Shown piece after piece: positions 1 through 60,135 of a stretch of DNA of 60,135 nucleotides (positions are counted from its first letter, which is position 1; each line of letters begins with the position of its first letter). The notes beneath the pieces were generated by a model. It did no database searches. It saw only the letters and a list, made by a program, of their open reading frames with translations, and had not been told where the DNA came from. The position numbers and the translations under genes are program-made. The stretch covers positions 1 through 60,135 of the forward strand of contig JAUQQL010000003.1 in NCBI GenBank assembly GCA_030578315.1. Direction: 5' to 3'. Source of the stretch: Thermodesulfobacteriota bacterium. GTDB lineage: Bacteria; Desulfobacterota; Thermodesulfobacteria; Thermodesulfobacteriales; Thermodesulfobacteriaceae.

Positions 1-2
1 AA

Positions 3-752
3 GAAGGGGCAAATCTAATATTGGTTGTAGCACAATGGCCTAAAGTCAGAATTTCTCATTGGGAAAGTTTGCTTAAAGCTAGGGCTATAGAAAATCAAGT
101 TTATTTAGCTGGGGTAAATGCTTTAGGAATCCTTAAGGATTTAGAATTAGGAGGATCTTCTTGTTATATTTCTCCTCAGGGAGAAAAAATAGTTTGCTCC
201 GAAGAAGAAACTCTTATAGAAGTTGAAATTTTTGAAGGAGAAGAATTTAGTAAAATCCCTTTTAAAACCCCATTTTTAGAATTTCCAAAAGTTAGAAGTT
301 TAGAAGAAATAAAACACTTAGTTAAATTTCGCAGAAAAAAAGGACAAATTATGGTTTTCACTAACGGATGTTTTGATATACTTCACGCTGGACATGTAGA
401 CTACTTAGAAAAGGCAAGAAAACTGGGAGACTTTCTTGTAGTAGGACTAAACAGTGATAACTCGGTTAAAAAAATAAAAGGACCTTCTAGACCTATTCTT
501 TCTCAAGAAATGCGAGCTAAAACCTTAAGCGCTCTTTCTTCCGTAGACTACATAGTCATTTTTGAGGAAGAAACTCCAGAGCACCTCATACAAGAGTTAA
601 AACCTGACATCTTAGTAAAAGGTGCAGACTGGGAAGAAGATCAAATTGTAGGAGCTTCATTTGTTAAAAGTTACGGAGGAAAAGTAATAAGAATACCTAT
701 TAGTTTTAATATTTCAACTTCTCAAATCGTAAAAAAATTAAAAGAAATTTAA
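3..752 (+). CDS. Nitrilase-family hydrolase fused to RfaE2-type heptose adenylyltransferase (5' truncated)
   Basis: The reading frame is open to the left edge, so the N-terminus lies outside the window. The visible start matches the C-terminal part of carbon-nitrogen hydrolases (WPKVRISHW, then ARAIENQVY and GVNALG). The catalytic Glu, Lys and Cys would lie in the missing part. A nucleotidyltransferase domain follows from about base 345, with TNGCFDILHAGH (HxGH signature) and a late ISTSQIV motif typical of RfaE2/HldE-C. That domain makes ADP-heptose for LPS core from heptose 1-phosphate and ATP. hldD, the next enzyme of that route, lies at 12210-13190. The two domains are joined by a short linker with no in-frame stop. 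The RfaE2 assignment is firm. What the nitrilase half does, and whether it acts with heptose synthesis, is unknown. Confidence 0.85.
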   Translation, partial: EGANLILVVAQWPKVRISHWESLLKARAIENQVYLAGVNALGILKDLELGGSSCYISPQGEKIVCSEEETLIEVEIFEGEEFSKIPFKTPFLEFPKVRSLEEIKHLVKFRRKKGQIMVFTNGCFDILHAGHVDYLEKARKLGDFLVVGLNSDNSVKKIKGPSRPILSQEMRAKTLSALSSVDYIVIFEEETPEHLIQELKPDILVKGADWEEDQIVGASFVKSYGGKVIRIPISFNISTSQIVKKLKEI

Positions 753-755
753 AAA

Positions 756-1103
756 TTATCCTAATTCGTTAATTAAAGTTCCTAAAATAGCTCTTGCAAT
801 TTGACTATTGGAAACCCGGTAAGTTCCTTGTTGAATTTGAGTTTTTATCTGAGCCACTTTTTCTTCTCTTACTTCAGGAAAAGAAGAAGATCTACGAATA
901 GCACTTTCTATTAAAGTTTTAGTAAAAAGTTGTACTTTGTCAACATTATTTTGTTCTTCAGCAGAGGATAAACTTTCAAGTTTAACTTTACGAGTTTTTT
1001 CCTGAACCTCACTTAAACTCTGAATTCCTTTTTCTCTAATTTCATTAATTTTCATATAAATTGCCCCTATGTTACTATTATTGTTTATATTATTAATCGG
1101 CAT
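756..1103 (-). CDS. flgM: Anti-sigma-28 factor FlgM
   Basis: This 115-residue protein has a low-complexity N-terminus and the conserved FlgM C-terminal half: VDKVQLFTKTLIE, then VREEKVAQIKTQIQQGTYRV and an ARAILGTLINELG end. FlgM binds sigma-28 (FliA) and holds back late flagellar genes until it is exported through the hook-basal body. A longer reading from TTG at 1115 is possible. The ATG at 1103 is preferred because GGAAG lies about six bases before it. The gene is convergent with the RfaE2 fusion, four bases away. No other flagellar gene is in the window, so it is an orphan here. A sigma-70-like promoter is visible upstream rather than a sigma-28 one. Confidence 0.85.
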   Translation of the reverse strand: MPINNINNNSNIGAIYMKINEIREKGIQSLSEVQEKTRKVKLESLSSAEEQNNVDKVQLFTKTLIESAIRRSSSFPEVREEKVAQIKTQIQQGTYRVSNSQIARAILGTLINELG

Positions 1104-1136
1104 TATTTCTTCCAACTAAAATCTTTTTATATTTTT

Positions 1137-1164
1137 AAAATAAAAACTTTTTTTCTTTTGTCAA
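1137..1164 (-). promoter_or_regulatory. Promoter for flgM (sigma-70 type)
   Basis: On the minus strand TTGACA (1159-1164) is followed after 16 bases by TATTTT (1137-1142). Transcription would start near 1130, about 27 bases before the flgM ATG. Consensus -35, weaker -10. Confidence 0.5.
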
Positions 1165-1241
1165 GAAGGTGGAAAAGAAATTAGCTGCATGTTCTCATAT
1201 GAAAAAGCTAAAACAACACATTATTAATAAAATAGTTTAAA

Positions 1242-2615
1242 TTAAAAACCTTGACCGTCTTTTTTAGCATAAAGTTTTACCTTTCTTTTAAATCTAACCC
1301 AGTATAAAAATAGTCCTATTAAAACAGTAAAAGTACCTACCAAAATAGTGAGAGGTTTGCTTATAAAAGTAAAAATGACTATCCAAAAGTTAGCTAAAAC
1401 AAAAACTATTCCACTAAAAATAAATTTTCTTTTTAACTTTATAAGTCCCAAAACTGTAAAACTTGCACAGAGTGAAAGAGTAAATCCTATGTATAAAAGT
1501 AAAACTTCGAAAGAGGAAGTCAAAACCATAAAAACGGCAATTACTGCCTGTAAAAAAATAGAAAAAACAGGGGTTCTAGTATAAGGACTTATACGAGAAA
1601 AAATTTCAAAAAATACACCATCTCTTGCCATAGCGTAGTAAACTCTAGGGCCCGCAATTATCATAGCACTTAACCCTGAAAGAAGTCCTAAAGTGATACC
1701 AAAAGTAAAAATAAAAGAAAAGTTTTCTCCAAAAATTTTCTGTGCGGTTTTAGCTCCAATTTCTAAAACTCCAGACATCTCAGTTAATGTAAGAGCTTTT
1801 AAATAAAGAAGATTTAACCCTAAGTAAAGTCCAGTTATTACTAAAATTCCTAAAATCAAAGAAAGGGGAATATTTTTCTTAGAATCTTTTACTTCTTCTC
1901 CAATATAGGTTATTGCATTCCATCCACTATAAGCATACATTACATATATAAAAGAAACAGGAAATCCTAAATTTAAAATGGCTTCCTTTTGAGGGACAAA
2001 CTTTTTAACTTCAAACTGAGTTAAATCCTCACTAATTGACAAAAAGCCAAAAATAAGAAAGGATAAGATAAATAAGAGTTTTAAAACTGTAAGAATAGTT
2101 TGAAACTGAGCGCTTATTTTAACTCGCTGTGCATGAATAAAAGAAAAAAGAAAAATGGTCAAAATAGCTAAAAGGGCTGATAAAGTAAAATTAAAAATGG
2201 GTACTTCTTTAAACTTGATAACTTGCCCCAAATTTTGAATATGAAAAAGTTCAAGAAAGTAATTAGAAAAAGCTATAGCAGTTGCTGCAATAGGAGCTGA
2301 AAAACCAACAACTAAAGAAATCCAACCTGCTATAAATCCTAAGGCTTCTCCAAAGCTTTCTTTTAAAAAGGTATATTCTCCTCCTGCGCGGGGAAACATT
2401 TTACCAAGTTCAGCATAACTTAAAGCTCCAAAAAGAGAAATAAGTCCCCCTAAAAACCAAACGAGAAGTAAAGCTCCTGGGTCTTTGAGTTCTTTTATAA
2501 TAAATCCTGAAGTCGTAAAAATCCCACTACCCACAGTATTACCTATAATTACCATAACTGCAGTAAAAAGGTTAAATTCCTTACTTAAGCTTGTTGAGAG
2601 AGTATTACTTTTCAT
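1242..2615 (-). CDS. APC-family amino-acid permease
   Basis: An integral membrane protein of 457 residues with about 12 hydrophobic segments. The N-terminal signature of the APC superfamily is present (IGNTVGSGIFTTSGFI), followed by FGALSYAELGKMFPRAGGEY in TM2-TM3. These resemble LAT/CAT-type amino-acid exchangers and symporters. The start was moved to ATG at 2615, which has GGAG nine bases upstream, rather than TTG at 2630. It overlaps the 3' end of the tetrapyrrole methylase gene by 11 bases, so it is the last gene of the TonB receptor/CooC/methylase operon. Substrate cannot be read from the sequence. Its cotranscription may be coincidental to the metal/tetrapyrrole theme upstream. Confidence 0.85.
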   Translation of the reverse strand: MKSNTLSTSLSKEFNLFTAVMVIIGNTVGSGIFTTSGFIIKELKDPGALLLVWFLGGLISLFGALSYAELGKMFPRAGGEYTFLKESFGEALGFIAGWISLVVGFSAPIAATAIAFSNYFLELFHIQNLGQVIKFKEVPIFNFTLSALLAILTIFLFSFIHAQRVKISAQFQTILTVLKLLFILSFLIFGFLSISEDLTQFEVKKFVPQKEAILNLGFPVSFIYVMYAYSGWNAITYIGEEVKDSKKNIPLSLILGILVITGLYLGLNLLYLKALTLTEMSGVLEIGAKTAQKIFGENFSFIFTFGITLGLLSGLSAMIIAGPRVYYAMARDGVFFEIFSRISPYTRTPVFSIFLQAVIAVFMVLTSSFEVLLLYIGFTLSLCASFTVLGLIKLKRKFIFSGIVFVLANFWIVIFTFISKPLTILVGTFTVLIGLFLYWVRFKRKVKLYAKKDGQGF

Positions 2616-3402
2616 AAGAAAAATCTCCAATATAAACTAGATACTCAAAAGGAAGTTTTTCGCTTTTGATTTTTTCATAAATGTCTTTAAAGGTTCCTTC
2701 TATAACTTTCTCTTTTTCTTTATAACCAGCATAAAGTACAAAAATTACCTTAGTCTCTGGAGAATAATACTTTTCAAGCTTTTTCAAAACCTCGGCAATG
2801 TCCTTTATCCTCATGGTAAAAAGAACAAGATTAGTTTTTGTGCGTGCTAGAGTTTCAAGTTCAGAAAAACCAGAAACAAGAGCAACGCTTCCTGTTTTAC
2901 CTCCTGTAACTCTTACTTTTACAGCAGCATTAGCTGCATTAAAAGAACTTATACCAGGAATAATTTGAGGATTTAAATCTTTAAAAGCATCTACATACCA
3001 AATGTGGGGTCCAAAAATTGTAGGGTCTCCATCTTCAAGAACTGCAACGGTTTTCCCCTGGGCTACAGCATTTCTTATAATCTGAGTTATTTTTTTAAAT
3101 TCCCTTTCCTTTTCTTCTAGATTAAATCGCTGGTCTTTTTTATTATAGTAAAACCAGTAAATACCAAAACCAGCATCGTAAACTTCCTTTCCCTTAAGAA
3201 GTTCTTTTACTCTTTCACAAGTCCACGGGCTACAGAAGATGAGTTCTGCTTTTTCAATAATCTTTAAAGCTTTTAAAGTTAAATTTTCAATATCTCCAAC
3301 TCCTGTACTAACAAGATAAAGTTTTCCATTTTCCGCTTGAGAAAGTTTTACACTTAAACTTAAAAAAAAGAAAAAAATAAAACTCGAAATAAATCTTGCC
3401 AT
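2605..3402 (-). CDS. Tetrapyrrole (corrin/porphyrin) methylase-family protein with signal peptide
   Basis: A 265-residue protein. After an N-terminal hydrophobic stretch (residues 1-24, ending VKLSQA, a plausible signal peptidase I site), it matches the SAM-dependent CobI/CbiL/CobM family. Family marks are KLYLVSTGVGD with NLTLKALKIIEKAELI, EDGDPTIFGP in the GDPxxYG region, and PGISSFNAANAA. The usual GxGPGD loop reads GVGDIE, so the SAM site is changed. No in-frame ATG, GTG or TTG exists between the hydrophobic start and the domain, so the leader cannot be explained by a wrong start. The gene follows the CooC-like ATPase by ten bases and the TonB receptor further upstream. It could act on a corrinoid or other tetrapyrrole in the periplasm, or have lost methylation and become a binding protein. 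Both are inference. Confidence 0.75.
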   Translation of the reverse strand: MARFISSFIFFFFLSLSVKLSQAENGKLYLVSTGVGDIENLTLKALKIIEKAELIFCSPWTCERVKELLKGKEVYDAGFGIYWFYYNKKDQRFNLEEKEREFKKITQIIRNAVAQGKTVAVLEDGDPTIFGPHIWYVDAFKDLNPQIIPGISSFNAANAAVKVRVTGGKTGSVALVSGFSELETLARTKTNLVLFTMRIKDIAEVLKKLEKYYSPETKVIFVLYAGYKEKEKVIEGTFKDIYEKIKSEKLPFEYLVYIGDFSYEK

Positions 3403-3412
3403 TTCAACCCTC

Positions 3413-4192
3413 TTATAGTAAACTTTTAATAATTTCTTTTACTTCCTCAAAAACCTTACTTTCCAAAAGAAGATTCCCTTCTAAAGAAGCGCAATAAACT
3501 TCTGGATAAAAATGAATAATTCCTATAGGTTCAAGCTTTTTTTCAGCAAGTATTTTTTTTATTCTTTCCTCATACTCTAAAGGAACTTTATTTATAACTA
3601 AATAGACTTTTTTCCCCATACTACTGGCTAAAAAGACAATTTTTTCGGCAACTTCTAAAGCTTCAAGATAAGGCTCAGCTACTGCAATTACCGTATCTAT
3701 TGCTTTTTCTATTCCTCTCCCAAAGTGTTCAATCCCTGCCTCCGTATCTACAACCACTACTTCATTTTCCTTAAGAATAAGTTTTTCTAGAAATTCACGA
3801 CTTAAAACTCCCATAGGACATGCACATCCTTCTAAAGGTTTTTTAATTTTACCTATGGTTAAGAGATAAAGATTTTCTCGTTTTTTAAAAAATTCCTTAG
3901 GAATGTTTTCTAAGAAATAATTCTCTTGCTCAAGAAGACTTATCTTAGATTCTTTTTCGCCTTTTATAATCTTTTTTTTCATCTTTTCTTTAAAAGCAAC
4001 CTTTCCACCTAAGAAGTCTATCAATTCTAAAGGTGGTTCATTAAAACCAAAAAGTCTATATAAACCGTAATTACTTTCATCTGTATCAATAACAAGAACT
4101 TTTTTTCCTTCTTCAAGGAATACTTTAGCAAGACAAAAAACTAAAAAACTTTTTCCAGTTCCACCTTTACCACAAACGGCTATCTTTTTCAT
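3413..4192 (-). CDS. CooC-like P-loop ATPase (metallocentre maturation)
   Basis: A MinD/ParA-class ATPase of 259 residues. It has a deviant Walker A (GKGGTGKS, residues 8-15), IDTDESN after the second strand, a CAC pair (GCACPMGVLSREFL) typical of CooC proteins that dimerise around a metal, and VVVDTEAGIEHFGRG as switch II. CooC family members load nickel into carbon monoxide dehydrogenase or assist related metallocentres. No CODH gene is in the window. It lies 30 bases after the TonB receptor and 10 before the exported methylase, so the context suggests metal or metal-tetrapyrrole uptake. The family assignment is firm. The client protein is unknown. Confidence 0.8.
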   Translation of the reverse strand: MKKIAVCGKGGTGKSFLVFCLAKVFLEEGKKVLVIDTDESNYGLYRLFGFNEPPLELIDFLGGKVAFKEKMKKKIIKGEKESKISLLEQENYFLENIPKEFFKKRENLYLLTIGKIKKPLEGCACPMGVLSREFLEKLILKENEVVVVDTEAGIEHFGRGIEKAIDTVIAVAEPYLEALEVAEKIVFLASSMGKKVYLVINKVPLEYEERIKKILAEKKLEPIGIIHFYPEVYCASLEGNLLLESKVFEEVKEIIKSLL

Positions 4193-4222
4193 TTACAACT
4201 TACCTCCTGCTGTCAGTTCAAT

Positions 4223-6496
4223 TTAAAAATTAAAAAACATAGAACCAAATACTGTAAAAGGTACCCCTGAATAGTAACCAGGTATAAAGTATTTTTTATC
4301 AAATAAATTATAAAATTCTAAACTAGTTTTTACACTTTTTAAATTTAAAAACTTAACTTCAGGTAAAGTATAAGATAATTTTAAGTCTACAGTTATATAT
4401 CCTGGAATTTTTTCCGTAAACTTAAGATCTCCATAAGTTTTACTTATGTATTTTACTAAAGGAATAACTTCCAAAGACTTCCATTTTCCTATTACTCCCA
4501 AAACACACATTTTGTTAGGAACATTTACTACTTGTTTTTTATCAACAGAATAAATTATTCCTTGACTGATTATGTTTCCATCATACTTAAGATTTATATA
4601 AGAAGGGTTAAAAAAAATGGAAAAATTACTTGTTAACCAGTAAATGGTTGCAAGTTCAAAGCCGTATCCTTTAGCTTTTCCAACAAAAGTGTTAAAACTA
4701 ACAGGGTAACCGGTAGTAGGATCAGTTAAAAGTTGAGTAGAATTATCAGGATCTTTCCAGCCGGGAGTAATTGGTGTATTTAAATTCCGGTGTTTTGAAT
4801 AATAAACAGTAGGATAAAATTCCAGCTTTTGTGTTCTTATTCTTAAACCAAGGTCCACAGTATCAGTTTTTTCTGGCTTAAAATCCTTAAATAAATCGTT
4901 AAGAGTAATTCCAAGCTTTTTAAATTTATCGTATAGTCTATAGTATAAATCTACAATTGGCATGTACATATAAGGAGTCTGAAAAATTCTTCCAGCACTT
5001 GCATAAACTTCTAAATGAGGATTTATAGTATAAGAAAGTCCTAAAGAAGGAAGCCAGGCAGTATATCTTTTTCCTCCATGGTCAAGCCGAGGCTCTCTTA
5101 TCAGGAAAGGTGTGCCATTAGTATATACAGTTAGATATCCTTTATTTTTATTATCTTTAGTTTCTAAATATTTAACTCCTATTTGCCAGTTAAACTTATG
5201 ATGACTTCCTGAAAGTTTAAAGAAAGGACTATATATAGGAGCTATACCTTCACTTTTAATAACTCTTCCCCATCCTACGAAAGTTAAACTCCCGTTAGGA
5301 TTAAGCCAATAGTTTTTACTTGGAACATCTTCCCATTTTGAGGCTTGATAGTGGTAACCCACCAGTCCATGAATATTTTTATAGTTAAAAATTAACTGAG
5401 AAATTAGACCATAACGCTTAACTGTCCAACCGCTGTAAGTTACTCCTGGTTTACTTTGTTTTTGTGGTCCAGAAATTCTATTACTTCCACTCCAATCATC
5501 TTTTTCTTCTTCTCGGTAATAAGGCTTGACCTCTAAAATTATACTAGGAAAGATTTTAAAATTTAAAAAGCCAAAAACATCCCAGTTAGCCCATTTTAAT
5601 CTGTAAAATTTGTAATATTGCCAATCTAGAGAAGGATTTCCTGTAAGTTCTTTATTATAGTCCCACCTTCTGTAATAGTTTAAATTATCTGCTTGAGCAT
5701 AGGAAAGACTTCTATATTTGTAATGAGAAATATTATTATAATTTAGCCAAATTTTAAAACTAACGCTATCCCCAAAAGGTTGAACCAAATTAAAATTTAA
5801 ATTTTCTCTCGGACCCAATTTTCCCTTTCCCCTCCACTTATCAGCTTCTGTATAGGAATAGGAAAAAGATAACCTGGTTTTATAAGAAGTTATTTCTCCT
5901 GAATCCAGTCTTATGTAACTTTTAGTATAGTCAAAACTTCCTAAAGCCTGGTTAAATTCTATTTCAAATTTATCCTTAGCCCACTTTGGTCTTAATTCTA
6001 CTACCCCTCCTCTTGTTCCAGCACCTGTTCCAAGTTCAACAGGTGCATTACCTTTATATACAGCTATGGTATCAAAATTTTCACTATCAAGAATATAATG
6101 CCTCGGACCTATAGGATTTCCTCCATAAATAGGTATACCCTCAACAGACATAGTCCCTAAACTTCCACTTACCCCTCTTACTCTAAGAGTAGAATAAGTT
6201 GAAGCAAGATTAGCAGGGTCTGGAGATTCAAAAAGAACTCCTGGAATAAGACTTAAAACAGACCAAATAGAGCTACTTCCCTGTTGTCCCTTTATTTCTA
6301 TACCTTTTCGGGTTATCTCTACCCCAGTATAAACCGTTTCTGCAGTTTCCTTAGTAGGAGCTATAATTTTTTCTCCCCTTACTACAACTTCTGGAAGTTG
6401 CTCAGCTTTTTTAATTTCTTCTGCAAAAATATAACCAATTAAAATAAAATTTATCAAAAATCCACAAAGTAATAAATTCAAATACTTCCTTTTCAT
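4223..6496 (-). CDS. TonB-dependent outer-membrane receptor
   Basis: 757 residues. A signal peptide (residues 1-25, ending IFAEE) is followed by a TonB-box-like LPEVVVRGEK, then a plug domain (SSIWSVLSLIPGVLFES, LRVRGVSG, YGGNPIGPRHY, GAGTRGGVVELRP). A beta-barrel rich in aromatic alternating strands follows and ends in a terminal Phe (GSMFFNF), as outer-membrane barrels do. Such receptors import scarce ligands (siderophores, corrinoids, heme, metal chelates) using TonB-ExbBD energy. A strong promoter lies just upstream, with a short leader carrying GGGGGGA as ribosome binding site. First gene of an operon with a CooC-like ATPase and an exported tetrapyrrole methylase, which hints at a metal or tetrapyrrole ligand. 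No TonB, ExbB, ExbD or ABC importer is in this operon. Confidence 0.9.
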   Translation of the reverse strand: MKRKYLNLLLCGFLINFILIGYIFAEEIKKAEQLPEVVVRGEKIIAPTKETAETVYTGVEITRKGIEIKGQQGSSSIWSVLSLIPGVLFESPDPANLASTYSTLRVRGVSGSLGTMSVEGIPIYGGNPIGPRHYILDSENFDTIAVYKGNAPVELGTGAGTRGGVVELRPKWAKDKFEIEFNQALGSFDYTKSYIRLDSGEITSYKTRLSFSYSYTEADKWRGKGKLGPRENLNFNLVQPFGDSVSFKIWLNYNNISHYKYRSLSYAQADNLNYYRRWDYNKELTGNPSLDWQYYKFYRLKWANWDVFGFLNFKIFPSIILEVKPYYREEEKDDWSGSNRISGPQKQSKPGVTYSGWTVKRYGLISQLIFNYKNIHGLVGYHYQASKWEDVPSKNYWLNPNGSLTFVGWGRVIKSEGIAPIYSPFFKLSGSHHKFNWQIGVKYLETKDNKNKGYLTVYTNGTPFLIREPRLDHGGKRYTAWLPSLGLSYTINPHLEVYASAGRIFQTPYMYMPIVDLYYRLYDKFKKLGITLNDLFKDFKPEKTDTVDLGLRIRTQKLEFYPTVYYSKHRNLNTPITPGWKDPDNSTQLLTDPTTGYPVSFNTFVGKAKGYGFELATIYWLTSNFSIFFNPSYINLKYDGNIISQGIIYSVDKKQVVNVPNKMCVLGVIGKWKSLEVIPLVKYISKTYGDLKFTEKIPGYITVDLKLSYTLPEVKFLNLKSVKTSLEFYNLFDKKYFIPGYYSGVPFTVFGSMFFNF

Positions 6497-6528
6497 TTTA
6501 TCCCCCCTTCATAATACATTTTAAAAAA

Positions 6529-6557
6529 TTTATATCACAAAAGAGTAAGTTTGTCAA
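6529..6557 (-). promoter_or_regulatory. Promoter for the TonB receptor operon
   Basis: On the minus strand TTGACA (6552-6557) and TATAAA (6529-6534) are separated by 17 bases. The leader would be only about 25 bases, which leaves no room for a cobalamin-type riboswitch. No clear Fur-type palindrome was seen. Confidence 0.65.
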
Positions 6558-6705
6558 TAATCTTTTAAATATTTTTAAAAACTACAAAAAAATAATATTT
6601 TAAAATGCCTAACAAAAATTATGAGATAACGACTTTTTTGAAAAACTACAGAAAAGTTTGTTTAGTTTTGAGCTAAAAAGAGAGTTTAAAAAATTTGGAC
6701 TATTT

Positions 6706-7749
6706 TTAAATTAAGAACTCAATAGATTTTTTGAAGTTTTTTAAAAGAGTTAAAGCCTTTTTAGCTAAAGCAGGGCTTAAACTTCCAAGTCCACAAGATG
6801 GGGTAAACAGACTTCTTCCTAAAACTTCTTTCTCTTGCATATTAAGTTTTTGGGCAAGTTTTCTAAGTTGAATTTCAAATTTTTTAAGAATTTCTTCTAA
6901 AGAAGTTTGAGATAAAATTTCTTTTTCGGTTGGAACTACTCCCCAGGCTAAAATACCTTTCTTTAAAAAGTTTTTTAAAGAAGTCTCATAAATAACAAGT
7001 TTTTTGAAAAAGTTAAAACTATCAAAACTCAAAATTTGAATAGACGATTCTAAAATCAGGTCCCACGAAGTATTTGCGCATACATGTATACCTACTATGA
7101 AATTATATTTTTGCAAAGTTTCAGTCACTTCGTTTATCATACTTAAAACTAATTCTTTTGATAAAGTTATTAAAGCAGAACTTCCAAAGCCTGAAAGTCC
7201 TGGTTCATCAAGGAAAAGAATAACTTCTGCTCCAGTTTTTTTTAATTCTTCTGCCTGAGCTAAAGCTTTAAGAGTTATAAACTTTACTAAAAGATCTCTG
7301 CTTCTTTCGTCAAAAATAAGATTTTCATTTTTTTCATTTTTTAGTGCGATACCTAAAGTAAAAGGACCAGTAATTTGTCCCTTTACTATCTGGGGTTTCA
7401 GTTCTTTAGCTTTTTTTATAAAAGGACCAAAAGTTTTAGAAGCCTTAGAAGAAAGCGAAAAATTTTTTAACAGTTCAAATTGATTGTTTTCTATTATTTT
7501 AATATATGTTTCATAAAAATTTAAAATTTCTCTTTCAATCTTAGAAAAAGTTTTTACTTGTTGAGTAGTTTCGTCCCATCCTGGAAAACCTTCTATAAAT
7601 TGAGTAATCATTCCTTCTTTTTCAAATTTAGGAAGTTGAGGCCAAGTTGGAATATCTAAACAGAAACTCATTTCTAAAGCCTCTTCAACCTCAAACACTG
7701 GAAGACTTCCTATTTGAGTAGTTTTTAAAGAAAGACTATTTAATTTCAC
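6706..7749 (-). CDS. Core-MetE / cobalamin-independent methionine synthase-like methyltransferase
   Basis: 347 residues in the UROD/MetE fold. It matches only the catalytic half of MetE, starting with TTQIGSLP and continuing through KGQITGPFTLG and FLDEPGLSGFG. Zinc-ligand candidates are His and Cys in GIHVCANTSW and Cys in FTPSCGLGS. Where MetE usually has a Glu ligand this protein reads ILSFDSF, so an Asp may substitute. Short core-MetE proteins lacking the N-terminal folate half are known or proposed to take methyl groups from corrinoid proteins rather than folates. The start is GTG at 7749 with GGGGAG upstream. It overlaps the end of the VKOR-thioredoxin gene by 14 bases. A methyl-coenzyme-type or methylamine methyltransferase role cannot be excluded. 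Confidence 0.7.
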   Translation of the reverse strand: MKLNSLSLKTTQIGSLPVFEVEEALEMSFCLDIPTWPQLPKFEKEGMITQFIEGFPGWDETTQQVKTFSKIEREILNFYETYIKIIENNQFELLKNFSLSSKASKTFGPFIKKAKELKPQIVKGQITGPFTLGIALKNEKNENLIFDERSRDLLVKFITLKALAQAEELKKTGAEVILFLDEPGLSGFGSSALITLSKELVLSMINEVTETLQKYNFIVGIHVCANTSWDLILESSIQILSFDSFNFFKKLVIYETSLKNFLKKGILAWGVVPTEKEILSQTSLEEILKKFEIQLRKLAQKLNMQEKEVLGRSLFTPSCGLGSLSPALAKKALTLLKNFKKSIEFLI

Positions 7750-8620
7750 AAACTCCCCTGGACTCTTCTTCGCAACCTTTGTTTAAACTGCTTGAAGTAA
7801 CTTTAGATTTTAAAAAACGATAAGCCTTAGATTTAGATTCTACTTTAACTTCAAAAGGAGTGGTTTTGTGAAAAATGGATTCCAAAACTTCCAAAATTTT
7901 ATCTTTTCCGCAAATGATTTCTAAGTGCCCTTCTGATTTTTGGTAAATGAGTGTAGGAACTTGATTAAGGTTTAATTTTTTCATAAAAGGATAGGCTTGC
8001 GAGATTTTAATTAGGTTTAAATTTATATTTTTATTTTTGAAAGTTTCTATTACTTCCTTACAGTGGGAACAGTTTTCGGTGTGAATCAACCAAAAGTGAC
8101 TTTTAGTATTTAATAAAACTGTTAAAGGTTTTAAATTTATAGAAGTTAAGTAAAAAGAAATAACGAAACTTACTAAAGCTCCAGTTATGAAAAAAAATAA
8201 TTCCCAAAGAGAAAAAGGCGAGGCTAGATGAACTAAGGAAAGAATAAAAATTAAAAAGAAAAGAAAAGCCACAGTTAGACAAAAAGAACATAAAAAATTG
8301 ATCTCTACTAACTGTCTTAAAGAAAAAACAACTTCTGCTAACAAGCCCGCTCCTAATAATAAAACAAAAATCAAACGAAATAAGTATCCTTTAGTTTGGT
8401 CATATAAATAAAAAAATATCAGGAGACTTAAAAAGTAAAAAGCTCCTGCCAATAAAAAGATCTTTTTTTCGATTTTCGCAAAATAATCTATTATTTCACA
8501 TCCGTGAGAACGACAAAGGGTTATTCCTTTTAAATTTAGAATATATTCTCCTAAAATTAAACCTATTTCTAAAAAAATTAAAAAATAAATTAAAAAAATA
8601 AGCTTATTTTTTTTAGCCAT
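7736..8620 (-). CDS. VKOR-family membrane oxidoreductase fused to thioredoxin-like domain
   Basis: 294 residues. The first 165 hold about five hydrophobic helices with the VKOR pattern: loop cysteines C36 and C41 (LCRSHGC) and the CXXC active site CSFC at 111-114. A thioredoxin-fold tail follows, with TENCSHCKEV (CXXC at 184-187) and a cis-Pro region NQVPTLIY. Bacterial VKOR proteins reoxidise a DsbA-like partner with quinone, promoting periplasmic disulfides. Here the partner is fused. The C-terminus carries another cysteine pair (KGCEEESRGVC). It is cotranscribed with the core-MetE gene, a link that may be only positional. Disulfide substrates in this window could include the cysteine-rich curlin. 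Confidence 0.85.
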   Translation of the reverse strand: MAKKNKLIFLIYFLIFLEIGLILGEYILNLKGITLCRSHGCEIIDYFAKIEKKIFLLAGAFYFLSLLIFFYLYDQTKGYLFRLIFVLLLGAGLLAEVVFSLRQLVEINFLCSFCLTVAFLFFLIFILSLVHLASPFSLWELFFFITGALVSFVISFYLTSINLKPLTVLLNTKSHFWLIHTENCSHCKEVIETFKNKNINLNLIKISQAYPFMKKLNLNQVPTLIYQKSEGHLEIICGKDKILEVLESIFHKTTPFEVKVESKSKAYRFLKSKVTSSSLNKGCEEESRGVCEIK

Positions 8621-8681
8621 AGCTAATCTGAATTTTAATATGAAATTTTATTTTTTGAAAGTATTAGCAGTGATTATATAG

Positions 8682-8710
8682 TTGTTTAAGTTTAAAGAGC
8701 CTTGTAAAAT
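8682..8710 (+). promoter_or_regulatory. Possible promoter for the MidA-like gene
   Basis: TTGTTT (8682-8687), 17 bases, then TAAAAT (8705-8710) preceded by TG. The leader to the ATG at 8750 carries AAAGGAG. Reasonable spacing but weak -35. Confidence 0.35.
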
Positions 8711-8749
8711 AAAGTTACATAAAAATAAAATTTTTTAAAGGAGCAATCT

Positions 8750-9850
8750 ATGTTTTTAAAAGTTTTAGAAGAATTTTCTCCTATGACTTTTGAAAAGTAT
8801 ATGGAACTTTGCCTTTACCATCCAGAATATGGATATTATACAAGAGGAAATTTACCAGGAAAAAGGGGGGACTATTTAACCTCTCCCTGTGTACATAAAG
8901 TTTTTGGTGCAACTTTAGCTCTTCAAATTTTGGAAATTTTTAAACTTTTGGACAAACCTTCAGATTTCGTTATAGTGGAAGCAGGAGCAGGACAAGGTTA
9001 TTTAGCTTTAGATATTTTAAGTTATCTTTCTCAGAAAGAATATTTTTTTAAGTATTATATTATAGAACCTCTACCCATTCTAAAAGCTATTCAAGAAGAA
9101 ACTTTAAGCGAGTTTAAAAGTCAAGTTATGTGGTATGAAAGTTTGGAAAAAGTACCACCTTTTTGTGGAGTTTTTTTATGTAATGAGTTTTTTGACGCTT
9201 TTCCGGTACACTTAATCCAAAAAGAAGAGGACAGATTAATGGAAATTTGGGTAAGTGTAGAAAGAGGTAACATTAAAGAATTTCTTGGAGAATTAGAAGA
9301 ACCTCAAATTTTGAAGATAGTTAATCCATATTCAAACTTCTGGATAGACGGTTACAGGACAGAAGTGAACTTAAGAGCAGAAAGTTTTTATAAAATTTTG
9401 TCTCAAAAATTAAGAATTGGAGCTATTATTATAATTGACTATGGATATCCAAGACAAGACTATTATGCGCCTGAAAGATATAAAGGAACTTTGCTTTGTT
9501 ACTATAAACACAGAGTAGTTGAAAATCCTTATTTTAAACCAGGTCATATTGATATTACTGCTCACGTAGATTTTACTCTTTTAAGAGAATTAGGAGAAAG
9601 ATTTGGTTTCATTAATTTAGGGTTTACTCAACAAGGAGCTTTTTTAGCTTCCCTAGGGATAGAAAGAGTGCTTTACGAGGTTTCAGAGGGAAGTTGGAGA
9701 GATAGAGAAGCTCTGAAAATGTTAATTTTCCCAGAAGGTTTTGGAACTTCTCATTGGGTTCTGATTCAGGGAAGATTTTTAAATCTGAGCTCAAAACTAG
9801 AACTTAAAGCTTTTAGATTAAGTAATAGATTAAACCTTCTTTATTACTAG
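8750..9850 (+). CDS. MidA/NDUFAF7-family SAM-dependent methyltransferase
   Basis: 366 residues of the DUF185 family: FEKYMELCLYHPEYGYYT at the N-terminus, GDYLTSPCVHKVFG, the SAM-binding loop VEAGAGQGYLALDIL, CNEFFDAFPV, IIDYGYP and DITAHVDFTLL. Mitochondrial members methylate an arginine of complex I. Bacterial members are less defined and are thought to modify respiratory-chain proteins. Translation starts at ATG 8750 after AAAGGAG. It is a single-gene plus-strand unit, divergent from the VKOR gene. Its last 21 bases overlap the 3' end of convergent lnt. Confidence 0.85.
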   Translation: MFLKVLEEFSPMTFEKYMELCLYHPEYGYYTRGNLPGKRGDYLTSPCVHKVFGATLALQILEIFKLLDKPSDFVIVEAGAGQGYLALDILSYLSQKEYFFKYYIIEPLPILKAIQEETLSEFKSQVMWYESLEKVPPFCGVFLCNEFFDAFPVHLIQKEEDRLMEIWVSVERGNIKEFLGELEEPQILKIVNPYSNFWIDGYRTEVNLRAESFYKILSQKLRIGAIIIIDYGYPRQDYYAPERYKGTLLCYYKHRVVENPYFKPGHIDITAHVDFTLLRELGERFGFINLGFTQQGAFLASLGIERVLYEVSEGSWRDREALKMLIFPEGFGTSHWVLIQGRFLNLSSKLELKAFRLSNRLNLLYY

Positions 9851-11425
9851 TTTTCGAGTATAAAGAAACATACATAAAAAGCTCCAAAAAATACCCCCAG
9901 CTAAGCCCCAAAAATTTCCGTATTTAACAAAAAAAGTAAGCTCGTAAAGGGAACTCACTTCACCTTCCAGAACTTTTTCTTCTTCAAGCTGACTCTCAAC
10001 TACAACCTTTCCTAAAGGGTCTATTATTCCTGTAACACCGGTATTAGCTACTTGAATAGTGTAGCGTCTTGCTTCTACTGCTCTTACCTTAGCCATCTGA
10101 AAATGTTGAAACGGTGCTGAAGTTTTCCCAAACCAGGCATCATTAGTGGCAATAAAAATAAGTTGAGAGTTCTCTTTAGCTCTTTTTTGTAAAAGTTCAG
10201 GAAAAGCACTTTCAAAACAAATAAGAGGTGTAATTTTATAATAGGACTGATTAATTCTAAAAATAAGATTCTTAGAAGTCCCAGGTTTTAAAGTATCAGA
10301 AACTACAGAAATTTCTTTTAAAAAAGGAAAGTACTTACTTAAAGGCACATACTCTCCAAAGGGTACAAGTTTCTCCTTATCATAAAAGTCTATAATTTCA
10401 CCTCCACTCCACACTATTAAACTATTATAAATTTTAGGTTCTTTTTCAGTATAACTTACTCTAAAAGTTCCTACCACAAAAGAAAGTTTTTTAAAAGAAA
10501 GTTTTTTTTCAACTTCGTTTAAAAGTTTAATGAGTTTTAAGGTAGTATCTTTTTCATAAGGAAAATAAAAAGGAAAAGCTGTTTCCGGAAAAAGAATTAG
10601 ATCCGGGCTTGAAGAAAGAGATTTTAACAAAAGCTGAGTATAAACTTTAAAAGAATAGTCCAATTCTCTAGCTTCTTTTAGTTCTTGAGGTATATTTCCC
10701 TGAAGTAAAGCAACTTTTATATTGGATAAAGATTCTTTTAAAATTTTTTCCCATTTTATTTTTTTCCATATTCCTAATCCTAAAACTAATATTAAAATTA
10801 TCAAAAAACCTGTTTGTTTTTTAAAAAATTCTAAATTTATTTTTTTAACATTTAAAAAGTGCCAAATAAAATAGTAAATCCAATAATTGACAAGTACTAG
10901 CAAAAAGCTTAATCCCCAAACACCCCATATTTCGGCAGACTGTAAAATAAGAGAGTAGTTAGAAAGTAAGTATCCAAGTTTTCCCCACGGAAATCCAGTA
11001 AATAGTTTACTTCTAAAATATTCAATCCCGACCCAGCTTAAAGCAAGTGCCAAACCTTTCAAAAAACTTGGTTTTTGAAAGGTTTGTAAAAAATTGTAAT
11101 GAATTCCCCAAAGCCAACTATAATAAAAAGCTAAGTAAAAGGAAAGTAAAAATAAAAGAAAATAAGCTAAAAAAATAGAAAGTCCACCATATTTGGTCAT
11201 AGTGTAAACTAACCAGTAAAGAAGGCTCCCAAAGTGAACACATCCAAAAACTAACCCTGAGATCCAAGGATTACCTCTACAAAAAAAAAGTGGAACTAAG
11301 GAGAACCAACATAAAAAGTGCAAATTCCATTTGGGAAAAGAAAGAGTAAGAAAAAGACCTGAAATAAAAGGCCATAAAAATTCTTTACTGAGCTTTTTCT
11401 TTAAGTTTAAGTTTAAGTTCTTCAA
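9830..11425 (-). CDS. lnt: Apolipoprotein N-acyltransferase
   Basis: Integral inner-membrane enzyme of 531 residues that adds the third acyl chain to the N-terminal Cys of lipoproteins. About seven N-terminal helices (with FRSKLFTGFPWGKLGY) precede a periplasmic nitrilase domain. Catalytic residues are visible as Glu in FPETAFPF, Lys in YDKEKLVPFGEYVP and Cys in LICFESAFP. DAWFGKTSAPFQH and VEARRYTIQVANTG are also typical. The first codon is TTG, with no clear ribosome binding site. It lies inside the end of corC (41-base overlap), so translational coupling is likely. The corC-lnt order is the same as in enterobacteria. Its substrates in this window include CsgG, the RND adaptor and the fused outer-membrane factor, all with lipoboxes. 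Confidence 0.95.
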   Translation of the reverse strand: MKNLNLNLKKKLSKEFLWPFISGLFLTLSFPKWNLHFLCWFSLVPLFFCRGNPWISGLVFGCVHFGSLLYWLVYTMTKYGGLSIFLAYFLLFLLSFYLAFYYSWLWGIHYNFLQTFQKPSFLKGLALALSWVGIEYFRSKLFTGFPWGKLGYLLSNYSLILQSAEIWGVWGLSFLLVLVNYWIYYFIWHFLNVKKINLEFFKKQTGFLIILILVLGLGIWKKIKWEKILKESLSNIKVALLQGNIPQELKEARELDYSFKVYTQLLLKSLSSSPDLILFPETAFPFYFPYEKDTTLKLIKLLNEVEKKLSFKKLSFVVGTFRVSYTEKEPKIYNSLIVWSGGEIIDFYDKEKLVPFGEYVPLSKYFPFLKEISVVSDTLKPGTSKNLIFRINQSYYKITPLICFESAFPELLQKRAKENSQLIFIATNDAWFGKTSAPFQHFQMAKVRAVEARRYTIQVANTGVTGIIDPLGKVVVESQLEEEKVLEGEVSSLYELTFFVKYGNFWGLAGGIFWSFLCMFLYTRKLVIKKV

Positions 11426-12188
11426 TTTTTTGAGGACTAGCCTTTAAGATCTGAATTTGTAAAGGAGAAATTTCAAATTGTTCTCCCTCCTGAGGGATTC
11501 TGTTAAGATAACTTATAATTAAGCCAGAAATGGTTTCAAAATCACCTTTAGGTAATTCAATTTTAAAATATTTTTCTAGTTTTCTTATTTTAGTAGTGCC
11601 AGGAAGAATAAGCCATCCTTCTTCATCAAAAACAAAACTCTTTCTATCGTTGAAAAAAATTTCTTTCAGTACATTTCCCAAACATAAAATTCCTGTAAAT
11701 TCAGACCATTCATCTACTACAAAGGCTATTTTTAAATTTTTTTCCATCAATTTTTCTATAGCCAAAAGAATAGGAAGACTTTCTGGAAGCACTAAAGGTG
11801 GTTCGATAAAATCTTGCCAATTGAATTCTTTTTTCTCAAATCCTAAAACAAGTTTTTTTAAACTTATATAACCTATAAACTGATCTAAACTTTCCTTATA
11901 AACAGGATAAAAATAATGAGGATGTTGAAAAATTATCTTTTTTATCTCTTCCCAGTTAAGAGAAACTTCTAAACCAATCAAATCACTCCTTGGCAAAGTA
12001 AAGTCTCTTACTTCTAAGTTTTTCAGATTAAAGATTTCTAAAATAAACTGTTCTTCAAAAGAAGAAAGTACTCCTTCTTTTTTAAGGTCTTCTAGAAACT
12101 TTTCTAACTCCTCTTTTATTTCAAAAAAACTTTTAGACTTTCTTTTAAAGAGAGACTTAAAAACTTCCCAAACAGAAGATTCTTCCAT
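11385..12188 (-). CDS. corC: CorC/HlyC-family CBS-domain protein
   Basis: 267 residues, soluble, without the DUF21 membrane domain. Layout: an N-terminal helical lead (EELEKFLEDLKKEGVLSSFEE), FTLPRSDLIGLE at the start of a CBS pair (residues about 70-190, with HPHYFYPVYKESLDQFIGYI and AFVVDEWSEFTGILCLGNVL), and a C-terminal CorC_HlyC domain (WLILPGTTKIRKLEKYF through ISPLQIQILKASPQKI). Members are linked to magnesium/cobalt efflux and sensing. It overlaps the start of lnt and begins 19 bases after hldD ends upstream. Confidence 0.88.
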   Translation of the reverse strand: MEESSVWEVFKSLFKRKSKSFFEIKEELEKFLEDLKKEGVLSSFEEQFILEIFNLKNLEVRDFTLPRSDLIGLEVSLNWEEIKKIIFQHPHYFYPVYKESLDQFIGYISLKKLVLGFEKKEFNWQDFIEPPLVLPESLPILLAIEKLMEKNLKIAFVVDEWSEFTGILCLGNVLKEIFFNDRKSFVFDEEGWLILPGTTKIRKLEKYFKIELPKGDFETISGLIISYLNRIPQEGEQFEISPLQIQILKASPQKIEELKLKLKEKAQ

Positions 12189-12209
12189 TTTATATTTTAT
12201 TAAAAACTT

Positions 12210-13190
12210 TTAAAAAGAAAATATATTCTGACTCTCTAAGTAGTTAACATAATCTTTTACAGCATCTTCAAGTTCCCACATGGTATTATTATAACCTACT
12301 TTTCTCAATTTGTTAATGTCAGCCTGAGTAAAATACTGATACTGAGTTTTTAAGTTTTCAGGCATTTCAATATATTCAATTTCAATTTTTAAATTTAGAG
12401 CTTCAAAAACAGCCTTTGCCAAATCGTTAAAAGAACGGGCCTTACCAGTCCCCACATTAAAAATACCTTTTAAATGAGGATTTTCTAAGAAAAACAGTGT
12501 AACCTTTACAGCATCTTTAATGTAAATAAAGTCTCTTAGTTGTTCCCCGTGTTCAAAGTCAGGATGATAAGACTTAAATAACCGAATTTTTCCTTCTTTC
12601 TTAACCTGTTCATAAGCTTTTAAAACTAAACTTCTCATTTCTCCCTTATGAAATTCTCGTTCTCCAAAGACATTAAAATACTTAAGACCTACCACTTTAT
12701 TTAAAAGACCGTTTTGATAAAGCCACAAATCAAAAAGATGTTTAAAAAAACCATAGGGATTAAGAGGTTTAAGCTTTGGAAGTAAAGCTTCTTCGTCAGA
12801 AAAACCTAAAGAACCATCTCCATAAGTAGCAGCTGAAGAGGCATAGATAAAGTGAATATTATTTTCTATAGCGAAAAGAGCTAAAGTTTTAGAATATTGG
12901 TAATTATTTTTGTAGAGATAAAACAAATCTTTAACTGTAGTATCGCTACAAGCTCCTAAGTGGATAATTGCAGAAACTTCTTTAAAATTTCCCTTTTGAA
13001 TAAAGGCTAAAAAGTCCTCCTTGTCTAAATAATCTAAAAATTTTAGCCCTACTAAATTTTTCCATTTAATACCTGAAGTTAAATGGTCTACAATTAAGAT
13101 ACTATCTTCTCCTTTTTCGTTTAAGGCTAAGACCAGATTAGAACCTATAAATCCAGCTCCACCAGTAACTACTATTTTAGTTTTTTTCAA
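12210..13190 (-). CDS. hldD: ADP-L-glycero-D-manno-heptose 6-epimerase
   Basis: 326-residue extended short-chain dehydrogenase. Rossmann motif VTGGAGFIGSNLV, HLGACSDTTVKD, the active-site YGFFKHLFDLW (YxxxK), KYFNVFGERE, and FEHGEQLRDFIYIKD followed by GIFNVGTGKARSFNDLA are all diagnostic for HldD/RfaD. It converts ADP-D-glycero-D-manno-heptose to the L-glycero form for the LPS inner core. The start is TTG at 13190 with GGAGG a few bases upstream. A good promoter lies about 30 bases further. It heads a hldD-corC-lnt unit concerned with the cell envelope. Confidence 0.95.
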   Translation of the reverse strand: MKKTKIVVTGGAGFIGSNLVLALNEKGEDSILIVDHLTSGIKWKNLVGLKFLDYLDKEDFLAFIQKGNFKEVSAIIHLGACSDTTVKDLFYLYKNNYQYSKTLALFAIENNIHFIYASSAATYGDGSLGFSDEEALLPKLKPLNPYGFFKHLFDLWLYQNGLLNKVVGLKYFNVFGEREFHKGEMRSLVLKAYEQVKKEGKIRLFKSYHPDFEHGEQLRDFIYIKDAVKVTLFFLENPHLKGIFNVGTGKARSFNDLAKAVFEALNLKIEIEYIEMPENLKTQYQYFTQADINKLRKVGYNNTMWELEDAVKDYVNYLESQNIFSF

Positions 13191-13217
13191 TAATACCTCC
13201 CCTTGTTTTTAAAAAAA

Positions 13218-13246
13218 AATTATAATATATAAAGCAAGCATTTACA
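13218..13246 (-). promoter_or_regulatory. Promoter for hldD-corC-lnt
   Basis: Minus strand: TTGTAA (13241-13246), 17 bases, TATAAT (13218-13223, full consensus -10). The leader is about 20 bases and includes GGAGG. Confidence 0.6.
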
Positions 13247-13329
13247 AATAACTACTGCTAAGTATTTTTGGTAATAATTTTTATAAAAAATTCAAGCAAG
13301 TCTAATATCATATGGACTTATACATCTTC

Positions 13330-13358
13330 TTGACAAAATACAGTTTTTAAACTATATT
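13330..13358 (+). promoter_or_regulatory. Promoter for tRNA-Leu
   Basis: TTGACA (13330-13335), 17 bases, TATATT (13353-13358). Transcription would begin near 13365, about nine bases before the mature tRNA 5' end. Confidence 0.65.
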
Positions 13359-13373
13359 TTTGTAATATAAGAA

Positions 13374-13461
13374 GCCGAGGTGGCGGAATTGGTAGACGCG
13401 CTGGCTTGAGGGGCTAGTGGACATGAGGTCCGTGCGGGTTCGAGTCCCGCCCTCGGCACCA
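13374..13461 (+). tRNA. tRNA-Leu (anticodon GAG)
   Basis: Full class II tRNA. The acceptor stem GCCGAGG (13374-13380) pairs with CCTCGGC (13451-13457), followed by A and an encoded CCA (13459-13461). The anticodon stem CTGGC/GCTAG encloses loop TTGAGGG, giving anticodon GAG at 13408-13410. A long variable arm (GGAC..GTCC) and a T-arm GCGGG-TTCGAGT-CCCGC are present. It reads CUC and CUU codons. It lies alone on the plus strand, convergent with the permease gene. Confidence 0.97.
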
Positions 13462-13467
13462 TTTTAT

Positions 13468-14286
13468 TTATTTCCCCTCTTTAGGATTTAAAATTTCTTG
13501 TAAACTTTCTCCTAAAAGTGTAAAAGCTAAAACTGTAATTAAAATAGCTAAACCTGGAATTACTGAAAGCCACCAGGCAATTTCTAAAGTTTCCTTTCCT
13601 TCTATAAGGATATTTCCCCACGAAGGAATAGGAGGCTGAACCCCTATTCCTAAAAAGGAAAGAGCAGATTCAATTAAAATGGCATGCCCCATACCCAGAG
13701 AAGCTGAAACTAAAATAGGAGGAAAAGCATTTGGTAAAAGATGTTTAAAAATTATTCTTAAAGTACTTGCTCCATAAAGTTTGGCTGCTAAGATAAACTC
13801 TCTTTCCTTTAAAGACAGAATCTCAGCTCTCACCAAACGAGCAACTCCCATCCAGCTTGTAATTCCAATTACTATCATTATAGTTAAAATAGAAGGCTCT
13901 AAATAAGCCACCACTGCTAAAATAAGAAAAATAGTAGGAAAGCAAAGCATAATGTCAATAAATCTACATATAATCAAGTCAATTACCCCACCAAGAAATC
14001 CTGCTAAAGCTCCTAAAAAGGTGCCTAAAGTAGTAGAAATTCCTACAGCTACTAAACTTACCTCTAAAGAAATTCTTGTAGCATAAATTACTCGACTAAA
14101 AACGTCTCTTCCCAAAAGGTCTGTTCCAAAGGGATGTTCCAAGGAAGGTGGTAGTAAAATCTCATCAACTCTAATCTCAAAAGGGTCGTAGGGAGTTATA
14201 TATGGGGCAAAAAGAGCCAAAATAATTAAAATTAGAATAGTACTTAAAGAAAAAATAGCTGTTTTATGTTTGAAAAGCTTTTTCAT
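13468..14286 (-). CDS. Peptide/nickel-type ABC transporter permease (DppC/OppC)
   Basis: 272 residues, about six membrane helices. Typical OppC features: N-terminal [12 protein letters not shown], then [18 protein letters not shown], the ABC-coupling EAA loop at [21 protein letters not shown], and [19 protein letters not shown] near the C-terminus. It forms the inner-membrane channel with the OppB-type protein encoded upstream (4-base ATGA overlap). Neither a substrate-binding protein nor an ATPase gene is adjacent, so partners must be elsewhere. The substrate (peptide, nickel, other) cannot be told from the permease. Confidence 0.92.
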
Positions 14287-15269
14287 TCTTTTTTTCCTAA
14301 TTTAATTCTGGGATCAGCCAAAGCATAACCTATATCTGCTAAAAAATTACCTAAGAGGGTTAGTAAAGAAACTAAGAATAAATTTGCCATAATCACAGGG
14401 TAGTCTCTTGACATTACAGCTTGCCACATTAGTTGTCCTATTCCAGGAATTCCAAAAATAGTTTCAAAAATTACGCTTCCTCCTATAAGACTAGGAAGAG
14501 AAAGCCCTAAAAGGGTTATAAGAGGTAGAAGGGCATTTCTCAAAGCGTGCTTATAAATAACAATTTTTTCAGGAAGTCCTTTAGCCCTTGCAAAAAGAAT
14601 GTAGTCTGCTTTTAGCACCTCGTACATAGAATTTCTTATGTATCTTGAAAAACCAGCTATTCCACCAAAAGTAGCTACAAAAAGGGGACATATAAGATGT
14701 TTAGTCCAATCCCATACCTTTTCCCAAAAACTCATCTCTGCATATCCTATTACCGAGTGAAGTCCAGAAATGGGTAAAATCTGAAGTTTTACTCCAAATA
14801 GCATCATGAGAAGAAGTGCTAACCAAAAACTTGGCATAGAGTAACCTATAAAGGTAAAAAAAGTAATAAAACGGTCCATCAAACTTCCAGCTCGAACAGC
14901 TGAAAAAACTCCTAATGGAATACTAAAAACTAAGATAAAAAAAAGAGAAAGTGAATTTATAAGTAAAGTAACTGGAAGTCTTTCTTTTATCTTATCCCAA
15001 ACTGGACGCTGGTCTAAAGAAAATGACCTACCAAAGTCAAGTTTAACAATTCCTTTTAACCACTTTAAATACTGAACATACCAAGGTTTATCAAGTCCGT
15101 ACATCTTTACCAGTCTTTCTCTATATTCAGGAGTAATCTTAGGACTAAACTCAGTTAAAGGACTTAATGGACCACCTGGAGCTAGGTGAATGGTGGCAAA
15201 ACTTATAACCGTAATTCCCCATAAAGTTATAACTAGAGTAAACAGTCTTTTTAATAAGAAACTGAACAC
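14283..15269 (-). CDS. Peptide/nickel-type ABC transporter permease (DppB/OppB)
   Basis: 328 residues, six membrane helices, with the OppB N-terminus [30 protein letters not shown] (shown as LWGITVISF and HLAPGGP). It also has [15 protein letters not shown], the EAA coupling loop ([20 protein letters not shown]) and [18 protein letters not shown]. The start is GTG at 15269, inside the 3' end of tsaB (19-base overlap), so expression is coupled to the housekeeping operon. It pairs with the following OppC-type permease. No binding protein or ATPase is present nearby. Confidence 0.92.
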
Positions 15270-15952
15270 CTTTTTCTTTCTGCTTCAGAAGGTTTTAAGT
15301 AAAAAGGTAAAACTTCTTCACCAGTTTTTAACTCAGCTGAACCTTTTATTAATTTATAATAGGCAACTCTACTCAACAAACCCGGGCTTAAATTAATAGG
15401 AATTTCGGGTTTCAAAAAAAATTCTCGCAACTCTTTTTTTAAAAAAGCTTCCCATTTTTCTAAAGTTTCACTTAAAAATAAGGTTTTTTCCTTGATAAAC
15501 TCTTTTATCCTTTCTAAGGGAATACAACAAGGACTTACTTCTGTAACAAGCTCAAAATTTTTCCATCTGTAAAGAGCAAAGAAAACTTCTTGAGTGTAGG
15601 CATCAACTAAACAGGCTAAAGGCAGTTCTACACCTAAAAAGTTAAAAGCAAGAGCTTCTAAACTAGTTATGCCTATAACAGGTCTTTGGTGTACTAAATC
15701 TAAAGCTTTTAAAACAGACATCCCAATTCTAAGTCCTGTAAAACTTCCTGGACCAAGATCTATAACATAAAAATCTACTTCTCCCAACGAAAATGGATAT
15801 AAGTTTTCTAAAAACTTTAAGGTTTTAAAAATAATTTTAGAATAAGATTCTTTACTTGTAAGAAGGACTTCTACTAAGACCTTTTTTTTAAATAGAGCAA
15901 TTCCTCCGGTCCTGCCGGAAGTTTCTATAGCCAAAATTAAGGAGTTTTCCAT
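15251..15952 (-). CDS. tsaB: tRNA t6A threonylcarbamoyltransferase complex subunit TsaB
   Basis: 233 residues of the ASKHA fold: N-terminal [36 protein letters not shown] and [10 protein letters not shown] are the TsaB signatures. TsaB is the inactive paralogue that holds TsaD and TsaE together when N6-threonylcarbamoyladenosine is placed at A37 of ANN-decoding tRNAs. The gene overlaps rseP by 16 bases and oppB by 19. TsaD and TsaE are not in the window. Confidence 0.93.
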
Positions 15953-17019
15953 CCACTCAAAAGTCTCAAAATGTCATTATAAAAAACAGCTATACTTAAA
16001 GCTATAATTAAAACCAAACCAATCTTAAAAATAATTTCTTGAGTTTTTAAGGATATTGGTTTTCCTCTCAAAGCTTCTATTCCAAAAATTACTAAATAAC
16101 CTCCATCAAGCATAGGTAAAGGAATAATATTAATAATTCCCAAATTTATAGAAAGAAGAGCGGCAAAAGAAATTAAAGCTATTAAGCCTAAACGAGCCGT
16201 ATCACCAGCTATTTTACCTATAGTTAATGGCCCTCCCAAAGTGGAAAAAGGAAGTTCCCCGGTAATAAGCTTAAAAATAGCTTTGAAAGTCAAGACCGTA
16301 ATCTGAAAAATCTTTTCAAAGGCTAAGAAAAAAGCCTCTAAGGGATTATACCGTTTAAATTCAAATTGAGAAACTGCTTTTATACCTAAAAAAGGCACCA
16401 TAGTTTTCTGTCCAAAAATATTAAAACCTTCTTTAAATTCTGGTTCCACCACAAAGTTTAAAATTTGGTTATCCCTTTTGATTTTTAACCTAATAGGTCC
16501 TTTTATATCTTTTTGTCTTAAAACCAGCAAAATTTCTTCAAAAGATTTTATTTTTTTTCCATTAATTTCTAAAATTTCATCTCCTTGTTGAAGACCTGAC
16601 TTTTCAGCTGGTGAATTAGGTAAAACTTCTCCTATTTTAGATGGAGCATAGTACACTCCTACTGTAGTAAAAAGAAACCAAAAAATTAAAAAAGCAAAGA
16701 TAAAGTTAGCTAAAGGCCCTGACAAAACAATTAAAGCTTTTTGCCATGGTTTTTTAAAAGCAAAAGCCTTGTCTGTTTCCACTATACTAGAAACACTTTC
16801 AGGGTGTTCTCCATAAAGTTTTACATATCCTCCTAAAGGTATAACGGAAATTTTGTATTCGGTATCTTTACCTTTTATTCCGATTATTTTTGGCCCAAAA
16901 CCTAAAGAAAAAGTTTCTACCTTAACTTTCATCAACTTAGCAGCCAAAAAATGTCCCAACTCGTGAACTAAAATAAGGATCCCTATCACAAAAATTGCTG
17001 AAATTAGGGTTAGAATCAT
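15937..17019 (-). CDS. rseP: RIP zinc metalloprotease RseP (site-2 protease)
   Basis: 360 residues. Zinc motif HELGH lies in the first helix (residues 19-23), FSLGFGPKIIG follows, a PDZ domain sits at about residues 115-185 (IGEVLPNSPAEKSGLQQGDEI), and the distal zinc ligand is in NIIPLPMLDGG near the C-terminus. It cleaves membrane-embedded substrates such as anti-sigma factors and signal-peptide remnants. Only one PDZ domain is apparent, where E. coli RseP has two. It overlaps dxr by four bases. The dxr-rseP order is common in bacteria. Confidence 0.95.
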   Translation of the reverse strand: MILTLISAIFVIGILILVHELGHFLAAKLMKVKVETFSLGFGPKIIGIKGKDTEYKISVIPLGGYVKLYGEHPESVSSIVETDKAFAFKKPWQKALIVLSGPLANFIFAFLIFWFLFTTVGVYYAPSKIGEVLPNSPAEKSGLQQGDEILEINGKKIKSFEEILLVLRQKDIKGPIRLKIKRDNQILNFVVEPEFKEGFNIFGQKTMVPFLGIKAVSQFEFKRYNPLEAFFLAFEKIFQITVLTFKAIFKLITGELPFSTLGGPLTIGKIAGDTARLGLIALISFAALLSINLGIINIIPLPMLDGGYLVIFGIEALRGKPISLKTQEIIFKIGLVLIIALSIAVFYNDILRLLSGWKTP

Positions 17020-18176
17020 AATCTCTGTTCTATTAAATTTTTAGTAAATTTACACACTTCCTGATGAAGAATTAAAATATCTTCTAATTCCTCTTTTACT
17101 TGAAAATTTATTTTAAATTCTTTTAAAGTTTTCTCAAGAAAATAAGAAATTTTGTCAAAAGTTATTTTTTTTTCTAAAAAAGCAGAAACTACTACTTCAT
17201 CTGCAGCTTCAAGAATTAAAGGAGCGAAATTTCCTTCCCTTGCAGCTTCGTAAGCAAGTCGTAAGCAAGGAAACTTTTTAAAATCTGGTTTTTCAAAAGT
17301 AAGAGTTCCAATTTCTTCTAATTTGAGCTCTTTAACCGGAAGTTTTAACCTTTCGCCTTGGTTTAATGCGTAAGCAATAGGAATTTTCATGTCTGGATAA
17401 CTTAAGTGAGCTATATAACTTCCATCTTTTAATTTCACCAGAGCATGAACTACAGATTGAGGATGAATTAAAATTTCTATTTTTTCTGTAGGAAGGTCAA
17501 AAAGCACTTGAGCTTCTATTACTTCAAAGCCTTTATTCATAAGAGTTGCTGAGTCTACGGAAATTTTTACTCCCATTTTCCAGGTAGGATGTTTTATAGC
17601 TAATTCTGGAGTAATTTCAGCAAATTCTTCTAAAGGTTTTTTATAAAAAGGACCTCCAGAGGCGGTAAGAAAAATTTTTTCTATATTAGAAACTGTTTCT
17701 TTTTGCAAAAGTTGAAAAAGAGAGGAATGTTCACTATCTACCGGTATAATTTGAGCTCCTGTTTGTCTGGCTATTTTTTTTAAAAGTTCACCAGCACATA
17801 CCAAGCTTTCTTTATTTGCTAAAGCCACAAGTTTCCCGTTCTTTAAGCCATAATAAACAGGAATCAATCCTTTTATTCCTGAAATCCCCACAAGTAATAA
17901 ATCAACTTCAGATAAACTGGAAAGTTCTTTCAATCCTTCGTCTCCCCATAAAATTTCGGCAGAATAATCTAAACCCTTCTTAAGCTTTTCAGCTAGCTCA
18001 GCACTTTCTACCACCAAGTAAGGAACTTTAAATTTATTTGCCAAGTTTTTTAACAATTGAATGTTAGATTTGGCTGAAAGTCCTATAAGTTTAAATTTTT
18101 CAGGATAATTCTGTACCACTTCAAGAGTAGCCATTCCAACAGAACCAGTTGCTCCAAAAATTACCAGCTTTTTCAT
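17016..18176 (-). CDS. dxr: 1-deoxy-D-xylulose-5-phosphate reductoisomerase
   Basis: 386 residues. NADPH fold FGATGSVGMATLEVV at the N-terminus, ANKESLVCAGELL, and the metal/substrate motifs VDSEHSSLFQLL and LTASGGPF, plus HPTWKMGVKISVDSATLMNKGFE. It makes 2-C-methyl-D-erythritol 4-phosphate, the committed MEP-pathway step to isoprenoids. IspF of the same pathway is at 40813-41295. It overlaps both secG (4 bases) and rseP (4 bases). Confidence 0.97.
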   Translation of the reverse strand: MKKLVIFGATGSVGMATLEVVQNYPEKFKLIGLSAKSNIQLLKNLANKFKVPYLVVESAELAEKLKKGLDYSAEILWGDEGLKELSSLSEVDLLLVGISGIKGLIPVYYGLKNGKLVALANKESLVCAGELLKKIARQTGAQIIPVDSEHSSLFQLLQKETVSNIEKIFLTASGGPFYKKPLEEFAEITPELAIKHPTWKMGVKISVDSATLMNKGFEVIEAQVLFDLPTEKIEILIHPQSVVHALVKLKDGSYIAHLSYPDMKIPIAYALNQGERLKLPVKELKLEEIGTLTFEKPDFKKFPCLRLAYEAAREGNFAPLILEAADEVVVSAFLEKKITFDKISYFLEKTLKEFKINFQVKEELEDILILHQEVCKFTKNLIEQRL

Positions 18177-18526
18177 TGATTTTTTTCTTTAGGAGGAAGA
18201 GGTAAAGAAGGAGATGAAGGAGAAGTAGTTTGAGTTGTAAGAGTAGAAGGACTTTCTATCGGCGTAGGTGGAGGACTCACCGTTGAAATAGCTGACCTAT
18301 GCTTCTCGGTAGAAATCCTGGTTAAAAGTAAAGAATTTATAAAAAATAAAATTACTAACACTATAGTTACTTTATTTAAAAAATTACCTGGCCCTTCTCC
18401 TCCAAAAATTGCTTCAGCCCCTCTAAAAACAGCTCCATACTCAGAACCTTTGGTCACATTAATTAAAACTATAAGCACAATTAAAATAGCTAAAATCAAT
18501 TGAAAAATTATTAAAAGAGTATCCAT
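18173..18526 (-). CDS. secG: Protein translocase subunit SecG
   Basis: 117 residues with two membrane helices separated by the SecG loop. The first helix ends in VLINVTKGSEYGAVFRGAEAIFG, then GGEGPGNFLNKVTIVLVILFF begins the second. The C-terminal 35 residues are a Ser/Thr/Pro-rich tail. SecG stimulates SecYEG-dependent export. It sits 25 bases after the HcyBio gene and overlaps dxr. Confidence 0.93.
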   Translation of the reverse strand: MDTLLIIFQLILAILIVLIVLINVTKGSEYGAVFRGAEAIFGGEGPGNFLNKVTIVLVILFFINSLLLTRISTEKHRSAISTVSPPPTPIESPSTLTTQTTSPSSPSLPLPPKEKNQ

Positions 18527-18551
18527 TTTTTACTTCCTTTTTTAAGTATTT

Positions 18552-19754
18552 TTACTTATCGTTTTTATTTATACGAAACAATTCTGCCCCAGGTAAACTT
18601 CCTACAGGTTCTGAAAGAAACATTTCTCCATTTTTAATCCAGTTTTTAAGGATTTCTGCTATTTGACGAGCTTTATAAAAGCTAGATAAAGGTACACTAG
18701 GTACTCGTTTCCCAAGAATATTAATTTCTCCACTTTTAAGTTCTGCATAACTTACTATTCCATAATTTCTTTTTATCCCATTAGGATAATCGTAAGAATA
18801 ATCAACTACGGGAGCAAAAAGGTCTTCATCAGAAAGTCCTGCCCACTCAGCTATTTCCTCATTAAGAATAGGAATAGGAATACCTAATCCCACAGCCAAG
18901 GAACATCCATAACCTATATGACTTGTTCCTACAAGCCACTCCGGACTCATCTCTTTCAAATTCCCCAGAACCATAAGGGTAGCTGCTGGGAAAAGGGGAG
19001 CACCTTTCGGAGTTCTTTTAACTTCCATTTTATGCTGTGTTCCTGCATAAATTACATAACCTTTGGCTCCTCCCAAAAAAATTTGCGTACCAATACCAAT
19101 GGTTTTTAAATAAGGATCCTTAAAAAGAGGAGAAAGACATCCTGCAGTAGCATAATTAGCATTTCCAAGATGAGGCTTCAAAACCCCCATATAAGTATAT
19201 AAAATTTTATCTGAAAGATTAATAGCTACATTGTAATTTTGATAAGCATTACGAGGATTACATAAAATGGCATTGGTAAGGTCATGAATGGTAATTTCTT
19301 TTTCTAAATACTTTCTTGGATAACAGTGGGTTCCATAAGCTGTAGCTCTAAGTAAAACCTTTTTTCCTGCAACCAAATCGTGAATAACATGACCTCCGCC
19401 ATAACGAAACTGTCCCGGAAAAACTTTATTTAGTGGGTCATCTTCTCGAGGCTCAGTTGCTCCTATATAAATATCTACAGCTGCAAGCCCTGCATAAGCA
19501 GGAACATCGTTTAACCATACCCTGTGAGCTTTAATGGTGGGAACAGTGTGCCCAAAGTTAATAAAAGCTCCAGAAGAACACATGGGAGAAAAAGTACCTG
19601 TAGTAACCACATCTACTTCTTTAGCAGCTTGAACCGGACCTACCTCTTTTACCAGTTTAGAAAACTCTTCAGCCGTAAGAACTACTACTTCCCCTTTTTC
19701 TATTTTTTTGTTTATTTCTTTTACAGTTCTTAAAACTTTTTTCTTCTCACTCAT
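18552..19754 (-). CDS. HcyBio (DUF39) L-aspartate semialdehyde sulfurtransferase
   Basis: 400 residues of the HcyBio/DUF39 family: VVTTGTFSPMCSSGAFINFG near residues 50-68, RYGGGHVIHDLVAGKKVLL, AYGTHCYPRK, and GTQIFLGGAKGYVIYAGTQH. Methanogen members, with a ferredoxin-like partner, convert aspartate semialdehyde plus sulfide equivalents directly to homocysteine. Candidate functional cysteines are C59 and C144. Methanogen homologues often carry a C-terminal CBS pair. Here CBS domains are on the separate gene 14 bases upstream, which supports a functional pair. The NIL/ferredoxin partner is not seen in the window. Together with the core-MetE gene it suggests a methionine route independent of transsulfuration. 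Confidence 0.85.
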   Translation of the reverse strand: MSEKKKVLRTVKEINKKIEKGEVVVLTAEEFSKLVKEVGPVQAAKEVDVVTTGTFSPMCSSGAFINFGHTVPTIKAHRVWLNDVPAYAGLAAVDIYIGATEPREDDPLNKVFPGQFRYGGGHVIHDLVAGKKVLLRATAYGTHCYPRKYLEKEITIHDLTNAILCNPRNAYQNYNVAINLSDKILYTYMGVLKPHLGNANYATAGCLSPLFKDPYLKTIGIGTQIFLGGAKGYVIYAGTQHKMEVKRTPKGAPLFPAATLMVLGNLKEMSPEWLVGTSHIGYGCSLAVGLGIPIPILNEEIAEWAGLSDEDLFAPVVDYSYDYPNGIKRNYGIVSYAELKSGEINILGKRVPSVPLSSFYKARQIAEILKNWIKNGEMFLSEPVGSLPGAELFRINKNDK

Positions 19755-19768
19755 AGCTTATAAACTTT

Positions 19769-20362
19769 TTAGTCTATGATAGAAATTACTTTATGCCCTA
19801 AAATTTCAAGTTCTAAAGCTATCTTTTCCAAAGCTATCTTTTCCAATCTTATAAAATAAACCTTTTTACCCTCTAGGTTAGTTTCCATTCCTATAGAAAT
19901 AATTTTACCCCCATTCTTTTTAAGAACCTCAAGGACTTCATCTAAATTATCCTCCTTAGGAATAACATCTAGCCTTGAAGAAGACCTTAGAAGTCCCATA
20001 ATTTCAATAAAAGCCTCTACAATGTCTGTAACCGTTATAATTCCAACTAACTTTCCGTTTTTTACCACAGGAAGTCCACCTACTTTATACTTATAAATAA
20101 TTTTAGCCACTTCGTCTATAGAAGTTTCAGGCTCTACAGTAAGAGGATTCAAAATCATAACCTCTCTCAAAGATAAATGAAGTTTCTCAGGCGACAAATA
20201 CGGTCTTAAACTACTTTCTGTAACAAGTCCTACAAGATTTCCTCCTTCAACTACAGGAAGATGTCTTATAGAATGAATTTTCATAAGCTGTAAAGCATCT
20301 TCTACAGTTTGATCAGGAGTAACAGTTAAAACATTAGTAACCATCCAATTTTTAACTTTCAT
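19769..20362 (-). CDS. CBS-domain pair protein
   Basis: 197 residues. Two CBS motifs lie at about residues 1-55 (VKNWMVTNVLTVTPDQTVED, HSIRHLPVVEGGNLVGLVTE) and 70-125 (MILNPLTVEPETSIDEV, YKVGGLPVVKNGKLVGIITV). An ACT-like C-terminal portion follows (GGKIISIGMETNLEGKKVYFIRL). CBS pairs bind adenosine nucleotides or SAM and regulate partners. The ATG at 20362 is preferred over GTG at 20371 because AGGTG lies before the ATG. A 15-base tandem duplication inside the 3' end repeats five residues. Likely regulates or completes the downstream HcyBio enzyme (inference). Confidence 0.85.
   Translation of the reverse strand: MKVKNWMVTNVLTVTPDQTVEDALQLMKIHSIRHLPVVEGGNLVGLVTESSLRPYLSPEKLHLSLREVMILNPLTVEPETSIDEVAKIIYKYKVGGLPVVKNGKLVGIITVTDIVEAFIEIMGLLRSSSRLDVIPKEDNLDEVLEVLKKNGGKIISIGMETNLEGKKVYFIRLEKIALEKIALELEILGHKVISIID
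19815..19844. repeat. 15-bp perfect tandem duplication
   Basis: The unit AAAGCTATCTTTTCC occurs twice back to back inside the CBS gene. It is in frame and gives EKIALEKIALE in the protein, a five-residue insertion in the last helix. Looks like recent replication slippage. Confidence 0.95.
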
Positions 20363-20387
20363 ACTGATCACCTATTTTTAAAAACAA

Positions 20388-20416
20388 ACTATAACACAAA
20401 ATTTTTAAATTACCAA
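20388..20416 (-). promoter_or_regulatory. Promoter for the CBS-HcyBio-secG-dxr operon
   Basis: Minus strand: TTGGTA (20411-20416), 17 bases, TATAGT (20388-20393), with TG one base before the -10 (extended -10). It lies in the 94-base gap after csgG and separates the curli operon from the housekeeping operon. Confidence 0.55.
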
Positions 20417-20456
20417 TGATAAAAAAGATTTTTTTTAAAAAAGACTTTAAAAAATT

Positions 20457-21368
20457 TTAAGAATTTTCACCCCAGAAATTACTTTCATCCATTTGCTTCA
20501 ATTTTTTTAAGGCTTCTTGTCTTTCCTTCTCGTACTTTTCCACCACTTTTTTAAAAACTTCAAGGTCTTTAGGCTTCCACATACCAATTTTAACTCCCTC
20601 TATGATCAAATCGTGAACAGCCTTTTCAATAGCTTCTTGAACTGCCATCTCTACAGGTTCATTAGAGGCTATTCCTGCTTCTATTTCAAGAAGTCTGTTT
20701 AATCTTACGAACCTAAAAAAGCCTGCTGAAAGTTGCTGAGAAAGAATAACCTTAGTAGTCTGAACGGTTTTTAGTATAGCTCCGTTTTTAACAGAAACTG
20801 CTCTTAAATACACAGTAACCCTGTCAATTCTATATTGAGCAGAACCTCCAGCTCCAAAATATTTAGCTCCAAATCCTCCTGAAACAATATTAGTATCGTA
20901 ACCAATTATTCCACCTTCTAAAATAACTCCTGCATAAATTAAAGGCTGTAAAACTTTACTAGTTGCTTCTTTAAGCTTTTCATCCGTATACTGCTGTCCC
21001 ATCTGTAAAATGATTTTTCTCTCCTGAAGAAGATTGGCAAGATTTTCCCTTTCTACAGGAATAAACCAACCACTGTCTTCTAAAGCTTTAATAAGAATAG
21101 CCGTGGCACCTTGAGTTACTGCTGTAGAAAAATTAGTTGAAGTAGTAGGAGGCTTATACTGTCCAGTTTGGTCTCTAAATTTATATACTGCAACTGGAAC
21201 TTGTTTTTCGGGAGGAGGTAAACTTATTAAGTCCTTATGAACAGAGGTTATGTATTCTGTTCCACTCATAGCTTTTTCATAGAAAGGAGAATACATAGGT
21301 CCAGCACATCCTCCCAGCCCTAAGGCTAAAGCTAAAAAAATACTTCCATATTTTATTTTACTTTTCAT
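20457..21368 (-). CDS. csgG: Curli secretion channel lipoprotein CsgG
   Basis: 303 residues. Lipoprotein signal with lipobox LGGC (Cys 21), then VAVYKFRDQTGQYKP, FSTAVTQGATAILIKALEDSGWF, VERENLANLLQERKII, AGVILEGGIIGYDTN (channel strand region) and YLRAVSVKNGAILKTVQTTK, all diagnostic of CsgG. Nine copies form the outer-membrane pore through which unfolded curlin passes. It is the last gene of the curli operon, 31 bases after csgF. A charged C-terminal extension (residues about 265-303) goes beyond the core fold. Confidence 0.95.
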   Translation of the reverse strand: MKSKIKYGSIFLALALGLGGCAGPMYSPFYEKAMSGTEYITSVHKDLISLPPPEKQVPVAVYKFRDQTGQYKPPTTSTNFSTAVTQGATAILIKALEDSGWFIPVERENLANLLQERKIILQMGQQYTDEKLKEATSKVLQPLIYAGVILEGGIIGYDTNIVSGGFGAKYFGAGGSAQYRIDRVTVYLRAVSVKNGAILKTVQTTKVILSQQLSAGFFRFVRLNRLLEIEAGIASNEPVEMAVQEAIEKAVHDLIIEGVKIGMWKPKDLEVFKKVVEKYEKERQEALKKLKQMDESNFWGENS

Positions 21369-21399
21369 ATCTCCTCTCCTAATTAAATTTTTTTAATAA

Positions 21400-21831
21400 T
21401 TACATAACCTTAGGAACTTCTAAAGTAGTTGCCTGTCCAGTGGAAATATCTGTAATGGTAAAGACATAATTTTCTCCAGTAGGGTCATATTCGATCCTAA
21501 AATTTCCTATAGTATAAGTCATAGGTTTATTAGGAAGTTGATTATCCTCTCCAAAAAGTTGGTCTAATATGTAATCTGACATTCTATATAAAAGCTGGTT
21601 AGTAAAACTTTCGGTAAAACGCTCAATAATAGTTTTTGGTTTAAATAGACCTGTGCTTTTTTTAGTAAAAATGTTTTGCATTTGAGCACTTTGAAGATAA
21701 AAAGAACCATAAAGAGGGTTTCCTCCAAAAGAAGGATTACTAAATTGAAAAGTAAGCTCTGAAGCTTTAGAATTCTTAAACCCAAAACTTAGAATCCAAA
21801 TTAAACTTAAAAAAAATAGTAAATTTTTCAT
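21400..21831 (-). CDS. csgF: Curli assembly factor CsgF
   Basis: 143 residues with a signal peptide (cleavage near SKASE) followed by the CsgF N-terminal signature LTFQFSNPSFGGNPLYGSFY, which inserts in the CsgG pore. The C-terminal part has YTIGNFRIEYDPTGENYVFTITD, typical of the family. CsgF sits at the outside of the pore and promotes nucleation of the curli fibre at the cell surface. It is flanked by csgE (10 bases) and csgG. Confidence 0.95.
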   Translation of the reverse strand: MKNLLFFLSLIWILSFGFKNSKASELTFQFSNPSFGGNPLYGSFYLQSAQMQNIFTKKSTGLFKPKTIIERFTESFTNQLLYRMSDYILDQLFGEDNQLPNKPMTYTIGNFRIEYDPTGENYVFTITDISTGQATTLEVPKVM

Positions 21832-21841
21832 ATCTTACCTC

Positions 21842-22240
21842 CTACATAAACTTATGCTCCTCTTCCAAATATTTCTGATACTGAAGGTAATTCATAAAAT
21901 AGTTAAAAACCATCTGAACAGCCTCTTCAGCTTTAGCATCTATATCTTCTAAACGAGGCTTAAGTATGGTATAATAAACTAAAGTATCTTCTACATACAC
22001 AAAAATCTGAGTTCCAAAGCGAGGGTCTGTATGTTCATCAATAGAAATATTTAAGTTTTCTGTTCCAGGTGGATACTCCCACAAATTAACAAAGACCTCG
22101 TAAAAATCTCTTCCTATTTTAGTTTTAGTTTTATCCAAAATTAAACCTGAAAAGGTTAATTCTCTTTCTTGCGAAAAGGCTCCTTTCAAAAAAATTCCTA
22201 AAATAAAAAAAGACATCAAAATTAAAATCCAATTTTTCAT
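21842..22240 (-). CDS. csgE: Curli secretion specificity factor CsgE
   Basis: 132 residues with signal peptide (ending GAFSQ). The mature part carries LTFSGLILDKTKTKIGRDFY, VNLWEYPPGTENLNISIDEH and FGTQIFVYVEDTLVYYTIL, matching CsgE. CsgE caps CsgG on the periplasmic side and selects curlin substrates. A four-base overlap joins it to the CsgC/H-like gene before it. Confidence 0.92.
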   Translation of the reverse strand: MKNWILILMSFFILGIFLKGAFSQERELTFSGLILDKTKTKIGRDFYEVFVNLWEYPPGTENLNISIDEHTDPRFGTQIFVYVEDTLVYYTILKPRLEDIDAKAEEAVQMVFNYFMNYLQYQKYLEEEHKFM

Positions 22241-22623
22241 GAATTACCTTCAGAAGTTAAAATTCTATAAAAAATAAGTCTCTCTCTTTCGTCAAAAACT
22301 TGAACTTCTATAAGGTAAAAATCATCACTTTTAACTCCTAAAAAAGCTATCATAGGTTTAGCTCTTTCATTAGGTAAAAGCTTCACTTTTTTACTTTGCA
22401 ACATACTGGATTTACCTGTTTTTCCAACTTTTTCAATTTTTACTATTATCTTAAATTCTCTATTTTCAGGAGAAAGATTGTAACAGTCGGTATAAACCTT
22501 TAAAAATCCCTTATTTCTTTCTACTTCAAAGTTTATTTCTATAGGAATTTTTTCTATACCTTTACTTTCTAATAAGAAATAGTAAAAAAATAAAAAAATT
22601 AACCATAAAAAGACTAATTTCAT
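22237..22623 (-). CDS. Probable CsgC/CsgH-like periplasmic curli chaperone
   Basis: 128 residues with one N-terminal hydrophobic signal segment and a mature part predicted as beta strands. The pattern FKIIVKIEKVGKTGKSSMLQ followed by KVKLLPNERAKP resembles the core of CsgC and CsgH (strand, G-x-x-G-x-S, Q, then a loop), small Ig-like proteins that stop curlins forming amyloid in the periplasm. Position between the curlin genes and csgE agrees. Sequence identity to any one family looks low, so this is structure-pattern and context inference. A sole cysteine (TDCYN) is present. Confidence 0.6.
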   Translation of the reverse strand: MKLVFLWLIFLFFYYFLLESKGIEKIPIEINFEVERNKGFLKVYTDCYNLSPENREFKIIVKIEKVGKTGKSSMLQSKKVKLLPNERAKPMIAFLGVKSDDFYLIEVQVFDERERLIFYRILTSEGNS

Positions 22624-22631
22624 ATTTTCTC

Positions 22632-23228
22632 CTAATATTGGTAAATAATTGCTGAATTTCCATTTCCCTGCTGGACAATGGTGCTTCTGTATCCAGAACC
22701 TCCAGCTACTCCCTGATATTGATAAGCCTGATTGTTAGAACCCATTTGCACAATTATAGCGGTATTGTAATCAGTATACTGATACTGAAAAGCTTGATTG
22801 TTAGAACCATCTTGAAGAATGTAGGCCTGGTTGTAATTCCCCCACTGTTTTTGTTCTGCAAAATTGGTTATTCCCTCTTGAGAAATCAAAGCTAAATTTG
22901 AAATTCCGTATTGATATTGAAAAGCTTCATTTTGACTTCCGATTTGAGAAATTATTGCCTTATTTAAGAGTCCTTCTTGGTTAATTTCTGCGATATTACT
23001 ATTTCCTTTCTGATAAATAAGGGCTATCTGAGAAACATCTGAATTGACTGGTCCGGAAACCTCAAAGTCTAAAGCAAAATCTATATTAACGGAAACATCC
23101 AGAGCTTGATTTATTTGACGCTGAGGAAAAACATCATCTACCTTTAAATCTAAAGAAGATTGAGCATAAGAAAAAGAACTTAAAGAGAGACTTAAAACTA
23201 AAGAAAAGAAAAGTTTAAAAGATTTCAA
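22632..23228 (-). CDS. Curlin-repeat protein (CsgB-like minor subunit)
   Basis: 198 residues: signal peptide (ending SSFSYAQ), an N-terminal lead about 50 residues long (VDVSVNIDFALDFEVSG), then six curlin repeats of about 22 residues. The pattern is x-N-x-A-x-I-x-Q-x-G-x-x-N-x-A, for example SQIALIYQKGNSNIAEINQ and SNLALISQEGITNFAE. Several repeats end in QYQY, giving an aromatic-rich amyloid core. It is assigned as nucleator-like (CsgB) because it is second of two curlins and has no cysteines. The roles of the two could be reversed. It starts after a hairpin and an AGGAGG ribosome binding site. Confidence 0.85.
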   Translation of the reverse strand: MKSFKLFFSLVLSLSLSSFSYAQSSLDLKVDDVFPQRQINQALDVSVNIDFALDFEVSGPVNSDVSQIALIYQKGNSNIAEINQEGLLNKAIISQIGSQNEAFQYQYGISNLALISQEGITNFAEQKQWGNYNQAYILQDGSNNQAFQYQYTDYNTAIIVQMGSNNQAYQYQGVAGGSGYRSTIVQQGNGNSAIIYQY

Positions 23229-23246
23229 TTAAACCTCCTACTTTAT

Positions 23247-23270
23247 AAGGGGAGCAAAATTGCCCCCCTT
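23247..23270 (-). promoter_or_regulatory. Intercistronic mRNA hairpin between the two curlin genes
   Basis: In the minus-strand transcript AAGGGGGGC and GCTCCCCTT pair over nine positions (one G-U) around a six-base loop. It lies seven bases after the first curlin stop and just before the AGGAGG of the second. No U-run follows, so it is not a classical terminator. It more likely stabilises the upstream mRNA 3' end or lowers read-through. Confidence 0.7.
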
Positions 23271-23277
23271 AAGTATT

Positions 23278-23727
23278 TTACTGCTGAGTAATAGAACCTA
23301 CATTGCCATTTCCGAATTGAGTTATGATAGCTGAAGCTGCTACATTTTGAGTAATAGTAGCAGAATTTTCACTACCAATCTGAAAAGTAAGAGCTGTAGC
23401 TCCTCCTACATTTTGGGTTGTAGAAGCAGTATTCCCATCACCATTTTGATAAATGAGAGCAAAACTTGCACCTGTCTGAGAAATTGTAGCCTGGTTTTCA
23501 TCTCCGGCCTGGACAATTACAGCTTGCTCGCAACCTTGATAGTTACAAAGTTCTTTAGGTAAGTCTAAACATACATCAAAGTCAAGGTTTAAATCTACTC
23601 CAATGTTAGCCTCATAAGGTTGATTAACTTTACAATCATCACCTTGACATGGTGGATTCCAGAAACCAAAAGATGTTCCAACCATTAAACCTAAACAACC
23701 TAATGCTAAAGCGACTTTTTTAAACAT
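23278..23727 (-). CDS. Curlin-repeat protein (CsgA-like major subunit), cysteine-rich lead
   Basis: 149 residues: signal peptide (about 1-21), then an N-terminal segment with five cysteines at 27, 32, 53, 61 and 66 (PPCQGDDCK, DVCLD, ELCNYQGC). Four to five short curlin repeats follow (QAVIVQAGDENQATISQ, FALIYQNGDGNTASTTQ, and so on to the end). The pre-repeat GVDLNLDFDV resembles VSVNIDFALD in the second curlin, so the two share a lead region. It is the first gene of the csg operon with a strong AGGAGGGG ribosome binding site, fitting a major subunit. Cysteines are unusual for curlins and could form a disulfide-locked head. Confidence 0.85.
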   Translation of the reverse strand: MFKKVALALGCLGLMVGTSFGFWNPPCQGDDCKVNQPYEANIGVDLNLDFDVCLDLPKELCNYQGCEQAVIVQAGDENQATISQTGASFALIYQNGDGNTASTTQNVGGATALTFQIGSENSATITQNVAASAIITQFGNGNVGSITQQ

Positions 23728-23766
23728 AGCACCCCTCCTTTAAGTTTTTTGTTTTTTTACTGCTAT

Positions 23767-23778
23767 CCCCTTTTGGGG
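23767..23778. repeat. CCCC-TTTT-GGGG inverted repeat in the csg leader
   Basis: A short GC hairpin in an otherwise AT-rich upstream region, 40 bases before the first curlin gene. On the transcript it reads CCCC AAAA GGGG. Its C-run could alternatively pair with the G-rich ribosome binding site AGGAGGGG. Confidence 0.6.
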
Positions 23779-23942
23779 TATCTAAAACTTTTTTCATTTT
23801 TTTTTCATTCTCTTTAATGGTTTTTGTAGTTTTCATCTTAAAACTAAGTCTACAAAAAGTTCTGAAAAGGAAAATTCACTAAAAGTTTTAAAAAGAAGCT
23901 TTAAAAGTTTTAAATAAAAAGTATAAGATTTTATAAAACTAA

Positions 23943-23984
23943 AGTTTTAAAACTAACGATTAAGTTTTTTTAAGTTTTAAAACT
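23943..23984. repeat. Pair of AGTTTTAAAACT palindromes at the csgD-like 3' end
   Basis: The perfect 12-base palindrome AGTTTTAAAACT occurs at 23943-23954 and 23973-23984, 30 bases apart (about three helical turns). Two imperfect copies (AAAAGTTTTAAA) lie at about 23881-23915. The second palindrome is inside the CsgD-like coding end. They may be operator half-sites for the curlin promoter, or only AT-rich noise. Confidence 0.45.
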
Positions 23985-24646
23985 TTTTTGATAGGTTTTA
24001 AAGGAAAGATAGAAGTTTCTTGATTAATTTGCTCTCTTTCTTTCCCCATAACGGAAAAGTAAAGTTTGATAAGTTGATTTCTGCTTTTAATACCTATTTT
24101 CTTGAAAATATGATTTAAATGGGCCTTGACCGTTTGTTCAGAAATAGAAAGCTTAACAGCTATTTCCTTATTGGTAAATCCATCATAGATTAAGTTAACA
24201 ATTTTTCTTTCCTGAGAAGTTAAAACTTCGAATCCCTTTTTGGTAGAAAAATTATTATAATTTTCGCAGATCTTTTTTATAAGGTTTTTACTTATCCAGA
24301 CCTCGCCTTTTAAAACTACTTCAAAACACTTACAAAGAAGCTCTAAAGACATATCGTAAGGTAAAATTCCAGAAAGTTTGTAATATAAAAACAAAAAAAT
24401 GGTCTCCTCTTCCAGTAACCCGTCATCTAAAAGAAGCTTTTTTGAAACTGAAAATTCTTCTGGCTTACACTCCCTTAAAGCGCTTTTATCAAAAATTATT
24501 AAATCGTAAACCTTCTGTTCTTTTGGAGTAATATCAACTCTAAGTTCAAATTTATTTTTCAAGACTTGAGAATTAGTAAGAAAAAAAGAAAAGGACTCAG
24601 CTAATAACTTATGTTTAACATTAATAAGCAAATCCAGTTTTTTCAA
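23960..24646 (-). CDS. LuxR-family regulator (CsgD-like)
   Basis: 228 residues. The N-terminal 135 residues resemble a degenerate receiver (DLIIFDKSAL, LLLDDGLLEEE) as in CsgD. The C-terminal LuxR helix-turn-helix is at about 140-200: LTSQERKIVNLIYDGFTNKE, IAVKLSISEQTVKAHLNHIF, KKIGIKSRNQL. The start is TTG at 24646 with a strong AGGAGG. It is transcribed toward the curlin genes, 232 bases from the first, and divergent from the membrane LuxR gene. By position it should activate curli expression (inference). It is not assumed to be phosphorylated because receiver acidic residues are not all evident. Confidence 0.8.
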   Translation of the reverse strand: MKKLDLLINVKHKLLAESFSFFLTNSQVLKNKFELRVDITPKEQKVYDLIIFDKSALRECKPEEFSVSKKLLLDDGLLEEETIFLFLYYKLSGILPYDMSLELLCKCFEVVLKGEVWISKNLIKKICENYNNFSTKKGFEVLTSQERKIVNLIYDGFTNKEIAVKLSISEQTVKAHLNHIFKKIGIKSRNQLIKLYFSVMGKEREQINQETSIFPLKPIKKVLKLKKT

Positions 24647-24710
24647 TTTTATACCTCCTACAATGTTTAATTTTTATATAAAAAATAATAACTTTTTTCC
24701 TTAAAATCCT

Positions 24711-24751
24711 GTCACCTTATAGTATTTATTTTGTCACCAAACACTGGTGAC
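24711..24751. promoter_or_regulatory. GTCACC half-site cluster in the divergent regulator promoter
   Basis: An inverted repeat GTCACCA-AACAC-TGGTGAC spans 24733-24751 (7-bp arms). A third direct GTCACC is at 24711-24716, 22 bases (two helical turns) upstream of the first arm. It sits between two divergent LuxR-type genes and about 55 bases before the predicted start of the plus-strand gene, an activator-like position. Binding protein unknown. Confidence 0.6.
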
Positions 24752-24761
24752 TAAAGCAAAA

Positions 24762-24790
24762 TTAGAATATTTTAAAATAAAGTTTATAAT
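24762..24790 (+). promoter_or_regulatory. Promoter giving a leaderless transcript
   Basis: TTAGAA (24762-24767), 17 bases, TATAAT (24785-24790). The ATG of the membrane LuxR gene is at 24799, only eight bases after the -10, and no ribosome binding site is present, so the mRNA may begin at or beside the start codon. Confidence 0.55.
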
Positions 24791-24798
24791 TAAAAAAA

Positions 24799-26097
24799 AT
24801 GAAAAACCTTTTAAGTTTAACAATTATTATTTTTTGGTTAACCTCCTTTCCACTTCAAGGTTTTCTCTTACCTCAAAAGGAATGGTTTTTTTGGTTTTTA
24901 TTTTTTCATTTTATAGGTTATATAGTAATTTTTTTACATTTTGAATGGTTTAAAAAGTTTAATTTTTTTCCTTTTTTTATTATAATAAATGCACTTTTAA
25001 CAGCTTTGTTTCCATTTTTATCAGATGTTTTAAAACTGTATAATTTAATTCTTTTAGGTTTGCTCTCTCCTTTAACAATTTTAAAAACACTTTTTTTGTT
25101 AAAGGAAAAAGGAAGCTCCTATTTACCTTATACAGGACTTATCTTAGGAAATGTAGTTACCCTTACTTGTCAATTTCTTCCCTTACCGAATGTTTATTTT
25201 TATTTTTTTCTTGGAATCTGTTTAATTTCTCTTTACTTTTTTAAAAACCCTGTTATTCATTTCAGTGAAAAGGACTTTTCATTTTTTAACCTAAAAGATT
25301 TAATTTATCTTTTTTTATTTATTTTTGTTTTTTATTTTTCTGGGAGTTTAATTTATCTTTGGATAGAAAAAAACTTTTATCAGCAACTTTTAAGTTGGGC
25401 AGCTTTGGTGTTATTTTACAGTTTAGGAATACTTTTAAGTATTTTTATAAAAAAGAAAAATTTACTTCCTTATAAAGAAATTTTTATTTTAGGTATTGTA
25501 TTTCTTGCCATTTCTAAAGCTTTTTTCCATCTTGAAAGTCAAAAAATCATATTTTTAGCTCAACTTTTTGTTTTTTTAGCTTCAGGTTTTATGGATTTTA
25601 TTACTCTTTATTTTTTTATAAATTTTTTCCCAACTCCTAAACTTATACCTCTTCTTTATGCTTTAATAAGCTTAGCACTTTTTTTAGGACATATTATATT
25701 TAAATATTCAATTCTTTACCAAAGAGAGTACATTCCTAGTTTTTTAACTTTCCTTGCTCTTCTAAGTTTTATTTTTTTATACAAAACTAAAATAGAAGAA
25801 AAAAAAGAACTCTTAAAAGAGGAAAAATCTGAAGAAAAGTTAAGCTTAAATTTAACTCCCGAAATTTTAAAAGACAAAATAAACTCAGTTCTAAGCTATA
25901 ATTTAGAAAAACCAATAACTTCAAGAGAAAGTGAAGTTCTTTTTTATCATATTATAGAAGGCAAAAATCTACAAGAAGTTGCTAAAATTTTAAGAATTTC
26001 CCGCTCCTCAGTAAGAGAATATCTAAAAAGAGCTTCCATTAAACTTGGATGTTCAGTTTACGAGTTATCTAATAAAATTAAAGAAATTCTTTCTTAA
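24799..26097 (+). CDS. Multi-pass membrane protein with C-terminal LuxR DNA-binding domain
   Basis: 432 residues. The first 330 or so hold about ten to twelve hydrophobic helices in an MFS-like arrangement, with few charged residues. A charged linker (KTKIEEKKELLKEEKSEEK) leads to a LuxR helix-turn-helix at about 370-432: ITSRESEVLFYHIIEGKNLQ, EVAKILRISRSSVREYLKRA, SIKLGCSVYEL. Such MFS-LuxR fusions are known in some anaerobes as membrane-bound regulators that may sense a small molecule. Divergent from the CsgD-like gene, so a role in curli control is likely but inferred. Its 3' end overlaps the convergent oxidoreductase by four bases. No ligand can be inferred. Confidence 0.85.
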   Translation: MKNLLSLTIIIFWLTSFPLQGFLLPQKEWFFWFLFFHFIGYIVIFLHFEWFKKFNFFPFFIIINALLTALFPFLSDVLKLYNLILLGLLSPLTILKTLFLLKEKGSSYLPYTGLILGNVVTLTCQFLPLPNVYFYFFLGICLISLYFFKNPVIHFSEKDFSFFNLKDLIYLFLFIFVFYFSGSLIYLWIEKNFYQQLLSWAALVLFYSLGILLSIFIKKKNLLPYKEIFILGIVFLAISKAFFHLESQKIIFLAQLFVFLASGFMDFITLYFFINFFPTPKLIPLLYALISLALFLGHIIFKYSILYQREYIPSFLTFLALLSFIFLYKTKIEEKKELLKEEKSEEKLSLNLTPEILKDKINSVLSYNLEKPITSRESEVLFYHIIEGKNLQEVAKILRISRSSVREYLKRASIKLGCSVYELSNKIKEILS

Positions 26098-27203
26098 ATT
26101 TTCCCCTTTTTTTGGGCTACACAATAAATTCCCCCTTCTTTAATTCCGGCTAAAAGACACTCACCACAAGAAATACATTGGGCCTTTCTTAAATCTCCCT
26201 CTTTCCACCTTTTAATTAAACTGGGTTCAGAAATCAAGGGTCTTGAAAAGGAAACCAAGTCTGCGTATCCTTTCTCTAAAAGTTCATTGGCTACTTCAAA
26301 GCTTCTTATACCTCCAACTACTGCTATAGAAATTTGAGAGACTGCTTTTTTAATTTCTAAAGAAAGTTCTTTATGATAGGCTTCCTTTTGAGGAGCATCG
26401 ATATTTGCTCTCATAGGTTTTTTTTCTTTAGAGGCTGGAGACCCTCCAGAAACCTCAATAAGGCTAATTCCCCAATTTTCAAGCCATTTAGATACCTTCA
26501 CCGCTTCTCTTATAGAAAAACCGCCTTCTAAAAAGTCGTCTCCATTAAGTTTTATAAAAAGCGGATAATCTTCTCCTACCTTTTCTTTTATAGCTAAAAT
26601 AACTTCTTTTAAAAACCTGGTCCTATTTTCCAAGCTTCCTCCGTATTCGTCTGTTCTTTTATTAGTAAGAGGGGATAAAAATTCGTTAATCAAATATCCG
26701 TGAGCTCCGTGAAGCTGAATAGCATCAAAACCGGCTTTTTTAGCCCTTTCAGCTGCAAGAGCAAAATCTTCTATCACTCTTTTTATGTCTTCTTTTTTCA
26801 TCTCTTCAGGTATTTCTCTATAGCTTGGAAATTCTATAGCAGAAGGAGCAATAGGTTTAAGTCCTGAGGTTCTTCTGTCAGCTTGCCCTCCACAGTGAAC
26901 AAGTTGAACTGCTATAACTCCTCCCTTAGCATGGACCCTATCTACCATTTTTTGAATGGAGTCTATATTTTCATCCTTATGAAGTCCCATCATACCTGGA
27001 AGTTGTTGGCCTTCGGGACTAACATAAGTATAACCCGTAATTATTAATCCCACTTCTCCTTCAGCAAGTTCCTCGTAAAGTTTAACGAGTTTTTCGGTTG
27101 GTTTTCCATCTTTATCACACATTCCTTCCCAGGTTGCAGACCTTATGGTTCTATTTTTAAGTTCTAAATTCCCCAAGCTTATTTTTTCAAAAAGTTTACT
27201 CAT
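26094..27203 (-). CDS. NADH:flavin oxidoreductase (old yellow enzyme family)
   Basis: 369-residue single-barrel enzyme. FMN-binding and active-site motifs include KNRTIRSATWEG, VQLVHCGGQAD, QLHGAHGYLINEFLSPLTN, RTDEYGGSLENRTRF and VVGGIRS. It ends with four cysteines (C-x2-C-x2-C-x11-C, CISCGEC...C) that could bind an Fe-S cluster as in 2,4-dienoyl-CoA reductase, but the FAD/NADH domain of that family is absent. It may accept electrons from another protein. The start codon is followed by LFEKISLGNLELKN, typical of the family start. Substrate not determinable. Confidence 0.9.
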   Translation of the reverse strand: MSKLFEKISLGNLELKNRTIRSATWEGMCDKDGKPTEKLVKLYEELAEGEVGLIITGYTYVSPEGQQLPGMMGLHKDENIDSIQKMVDRVHAKGGVIAVQLVHCGGQADRRTSGLKPIAPSAIEFPSYREIPEEMKKEDIKRVIEDFALAAERAKKAGFDAIQLHGAHGYLINEFLSPLTNKRTDEYGGSLENRTRFLKEVILAIKEKVGEDYPLFIKLNGDDFLEGGFSIREAVKVSKWLENWGISLIEVSGGSPASKEKKPMRANIDAPQKEAYHKELSLEIKKAVSQISIAVVGGIRSFEVANELLEKGYADLVSFSRPLISEPSLIKRWKEGDLRKAQCISCGECLLAGIKEGGIYCVAQKKGKI

Positions 27204-27299
27204 AATTTTCTCCCTCCCTCTTTACTTTTTTAAAGAAAATTTTAAACTTAAAAAAATTAAAAAACAAGTTAAAAAATTAAAAAACTACTTAAATAATAT

Positions 27300-28079
27300 A
27301 TGTTAAGCAAAAGAATAATTGTTTGTTTAGATGTAAAGGACGGAAAAACTACTAAGGGAATAAAATTTAAAAACAATGTAGAAGTAGGAGACCCGGTAGA
27401 AATGGCTGAAAAGTATTATTTTGAGGGAGCAGATGAAATTGTGTTTTATGACATTACTGCCAGTGCTGAGCACCGAAATATTATGATTGATGTAGTTAGG
27501 AAAACTGCTGAACGTATCTTTATTCCTTTCTCAGTAGGCGGAGGTATTAAAAGTTTAGAAGATATGAGAGAGGTTTTACTTGCTGGAGCAGAAAAGGTCT
27601 CTGTAAACACAGCAGCAGTATTAAATCCTAAGTTGATTTATGAAGGAGCTAAAGCTTTTGGTTCCCAATGTATAGTTCTTGGAATGGATGTAAAAAAAGT
27701 TGAAGCCTCATCTAAAATTCCTTCGGGATACGAAGTTTGGATAAAAGGTGGAAGAGAACCTATGGGAATTGATGCAGTGTGGTGGGCAAAAGAGGCTGAA
27801 AATCTTGGAGCAGGAGAGATTTGCTTAAATTCTATTGATGCTGATGGAACTAAAGAGGGTTACGAATTAACTATTACTCAGATGATAGCTGAAACCGTAA
27901 ATATTCCTGTTATTGCTTCAGGGGGTGCAGGAACTCCTGAACATCTATATGAAGTTTTAACCAAGGCTAAAGCTGATGCAGCTCTTATTGCTTCTATGGT
28001 TCATTATGGAATGTACACTATAAAAGAAATTAAAGAGTACTTAGCTAAAAAAGGAGTGAAAGTAAGATTAAAGTGGTAA
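27300..28079 (+). CDS. hisF: Imidazole glycerol phosphate synthase cyclase subunit HisF
   Basis: 259-residue (beta/alpha)8 barrel. Catalytic Asp 11 ([11 protein letters not shown]) and Asp 130 (VLGMDVK) are present, with [44 protein letters not shown] and [12 protein letters not shown]. It cyclises the HisH-aminated intermediate to imidazole glycerol phosphate and AICAR in histidine synthesis. Some positions differ from usual HisF ([18 protein letters not shown] where SMDRDG is normal), but key residues are kept. No clear ribosome binding site precedes the ATG. hisD is at 55290-56621 and hisH is not in the window. Confidence 0.9.
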
Positions 28080-28083
28080 CTTT

Positions 28084-28677
28084 TTAAACTTGTTCCAAAT
28101 TTTGATAAAATTTTTTTCTAAATATTATAAAAAGAAAAAATACTAAAAGAAAGACTAAAGAAAGAATAAAGATTTTGTAAGGTTTTCCTTCAAAAATTAT
28201 ATCTCCCTGCATAGCAAGGGCTAAGGTTCCAGGAATTCTTCCTAAAATACATAAAGATAAAAAGATCTTAAAAGGCATGGGTAAAAGCCCTAAAAGATAG
28301 TTAAGTAAATCTTTAGGGAAACCGGGAAAAAGATATAAAAGAAAGACCCCTGTAGCCCCATGTTTTTTAAAAACCTTTTTAAGTTTTAAATAGTAGGAAT
28401 GTTTTTCGTATTTAACTAAAAAATTTTTTTTAAAAAAGCGGGCTAAAAAAAAGGCTACAGTAGAACCAAAAATTATTCCAACTAAACTTAAAAAAAATCC
28501 TTTAACTGTTCCAAAAAGAAAGCCTGCCACAAAACCTGTTGCTTCTCCTGGAATAGGAGCCACAACTACTTGAAGGGCTTGCAAAAAAATAAAAATTAAA
28601 GCACCTAAAATAGGATGATGATTTACAAAGATTCTCAACTTCTCCCGGTCTTGCCAAAAAGATAAAAGGTTTTCCAT
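28084..28677 (-). CDS. TVP38/TMEM64 (DedA-like) membrane protein
   Basis: 197 residues, about five membrane helices. The SNARE-associated/VTT signature is present: VVAPIPGEATGFVAGFLFG, then SLVGIIFGSTVAFFLAR and the FLLYLFPGFPKDLLNYLLGL region (FPGFPKD). Members have been connected to lipid scrambling or undecaprenyl-phosphate and phosphatidylethanolamine flipping. Three bases separate it from radA. It is the last gene of the argG-tal-PAP2-GT39-radA operon and is convergent with hisF. Confidence 0.88.
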   Translation of the reverse strand: MENLLSFWQDREKLRIFVNHHPILGALIFIFLQALQVVVAPIPGEATGFVAGFLFGTVKGFFLSLVGIIFGSTVAFFLARFFKKNFLVKYEKHSYYLKLKKVFKKHGATGVFLLYLFPGFPKDLLNYLLGLLPMPFKIFLSLCILGRIPGTLALAMQGDIIFEGKPYKIFILSLVFLLVFFLFIIFRKKFYQNLEQV

Positions 28678-28679
28678 TT

Positions 28680-29990
28680 TTAAAAAATTTTATTTAAAAC
28701 TTCGTAAACTTTTTTACATTTAATTATCTCTATTTTAAGTTCTTCTTTTTTAAAGTTAAATTCCGGGACAAAAGCTCTTTGGAATCCTTTCTTCTCAGCT
28801 TCTCTAATTCTTAAAAGTATATCTCTTACAGGTCTTAGTTCGCCTGAAAGACCAACCTCTCCAACAAAAAGCGTTTTATCAGGAATTTCTTTTTCAAGTA
28901 AACTACCAACCAAAGCCACCGCTACAGCTAAATCTCCACTTGGTTCAAAAATTTTGAGACCTCCTGCTACTTTAACATAGATGTCTTGTTGAGAAAAGTT
29001 GAATCCCAATTTTTTTTCTAAAATAGCTACTATTAAAGAAAGTCTTACTGGATCAAATCCTACTGCTGTTCTTCTGGGAATAGCTAAGTAACTCTTGCTA
29101 ACCAGTGCTTGAACTTCTACCAAAAGTGGTCTTGTTCCTTCTAAAACACAAAAGACAGCTCCTTCTCCTCTGCTTAAAAAAAGGTCCTCATATTGAGAGT
29201 GAGAAACAAGTCCCCTTTCAGTCATAAGAAAAACCCCTACCTCATTTACTGCTCCAAATCTGTTTTTTACAGACCTTAAAATTCTAAAACCTGTTTCTCT
29301 TTCTCCTTCAAGATAAAGCACCACGTCTACCAAATGTTCTAAAACCTTAGGCCCTGCAATAAGGCCCTCCTTAGTTATGTGTCCTACTAAAAAAACAGTA
29401 AGTTTTTTTTCTTTAGAGAGCCTCAAAAATACATTAGCACATTCTCTTACTTGAGAAACTCCACCTGCACTGCTTTGAAGTTCGGGAAGATAAACAGTCT
29501 GAATTGAGTCCACCATCAATACTTCAGGAGAGATTTTTTCTATAACCTCTAAAATAACATCCATATTAGTGTCTGAGAGAAAGTAAAAATCCTCTGGTAC
29601 CTTTAAGCGTTCAGTTCTTAGTTTTACCTGTTCAGGAGACTCCTCTGCTGAGACATAAAGCACTCTTAACTTTTTTTTGGATAGATTTCCTGCTACCTGA
29701 GTAAGCAGAGTAGATTTTCCAATTCCAGGGTCTCCTCCAATTAAAATCAAAGAAGAAGGAACAATACCTCCTCCTAAAACTAAGTCTAACTCCTCTAAGT
29801 CTGTTTTAATACGTTCTTGGGGCTTAGAAATAATCTCTGAAAGTTTAAAAACTTTCAGATTTTCTTTTCTAATTCCTGATTTTTTAATCTTTAACTCTTC
29901 TTCAACTAAAGTATTCCATGTTCCACACTCAGGACACCTTCCCAACCATTTTAAACTTCTGTATCCACAATTCTGACAAAAATAAGCCAT
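28680..29990 (-). CDS. radA: DNA repair protein RadA
   Basis: 436 residues: N-terminal C4 zinc finger (CQNCGYRSLKWLGRCPEC), RecA-like ATPase with Walker A GGDPGIGKST and VDSIQTVY, the RadA-specific KNRFG motif (KNRFGAVNEVG), and a C-terminal Lon-like domain with GLSGELRPV. RadA promotes branch migration in recombination. It lies five bases after the GT39 gene and three before the TVP38 gene. Confidence 0.97.
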   Translation of the reverse strand: MAYFCQNCGYRSLKWLGRCPECGTWNTLVEEELKIKKSGIRKENLKVFKLSEIISKPQERIKTDLEELDLVLGGGIVPSSLILIGGDPGIGKSTLLTQVAGNLSKKKLRVLYVSAEESPEQVKLRTERLKVPEDFYFLSDTNMDVILEVIEKISPEVLMVDSIQTVYLPELQSSAGGVSQVRECANVFLRLSKEKKLTVFLVGHITKEGLIAGPKVLEHLVDVVLYLEGERETGFRILRSVKNRFGAVNEVGVFLMTERGLVSHSQYEDLFLSRGEGAVFCVLEGTRPLLVEVQALVSKSYLAIPRRTAVGFDPVRLSLIVAILEKKLGFNFSQQDIYVKVAGGLKIFEPSGDLAVAVALVGSLLEKEIPDKTLFVGEVGLSGELRPVRDILLRIREAEKKGFQRAFVPEFNFKKEELKIEIIKCKKVYEVLNKIF

Positions 29991-29994
29991 CTTA

Positions 29995-31497
29995 TTAACT
30001 TTCCCCTCTCTTTAAACTAAAAATACCTCTCCATATAGAATAATTTTCGATCTTTCCTATTTTTTCAACTCTTACAGTTTTAATTAGAAAAAAATTTTTT
30101 AAGTACTCAGGTTCATCAAGCCACTTTTTAACCAACAAAACTTCTTTTCCTTCTAATTCAGAAATATTTCTCCACAAATGATATTGATTTTTTGGACGAC
30201 TTTCAAGTTGAACTACATAAACTTTGGGATGAGATTTTAGATAAAAAGCTAAAGAAGATGCTATATCTCTTCCAGAAACTACTAAAGGAATATTTCCATC
30301 ATAAACTTTTTCTACCTCCTGAGCTAAATATTTCCAACCTAAAAACTTATTTAGTAAAGATGAAACTTGAGGAGAAAAATAATCTTGATTATGTGGCAAA
30401 ATGTAAATAAAAAGAGATAAAGTAAAAGCTAACAATACATTCAAAAAAATCAAAAATTTTGTATATTTTTTTTGAAAACTCAAAACTATAACAAAAATTA
30501 ATCCTGGTATAAAAAAAGGTAAAGTCCAATTTAAGTTTAGTTTAATAAAAAAAGAAATTAAAAATAAAAAAAAGAAAATAGGAAAAGAAAAAGTAAAAAA
30601 AAGGTTTAAAATTTTAAATTGGAAAATAAAACTTTTATGAATGGGCAAATAATTTTTAAAAATAAAATTTTTTAAAATATTGATATATTTTAAACTAAAA
30701 AAAACAAAAACAGGAAACCACAATAAAGAATATCCTACTAAAGTTCCACCCAAAAATTCTAAAAAAGAAAAAAGGTTTATAGTTTTTCTAGTAAAATGTT
30801 CCTCAGTATGTTTAAACAAAACAAAATTATGCTGAATATTCCAAATTACATTTGGAAAATATATTAATAAAGAAGTAAAAAGTATTAACCAAGTAGTTTT
30901 TATTTTAATTTTTTGTTTATCAAATAAATACAAGTATATAAAAGTTAAAATAATAAAAACAACCATAGTTTGTTTAGTTAAAAGACCAAGTCCTATAAAA
31001 AAACCAGTTAAAAAAGCTCTAAAATATGTGGGATTTTCTAAATAAAGAATTAAAAAATACAAAGATAAAGACCAAAAAAAGATAAAAGGAGGGTCTATTG
31101 TCATAACAAAGCTATAGATAGTAAATAAAGGAACAAAATTTAAAGTAAATAAAGTCCATCTGGCATAAATTTTTCCAAAATATTTAAAAATTAAAACATA
31201 ATTAATTAAAATAGTTAAAGTTATAAAAATTAAAGCTGGTAATCTTACTGCGTATTCAGAATTACCTAAAATTTTAGTAGACAAAGCAATAATCCATGCT
31301 ATCATTGGAGGTTTACTGTAATAACCCCAATCTAAATGACGAGACCAATCCCAGTAATAAGATTCGTCGTATGAAAGTGGAAGTTTAAGTTCTTTTAAAT
31401 AAAAAAGTTTAGCTAAAAATAAAAGCAAAAGAAATAAACATTCTAAAGTAAAGAGGCTATCCAGAAAAGACTTTTTATTTGAATTTTTTTGAAGCAT
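29995..31497 (-). CDS. Family 39-like membrane glycosyltransferase
   Basis: 500 residues, about eleven hydrophobic helices. The N-terminal periplasmic loop carries DESYYWDWSRHLDWGYYSKP, the acidic pair and PPMIAW motif typical of GT39/ArnT/PMT enzymes that use undecaprenyl-linked sugars as donors. Later TIDPPFIFFWSLSLYF and LLTKQTMVVF are consistent. Likely adds a sugar or aminosugar to LPS, lipid A or protein at the periplasmic face (inference). It overlaps the PAP2 phosphatase gene by 23 bases, suggesting a pair acting on polyprenyl or lipid A phosphates. Confidence 0.85.
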   Translation of the reverse strand: MLQKNSNKKSFLDSLFTLECLFLLLLFLAKLFYLKELKLPLSYDESYYWDWSRHLDWGYYSKPPMIAWIIALSTKILGNSEYAVRLPALIFITLTILINYVLIFKYFGKIYARWTLFTLNFVPLFTIYSFVMTIDPPFIFFWSLSLYFLILYLENPTYFRAFLTGFFIGLGLLTKQTMVVFIILTFIYLYLFDKQKIKIKTTWLILFTSLLIYFPNVIWNIQHNFVLFKHTEEHFTRKTINLFSFLEFLGGTLVGYSLLWFPVFVFFSLKYINILKNFIFKNYLPIHKSFIFQFKILNLFFTFSFPIFFFLFLISFFIKLNLNWTLPFFIPGLIFVIVLSFQKKYTKFLIFLNVLLAFTLSLFIYILPHNQDYFSPQVSSLLNKFLGWKYLAQEVEKVYDGNIPLVVSGRDIASSLAFYLKSHPKVYVVQLESRPKNQYHLWRNISELEGKEVLLVKKWLDEPEYLKNFFLIKTVRVEKIGKIENYSIWRGIFSLKRGES

Positions 31498-32080
31498 TTT
31501 TAAGAACTAAAGAAATAAAATAGTAAAAAATAGCTCCTATAATTGTACCTAAAAAATAACCACCTAAAACATCTAAAGGAAAGTGATGTCCTAAATATAT
31601 TCTAGACCATCCAACTAAAACAGCAAATAAAATCCATATAATACTAAAAAGAGGATATAAAAAGGTCAAAAAATAAGAAGCAAATCCAGTATTAGTTGCA
31701 TGACAAGAAGGGAAACTTAAGGAAGTTTTTTTTGAAAGAGGGCTTTCTAAAAAAATGTATTTATTTTGAGTATAATAATAAAAATTTTTTAAAGTCATAA
31801 AAGGTCTCTCTCTATTAAAGAAAGGTTTAATAACTTTTCCACATAAAGAATCTACACATAAAAAACCAAGTCCTAAAAAAAACAAAACTAATAAAAATTT
31901 TTTAAAATTATTAACTTTAAAAAATACCAAAAAACTTGTTAAAAAATAAAAAGAATATAAAATATAACTATTACTAAAAATAGGAGCTACAAAGTCAAAA
32001 AAATCGTTTCTAAAATAATTTATTTTATAAAATAACTGATAATCGAAATTTAAAATAAAATTTAAAATTTTATTTATCAA
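31475..32080 (-). CDS. PAP2-family lipid phosphatase
   Basis: 201 residues, about five membrane helices. All three PAP2 motifs are visible: [12 protein letters not shown] (KX6RP), [11 protein letters not shown] (PSxH, with Cys where Gly is usual) and [15 protein letters not shown] (SRX5HX3D). It probably dephosphorylates undecaprenyl diphosphate, phosphatidylglycerol phosphate or lipid A. Overlap with the GT39 gene and a 4-base overlap with the transaldolase gene place it in the argG operon. Confidence 0.9.
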
Positions 32081-32733
32081 AGTATACTTATATTAGCTTT
32101 TTTAGCATCTTCTAAGAATCTTTTTAAACCTATTTCAGTTAAAGGATGATAAAGCATTTGTTTAATTACAGTAAATGGAATAGTTATAATATCTACTCCA
32201 AGTAAAGCACACTTTCTTACATGGTCAACATGTCTAATACTTGCTGCAATAATTTCTGTCTCAATTCCATAAGTTTCATAAAGATGAACAATTTCTTCTA
32301 AAACCGATAAACCGTCATAAGAAATATCATCAATTCTTCCTATAAAAGGAGACACATAGGTTGCTCCTATCTTTCCTGCCACTAAGGCTTGAAGAGGAGA
32401 AAAAACCAAGGTTACATTAGTTTTAATTCCTTCTGCAGTTAAAGCTTTAACAGCTTTTATTCCTTCAGGAGTAAAAGGAATCTTTATCACCACATTTTCT
32501 CCAAGTTTAGCAAGTTCTTGGGCTTCTCTCACCATACCTTCAAAATCCGTAGCAATTACTTCTAAAGAAACTGGTTTATCTGGAATTTCTCTTAAAATTT
32601 CTAACACTGCTTCCTTCCAAGGTTTTCCGGTTTGAGAAAGAAGAGTAGGATTGGTGGTTACTCCTTCTAAAATTCCCCATTCTTTTACCTGTTTTATTTC
32701 CTCAATTTTAGCTGTATCTACAAAAATTTTCAT
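32077..32733 (-). CDS. tal: Transaldolase (short, TalC/FSA type)
   Basis: 218 residues, the short subfamily. [20 protein letters not shown] and GVTTNPTLL at the N-terminus, Schiff-base Lys 84 in [24 protein letters not shown] and [10 protein letters not shown] are signatures. It transfers dihydroxyacetone units between sugar phosphates in the pentose phosphate pathway. Some close relatives are fructose-6-phosphate aldolases, but the TNVTLVFS loop favours transaldolase. It overlaps argG and the PAP2 gene by four bases each. Confidence 0.92.
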
Positions 32734-33935
32734 AAACCTCCTCCCTCAACTAAGTGATAAATTTTTAACCTTAAAGCCTGGAGTCTAATAAAACCCTCTG
32801 CGTCTTTAGGGTTGTAACCTTCTTCTTTATCAAAACTTACCAAGTCTTTATTATAAAGACTAAAAGGGCTTTTTCTTCCGGTAACTATTACATTTCCTTT
32901 GTAAAGTTTAAGTCTTATTGTTCCAGTTACTTTTTCCTGAGTTTTTTCTACCATAGTTTTTAAAGTTTGAAACTCAGGAGAATACCAAAATCCGTAATAA
33001 ATAAGCTCTGCAATTTTAGGAGCAAGCATGTCTTTAAGTCTCATAACCTCGCGGTCTAAAGTAATCTGTTCTAAGGCTCTATGAGCTATATGAAGAATAG
33101 TTCCTCCAGGAGTCTCGTAAATTCCTCTACTTTTCATTCCCACAAAACGGTTTTCAACCATATCTATCCGCCCGATTCCGTGTTTACCTCCTATTTCATT
33201 TAACTTAGCTACCAAAGCTGCTGGAGTTAATCTTTCTCCATTTACTGCTACAGGATTCCCTCTTTCAAACTCAATTTCGAGATATTCCGGAGTATCAGGA
33301 GCTCTTTCTGGAGAAACCGTCATTAAAAACATATCCTCAGGTGGTTCATTCCATAGGTCTTCAAGAATCCCTCCTTCATAACTTACATGAAAAAGGTTAG
33401 CGTCAATACTGTAGGGTTTTTCATGAGTTACCGAAACAGGAATTCCCTGTTTTTGAGCATATTCAATGAGTTCTTTTCTTCCCTTAAAGTGCCACTCCCT
33501 CCAAGGTGCAATAATTTTAAAATCTGGTGCCAAAGCTGAATAAGTAAGTTCAAAACGAATTTGGTCATTACCCTTACCTGTAGCACCGTGAGCTAAAGCA
33601 TCAGCTCCTTCCTCTCTTGCAATTCTCACCTGTTCTTTAGCAATAAGGGGTCGTGCAAGAGAAGTTCCCATCATATACCAACCTTCGTAAATAGCTCCCG
33701 CCTTTATAGCAAAAAAGATGTAATCTCTTGCAAATTCTTCTTTTAGGTCTTTTATAATTACTTTTTCTGCTCCACACTTTAAACCTTTCTCTTTAATTTC
33801 TTCCCAGTTTTCTTTCTGACCAAGGTCTGCACAAAAAGCCACTACCGAACAGCGGTAATTTTCTATAAGCCATTTTAAAATTACCGAAGTATCAAGTCCT
33901 CCTGAATAAGCTAAAACTATCTTTTTTACTTCCAA
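32730..33935 (-). CDS. argG: Argininosuccinate synthase
   Basis: 401 residues. N-terminal ATP pyrophosphatase P-loop [56 protein letters not shown] and YETPGGTIL are all ArgG hallmarks. It joins citrulline and aspartate with ATP to form argininosuccinate. First gene of a co-directional cluster with tal, PAP2, GT39, radA and TVP38, with overlapping ends. The other arginine genes are not in the window. Confidence 0.97.
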
Positions 33936-33983
33936 AGCTTTTCTCCTTTATAATCTACCTTAAAAATATTTTTAGATTTTACT

Positions 33984-36900
33984 CTAAAAGTCTGAGAAAA
34001 CAAGAGACTTATCCCAACCTCCTCCCAGAGCCTTATATAAAAAAACATAGCTTTTAAGCCTTTCAGCTTCTAGAGACACTAAATTAAGTTTGGCTTTAAG
34101 AAAATTCCGCTGAGCATCAAGCACTACTAAATAATCTACCAACCCTTTTTCGTACTTTTTTTCAGAAAGTTTTAAAACTCTCTCAAAAGTTTCTACCTGA
34201 GCTTTTTGAAAATTTACTTTTTCAGAAGTAGCTTCTAAATTAGAAAGAGCCTCGTACACTTCTTTAAAAGCTGTTTTAACAGTTTTTACATACTGAAAAA
34301 GAGCTTCTTTTTTTTGAGCTTCTTTAAACTCAATTTCACTTTTGATTTTACCTAAATTTATAAGTGGACCTGTTAAAGCAATTCCTAAATTCCAAAAAGT
34401 AGCTGAGCTTTTAACAAGATTTGCCAACTCTTCACTTTGAAAACCTGCTACCCCAGTTAAAAAAATTCTAGGAAAGTAAAGAGCTCTGGCTACACCTACT
34501 TCAAAATTAGCAGCCCTAAGTCTTTCTTCAGCCTCCACAATGTCTGGCCTTCTTTGTAAAATATCCGAAGGTAGCATAGAGGGAACAGAAGGCAATTTAG
34601 GAAATTCATCTTTTACTTCTATTTCCTTTTCAAAAAGTTCTTTAGGACTAAAACCAGTAAGCAAAGCTAAAACAGACTTTATACTTTCTTTTTTGTTTTT
34701 AAGGTCTTCTAAAAGAATTTGAACAGCTTCGTATTCAGCCTTAGATTGATTTAACACCAGCTCATCTATGAGACCATTTTTAAATTGGAGTTTTCTAAAT
34801 TCGTAAATGTTGCGATATTTTTCTAAAAATTCTTGGGCAACTTTAATCTGCTGTTTTAAAGACAAAAGTTCAAAATAAGCAGCAGCTACAGAAGAAATAA
34901 GTGAAATCTGAAGGGCATCTCTACCAGCTTTAGTAGCTAAGTAATTAGAAAGTGCAGCTTTTTGTTGAGCTCTAAGCCTTCCCCAAAGGTCAAGTTCATA
35001 AGAAACTACAAAAGAAAGAGAAAAAGTTGTATAAGTTCTTCCTCCTAAAGGATTCATAGTTTCTTCGGACAAATGTTCTCTTCTCACTTCTCCTGAGTAA
35101 GATACATAAGGATAAAGCTCGGCTCCTGTAGTGCGAAATAAGGACAAAGCTTTCTCTACTCGAGCTGAAGCAATTAAAAGGTCTTCATTATTTTTTAAAG
35201 CACTTTCTACTACTTTTTCCAGAAAAGGATCTTTAAATTCTTTCCACCAGTAAAAATTAACATGAGTAACATTTTCTACTTTTGGAATTTTTATTTCCGA
35301 AGGAAGCTCTAATTCTGGTTTTTTAAGTTCTGGAGTAAAACTACAAGCACTTAAAAATAGCAAAAAAACAAAAACTATTACATAAAGTTTAGAAATTCTC
35401 TTTAATTTAATTAGTTTTTCAAACCATTCCCTCAGCTTTACTACTAGATAGTAAAAAAGCGGAATAAAGAAAATACCAAATAAAGTGGCAAAAAGCATTC
35501 CAGTAACTACAGTAGTTCCAATAATGTTTCTGCTGTTTGCTCCTGCTCCACTACTAAACATAAGAGGAACAGCTCCAGCTATAAAGGCAAAGGAAGTCAT
35601 CATAATGGGCCTATATCTAAGCCTTGCAGCTTCTAAAGTAGCTTCTAAGAGAGGTATTTTATACTTTTTGAGTCTTTCTTCTGCAAATTCTACAATTAAA
35701 ATGGCATTTTTAGCTGAAAGTCCGACAAGAGTTAAAAGTCCTACCTGAAAATAAACATCATTTTCAAGTCTAAAAATATTTAATCCTAAAGAAGCACCAA
35801 ATATAGCAAATGGAACACTAAGAACTATAGCAAGGGGAGAAGTCCAGCTTTCGTAAAGTGCAACCAGAATTAAAAAAATAAAAATTACTGCATAAACCAG
35901 TACAACACTAGTTTTAGCCTGAACTTTCATTTCTTGAAACGAAGTTCCTGACCAGGAAATAGTATAACCAGAGGGCAAAACCTCTTTAGCTACTTCTGAA
36001 ATAGCTTTTATGGCATCTCCAGAAGTATAACCAGGTTTAGGCTCTCCAGTTACTTTAGCAGAATTAAACATGTTAAATCTCTCAATAACTAAAGCATCCG
36101 AAAGGTTTTCCACTTTTATTAAAGCACTAACAGGTATAAGGTAACCCTTTTTTGAACGTACAAACAAATAAGAATAATCTCTTAAGTCGTCCCTAAATTC
36201 CCCTTCAGCTTGCATGTTTACATGAAAAACTCTTCCATAAAGATTAAAGTCGTTCACGTAATAACTTCCAAAGGTCATAGCTAATATTTTGTAGATGTCT
36301 TCTACTTCAACCTCGTAAGCCATAGCTTTTTCTCTGTCTACCTCTATTTTATAGTGCGGTACATTAGGATTAAGGGTGGTTCTTACTGCCATAAGCTCAG
36401 GTCTCTGGTTAGCTTTTAAGACCAGCTCATTTACATATTTAGATAAATCAGAAATAGAACCCCCGGTTCGGTCCTGTACATATAATTCAAAACCACCAGT
36501 GATACTCATTCCCATAATAGGAGGAGGATTAACCACAAAAATTAAGGCCTCTTTGTTAGGTATAAATTCTCTGGACAACCTTTCAGACAGAGCAAAAGAA
36601 GAACTTTCTTTTCCTTTTCTCTCAGACCAGTCTTTTAAACGAATCCATCCCACACAGGCATCACTTCTAAAGGCAAAGGTCTGCAAGTCAAGCCCAGCTA
36701 CAGCAACCCACTCACTGATTTCGGAAGTTTTTTCAAAAACACTTTCTATCTCATTTACTACTTGTGAGGTTCTTTTTAAAGAAGAACCTGGAGGTAAATA
36801 TCCAAAAACTAAAAGAGAACCTCTATCTTCTAAAGGTACTAAAGCAGTAGGTAAGTTTTTTATTAAAAAGTAGGTCACAGGAATAATGCTTATAAAAATA

Positions 36901-38519
36901 ACTATTCCGACTAAATTAAATTTTATAAACATTTGAACTACATTCAAAAATAACTTACGAGAAAGCTCAAAAACTTCTTGAAAAACCCTTACCGGTAAGA
37001 TGGGTTTTACTTCTTTTTCTTCTAAAAAGATAGCACAGAGAGCCGGAGTTAAAGTTAAAGCAACTACACCTGATAGAATCATAGAAATAGCTATAGTTAT
37101 AGCAAACTGCCGATTAAAAACCCCTGTAAATCCTCCTGTAAAGGAAGCTGGAATAAAAACTGCAGATAAAACCAAAACAATAGCTATAATTGGACCTGTT
37201 ATTTCTTCCATAGCCTTGATAGTAGCTAATTTGGGAGGAAGTTTTTCTTCTCTCATAATTCTTTCAGCATTTTCAATAACTATTATGGCATCGTCCACCA
37301 CGAGCCCTATAGCTAAAATAAGTCCGAAAAGAGTTAAAAGATTTATAGAAAAACCTAAAGCATAAAGTCCTGCAAAGCTTCCTATAATAGAAACCGGTAT
37401 AGCTAAAATGGGAATTAAGGTAGCCTTAAAACTTCCAAGGAAAAAATAAACTACTAAAATTACCAAAATTATGGCTATGATAAAAGTAATCAAAACTTCT
37501 TTAATAGCCTCTTCTATAAAGACTGTTGGTTGATAGGGATAAAAATATTTAAGATCTTGAGGAAATCTTTTAGAAAGCTCTTTTAAGGTTTTATCTAATT
37601 CTTTAGCCACATCCAAAGCATTAGCTCCGGGAGCTAAAAATATTCCTACGGGAATAGCAGGTTGTTTTTTAAAAAAAGAATTACGGTTAAAGTGTTCAGA
37701 TGAAAGTTCAATCGCTGCCACATCTTTAAGCTTTAAGGCAGAACCATCGGGATTAGTACGGATAATAATATTTTCAAACTGAGAAATTGTTTGAAGTCTT
37801 GATTCGCCTTTTACTATATAAGAAAAGTTAGTATAGGAAGAAAGAGGCTCTTGAGCTATTCCTCCTCCAAAAAATTGTTGATTTTGTTTAGAAATAGCAG
37901 AATAAACATCTAAAGGAGTAAGATTAAACTTAGCTAATTTATCAGGCTTAAGCCACACTCTTATGGAATATCTTTTTTCGTCAAAAACAATTACATCTCC
38001 AACCCCGGGAATTCTTTTAAGTTCTTCAAAAATATTTAATATAATAAAGTTAGCAATCTCTACGGGACTTCTCTTCTGTCCTTCAGAAATAAAAGTAACC
38101 ACACTTACTAAATCTGGAGAACGTTCTCTTACCTGTAAACCTTGTCTTTTCACTTCTTCAGGAAGTTTGGGAAGTGCTGTTTGAACGCGGTTATTCACAT
38201 CCATTTTAGCTACATTAACATCTGTCCCTACTTCAAAAAAAACATTGATAGTTAAAACTCCGCTTGAAGAAGCAATACTTGTCATATAAATCATATTAGG
38301 AGCACCATTTATAGCTTCCTCAAGAGGAGCAGCTACTGTATTAACCAGGGTTTCAGCATCTGCTCCAGGATAAACTGCAGTAACCACAATTTGTGGAGGA
38401 GTAAGAGCAGGATATTCCTTTATTGGAAGAGCCTGTATGGCTAAAATTCCTATTAGAACAAGAATAATAGATAAAACTGCAGAAAGCCTGGGTCTTTCTA
38501 TAAAGAAACGAGAAACCAC
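33984..38519 (-). CDS. RND multidrug efflux pump (AcrB-like) fused to outer-membrane factor lipoprotein
   Basis: A single 1511-residue ORF. Residues 1-1040 are a full HAE1 RND transporter: FFIERPRLSAVLSIIL start, PGADAETLVNTVAAPLEEA, VDDAIIVIENAERIM with the proton-relay Asp residues in TM4, GFTGVFNRQFAITIAISM, and TM12 ending PLFYYLVVKLREWF. A basic loop, a new hydrophobic segment and a lipobox (FLLFLSAC, Cys 1059) follow, then a 453-residue NodT/OprM-type outer-membrane factor (SYELDLWGRLRAQQKAALSN, LPSDILQRRPDIVEAEERLR). No in-frame ATG, GTG or TTG lies between the domains. The adaptor gene ends three bases upstream. The internal lipobox predicts release of the channel by signal peptidase II (inference). 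Confidence 0.92.
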   Translation of the reverse strand: MVSRFFIERPRLSAVLSIILVLIGILAIQALPIKEYPALTPPQIVVTAVYPGADAETLVNTVAAPLEEAINGAPNMIYMTSIASSSGVLTINVFFEVGTDVNVAKMDVNNRVQTALPKLPEEVKRQGLQVRERSPDLVSVVTFISEGQKRSPVEIANFIILNIFEELKRIPGVGDVIVFDEKRYSIRVWLKPDKLAKFNLTPLDVYSAISKQNQQFFGGGIAQEPLSSYTNFSYIVKGESRLQTISQFENIIIRTNPDGSALKLKDVAAIELSSEHFNRNSFFKKQPAIPVGIFLAPGANALDVAKELDKTLKELSKRFPQDLKYFYPYQPTVFIEEAIKEVLITFIIAIILVILVVYFFLGSFKATLIPILAIPVSIIGSFAGLYALGFSINLLTLFGLILAIGLVVDDAIIVIENAERIMREEKLPPKLATIKAMEEITGPIIAIVLVLSAVFIPASFTGGFTGVFNRQFAITIAISMILSGVVALTLTPALCAIFLEEKEVKPILPVRVFQEVFELSRKLFLNVVQMFIKFNLVGIVIFISIIPVTYFLIKNLPTALVPLEDRGSLLVFGYLPPGSSLKRTSQVVNEIESVFEKTSEISEWVAVAGLDLQTFAFRSDACVGWIRLKDWSERKGKESSSFALSERLSREFIPNKEALIFVVNPPPIMGMSITGGFELYVQDRTGGSISDLSKYVNELVLKANQRPELMAVRTTLNPNVPHYKIEVDREKAMAYEVEVEDIYKILAMTFGSYYVNDFNLYGRVFHVNMQAEGEFRDDLRDYSYLFVRSKKGYLIPVSALIKVENLSDALVIERFNMFNSAKVTGEPKPGYTSGDAIKAISEVAKEVLPSGYTISWSGTSFQEMKVQAKTSVVLVYAVIFIFLILVALYESWTSPLAIVLSVPFAIFGASLGLNIFRLENDVYFQVGLLTLVGLSAKNAILIVEFAEERLKKYKIPLLEATLEAARLRYRPIMMTSFAFIAGAVPLMFSSGAGANSRNIIGTTVVTGMLFATLFGIFFIPLFYYLVVKLREWFEKLIKLKRISKLYVIVFVFLLFLSACSFTPELKKPELELPSEIKIPKVENVTHVNFYWWKEFKDPFLEKVVESALKNNEDLLIASARVEKALSLFRTTGAELYPYVSYSGEVRREHLSEETMNPLGGRTYTTFSLSFVVSYELDLWGRLRAQQKAALSNYLATKAGRDALQISLISSVAAAYFELLSLKQQIKVAQEFLEKYRNIYEFRKLQFKNGLIDELVLNQSKAEYEAVQILLEDLKNKKESIKSVLALLTGFSPKELFEKEIEVKDEFPKLPSVPSMLPSDILQRRPDIVEAEERLRAANFEVGVARALYFPRIFLTGVAGFQSEELANLVKSSATFWNLGIALTGPLINLGKIKSEIEFKEAQKKEALFQYVKTVKTAFKEVYEALSNLEATSEKVNFQKAQVETFERVLKLSEKKYEKGLVDYLVVLDAQRNFLKAKLNLVSLEAERLKSYVFLYKALGGGWDKSLVFSDF

Positions 38520-38522
38520 TTT

Positions 38523-39647
38523 TTACTTCTCTTCTACTATTTTTTCAATCTTTACCAGCGTATCTGGTCTAAGTTTCATAAGTTGGTCTAAAATTACCAG
38601 TTCTCCAGGTTTTAGACCCTCTTCCACAATAAAATACTCCCCTGTTTTTTCACCTACCTTAATTATCTTAGAAACAGCTCGTTCTTTTTCTACCACGTAT
38701 ACCGTGGTTCCTAAAGGTGTTTGCATTACTGCTTTTTGAGGAACTACTATTGCCTTAGGCCTTGTAAGACCTTTAACTTTAATTCTTACAAATTGACCTG
38801 GTAAAAGTTTTCTTTCAGGATTAGGAAAAACTGCCCTGGCTTTGATTGAGGAAGTTTTTTCATCAATTACGGCATCTACAAAATCAATATATCCTTTTCT
38901 GGAATAAACTTCTCCATTTTCCAAAAGAAGTTCTACCTTTAGACCCTTAAGCTTATGAAAACCTTCTTTAAGTGCCTCACCTTCAAGTTTAAGAAGGTCC
39001 TTATCAGGAAAAGAAAATTCTACATAAATAGGATCAATTTCAGTTATAGTAACGAGAGGGGTGCCAGGATTAACCAAGTTTCCAATATCAACTAGTCTCT
39101 CTCCTACAATACCTGAAGTTGTGGCCAAAACTTTGGTGTATTTTAAGTTTATTTCAGCCTGTTTAAGACGAGCCTGTGCATTCTTGAATTCAGCTAAAGC
39201 ACTCTGATAACTGAATAAAGCCCTATCTCTTTCTTCCTCACTTACTACCCTATCTTCAAAAGATGACTTTATTCTTTTCCAGTCTCTTTCTGCCTTCTCA
39301 AGTTGTGCCTTGGCCCGTTCTAACTGAGCTTTGGCACTTTCGTATTCAGCTTGATAAACATCCGGTTCTATTAAAAAAAGTAAGGTTCCCTTTTTTACCC
39401 ACTCTCCCTCTTTAAAATACATTTTTTCTAAAAATCCAGTAATTCTGGCTGTTATGGTTACTTTAGAAATACTCTTAGTTTTCCCCGGATACTGTAGTTC
39501 TACAGGTAAATTCTTAGGTTCAGGAACTTTAAAGGCTGTAACTAATAAAGAAGTAGCAGTAGAAGAAGTATCTTTCTTGGAAGAACAAGAAACGAATAAA
39601 AGAAAAATAACTAAGGTAATAATAAAATAGCCTAAAAGTTTTTTCAA
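38523..39647 (-). CDS. RND periplasmic adaptor lipoprotein (AcrA/MFP family)
   Basis: 374 residues. Lipobox LFVSC (Cys 21), then VELQYPGKTKSISKVTITAR and TGFLEKMYFKEGEWVKKGTLLFLIEP (lipoyl half), a coiled-coil hairpin (SAKAQLERAKAQLEKAERDW), KYTKVLATTSGIVGERLVD, and the beta-barrel and membrane-proximal parts (IVVPQKAVMQTPLGTTVYVV). It bridges the pump and outer-membrane channel. The start is TTG at 39647 after GAGG. First gene of the operon with the RND-channel fusion. Its promoter overlaps that of the divergent alcohol dehydrogenase. Confidence 0.95.
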   Translation of the reverse strand: MKKLLGYFIITLVIFLLFVSCSSKKDTSSTATSLLVTAFKVPEPKNLPVELQYPGKTKSISKVTITARITGFLEKMYFKEGEWVKKGTLLFLIEPDVYQAEYESAKAQLERAKAQLEKAERDWKRIKSSFEDRVVSEEERDRALFSYQSALAEFKNAQARLKQAEINLKYTKVLATTSGIVGERLVDIGNLVNPGTPLVTITEIDPIYVEFSFPDKDLLKLEGEALKEGFHKLKGLKVELLLENGEVYSRKGYIDFVDAVIDEKTSSIKARAVFPNPERKLLPGQFVRIKVKGLTRPKAIVVPQKAVMQTPLGTTVYVVEKERAVSKIIKVGEKTGEYFIVEEGLKPGELVILDQLMKLRPDTLVKIEKIVEEK

Positions 39648-39673
39648 TTTGAAGTTACCTCAGTTACATCTAA

Positions 39674-39693
39674 TAGTGTAAGCACTTACTAAC
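39674..39693. promoter_or_regulatory. Candidate repressor operator at the efflux promoter
   Basis: Inverted repeat GTAAG-CA-CTTAC (39678-39689) within a longer imperfect palindrome TAGTGTAAGCACTTACTAAC. It lies just after the -10 of the efflux promoter, so a bound TetR- or MarR-type repressor would block initiation. No such regulator gene is adjacent. Confidence 0.5.
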
Positions 39694-39694
39694 A

Positions 39695-39723
39695 AATTTA
39701 GGTCTTTTTAAAAATTTTGTCAA
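39695..39723 (-). promoter_or_regulatory. Promoter for the efflux operon
   Basis: Minus strand: TTGACA (39718-39723), 17 bases, TAAATT (39695-39700). The -35 shares the same bases as the divergent -35 on the other strand. Confidence 0.55.
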
Positions 39724-39744
39724 GAGTGATTAAAAGTATATAAT
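39717..39744 (+). promoter_or_regulatory. Promoter for the alcohol dehydrogenase gene
   Basis: TTGTCA (39717-39722), 16 bases, TATAAT (39739-39744). The leader is about 25 bases with AAGAGGTG before the ATG at 39775. Confidence 0.6.
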
Positions 39745-39774
39745 TATAGAAAAAAACAATAAGAGGTGTAAAAA

Positions 39775-40803
39775 ATGAAAGCTTGGGTTATAGAAAAAGT
39801 AGTAAGTTTACAAGACACTGTAGAGCCTCTTAAGTTAACTAATTTAGAAGACCCAACTCCTCAGGATAGAGAAATAGTGATAAAAGTTTGTGCTTGTGGG
39901 GTTTGTCATACTGAAATAGACGAAATAGAAGGAAGAGCTAAGCCATCCTTTTTCCCTATAGTGCCAGGACATCAAATAGTGGGAGAGGTAGTGGAGGTTG
40001 GAAAAGAGGTTAAAAAGTTTAAAAAGGGCGACAGAGTAGGAGCTGGTTGGATATATTGGGCTTGCGGTGAATGCAGTTTTTGTAAAAAGGAGTTGGAAAA
40101 TCTATGTCCTAATTTTAAAGCAACAGGAAAAGATGTTCACGGAGGTTATGCAGAGTATTTTAAAATTTTAGAAGATTTTGCCTTTTTACTGCCAGAAAAT
40201 CTTTCTTATGAAGAGGCAGCTCCACTTTTTTGTGCAGGAGCTATTGGATACCGGTCTTTAAAACTTACTTATCTTAAAAATGGGGAAAACTTAGGACTTA
40301 TAGGCTTTGGAGCTTCAGGTCATCTTGTTTTAAAAATGGTTCGCTATATTTTCCCAGATAGCAAAGTGTTTGTGTTTGCTCGTTCTCCAAAAGAGAGAGA
40401 ATTTGCTTTAAACATTGGAGCTTATTGGGCAGGAGATATAGATGAAGCTCCTCCAGAAAAAATACATGCAGCTATTGACACTACCCCTGTTTGGAAACCA
40501 CCTTTTAGCATTTTGAAACACTTTTTCCCTGCTGGAAGACTGATAATAAATGCTATAAGAAAAGAAGAAATTGACAAATCTGAACTTTTAAAACTTGATT
40601 ATTCGCGAGACCTTTGGTTAGAAAAAGAAATAAAGTCAGTAGCTAATGTTACCAGAAAAGATATTGGTGAATTTTTAAATTTAGCAAAAAAAATACCTTT
40701 AAAACCTGAAATTCAGATTTATTCTTTTGAAAAAGCTAATGAAGCTCTTTTAGATATAAAAAAAAGAAAAATCAAAGGAGCAAAAGTGTTAAAAGTAGGG
40801 TAG
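39775..40803 (+). CDS. Zinc-dependent alcohol dehydrogenase (MDR family, AdhA-like)
   Basis: 342 residues. Catalytic zinc ligands in CGVCHTEID and the GH pair in VPGHQIVGEV, a structural-zinc set CGECSFCKKELENLC, and a nucleotide fold around LIGFGASGHLVLKM are visible. GGYAEYFKI and FCAGAIGYRSLK resemble the AdhA branch of medium-chain dehydrogenases that act on aliphatic alcohols and aldehydes with NAD(P)H. It starts a plus-strand unit with ispF and mfd. Its promoter is back-to-back with that of the efflux operon, so joint regulation is possible. Confidence 0.9.
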   Translation: MKAWVIEKVVSLQDTVEPLKLTNLEDPTPQDREIVIKVCACGVCHTEIDEIEGRAKPSFFPIVPGHQIVGEVVEVGKEVKKFKKGDRVGAGWIYWACGECSFCKKELENLCPNFKATGKDVHGGYAEYFKILEDFAFLLPENLSYEEAAPLFCAGAIGYRSLKLTYLKNGENLGLIGFGASGHLVLKMVRYIFPDSKVFVFARSPKEREFALNIGAYWAGDIDEAPPEKIHAAIDTTPVWKPPFSILKHFFPAGRLIINAIRKEEIDKSELLKLDYSRDLWLEKEIKSVANVTRKDIGEFLNLAKKIPLKPEIQIYSFEKANEALLDIKKRKIKGAKVLKVG

Positions 40804-40812
40804 ATAAAAAAT

Positions 40813-41295
40813 ATGAGATTTGGTATAGGATTTGACCTTCACAGATTGGTAGAAGGAAGAAAATTAATTCTTTGTGGAGTTGAGATTCCTTTTGAAAAAG
40901 GTCTTTACGGACATTCTGATGGGGATGTGGGACTACATGCACTTATAGATGCTTTACTTTCAGCAGGTGGACTTCCTGACATAGGAACTCTTTTCCCAGA
41001 TACAGACCTTAAGTATAAAAACATTTCTAGCACAAAAATGTTAGAAGAAGTTCTAGAAATATTGAAACAAAAGGGATTTAAACCCTATCAGGTAGATTTG
41101 ATTCTTATCTGCGAAAAGCCTAAAATTTCGCCTTACTACGAAAAAATTAAAAAAAAATTGGCAGAATTGTTAAAAGTTGAATATTCCAAAATAGGTATAA
41201 AAGCTAAAACTACCGAGGGATTGGGTTGGAGCGGAGATACTGAAGTTATAGCCTGCTTTGCATTGGCAGTAATAATAGAAAAGCTTCATGCTTAG
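40813..41295 (+). CDS. ispF: 2-C-methyl-D-erythritol 2,4-cyclodiphosphate synthase
   Basis: 160 residues, usual IspF length. Metal ligands Asp 8 and His 10 in GFDLHRL, the third ligand His in GHSDGDVGLHALIDALL, DIGTLFPDTD, and C-terminal AKTTEGLGWSGDTEVIACFA are diagnostic. It forms the cyclic diphosphate of the MEP pathway. It is nine bases after the dehydrogenase gene and overlaps mfd by eight. Dxr of the same pathway is at 17016-18176. Confidence 0.97.
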   Translation: MRFGIGFDLHRLVEGRKLILCGVEIPFEKGLYGHSDGDVGLHALIDALLSAGGLPDIGTLFPDTDLKYKNISSTKMLEEVLEILKQKGFKPYQVDLILICEKPKISPYYEKIKKKLAELLKVEYSKIGIKAKTTEGLGWSGDTEVIACFALAVIIEKLHA

Positions 41296-44200
41296 GTATC
41301 AAGTTTTTGAAGAATTTTTAATAAGCAAAGAAGAAACTTTCAGTCTTTCAGGAGTTAATTCTGCATTTTTAGCTTGTTTTCTAAGTCCTTACTTATCTTT
41401 AAAAGATTTATTATTCATAGTATTTTTCCCAGAGCAAGAAAAAGCTAAAAATTTTCTTTCAGCTTTAAAACTTTTCACTACTGAAAAAGTGCTCTTTTAT
41501 CCTGCTTTAGAACTTCCTCCTTTTTCTGAAGCTCTAGCTTTTAATAAAGAAAGCAAAGAAAGACTCAAAATTCTTTGGGAACTACCAGAAGCAAAAGTTT
41601 TAGCTGGCGAAATTACAAGTTTTTTAAGAAAAGTTCCCGCAAGAGAGTATATTAAAGAAAGTTATTTATACTTGATTACTGGAGAAAAAATAAAACGAGA
41701 AAAATTAGGAAAAAGTTTAATAAGTCTAGGTTATGAAAAAGTAGGAATAGTTAGAGAAATAGGAGAGTTTACTGTTAAGGGAAGTGTAGTTGACCTTTGG
41801 AGCCCTAATTATTCTTTGCCTGTAAGAATAGACTTTTTTGGAGATGAAATTCAAAGCTTAAAACTTTTTAATCCTGAAACTCAACGAACAACTTCCTTTA
41901 TTGAAGAACTTGTAATTCTTCCTGTTAAAGAAGTATTTTTTCCTAAAGAGACAAAGTTTATCTACGAAAAACTTTTTAGTCTCAAAAGCCAACTTCCAGA
42001 AAAGAGATTTTTGGAAATTTTACACCAAATAGAAAACCAGTCTATAACGGAAAACGAAGAGTTTTTACTTCCTTTATTTTTTGAAAGATTAAATTTCGTA
42101 GGAGAAAATTTAAATAAAAGATTAGTTATGGTATTTTTTGAACCAGAATTTTTAGAAAAAAAAATAGAAGCCTTTGAAGAAAAGGTTTTTATAAATGCTA
42201 GCAAAGCAAAAAGTCAAAAAAAACTCTTTTTTGAAGAATCTAAAATTTATCTTTTAGGAGAAGAAAGAGAAAAACTTTTTAAAAAGTTCAAAAAGGTTTT
42301 AGTAAGAGAACTTCCAACAGCAACAACAGTTGTCAATAAATTTTTTTTGAATTTACATCTTTCTTCAAAGTTTTTAGAAACTTCTTCTAAGAGACTAGAA
42401 AATGCCTTCCAAGTTCTAAAAAGTTCTCTTGAAAATGGAGAAAGGGTAATTTTATCGGTTAACAGTTCAGCTACTCAAAAAGCCATTTTAGAAGGGCTTA
42501 AACTAAGGGGCGTAGAAAATTTTCAAAAACTTGAGATAAAAGAAGGAACTTTAAAAGAAGGCTTTTATTTTCCAGAAGCCTGTTTGTGGGTAACCTCAGA
42601 ATATGAACTTTTCGGAAAAAAAACTTATGAGGAGGACTTAAGAAAAGTCAAAAAAGCTAAAGTTTATTTTAGAAATTTTGAAGATTTAAAACCTGGAGAT
42701 TATGTAGTTCACAAACTTCACGGCATAGGAAAATATTGGGGACTAAAATTTTTGAAGGTAGACGGTATAGAAAGCGAATTTTTAGAAATTGAATACGAAG
42801 GAGGAGATAGGCTTTATTTACCTGTTAGCCGTTTAGACGAATTATATCCTTATTTAGGTCTTTCAGACAAAGAACCTAAACTTGATAAACTAGGGAAAAA
42901 ACACTTTCTTAAAAGGAAAAAAGAGGTAGAAAAAGCTTTAACAGAAGTAGTTCAGGAACTTCTTTCTTTGTATGCTGAAAGAAAAGCCATGAAAAGTTAC
43001 GCTATTTCTTTTTCTTCTTTAGCTTATGAAGAATTTTGTGCCACTTTTCCTTATGAGGAAACTCCTGACCAAAAAGCAGCTATAGAGGAAATTCTTGCAG
43101 ATTTAAAAAATGAGAAACCCATGGAAAGACTTTTAGTGGGAGATGTGGGATTTGGAAAAACAGAAGTAGCTTTGAGAGCAGTTTTTTTAGTGGCTCACAG
43201 TGGAAAGCAAGTGGCTTTTTTAGTTCCCACCACTATCCTAGCAGAACAGCATTATCATCATTTTAAAGAAAGGTTAGAACCCTTTGGAATAAAAGTGGCA
43301 GTTCTTTCAAGGCTTCGACCTGAAAAAGAACAAAGAAAAACTTTAGAAAAACTAGCTGAAGGAGAAATTCAAGTAATAATTGGTACTCACAAACTTCTCT
43401 CGCCAGAAGTCCAATTTAAGGATTTAGGACTTCTCGTAATAGACGAAGAACACAGATTTGGTGTAAAGCAAAAAGAAAGATTAAAACAGCTAAAAAAAAA
43501 TGTAAAAGTCCTATTGCTCTCAGCAACTCCCATACCAAGAAGTATGCAATTAAGTTTACTTGGTATTTTTGACCTTTCAGTTATAGAAACACCCCCTCCT
43601 GGAAGAAAATCTATTAAAACGGTTATTGCCAAGTTTGAACCAGAGATAATAAAATACGCTATAGAAACTGAACTTCAAAGAAATGGACAAGTTTTTTTTG
43701 TTAATCCTTATATCTCCGGTCTTCAAGCTTTAGCAAGGTATATTAAAAAACTTGTGCCTTATTCCAGAATAGGAATTATACATGGACAAATGCCCTCAGA
43801 AATAATAGAAAAAAATCTTTTTAAATTTATTAAAAAAGAAATTAATGTACTAGTTTGTACTCCAATTATTGGAAGTGGTATAGATATTCCTTCTGCTAAC
43901 ACCGTCATTATTAATCAAGCCGATAGGTTTGGGCTTGCAGATATTTATCAAATTAGAGGAAGAGTTGGACGTTCTGATATCGAAGCTTATGCTTATCTTT
44001 TAGTTCCTTCTTTAAAAAACATAAGTGAACAAGCAAAAAAAAGATTGAAAGCTCTTATGCAATTTGCTGAAGTTGGTTCAGGTTTTAAGCTAGCTTTAAG
44101 TGACCTTAAAATAAGAGGAGCTGGGGAACTTCTAGGAATAAATCAGTCCGGACACATAAATAGTATAGGATACGAACTTTATTTGGAACTTTTAGAAAAT

Positions 44201-44674
44201 ACCATTAAAAGCTTAAAAGGAGAAGAAGTCTGTGACTGGGAACCTCATCTAGACCTTAAAATACCCGCATACATACCTTCTGAATTTATTCCTGAAGCAG
44301 AAGAAAGGTTAAGTATTTATAAAGAACTAGTTCTCATTAAAGACTCAGAAGAACTAGAGGAATTTAAAAGTTTCCTAGAAGATAAATATGGAATTTTGCC
44401 AGAGCCTGTAGAAAATCTTATTAAAATTTATTACCTAAAAATCCTTATGAAAAAACTTTCCTTACCTTTTATCGAAGTTAAGGGTAAAAATATTCTAATT
44501 CTTGTAAAAGACGAAAAACTTCTTACTCTCAGAAAAATTCTTCAAACCTTACCTAAAAATAGCTTTCAATTAAGAAAGGAAAAAAACTTTAGTAGATTAA
44601 TTTTAAAAACTCAAGAAAACCCCTTAGATTTTGCTTTAGACCTATGTAAAAAATTACTTAGCTTAACATTTTGA
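41288..44674 (+). CDS. mfd: Transcription-repair coupling factor Mfd
   Basis: 1128 residues. It has a degenerate UvrB-like N-terminal part, an RNA-polymerase-interacting domain (PGDYVVHKLHGIGKYWGLKF), then a RecG-like translocase with GDVGFGKTEVALRA (Walker A), LLVIDEEHRFGVKQKERLK, LSATPIPRSMQLSL, TRG-region DIYQIRGRVGRSD and a C-terminal TRCF domain (AEERLSIYKEL). Mfd removes stalled RNA polymerase from lesions and recruits UvrA. It overlaps ispF and is convergent with the PilZ-like gene (17-base overlap). Confidence 0.97.
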   Translation: MLRYQVFEEFLISKEETFSLSGVNSAFLACFLSPYLSLKDLLFIVFFPEQEKAKNFLSALKLFTTEKVLFYPALELPPFSEALAFNKESKERLKILWELPEAKVLAGEITSFLRKVPAREYIKESYLYLITGEKIKREKLGKSLISLGYEKVGIVREIGEFTVKGSVVDLWSPNYSLPVRIDFFGDEIQSLKLFNPETQRTTSFIEELVILPVKEVFFPKETKFIYEKLFSLKSQLPEKRFLEILHQIENQSITENEEFLLPLFFERLNFVGENLNKRLVMVFFEPEFLEKKIEAFEEKVFINASKAKSQKKLFFEESKIYLLGEEREKLFKKFKKVLVRELPTATTVVNKFFLNLHLSSKFLETSSKRLENAFQVLKSSLENGERVILSVNSSATQKAILEGLKLRGVENFQKLEIKEGTLKEGFYFPEACLWVTSEYELFGKKTYEEDLRKVKKAKVYFRNFEDLKPGDYVVHKLHGIGKYWGLKFLKVDGIESEFLEIEYEGGDRLYLPVSRLDELYPYLGLSDKEPKLDKLGKKHFLKRKKEVEKALTEVVQELLSLYAERKAMKSYAISFSSLAYEEFCATFPYEETPDQKAAIEEILADLKNEKPMERLLVGDVGFGKTEVALRAVFLVAHSGKQVAFLVPTTILAEQHYHHFKERLEPFGIKVAVLSRLRPEKEQRKTLEKLAEGEIQVIIGTHKLLSPEVQFKDLGLLVIDEEHRFGVKQKERLKQLKKNVKVLLLSATPIPRSMQLSLLGIFDLSVIETPPPGRKSIKTVIAKFEPEIIKYAIETELQRNGQVFFVNPYISGLQALARYIKKLVPYSRIGIIHGQMPSEIIEKNLFKFIKKEINVLVCTPIIGSGIDIPSANTVIINQADRFGLADIYQIRGRVGRSDIEAYAYLLVPSLKNISEQAKKRLKALMQFAEVGSGFKLALSDLKIRGAGELLGINQSGHINSIGYELYLELLENTIKSLKGEEVCDWEPHLDLKIPAYIPSEFIPEAEERLSIYKELVLIKDSEELEEFKSFLEDKYGILPEPVENLIKIYYLKILMKKLSLPFIEVKGKNILILVKDEKLLTLRKILQTLPKNSFQLRKEKNFSRLILKTQENPLDFALDLCKKLLSLTF

Positions 44675-45503
44675 ATTTTTTTATCAACTTTTCCCACAAT
44701 TCAGCATCAAAACTTATAAAAAACTTTAAGTGTAGGTAAAAAAAGTTATTTTCTTGTCTAAAATTTCTTAAATGACACAACAATCCAAATTTTAGAATTT
44801 GCTGTGAAAGTAACTCTATCTGAAATCGAACATAAAAAAAATAATTTCCTTCTGAAGAAAAATACCAGTCTGAGGTTCTCACACACAATCCTCCTCTGCT
44901 TATGTCCACTAGCTCTCCCTTTAAGTGAACTTTACTTACAATTTTTACAAAATCGTCAAGTTGTTCTTTATGATTTAAAATTAGGTCAAAAAAGTAAATC
45001 TCTTCTAATTTTTCTATATCTTCAAGCTGGGAAAGATTAACATCTCTAACAAAAAAATAGTCTTGACTTAAAAAGGTTGAAAAATTCTTTTCTGGAATAT
45101 AGGAAAGAAATACAAAAATAGGTTTATCTATCTTATATCTTTGCTCTGTTCTTGGATCTAAAATTCTTAATACATAAGCGTCTTCTTGCTCCTCTTCTAC
45201 CACAGTTTGAAAAATATAACGAACCTTTTCAGTAGGTAAAATTAGCAGAAAAAACTCACCCTTTTTTAAAGGTGTAAGTTTTCCGTCTTTTATTAAAATC
45301 AATTTTTCTGAAGTTTTATGCAGAGGCTTTACAGAAACAGGAAAGATTTTTTGGTGGTGAAGAGCTATCATTTTTTTTAAGTAAAAATCTAAAAAAAACT
45401 GTATATCCGGAGGCAACATTTGAATAGATTTTAACTGAATATTTTTTTTTCTATGAAAGAATATACTTTCAAAGTAAGGTCTAATTAAAACTTTTTCTTT
45501 CAC
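44658..45503 (-). CDS. PilZ-domain protein (YcgR-like candidate c-di-GMP receptor)
   Basis: 281 residues, soluble. The N-terminal half has beta-rich text with SVKPLHKTSEKLILIKDGKL and KKGEFFLLILPTEKVRYIF. A PilZ-like pattern follows: DPRTEQRYKI (RxxxR) and, further on, GELVDISRGGLCVRTS (DxSxxG). These are the arginine and acidic/glycine elements that bind c-di-GMP. The spacing between them is longer than usual, so binding needs proof. It precedes the helicase-gene end by six bases. c-di-GMP receptors commonly act on motility or extracellular matrix, which fits flgM and curli in this window (inference). Confidence 0.65.
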   Translation of the reverse strand: MKEKVLIRPYFESIFFHRKKNIQLKSIQMLPPDIQFFLDFYLKKMIALHHQKIFPVSVKPLHKTSEKLILIKDGKLTPLKKGEFFLLILPTEKVRYIFQTVVEEEQEDAYVLRILDPRTEQRYKIDKPIFVFLSYIPEKNFSTFLSQDYFFVRDVNLSQLEDIEKLEEIYFFDLILNHKEQLDDFVKIVSKVHLKGELVDISRGGLCVRTSDWYFSSEGNYFFYVRFQIELLSQQILKFGLLCHLRNFRQENNFFYLHLKFFISFDAELWEKLIKKFKMLS

Positions 45504-45509
45504 CTCAGG

Positions 45510-47639
45510 TTAAACGAGTTTTTCTAAAGGAGCATATTTAAGATTTAAAAGAGTTATACCTTTTTTTTCAAAGTAGACCTTAATTTTTTCCGGACTTATT
45601 ATTTCCATAATTTCACCTTCTCCAAAGTAAGGATGTTTTACTAGATCTCCTATTTTAAAAGAAGGAACTTCATTTACGGTCTTGGTTCCAGCTAGATCTT
45701 GAGTTTTTAAAGGCTCTTTGTAATAATTTAATAAAGAAAGTGGAATTTCCTGTATAAATCTTGAAAGTTTGGCCAAAACTTTTCCCTCACCAGGTAAGTA
45801 AATCGTCATGGGAGCAACTAAAAAAAGCTTTTCTCTTGCTCTAGTTACTGCTACATAAAAAAGTCTTCTCTCTTCTTCCAGTTCTTCTTCTTTTTGCATG
45901 CTGTAATAAGAAGGAAATCTTCCTTCTATAAGAGAAATTATAAATACCGTATGCCACTCTAAACCTTTAGCAGAGTGAATAGTAGAAAGGACTAAACATT
46001 CATCTTCTTTAGCAGTTGACAAGGTTTCTTCTACTTCTAAAGGTTCTAGTACTAAGTCTGTCAAAAATTCCTCTACAGAGGAATATTTTTCTGATAAAGA
46101 TATCAAACTTTCTATATCTTTTTCTCTTTTATTATAGTCTTCATAGTAAATTCTTTGAAATATAGGATAGTATGTTTCCCAAACCTTGAGTAAAGTTTCT
46201 GAAGTTGAAAGCTTGTGAAAATTAAAAAGAAGTTCAGTATAAAGATTAATCAGACGGTCTAATTCTTTAGAATGTATATGATATTTCAGTTTTTCTATAG
46301 TGGTTTTTAAAGATGCTTCAGAATTTTTAAGACAGTTTATAACTCTTTCTGCAGTCTTAGGACCAATTCCTTCTAATAAAAGAAGAACTCTATTCCAAGC
46401 TAGATAGTCTTTAGGATTTACTAAAATTTTTAAAAAAGCCACGAAATCTTTAATATGAGCTGATTCTAAAAGCTTAAGTCCTCCATATTTTACAAATGGA
46501 ATTCCTCTTTTATTTAGTTCCATCTCCAAATCAAAGGAATGAAAGGCTGACCTAAAAAGAACAGCTATCTGAGAAAGTTTTATACCCTTTTCTCTTAATT
46601 CTAGAATTCTATCTGCTACAAATTTACTTGATTCTGCTTCATCTTTAGCTCTAAATAATATAGGTCTTTCCCCACCTTTTTTAACAGTGTATAAATTCTT
46701 TGTATACTTTACTTTTGAATTAGAAATAATAACATTTGCTAAATCTAAAATAGCCTGAGTACTTCTGTAATTTTGTTCTAGTTTAATAATTTTAGTATTA
46801 GAAAATAATTTGGGAAATTCAAAAATATTTCTAAAATTAGCTCCTCTAAACCCATAAATACTTTGAGAATCATCTCCAACTACCATTACATTTTGATGAA
46901 TTTCTCCCATATACTTTATGATCTCACCTTGTAAATAATTAGTATCTTGATATTCATCTACCATAATAAAATTATATCTTTCCCCTACTTCTCTTCTAAC
47001 CTGAGGATATTGTCTAAGAATTGATAGCCAATTAACAAGTAAATCGTCATAATCCATTAGTTGATATTCTTTTTTATAATTAGTATACTCTGTCAAAAGT
47101 TTTTCTATTTCATAATAATAATCTAAAAACTGTGGATATTCAGAAGATAAAATTTCTTCTAAAGATTTTTTTTGATTAATTATCTTACTGTAAATACTTA
47201 CTAAAGTATCTTTTTTGGGAAACCTCTTTTTCTTATCTGAAAAACCTAAACTACTTTTTAAAAGATTAATTAAATCTTCGGCATCACTTCTGTCTAAAAT
47301 AGTAAAATTAGAATTATAACCTAAAAGATAACCGTAAAATCTAAGCATATATTGACATAAAGAATGAAAAGTACCTCCAGAAATCTTTTGGCAATTTTTT
47401 TTAAGAAGTTCTTCAGCTCTATCTATCATTTCCTTAGCTGCCTTCCGAGTGAAAGTTAAAAGCAAAATTTTTTCTGGATTAACTCCCTGATAAACCAAAT
47501 AAGCCATTCTACAAATTAAGGTTTTGGTTTTTCCCGAACCAGCTCCTGCTATTACCAAAAGCGGACCTTCAACAGTTTTTACCACTTTTTGTTGAGAGGG
47601 ATTTAACTCTTCCAAAAAGGAAAGATCTGCCATTTTCAT
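45510..47639 (-). CDS. UvrD/PcrA/Rep-family DNA helicase
   Basis: 709 residues, SF1A. Motif I GAGSGKTKTLICRMAYL, Ia LTFTRKAAKEMIDRA, II VDEYQDTNYLQGE, III GDDSQSIYGFRGA, IV LEQNYRSTQAI, V/VI LSTIHSAKGLEWHTVF and RLFYVAVTRAREKLFLV. The C-terminal FKIGDLVKHPYFGEGEIMEI is a PcrA/UvrD-type tail that contacts RNA polymerase. It functions as a 3'-5' helicase in repair and replication. Two in-frame ATGs (47639, 47633) are both possible starts. No strong ribosome binding site is seen. Confidence 0.93.
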   Translation of the reverse strand: MKMADLSFLEELNPSQQKVVKTVEGPLLVIAGAGSGKTKTLICRMAYLVYQGVNPEKILLLTFTRKAAKEMIDRAEELLKKNCQKISGGTFHSLCQYMLRFYGYLLGYNSNFTILDRSDAEDLINLLKSSLGFSDKKKRFPKKDTLVSIYSKIINQKKSLEEILSSEYPQFLDYYYEIEKLLTEYTNYKKEYQLMDYDDLLVNWLSILRQYPQVRREVGERYNFIMVDEYQDTNYLQGEIIKYMGEIHQNVMVVGDDSQSIYGFRGANFRNIFEFPKLFSNTKIIKLEQNYRSTQAILDLANVIISNSKVKYTKNLYTVKKGGERPILFRAKDEAESSKFVADRILELREKGIKLSQIAVLFRSAFHSFDLEMELNKRGIPFVKYGGLKLLESAHIKDFVAFLKILVNPKDYLAWNRVLLLLEGIGPKTAERVINCLKNSEASLKTTIEKLKYHIHSKELDRLINLYTELLFNFHKLSTSETLLKVWETYYPIFQRIYYEDYNKREKDIESLISLSEKYSSVEEFLTDLVLEPLEVEETLSTAKEDECLVLSTIHSAKGLEWHTVFIISLIEGRFPSYYSMQKEEELEEERRLFYVAVTRAREKLFLVAPMTIYLPGEGKVLAKLSRFIQEIPLSLLNYYKEPLKTQDLAGTKTVNEVPSFKIGDLVKHPYFGEGEIMEIISPEKIKVYFEKKGITLLNLKYAPLEKLV

Positions 47640-47660
47640 AATTTAAACTATCTTACTTTT

Positions 47661-49331
47661 TCACTTTTGCTTTTTTTCCTGAATAGCTTTTTCCAAAAGT
47701 ATTACACCTTCACTTGCATACTGAATAGCCTGAAAAAGGGAAGCTTTGGCTAAGTCTGGATTATGAAACCCTTCAGAATTTTCGGCAGTCCACCATTCCC
47801 ATTTGGTGTGGGCCTTGGTGTGAAGTTCTCTAACTTTAGCTAAAATTTCTTCAGATACTCCTACAGCTTCTGCAATAAGATAAGTATCTACTAATTTGTT
47901 AAGCCAAAATTCAGCCTTTCTCATTTTTCCCCGAATATAATTTTGAATTGCCTGAATAGTGTATTCAGCCTCTTCTGAAGTCCAATTTTTGTGACAATTC
48001 AAACAAACTTTAGCTCTACCAGGAACGTATTTAATACTTCTTTGTCCATGATAGGTATAAATCTTACCCTGTTTATTTTTAACTTTTGGCATGTGGCAGT
48101 CTGCACAAGTGACTCCTGCTCTTTCATGTTTACTTCCCCAATAAGTTTCTACCTCAGGATGCTGAATCTTAGAAAGTAGAGCCTGAGTAATTTCATGTTT
48201 AAAATCTCTGTAACCTTGGGTTTCTACAAAGGTATCATAATCTAATACATTTACCCAAGGAAACTGATTGGTCCTTCTGTCAGACATGGAAATAATTTTA
48301 CCAGTTGTTAAATCTATAACAGGATTACAAGTATATTCTACATGGCACTGAGCACAAAGAATTACTGAATCTGGTTTATTTAATATTCCTATAGCTCTAA
48401 AATTTCTAAAAACTACCTTAGTAATAGTAATTCTTTTACTTTTTTCAGAGTCGTAAGGATAGGTCCCTTTATTTCTGTCTACTATAGCTTCAATTAAGGC
48501 ATCCTTTACAACTCTTGGCTGAGCACTGTGTGGGTCGTGACAATGAACGCAAGCAAAGGGTCTATGCATGTTACGAGCTACCTCCACTACATTGGAGGTT
48601 CTGTCCCACTTACTTTTAGGATGTTTATCTCCCATGTAAGCCCATTCAAGAATGTAGTCTGTAGTTTTACAGGTCAAGCAGACAGGATTAGCAGCTAAAG
48701 CTGCTGTTCTCGGAGTATAGGGAGGGAAAATTTTTTGTTTATGGTCTTTAGGGTCTAAATCTTTTAAAATTTTCCAGGCACTTTTTTCAGCACTCTTAGC
48801 ATCTGAAATTTTAGTCCAATCGTAAAGTTGAAATCTTCCTCCATAGGCTCTATCAACTAAAAGATGGTCTATTAAAGAAAAAACATGGCTTCTTGGTTCA
48901 GCATGTTCACGGGTAAATCCATGAGGACTCATAAGATTGTCAAAAAGTGGAGACCTACCAGTGGTAGTAGCTTTTTCTACTTTAGGAAGAGAAGCAAGAT
49001 TAACAGATATAAAAGATTCATACTGTTCTTTATGACACCTTCCACAAATAGAATGTTCAAGGGAGGTAAAGGGCTTATTTTCTAAAGGCTTATTCATATG
49101 AAGACTTAAGTTACTGTGACACAGGTCACATTCTAATTTTTTATGTTTTCCTTTTGCAAAGAAAGTCTCTATTTCTCTATGACATTTAAAGCAAGCTTTG
49201 AAGTCTACTTTTTGAATTTTCTCTAAATTTTTTTTCTGAGCAGAACCGTGATAAGGAAGAAAAATCAGTAAAAATCCTAAGATAATAAAAAATAAAACAT
49301 AAAAAATATTATAACAATTTAATGATTTCAC
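47661..49331 (-). CDS. Octaheme cytochrome c nitrite reductase (ONR type)
   Basis: 556 residues: signal peptide (about 1-31) then eight heme-binding motifs: CFKCH (47), CDLCH (68), CGRCH (96), CLTCK (218), CVHCH (261), CAQCH (326), CADCH (409), CLNCH (443). The fourth, CXXCK, marks the catalytic heme of NrfA-like enzymes. Three extra N-terminal hemes distinguish the octaheme form. The catalytic Tyr (333) is followed by Thr and Cys (VEYTCNP), the same Tyr-x-Cys arrangement found cross-linked in Thioalkalivibrio octaheme nitrite reductase. It reduces nitrite to ammonia, and the type can also reduce sulfite. GTG start with GAGGG ahead. No NrfH-type partner is adjacent. Confidence 0.92.
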   Translation of the reverse strand: MKSLNCYNIFYVLFFIILGFLLIFLPYHGSAQKKNLEKIQKVDFKACFKCHREIETFFAKGKHKKLECDLCHSNLSLHMNKPLENKPFTSLEHSICGRCHKEQYESFISVNLASLPKVEKATTTGRSPLFDNLMSPHGFTREHAEPRSHVFSLIDHLLVDRAYGGRFQLYDWTKISDAKSAEKSAWKILKDLDPKDHKQKIFPPYTPRTAALAANPVCLTCKTTDYILEWAYMGDKHPKSKWDRTSNVVEVARNMHRPFACVHCHDPHSAQPRVVKDALIEAIVDRNKGTYPYDSEKSKRITITKVVFRNFRAIGILNKPDSVILCAQCHVEYTCNPVIDLTTGKIISMSDRRTNQFPWVNVLDYDTFVETQGYRDFKHEITQALLSKIQHPEVETYWGSKHERAGVTCADCHMPKVKNKQGKIYTYHGQRSIKYVPGRAKVCLNCHKNWTSEEAEYTIQAIQNYIRGKMRKAEFWLNKLVDTYLIAEAVGVSEEILAKVRELHTKAHTKWEWWTAENSEGFHNPDLAKASLFQAIQYASEGVILLEKAIQEKKQK

Positions 49332-49641
49332 ATTACCCTCTGTTTGTTTTTGTTCATTTTTGTTTTTATTTTTAAAAATAATTTTAACTTCTAAGTATTC
49401 TAACCTTAAGTTTTAAAATTGTAAATATTGTGTATAAGTCTGTAAGAGGGTAGAGATTAATTCCTTTCAAGTCCTCTTTCTTTGGTCCGCAATTTTTATG
49501 CGATACTCAATTAAGAGTAACATTTTTGCTAAGCAACTACAGGTAAAATTTTAACCCTAACTTTTAAAAAGACAATTGAAAAGCCTGAAATTTTATTTAT
49601 TTTTAAAACAAAAACAAACTAAAAAGGGTCTTTTAGGTAAA
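49332..49641. other. 310-base intergenic region with several short hairpins
   Basis: Divergent region between the cytochrome gene and queF. It holds the cytochrome promoter and three stem-loop candidates: AAGAGG/CCTCTT (49444-49478), CGCA/TGCG (49488-49502) and TACTC-AATTAA-GAGTA (49504-49519). The rest is AT-rich. No preQ1 riboswitch signature and no ORF or known RNA was recognised. Confidence 0.5.
49397..49425 (-). promoter_or_regulatory. Promoter for the octaheme nitrite reductase
   Basis: Minus strand: TTTACA (49420-49425), 17 bases, TAGAAT (49397-49402). The leader is about 60 bases and carries GAGGG before the GTG start. Confidence 0.5.
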
Positions 49642-50019
49642 ATGGGAAAAAAATACGGAGAAGTAGCTATAGAAACCGCTGAACTTGAAGCATGGGATAA
49701 TCCTTATCCGGACAGGGACTATTTAATTGAAATTACTTTTCCTGAATTTACTTGTCTTTGCCCTCGCTCAGGGTATCCTGACTTTGCAGTAATTAAAATT
49801 TCTTATATTCCAAAAGAAAAAATTGTAGAACTTCGTTCTTTAAAACTTTGGCTCAACAAATTTCGAACTCGTTATATTTCGCATGAAGCAGCTACAAACG
49901 AAATTTTTGATGCTCTTTGGAATCTTCTTAGACCTAAAAAACTAAAAGTAATTGGAGATTTCAATCCTAGAGGAAATGTTCATACTGTAATTACTGTTGA
50001 AAGGGAAGAAAAACTATGA
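49642..50019 (+). CDS. queF: NADPH-dependent preQ0 reductase QueF (type I)
   Basis: 125 residues from ATG 49642. The reading continues upstream to a TTG at 49576, but those extra 22 residues have no family match and the true QueF start is GKKYGEVAI. Catalytic Cys in [14 protein letters not shown], the QueF motif [12 protein letters not shown] (family E-[SL]-[KR]-S-x-K-L-[YFW]), and [11 protein letters not shown] with the conserved His/Glu. It reduces 7-cyano-7-deazaguanine to preQ1 for queuosine in tRNA. A weak AGG lies before the ATG. It overlaps ahbB by four bases. Confidence 0.93.
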
Positions 50020-50483
50020 CTCTTGGCGAAAAAGAAAAGAAAGTATTAAATTCTTTAGTAAAAGGTATTCCTTTAGTTAGTGAACCCTTTAAAGAAATGG
50101 CTGAAAAAATTCAGCTTTCTGAAGAAGAATTTTTAGAAATAGCTAATTTACTTTTAAAAAGAGGGTATCTTAGAAGAGTCGGAGCAACTTTTAGACATAA
50201 CCTAATAGGTTATAAAGGAAATGCTATGGTTGTCTGGGAGGTTTCGGAAAATAAGGTGGAAGAAATAGGAAAGTTCATGGCTTCTAAACCTTTTGTTTCT
50301 CATTGCTATCTCAGGGAAACTCTACCAGATTGGCCTTATAATCTTTATGTTATGATTCATGCTGAAAACGAAGAAGAAATCTTAAAAATAGTTAAAAACT
50401 TATCTCAGGAACTTAACCTTAAAAACTATCAAATTCTTTTTACCGAAAAAGAAATAGTAAGAAAGTATACTTCCTATTTTTAA
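50016..50483 (+). CDS. ahbB: Siroheme decarboxylase subunit AhbB (Lrp/AsnC-like)
   Basis: 155 residues with a winged-helix/Lrp-like start ([16 protein letters not shown]) and the Ahb signature: [20 protein letters not shown], then [20 protein letters not shown] and MIH. AhbA and AhbB together remove two acetate carboxylates from siroheme to give didecarboxysiroheme in the siroheme-dependent heme pathway of sulfate reducers. Only one subunit is present here, and its partner is presumably elsewhere. Cotranscribed with queF and adjacent to the eight-heme cytochrome, a large heme user. Confidence 0.88.
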
Positions 50484-50492
50484 CTTAAATTT

Positions 50493-52109
50493 TTAGCTAA
50501 AACTATAATAAAGATAACTTTCAGTTTCTCCAGGATATTTTCCTTTAACTAAAGTATAAAAGATTTGGCGATTAAAAATCCCTATTCCAGTTATAAATCC
50601 TGCTTGTTGTTCAAAAAGATTTTTAAAAAAATAAGTACCTTCGTATCCTAAAACCAATATTTGTGAAACTGCACTTTCTAAAGGAAGTCTTCTCGTTTCT
50701 TTAACCACTGACTCTAAAGGGAAATTGGTTGAAATAAAAATAAGTTCCTTTTTACCGTCATCATTAAGGTCTACCACTACAGGAGTAATTAAAGGAAAAA
50801 CTATTTGTTTAATTACTTCCTGTCCCTTTTTACCTTTTAGAATTTCTATACCATAAAAGTGAGAAATTATCCGATAAGGAGAAGTCCAGACTAGATTTAA
50901 CCCTTTATAAATAGCTAACCTTCCATCTGGTAAGTAAGTAAAAGTTTCTACTTCTCCGTCACCGTCTAAGTCTGCAAATCCCCCACCTATACATCTAAAC
51001 TCAGAAGGAACTTCAAGTTTTTTAGCATAAACTAATTGGTGATTTTCTCTTTTTAAAATATAAACTTCCTTTCCAAAAAAGTTATCTACATCAAAAAGTT
51101 GTCCTATGAGGGTATCTTTTAAACCTCTTCCCATATAATCTACAAACTGAAGGATTAGATTAACATTACTTATCACTGGTGTTAAGCCTTGAGAAGAAAA
51201 TTTTAAAATTTCACTTCTCATTCCTACTCTATTTTCGTACAAATTTAAAACTATCCATCCATTGTGTCCTACAGAAAAATTAACTATTTTTCCATGAGAA
51301 GGAATATACTTACCTAGCATTCCTCCACGAACTTTTACTACAAATAATCCTTGAGAATTAAAATAAATCATTTCAAGTTGTCCATCCCCATCTATATCTG
51401 CAAACTCAGCTTGATAAACCTCTCCTACCATCTTTCCAAGAGGTAAAGGACTCCGGTAAGTAAAAAAATCAGGAGTCCGAACTGACATTTGAACCTTAGA
51501 ATATTCTACTTCTCCGTAAAATCTAACCAAATCTAAATAACTGTTGTAAACTTTTACTCCCTCATCATCTTCTACAAAAATCAAATCTATTCCTTCAGAA
51601 AAAATTTGAGAAGGAGAAAGTTTAGAAAGTTTTTTTTGAGAAGAAAAACTAACCTCACATTCAGGAAGTTGAGTTTTTAATATTAAGTATAAATTTCCAC
51701 TTGAGGAGCTTTTTTCAGAAAGAACAAGAATTTTTAAATCTGTAAAACGTTTAACTAAAGTCGGAACTGTAAATTCTTCTTTTTTAGAAATAATTCTACC
51801 TACAGAAAAATTTTCTTCAGTTTTTAAAATCTCAATTTTACCAACAGGTTCTTTTAAAAATCCCAAAGTTTCTTTAGTTTCCGGATGAACAAGTTTTTTA
51901 GTTTTTTTATAGACTATGAAAACATCTTTAGGCTTTACACCTTGAACTGCTCCTTTATCAAGGATAACTTTGCTGTTTTCTATTCCTATAATTAGAGCTG
52001 AAAGAGGGGTGAAATCCTTTTTTATTTCTTCGTAAACTTTAGAAAAAGCTAAATTCCCTTTAACAGAAGCTAAAAGTAGACCTATAACGAGAAAAAGAAT
52101 TTTTATCAT
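50493..52109 (-). CDS. Exported protein with FlgT-C-like domain and FG-GAP repeats
   Basis: 538 residues. Signal peptide (ending about GNLAFS), then an N-terminal beta domain (VILDKGAVQGVKPKDVFIVY, HPETKETLGFLKEPVGKIEI) that resembles the FlgT C-terminal domain. Three calcium-binding FG-GAP/VCBS loops follow: DIDGDGQLEMIYF, DLDGDGEVETFTY and DLNDDGKKELIFI. The repeats probably build a beta-propeller in the periplasm or on the surface. Residue ESA and a long charged C-terminus follow. The function is not known. It overlaps ftsH by four bases and ends the hisD-pfk-ftsH operon. Confidence 0.75.
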   Translation of the reverse strand: MIKILFLVIGLLLASVKGNLAFSKVYEEIKKDFTPLSALIIGIENSKVILDKGAVQGVKPKDVFIVYKKTKKLVHPETKETLGFLKEPVGKIEILKTEENFSVGRIISKKEEFTVPTLVKRFTDLKILVLSEKSSSSGNLYLILKTQLPECEVSFSSQKKLSKLSPSQIFSEGIDLIFVEDDEGVKVYNSYLDLVRFYGEVEYSKVQMSVRTPDFFTYRSPLPLGKMVGEVYQAEFADIDGDGQLEMIYFNSQGLFVVKVRGGMLGKYIPSHGKIVNFSVGHNGWIVLNLYENRVGMRSEILKFSSQGLTPVISNVNLILQFVDYMGRGLKDTLIGQLFDVDNFFGKEVYILKRENHQLVYAKKLEVPSEFRCIGGGFADLDGDGEVETFTYLPDGRLAIYKGLNLVWTSPYRIISHFYGIEILKGKKGQEVIKQIVFPLITPVVVDLNDDGKKELIFISTNFPLESVVKETRRLPLESAVSQILVLGYEGTYFFKNLFEQQAGFITGIGIFNRQIFYTLVKGKYPGETESYLYYSFS

Positions 52110-53944
52110 TTTTCCTCCAACTTAGGATATAGTAAGGCTTCTAATTCACTTCCTTCTAGAACTTCTTTTTCTAAAAGAAGTTCTACCATTTTTTCCAAAA
52201 CAGTTCTTTTTTCTTCTAAAATTTTCTTAGCCTTTTCATAAGAAGTTTTAAGTATTTTAGCAATTTCTTGATCTATTAATTTAGCGGTTTCTTCAGAAAT
52301 TAGTTCTCTTTCTTTAAAGGGAACATCCAAAAATAGGTGTTCTCTTTTTCTAAAAGTTTGAGGACCAAGAATTTCACTCATTCCGTAGTCCATAACCATG
52401 GCGCGGGCTATTTCAGTTGCTTTTTCCAAATCATTTTGAGCTCCTGTGGAAATTTCTTTAAATACTAACTCTTCTGCTACCCTTCCTCCAAAAAGTACTG
52501 CAATTTTAGCCAAAAGTTCTTGTCTAGTTAACAAGTATTTCTCTTCAGTAGGAAGTTGAAGAGTATAACCTAAGGCAGCAACTCCTCTAGGTATGATAGA
52601 AACCCGATGAACTTTTTCGTTAGGAGTTAATACAGAAGCCACTATAGCATGTCCTGCTTCGTGGTAAGCAATGCATTTTTTTTCTTCTGGAGAAAGATAA
52701 CGATTCTTTTTAGCCAGTCCTGCTATTACTCTATCTATTGCTTCTTCAAAATCTTCCATTTCTACTGCGGTCTTACCTTTACGAGCTGCAAGAAGGGTGG
52801 CCTCATTTACGATATTAGCTAAATCAGCTCCTACCATTCCTGGAGTTCTGGCAGCAATAACCTTTAAATCTACATCAGGAGCTAGTTTTATATTTCTACA
52901 GTGAATTTTCAAAATTTCTTCTCTTCCCTTCAAATTGGGTCTATCAACCACAATAACCCTATCAAATCTACCAGGTCTAAGTAAAGCCGGATCTAAAATT
53001 TCTGGACGATTTGTAGCTGCAATAATAATTACTCCTTTTTTAGGGTCAAAACCGTCCATTTCTGTGAGAAGTTGAGTTAAAGTATGTTCTCTTTCTTCAG
53101 TTCCACCTAAAGGAGAGAGTCCTCTCACTCTTCCTACTGCATCTATTTCGTCTATGAAAATAATGCAAGGTGCCATTTTTTCTGCTTGAGCAAAAAGGTC
53201 TCTTACCCTTGCTGCTCCAACCCCCACAAACATTTCTACAAAAGAAGACCCAGATATAGAAATAAAAGGAACTCCTGACTCTCCTGCTACAGCTCTTGCA
53301 AGTAAAGTCTTTCCAGTTCCAGGAGGTCCAATAAGCAAAACTCCTTTGGGTATTTTAGCTCCTAAACGGGTAAATTTTTGAGGATTTTTCAAAAACTCAA
53401 TAATTTCTTTCAGCTCCTCTACAGCTTCGTCAACACCTGCCACATCTTTAAAAGTAACTTGAATTTCGTTTTCTACATAAATTTTAGCTTTACTTTTACC
53501 AAACCCCATAATTCCACTTTCTGGAGAAGCAAATTTTTTAAAAAGAAAAATCCAAAAACCTATAAAAAGAAGTAAAGGAACAACCCAGGAAAGGAAAGTT
53601 AGCCACAAATTATTATCAGGCTTCACTTCAAACTTAATTCCTTTTTCTTCTAAAAGAGAAATTAACTCAGGGTCTTCAGCTTTGTAAACTTTAAAATAAG
53701 AACTTGCCCTCACTTTTTGATTTCTAAGTTGAGACAACCTTTCAGAAGCGTTTTCTTTAAATTGTCCGTTAATTTCATTTTTTCTTAAAACTAAATTATC
53801 AACTAGTCCCTCTTTTAAAAGAACTTTAAATTCGCTATAAGTAAGCTTTTCGTAATAAAAATGTTCTCTCTCTAAAAGGAAAAAAAACATTATAAAAAAG
53901 AAAAAAGAAATTAAAGCCGCTAAAATCTTATAGTTTTTTTTCAT
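52106..53944 (-). CDS. ftsH: ATP-dependent zinc metalloprotease FtsH
   Basis: 612 residues. Two N-terminal membrane helices flank a periplasmic region (about 30-115). The AAA module has Walker A GPPGTGKT (206-213), Walker [15 protein letters not shown] region [20 protein letters not shown], and the peptidase HEAGH motif at about residue 430. FtsH degrades misassembled membrane proteins and selected regulators such as LpxC-type enzymes. It abuts pfk (one-base overlap) and overlaps the FG-GAP protein gene. Confidence 0.97.
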
Positions 53945-55293
53945 TACTGACTATTTTTCAAATAGCTCTGACCTGTAGATTCTAATACAGATAACCAAAA
54001 TCGGCTATTTAAGATCACTTGTTTTCTTCTTTTAATAGCCTCTTTAATAGGTATGTGAACAAACTGATCATGTAGATAACTTATCATCAAGCCAGTTTTA
54101 CCAGCCATTCCTGCATGCACTGCATATTGTCCAAGAAAACCACAGTAAATTCGGTCTTCCACATTTGCAGGAACACTTCTTATAATATAACTTGGGTCAA
54201 TATATCTTATTACTACTTCTATACCTTTTTCTTTAAAATATTTTTCTATAGCTTCTTTAAGAAATTTTCCTATATCTCCCAATTTCACATTACCAGAAGC
54301 GTCGTATTCTGGAGGCTCTTTAGTTACATATTTTTGTCCTGCTCCTTCAGCTACTACTACCACTGCGTGTTTTCTTGAAAGCAATCGTTTTTCCAGTTCT
54401 GCCAAAAAACCCTTTTCTCCTTCTAAATCAAAATCAAGCTCTGGTATTAAACAAAAGTTGACCTCTTTAGTAGCTAAGGTTGCAGCAGCAGCAATAAATC
54501 CGGAATGTCTTCCCATAAGCTTAACCAAACCTATTCCGTTAGGCACTGCAATGGCCTCAGTATGAGCACACCTTATAGCTTCGCAAGCTAATTCCACAGC
54601 CGTATCAAAACCAAAAGTTTTAGAAACTAACCAAATATCATTGTCAATGGTTTTAGGAACAGCAACTACTGCAATTTTTAATCCTCTTTTTTGAATCTCT
54701 TCTTTTATTTTATTAGCAGCTCTAAAAGTACCATCTCCTCCTATCATAAAAAGAATTTGAATATTCATCCTCTCTAAGGTATCTACAATTTCTTCAATAG
54801 GCTGGTGTCCTCTTGAAGTTCCTAAAAAAGTTCCTCCCATAGTGTGAATGTCTTTCACTACCTCAGGTGTAAGTTCAATTATTTTATGTCCGTACTTAGG
54901 AATAAACCCCTGAAGTCCGTAACGAAAACCTATAATTTTATCCACTCCATAAGAATAGTAAAGAGTCATTACAATAGAACGAATCACATCGTTAATCCCT
55001 GGACACAAACCTCCACAAGTTACAATCCCTACTTTAACCTTAGAAGGGTCAAAATAAATATAAGGTCTTGGACCTGCAAGCTCAACCGAAGGAGGAAGTT
55101 TAGTTTTACTAAAAGTTTCTTTTAAGTAAGTGTAATTAACTCTTAAAGTAATTTTATGTTCGTCAGTTACAAAACTCATCTGAGGTAGCTTCATAGGATT
55201 AGGAATTTTACAAGGGCCTAGGTTTTCAATTTGAGTATCTATATCTTCTGTAATTTCTTCTGTAAATTCTAAAATACTAAAATACTCTTTCAT
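53944..55293 (-). CDS. 6-phosphofructokinase (plant/trypanosome-type, probably ATP-dependent)
   Basis: 449 residues, longer than PfkA because of a 75-residue N-terminal extension. Active-site motifs VGIVTCGGLCPGINDVIRSI, GGDGTFRAANKI, VAVPKTIDNDI and VKLMGRHSGFIAA are present. Gly in GGDGT suggests ATP rather than PPi as donor, while Lys in PKTIDND is shared with plant ATP-PFKs. PPi-type PFKs usually have Asp at the Gly position. It catalyses fructose-6-phosphate phosphorylation. Overlaps hisD (4 bases) and ftsH. Confidence 0.88.
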   Translation of the reverse strand: MKEYFSILEFTEEITEDIDTQIENLGPCKIPNPMKLPQMSFVTDEHKITLRVNYTYLKETFSKTKLPPSVELAGPRPYIYFDPSKVKVGIVTCGGLCPGINDVIRSIVMTLYYSYGVDKIIGFRYGLQGFIPKYGHKIIELTPEVVKDIHTMGGTFLGTSRGHQPIEEIVDTLERMNIQILFMIGGDGTFRAANKIKEEIQKRGLKIAVVAVPKTIDNDIWLVSKTFGFDTAVELACEAIRCAHTEAIAVPNGIGLVKLMGRHSGFIAAAATLATKEVNFCLIPELDFDLEGEKGFLAELEKRLLSRKHAVVVVAEGAGQKYVTKEPPEYDASGNVKLGDIGKFLKEAIEKYFKEKGIEVVIRYIDPSYIIRSVPANVEDRIYCGFLGQYAVHAGMAGKTGLMISYLHDQFVHIPIKEAIKRRKQVILNSRFWLSVLESTGQSYLKNSQ

Positions 55294-56621
55294 TTTTCAA
55301 AGCCCCCCTCAATTCCTCTTTCTAATCTTATTTTAACAGCCTGAGCATGAAAAGGAAGGTTTTCTGCTTCAGCTAAACTTATTACTGCTTGAGCTTCTTT
55401 TTTTAAAGCTGTAAAGGAATACTGCATAAAATTAATCTTTTTTAAAAACTTTTCTGTTGTAAGGGCTGAAGCAAATCGCGAAAGCCCCATAGTAGGTAAT
55501 ATATGATTAGGACCTGCTATATAATCTCCTATAGCTTCGGGGGTATAAGCTCCCAAAAAAATTACTCCAGCATTTTTTACTAAATATAACCATTCCCAGG
55601 GATTTTCAACCATGATTTCAAGATGTTCTGGAGCAATAAGATTTGAAATTTCAAAAGCTACTTTCAAGTCTTTTACCAGAATTATCCCTCCTCTTTTAGC
55701 AAGAGCCTTTTTTGCTATTTCACTACGAGTTCCTTCCTTTAGAGCTAGAGAAAGTTTTTCTTTCACTTCTTTAGCCAGTTTGGTTGAATTAGTAATAAGA
55801 ACAGACAAACTATAAGGGTCGTGCTCTGCCTGAGCTAAAAGGTCCCAAACAATAAAATCAGGAGGAGCACTTTCATCTGCAATAATCAAAACTTCACTAG
55901 GTCCTGCTAAAATGTCTATTCCCACAAAAGAGGAAACCAGTTTTTTAGCTAAAGTTACGTAGATGTTGCCTGGGCCACAAATCATGTCCACCTTTGGTAG
56001 GTTCTCAGTTCCATAAGCTAAGCCAAAAATAGACCACGGTCCCCCAACTCTATATATTTCCCTAACTCCTGCTTCTCTAGCAGCTACTAAAAGTGCTGGG
56101 TGTAAAGTTTTATCTTTTCTCGGAGGAGAAACCATAACTATCTTTTTTACTCCTGCTAAATTAGCTGGAACCGCACTCATAACTACAGTAGAAATAAGAG
56201 GAGTCTCCCCACCCTTGCCTCCTGGTATATAAAGTCCTACACTTTCAACAGGTCTAATAATTTGTCCCAAAATTATGCCCTTTTCCTCCTGTTCAAACCA
56301 AGAATAACTTATTCCTTTAAGATGAAATTTTTTAACTTTTTCTACAGCAAGTCTTATCGCTGAAAGAAGAGTTTGAGAAATCTCACTATACGCCTTTTCT
56401 ATCTCCTCTTCTTTTATTTTAAGTTCTTCCGAATTAATCAAAACTTCATCAAACTTCAAAGTATACTCTATAAGAGCCCTGTCACCCTCTTTTTTGACTT
56501 TTTCTCCTATTCTTTTAACTTCTTTTTCTATCTTTACTGGAACACTTTCCACTCTATTTTCTAATTTTTTAATAAAATTTTTTGCTTCTTTAGAATTATA
56601 CTTGAAAACTCTTATTGCCAT
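55290..56621 (-). CDS. hisD: Histidinol dehydrogenase
   Basis: 443 residues. Motifs RPVESVGLYIPGGKGGETPL, GGPWSIFGLAYGTENLPKVD, ICGPGNIYVTLAKKLV, IDILAGPSEVLIIADESAPP, LLAQAEHDPYSLSVLIT (zinc/catalytic His region) and APEHLEIMVEN plus AGPNHILPT are HisD-specific. It performs the two-step oxidation of histidinol to histidine. Together with hisF (27300-28079) it indicates a dispersed histidine pathway. It lies 33 bases downstream of purL and overlaps pfk. Confidence 0.97.
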   Translation of the reverse strand: MAIRVFKYNSKEAKNFIKKLENRVESVPVKIEKEVKRIGEKVKKEGDRALIEYTLKFDEVLINSEELKIKEEEIEKAYSEISQTLLSAIRLAVEKVKKFHLKGISYSWFEQEEKGIILGQIIRPVESVGLYIPGGKGGETPLISTVVMSAVPANLAGVKKIVMVSPPRKDKTLHPALLVAAREAGVREIYRVGGPWSIFGLAYGTENLPKVDMICGPGNIYVTLAKKLVSSFVGIDILAGPSEVLIIADESAPPDFIVWDLLAQAEHDPYSLSVLITNSTKLAKEVKEKLSLALKEGTRSEIAKKALAKRGGIILVKDLKVAFEISNLIAPEHLEIMVENPWEWLYLVKNAGVIFLGAYTPEAIGDYIAGPNHILPTMGLSRFASALTTEKFLKKINFMQYSFTALKKEAQAVISLAEAENLPFHAQAVKIRLERGIEGGFEK

Positions 56622-56654
56622 CTTATAAAAACTCCTTTTTACTTTTTTAGATTT

Positions 56655-59600
56655 TTACCAATCTGAAAAAGGTTCTTGCCAAGCTTTTTTTAACTCTTTA
56701 AGTTCGGCTCTTAAAATAATTTTCCCAGAAAGGTCTTTTATTATTAAAAATGGTTCTACTGTAGTTTCCCCAATGAGACTTACTGGAAGACCCTGCATCA
56801 GAGTTTCAAAATCTTTTCTTTTTTCTTTTGATACTGTAACTAAAATTCTACCAGCGCTTTCAGAAAAAAGAATAAAATCTTCTCTTTTTTCCCCTTCGTA
56901 AAGAACAGCACTTAAATCTACAACCATTCCATATCCTCCTGAAAAAGCTTTCTCAGCTAAGCTTACACCTAAACCCCCGTCAGACAAATCGTGTGCTGAT
57001 TCAACCAAACCATTATATATGGCCTCTTTTAATTTTAAATAAATTTTTTTGTTCAGATATGGGTCTGGTTTAGGAACTAATCCTCCCTTAATGTTTAGAA
57101 GATTAAAGTATTCAGAGCCGGCTAACTCTTCCCTTGTTATACCTAACAGATAAACCAAATCTCCAGGTCTTTTAACTTCCAAAGTTAAAGCCAAACTAAC
57201 ATCAGGTATCTTAGCCACTACAGAAAAAAGTAAAGTAGGAGGAATAGAAATTTTCAAACTTCCGTCAGACAGTATAGTGCCTACACCATATGGATTTTCT
57301 TTATCAGAAAAAATTCCTACTTGCATAAGATAATCGTTTTTCATAGAATCTTTTCCAGAAATACAGGGAACTCCGTAAACTTTGGTATATTCGTAAAGAG
57401 CTTTGTTAGCTCTAACTAATTGAGCTAGTTTGTATTTTCCATCTGGATTTTTTTCACTTTCTATAGGGTCGCACCAACAAAAGTTATCAAGTCCTGCCAT
57501 GTATTCCAAGTCTCCTCCTACACAAACTGCATTTCTTATAGCTTCATCTATAGCATTAGCTACCATAAAATAAGTATCGTAGTCTGAAAACTTAGGACAA
57601 ATTCCATGAGCTATAACAATTCCTGCTTGAGTTTCTAGATGGTAACGAATAACAGCTGCATCACTGGGTCCGTCATTCTCTACCCCTACTAAAGGTTTTA
57701 TTACGCTTCCTCCTTGAACCTCATGGTCATACTGGCGAACTACATACTCCTTAGAACATACATTGTAAGATTTCAAAATTTTTAAAAGTGTTTCTTTATA
57801 GTCCGAAGGAGGTAAAATATCTACTTTTTCCGGATAAGAAGGCTTTTTCCAAACAGCTTTTAATTTAAGCTGAGGAACTCCTTCATGTAAAAATTTAAGA
57901 GGTAAAAGTCCAACAGTCTTGCCGTTATAAAGTATGTGAAAGTAACCTGAGTCAGTAAACTTACCTAAAACCGTAGCTAAAACTCCCATTTTTTGAGCAA
58001 GTTCTAAAAATCTTGCCAACTTTTCTGGAGGCACTGCTAAAGTCATTCTTTCTTGACTTTCAGAAAGTAGAATTTCCCAAGGAAGAAGACCTGGATATTT
58101 AAGAGGTGCTTTAGCTAAATCTATTTCCGCTCCTCCACTCTCTTTAGCCATTTCTCCTACAGATGAAGAAAGCCCACCTGCTCCGTTATCAGTAATAGAA
58201 CTATACAAATCTTCATCTCTTGCTTTAAGTAAAAAGTCAACCATCTTTTTTTGAGTAATAGGGTCTCCTATCTGAACAGCAGTTGCTGGAGAACCTTCAT
58301 GCATCTCTTCTGAAGAAAAAGTCGCTCCATGAATCCCATCTTTCCCAATTTTTCCTCCAATCATCACTATCCAATCTCCAGGTTTAGCTCTCTTTTCCCA
58401 AGAAGGCTTACCGTTTATGAATAAGGGTAAAATACCTCCTGTTCCACAGTAAACTAAAGGTTTACCTAAAAACCTAGGGTCAAAAACAATAGAACCGTTC
58501 ACCGTAGGAATTCCACTACGATTACCTCCATGTTCTACTCCCTCTCTTACACCTTCAAAAATTCTCTTTGGATGAAGAATACGGGGAGGTAAAGGTTTAT
58601 CCCAGTTAGGAGGAGCAAAACAGAAAACATCAGTATTGAAAATAAGTTTAGCTCCCTTCCCAGTTCCTAAAGGGTCTCTATTTACTCCCACAATCCCTGT
58701 AAGAGCTCCTCCATAAGGGTCCAGAGCTGAAGGACTGTTGTGAGTTTCTACTTTAAAAGCTAAAGCCCACTTATCGTCAAGTTTTATAACCCCTGCATTA
58801 TCCACAAACACAGACAAACAAAAATCTTTTTCACCCTTTTCTTTTCTTATCTCTTCAGTAGCTCGTTTTATGTAAGTCTTAAATAAACTATCTATAACAA
58901 TTTTTTCTCCAGTTTCCAAATCTTCGTACTCAATAAGAGCATTAAAAATTTTGTGCTTACAATGTTCGGACCAAGTTTGAGCCAAACTTTCAAGCTCCAA
59001 ATCAGTTATCTTAGAATCCAACCCATAAGTTTTTCTCACTTCAATAAACTCCGGATTTAAGAAAAAGTCTCTTATAGTTTGCATTTCCTTTAAATTCAAA
59101 GCCAAAAGTCTATCTTTAGACAATTTAATAAGCTCCGAGTCAGAAAACTTACTTAAATCAAAAGTTTCCACTAGAGGGGAAAAATATTCCGTAACCCTAG
59201 GAACACTATATGAAATTCCTTTTTTAGAAAAATCTTCGTAAGAAAGTATAAAAAATCTCTCTATTAATTCGTTAGCTAAAAGCTCTTGAGCAATCTTTTC
59301 AACCTCCCAAAAGTTAAGAGAACCTCTTAATAAAAATTGACGAGAAAAATAAACCCCTTCTTTAAAAGAATCCAAAGGCCTTTCAAGAATGTAACTTAAA
59401 GATTCCTCAGCTACCTTTCCTTCATTATCCGTTACCCCTGGACGATAACCAATTTCTAAAAGCCAGTCAAAAACTTCGCCTCTTTTTAAAGCTAAGGATT
59501 CATCTATAGCGTAATCTTGAATAATAGGATCACAAAGGGCTAATTCAGCAAACCTTTTAATTACTTCTAAAGAGAAGTCCCCTTCTACCAAGTAAACCTT

Positions 59601-59720
59601 TATAAAGGTAACTTTTTCTACCGGAAAATTAAAAGCTTGTTTTATTTTTTTACAAACTCTTTCACCTATAGCATCTTTTAAATAAGGTTTAAGTCCTATT
59701 TCAATTCTTCTAACCCTCAT
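56655..59720 (-). CDS. purL: Phosphoribosylformylglycinamidine synthase PurL with N-terminal PurS-like domains
   Basis: 1021 residues, much longer than small-type PurL (about 740). Residues 1-200 contain two PurS-like modules: VRRIEIGLKPYLKDAIGERV... and LLEIGYRPGVTDNEGKVAEE..., each followed by an FIL/YLVEGD-type strand. The ATP-grasp-like FGAM catalytic region follows: LAQTWSEHCKHKIFNALIEY, FKVETHNSPSALDPYGG, GVNRDPLGTGKGAKL and HDLSDGGLGVSLAEKAFSGG. It lacks the glutaminase, so it needs separate PurQ. The ATG at 59720 is chosen over TTG at 59762 because the -35 lies inside the longer reading and AAGG precedes the ATG. Confidence 0.92.
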   Translation of the reverse strand: MRVRRIEIGLKPYLKDAIGERVCKKIKQAFNFPVEKVTFIKVYLVEGDFSLEVIKRFAELALCDPIIQDYAIDESLALKRGEVFDWLLEIGYRPGVTDNEGKVAEESLSYILERPLDSFKEGVYFSRQFLLRGSLNFWEVEKIAQELLANELIERFFILSYEDFSKKGISYSVPRVTEYFSPLVETFDLSKFSDSELIKLSKDRLLALNLKEMQTIRDFFLNPEFIEVRKTYGLDSKITDLELESLAQTWSEHCKHKIFNALIEYEDLETGEKIVIDSLFKTYIKRATEEIRKEKGEKDFCLSVFVDNAGVIKLDDKWALAFKVETHNSPSALDPYGGALTGIVGVNRDPLGTGKGAKLIFNTDVFCFAPPNWDKPLPPRILHPKRIFEGVREGVEHGGNRSGIPTVNGSIVFDPRFLGKPLVYCGTGGILPLFINGKPSWEKRAKPGDWIVMIGGKIGKDGIHGATFSSEEMHEGSPATAVQIGDPITQKKMVDFLLKARDEDLYSSITDNGAGGLSSSVGEMAKESGGAEIDLAKAPLKYPGLLPWEILLSESQERMTLAVPPEKLARFLELAQKMGVLATVLGKFTDSGYFHILYNGKTVGLLPLKFLHEGVPQLKLKAVWKKPSYPEKVDILPPSDYKETLLKILKSYNVCSKEYVVRQYDHEVQGGSVIKPLVGVENDGPSDAAVIRYHLETQAGIVIAHGICPKFSDYDTYFMVANAIDEAIRNAVCVGGDLEYMAGLDNFCWCDPIESEKNPDGKYKLAQLVRANKALYEYTKVYGVPCISGKDSMKNDYLMQVGIFSDKENPYGVGTILSDGSLKISIPPTLLFSVVAKIPDVSLALTLEVKRPGDLVYLLGITREELAGSEYFNLLNIKGGLVPKPDPYLNKKIYLKLKEAIYNGLVESAHDLSDGGLGVSLAEKAFSGGYGMVVDLSAVLYEGEKREDFILFSESAGRILVTVSKEKRKDFETLMQGLPVSLIGETTVEPFLIIKDLSGKIILRAELKELKKAWQEPFSDW

Positions 59721-59730
59721 AACCTTATTG

Positions 59731-59759
59731 AATATAATCTTTAATAAAAATTTTTTCAA
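59731..59759 (-). promoter_or_regulatory. Promoter for purL
   Basis: Minus strand: TTGAAA (59754-59759), 17 bases, TATATT (59731-59736). Only ten bases separate the -10 from the ATG at 59720, so the leader is very short or absent. Confidence 0.55.
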
Positions 59760-59905
59760 CAAGTTTTGAATATATTAAAACCTTTAAAAGAAAGATCAAA
59801 AGAGCCCTGGCTTTAAACTAGAAACAAGTAAATAAATCAAGCAGGTGACAGAATAAAAATATTATGAAAAAAAAGGTAAACTAACTAGATTTAAATTTCC
59901 AGTTA

Positions 59906-60133
59906 TCAATTACTTTCAATAATGTAATATTTTTTATTACGAATTAGTAAAGAAAAATTTTTATATCCTTTTAATAGTTCTTCATTTAGATCGTTTTCAT
60001 AAACTAGAATGTAAGCATTTTTAGGTAAAGATTCACAATTTTTGATGTATCCTATTTCATCAATAAGTTTATATCTATATTTTAAATAATATACGAAATG
60101 ATGAGGAATATTTTTACATAAATAAAATAGCGC
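59906..60133 (-). CDS. C-terminal end of an unrecognised gene (5' end outside window)
   Basis: On the minus strand an open frame enters from the right edge and runs 75 codons to a TGA at 59906-59908. The text begins ALFYLCKNIPHHFVYYLKY, has LIDEIGYIKNCESLPKNA and AYILVYENDL, and ends KYYIIESN. It is hydrophilic with no membrane segment, which fits the soluble C-terminal domain of a GT39-like membrane glycosyltransferase, but that is only a resemblance. The preceding 143 bases hold the purL promoter region. Confidence 0.45.
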   Translation of the reverse strand, partial: ALFYLCKNIPHHFVYYLKYRYKLIDEIGYIKNCESLPKNAYILVYENDLNEELLKGYKNFSLLIRNKKYYIIESN

Positions 60134-60135
60134 CT

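Follow-up and report, generated by a model that had tools for sequence, protein, structure and literature searches.

The 60,135-nucleotide stretch of Thermodesulfobacteriota DNA analysed here (the window) encodes an RND permease and an outer-membrane channel in one frame, which raises the question of how a single polypeptide could supply parts of a pump that belong in two different membranes. The adaptor-permease-channel gene order of the locus is shared with CmeABC, AcrAB-TolC and MexAB-OprM; in those systems, however, the permease and the channel are separate proteins. AcrB crosses the membrane with twelve helices and has its C-terminus in the cytoplasm. No description of an RND-channel fusion was found in the open-licence papers searched, and the excerpts of PMC8277102, PMC4446572 and PMC2891726 make no mention of one. 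The initial annotation compared the fusion with CusA-TolC-like fusions of Bacteroidetes; five Bacteroidota plasmid records contained neither an HME permease-channel fusion, the longest matched open frame being 1284 aa, nor a TIGR00914 match over the cut-off.

The fused gene encodes two complete halves

The initial annotation had described an uninterrupted frame leading from an AcrB-like N-terminus into a TolC/NodT-type channel, and the analysis agrees. As seen in Table 1, the permease occupies the first two thirds of the frame and a complete NodT-type channel the last third; the single open frame (33984-38519, minus strand) has a GTG start at 38519 and a stop at 33984-33986, with 1511 codons in between and profiles for both halves above their cut-offs. 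The permease half matches Pfam ACR_tran over residues 3-1026, NCBIfam RND_permease_1 (NF000282) over residues 3-1027 with 1264.4 bits against a cut-off of 1250, and TIGR00915 with a score of 1106, above the cut-off of 940.35. Since the heavy-metal profile TIGR00914 (HME, CusA/CzcA) reached only 328 of 701.45 bits, the fused pump is not of the heavy-metal type. Residues D409, D410, K937, R968 and T975, the proton-relay residues of helices 4, 10 and 11, are invariant in alignment A1, and we take them to be equivalent to D407, D408, K940, R971 and T978 of AcrB. The nearest solved chain to the permease by sequence is CmeB (5t0o, 1041 bits).

For the channel, TIGR01845 (outer_NodT) gave 352.4 bits against a cut-off of 210.05 over residues 1051-1501, covering profile positions 2-460 of 460, and the Pfam OEP match also lies within this part. 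An AF2 model of residues 985-1511 had a mean pLDDT of 82.3, and Foldseek with the channel model returned SilC, CusC, OprM and CmeC as top matches. Both halves of the fusion are complete. The window's genome yielded no second permease closely similar to this one, and its contig C37 carries a remote channel-like match with 23% identity.

Table 1. Features of the fused gene and of related genes in the window
Feature	Position	Strand	Basis
HAE1-type RND permease half, residues 1-1026	35442..38519	-	ACR_tran and RND_permease_1 above cut-off
Basic linker K1028-K1044, n-region-like and predicted to be cytoplasmic, following the final helix of the pump	35388..35438	-	Sequence, charge
Additional hydrophobic segment L1045-A1058, resembling an h-region and potentially a 13th membrane helix	35346..35387	-	Hydropathy, AF2
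Lipobox Cys1059 (LSAC), predicted to be residue +1 of the processed channel, with Ser next	35343..35345	-	Invariance among fused junctions
NodT/OprM-type outer-membrane channel, residues 1059-1511	33987..35345	-	TIGR01845, AF2 model, Foldseek
Periplasmic adaptor (membrane fusion protein), just upstream	38523..39647	-	TIGR01730 284.4 bits, HlyD_D23
Apolipoprotein N-acyltransferase (Lnt), within the window	10007..11248	-	TIGR00546 319.9 bits, cut-off 132.9

The junction carries an internal lipoprotein-type signal

Next, the residues joining the two halves were inspected. The junction runs from K1028 through KRISK into LYVIVFVFLLFLSA and then to Cys1059, so that the basic loop, the second hydrophobic segment and the lipobox LSAC of the initial annotation were all found, as was its TTA codon before KRIS (Leu1039, 35403-35405). 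The linker carries a net charge of +5, counted from PLFYY to the best hydrophobic window, and the hydrophobic segment has a maximum 12-residue hydropathy of 3.28. All the hallmarks of a signal peptidase II substrate (basic region, hydrophobic core and lipobox Cys) are therefore present at the junction. The fused channel resembles CmeC, OprM and CusC of the NodT family in its full-length NodT match and in having Cys-Ser at the predicted cut; in contrast to their N-terminal signals, its signal lies behind a twelve-helix pump and begins about 1030 residues in, not at the translated N-terminus. The AF2 model places a short helix directly before the Cys, with low confidence there and across the linker and hydrophobic segment (block means 51-68). 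Among six aligned fused junctions of the family, Cys1059-Ser1060 is invariant and the surrounding stretch is poorly conserved.

To compare this arrangement more widely, ten fused junctions were tabulated, an eleventh (G498) being left out for its broken permease. Every one of the ten has a Cys after a hydrophobic stretch, as does the broken copy. Their lipoboxes read LSAC, FKAC, LHGC, LTSC, ISSC, LVSC, TGGC, LAGC, VSSC and LTGC, with Ala, Gly or Ser at position -1 throughout and Leu, Ile or Val at position -3 in eight of ten. The two off-consensus lipoboxes are FKAC of G003, with Phe at -3 and Lys at -2, and TGGC of G076, with Thr at -3. Ser follows the Cys in nine of ten (Ala in G115), the linkers have net charges of +3 to +6, and hydropathy over the best 12 residues ranges from 2.17 to 3.28. 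The split permeases whose tails were looked at have hydrophilic C-terminal ends without such a hydrophobic segment. The internal signal reported by the initial annotation thus belongs to a real HAE1-NodT fusion that is conserved and recurrent and retains the signal at every fused junction compared. Such retention is compatible with signal peptidase II setting the channel free, although an uncut anchor would need to keep its hydrophobic segment too.

In-frame start codons between the last pump helix and the Cys differ among the fused genes. From PLFYY to Cys1059, the window gene has a single in-frame ATG, GTG or TTG, namely a TTG located 6 residues ahead of the Cys, and therefore its channel should reach the periplasm only within the fusion. 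Neither of the two other frames at the window's junction has an ATG followed by a signal and a Cys. G008 has a GTG at 9 and a TTG at 5 residues before the Cys, G024 a TTG at 28 (where the last pump helix ends) and another at 3, and G076 and G020 an ATG at 13. The G320 gene (L108:2933-7441) has an in-frame ATG at codon 1043, 19 residues before the lipobox Cys and preceded by a purine-rich leader, gggggagaggaaaa; judging by these features, this gene may yield the fusion plus a separately started channel.

Fusions recur among relatives of the window

The window's own genome is G000 in these comparisons. A fused frame open through the junction, the conservation that the initial annotation had proposed looking for, was found in G003 and G008 of the same genus and in G028 and G020 of the same family (84, 67, 58 and 57% identity, respectively). 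A fifth relative, G024, is open at the junction with its permease broken into two overlapping frames of 517 and 993 codons (L044:4886-9389), probably either through an error in sequencing or because this copy is decaying. In a class-level scan, 6 of 41 genomes gave a stop-free match across the junction, and a scan of genome contigs found one relative, L033, which agrees in name and length with the G003 contig. Within the genus (14 genomes, the window's included), three genomes are fused (G000, G003 and G008), seven have adjacent separate genes (G001, G002, G005, G006, G007, G010 and G013) and four lack any match to the junction profile. Separate genes in close relatives, which the initial annotation had regarded as refuting the fusion, thus do occur in the same genus; they do not refute it, because the fusion is conserved in other genomes.

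Across 395 genomes of the phylum, at least seven have an unbroken spanning match (G000, G008, G020, G076, G143, G320 and G115, the last ending at a contig edge); with at most six candidates scored in most genomes and part of the matches listed, seven is a lower bound. Two of 39 genomes in the order of G076 have such a match at E values up to 1e-40, as do two of 149 in the order of G320 (G320 and G498). Positions 4683-8350 of the G498 locus (L161) hold a permease degraded into several frames, a junction that is still open and the lipobox LGGC. In eight more genomes of this order (G509, G569, G462, G476, G540, G555, G552 and G356), one or two stops interrupt the spanning match, and the three that were checked (G509, G462 and G356) have separate genes in the same frame. 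Overall, fusions also occur in branches of the phylum far from the window's family. The initial annotation's view of an HAE1-type fusion as less familiar is fair given the literature searched, but the architecture is recurrent and not unique.

Split relatives and the history of the fusion

The split relatives G001, G006, G010, G013 and G005 have the same adaptor, permease and channel, with permease identities of 57-71%. Channels of the split operons of the genus carry N-terminal lipoboxes, and the two genes overlap in different frames: the channel gene overlaps the permease gene by 4 bases (offset 2) in G001, G006, G010 and G013, and by 8 bases, ATGCGTAA (offset 1), in G005 and G014. Campylobacterota outgroups have 11-base overlaps, ATGAAGCGTAA and ATGAAGCATAA, also at offset 1. 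The relative frame of the overlap is thus shared by these outgroups and G005/G014, a clue in favour of an ancestor with split pump genes. The initial annotation had suggested that loss of a start and a stop joined the genes; given the different frame and 4-base overlap in the nearest split relatives, fusion in this family instead required a length change. In-frame neighbours with a stop between them (offset 0) were found only in more distant lineages, where stop loss is therefore a possible route.

To follow these changes, two permease trees and a channel tree were built. The first permease tree had 26 rows; the second, also with 26, had G509 and G462 added and G115 and Neochlamydia removed; the channel tree had 25 rows, and G498, with its broken permease, is in none of them. 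Each tree required six changes between fused and split states, five or six of them forced by well-supported branches. Repeated fusion and fusion followed by splitting are inseparable by unweighted counting of these six changes, and a single ancestral fusion does not appear to be supported. Within the family, the fused G020/G024/G028 have the split pair G005/G014 as their sister, and the permease trees place the split G001/G006/G010/G013 together with the fused G008. Although G014 (L042) and G005 (L043) belong to different genera, their split pump genes share 93% DNA identity over 4.5 kb, which suggests a recent horizontal transfer.

Plasmids were searched with tblastn, which matched at least 5000 records, and five places were opened. 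Permease and channel genes are separate at the Sulfuricurvum and Arcobacter loci, and the Persicobacter and Phocaeicola permease frames are unfused (1055 and 1035 aa). On the plasmid of Neochlamydia sp. S13 (L120), a channel gene at 5715-7093 is annotated in two pieces beside a separate RND permease.

Divergence falls sharply at the cysteine

Identity between fused sisters was compared over the permease and residues 1026-1058, 1059-1100 and 1101-1505. The values were 88, 40 (30 aligned residues), 76 and 78% for G000/G003, 85, 32, 61 and 67% for G028/G020, and 72, 36, 57 and 56% for G000/G008. As seen, the junction, compared over the few residues it offers (28-30 per pair), is the quickest-diverging part, and the change falls sharply at the Cys. 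Such a pattern, variable and hydrophobic with conservation from the Cys on, is as expected of a cleaved signal peptide. The dN/dS values between G000 and G003 were about 0.07 and 0.13 for the two halves, with dS near 1, and by this measure both halves look to be under purifying selection.

Neighbouring genes and the lipoprotein pathway

The adaptor has its own N-terminal lipobox-like signal, FVSC, and therefore all three pump parts may use the lipoprotein pathway. A TetR-type regulator (Pfam TetR_N) stands upstream of the adaptor in L035, L036, L037, L038 and L043. The window's neighbour is an alcohol-dehydrogenase-like gene on the plus strand (39775-40803), identified by eye, and the gap upstream of the G003 adaptor contains no frame of 150 aa or more. 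The regulator of the pump thus appears to have been lost or moved in the window (gap 39647-39775) and in G003. As for processing, the genome has an LspA gene (109 bits against a cut-off of 25), and its best LolC/E match is below the cut-off (285.5 of 362.45).

A precursor probably processed by signal peptidase II

We consider the fusion to be probably a precursor that is cut by signal peptidase II to free a lipoprotein channel. The permease half would insert with twelve helices and a cytoplasmic C-terminus, and the basic linker and hydrophobic segment would serve as a lipoprotein signal inside the chain, taking the channel domain into the periplasm. Cys1059 would then be lipidated by Lgt and become the first residue of the channel after cleavage by signal peptidase II (LspA); addition of a third acyl chain by Lnt and transport of the channel to the outer membrane by the Lol pathway would follow. 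Pump and channel would be made one to one and then separated, a ratio that would fit the 3:6:3 pump stoichiometry given in the excerpts of PMC4446572. Many TolC homologues are N-terminally lipidated, according to the excerpts of PMC13082787. Those of PMC4486845 describe OprM, CusC and CmeC as beginning with Cys-Ser, CusC and CmeC as acylated, and the barrel of CusC mutants without the Cys as folding badly; since the latter misfold, an unprocessed channel N-terminus should work poorly. The off-consensus FKAC and TGGC, the LolC/E match below its cut-off, the ATG of G320 and the low AF2 confidence at the junction were counted against cleavage.

It is unlikely that the chain stays uncut, with the signal as a thirteenth membrane helix tethering the channel and one chain per protomer working or half-working. 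The continuous frame and hydrophobic segment, linkers of similar length in all fused lineages and the two weak lipoboxes would suit such a tether. Nevertheless, a Cys would be dispensable for a plain anchor, but all ten junctions retain it amid diverging surroundings. The mature N-terminus of OprM/CusC-like channels is located at the outer membrane, far from an inner-membrane helix. The nearest channels need their N-terminal Cys for barrel folding, as the excerpts of PMC4486845 report for CusC. Internal translation restart near the junction, making the channel separately and the fusion a read-through by-product, is improbable. It would agree with the ATG codons of G320 (behind its leader), G076 and G020 and with the overlapping or adjoining genes of split relatives, but the start codons of G008 and G024 listed above and the lone TTG of the window speak against it; restart would be unusable in the window's gene and possible in G320.

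The two of ten lipoboxes that are off consensus would suit incomplete cleavage, or cleavage by a different enzyme such as signal peptidase I or a quality-control protease; with a conserved Cys-Ser exactly where sequence conservation begins, we regard it as very improbable. Finally, we give hardly any weight to two genes joined by a sequencing or assembly error, or to a decaying gene. The draft assembly is MAG-style with 71 contigs, homopolymer T runs lie near the window's junction, and the permeases of G024 and G498 are broken; against these stand the low dN/dS of both halves and the same fusion in separately assembled relatives. A frameshift or sequencing error at the junction, named by the initial annotation as a refutation, is ruled out by this conservation together with the absence of an alternative frame with a start and a signal.

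Implications

The fusion is a recurrent variant of a known tripartite pump, and the unusual, testable claim is the internal cut. We lean slightly towards a broader reading as well, in which a multidrug pump has repeatedly been made as a polyprotein: LspA would cut a thirteen-helix precursor and free the channel, giving a one-to-one ratio across two membranes, perhaps with the channel handed over during synthesis, and the arrangement would have appeared, and perhaps also been reversed, on several occasions, since the signal works in either context. LspA is not known to cut behind any protein of twelve helices. The cytochrome b/c1 precursor encoded by Bradyrhizobium fbcH likewise joins a membrane protein and a periplasm-facing partner in one chain with an internal signal peptide and is then cut; unlike the fusion described here, it consists of different proteins and is cut by signal peptidase without a lipid and without outer-membrane sorting.

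Annotation pipelines may label such fusions as permeases only and miss the channel. Fused and split genes coexist within one genus and offer matched material for tests. Should the precursor be cut, LspA, the antibiotic target to which globomycin binds, would accept an internal site behind a large polytopic protein and thus have a wider substrate range, and the fusion would be a natural means of fixing pump-to-channel stoichiometry across two membranes.
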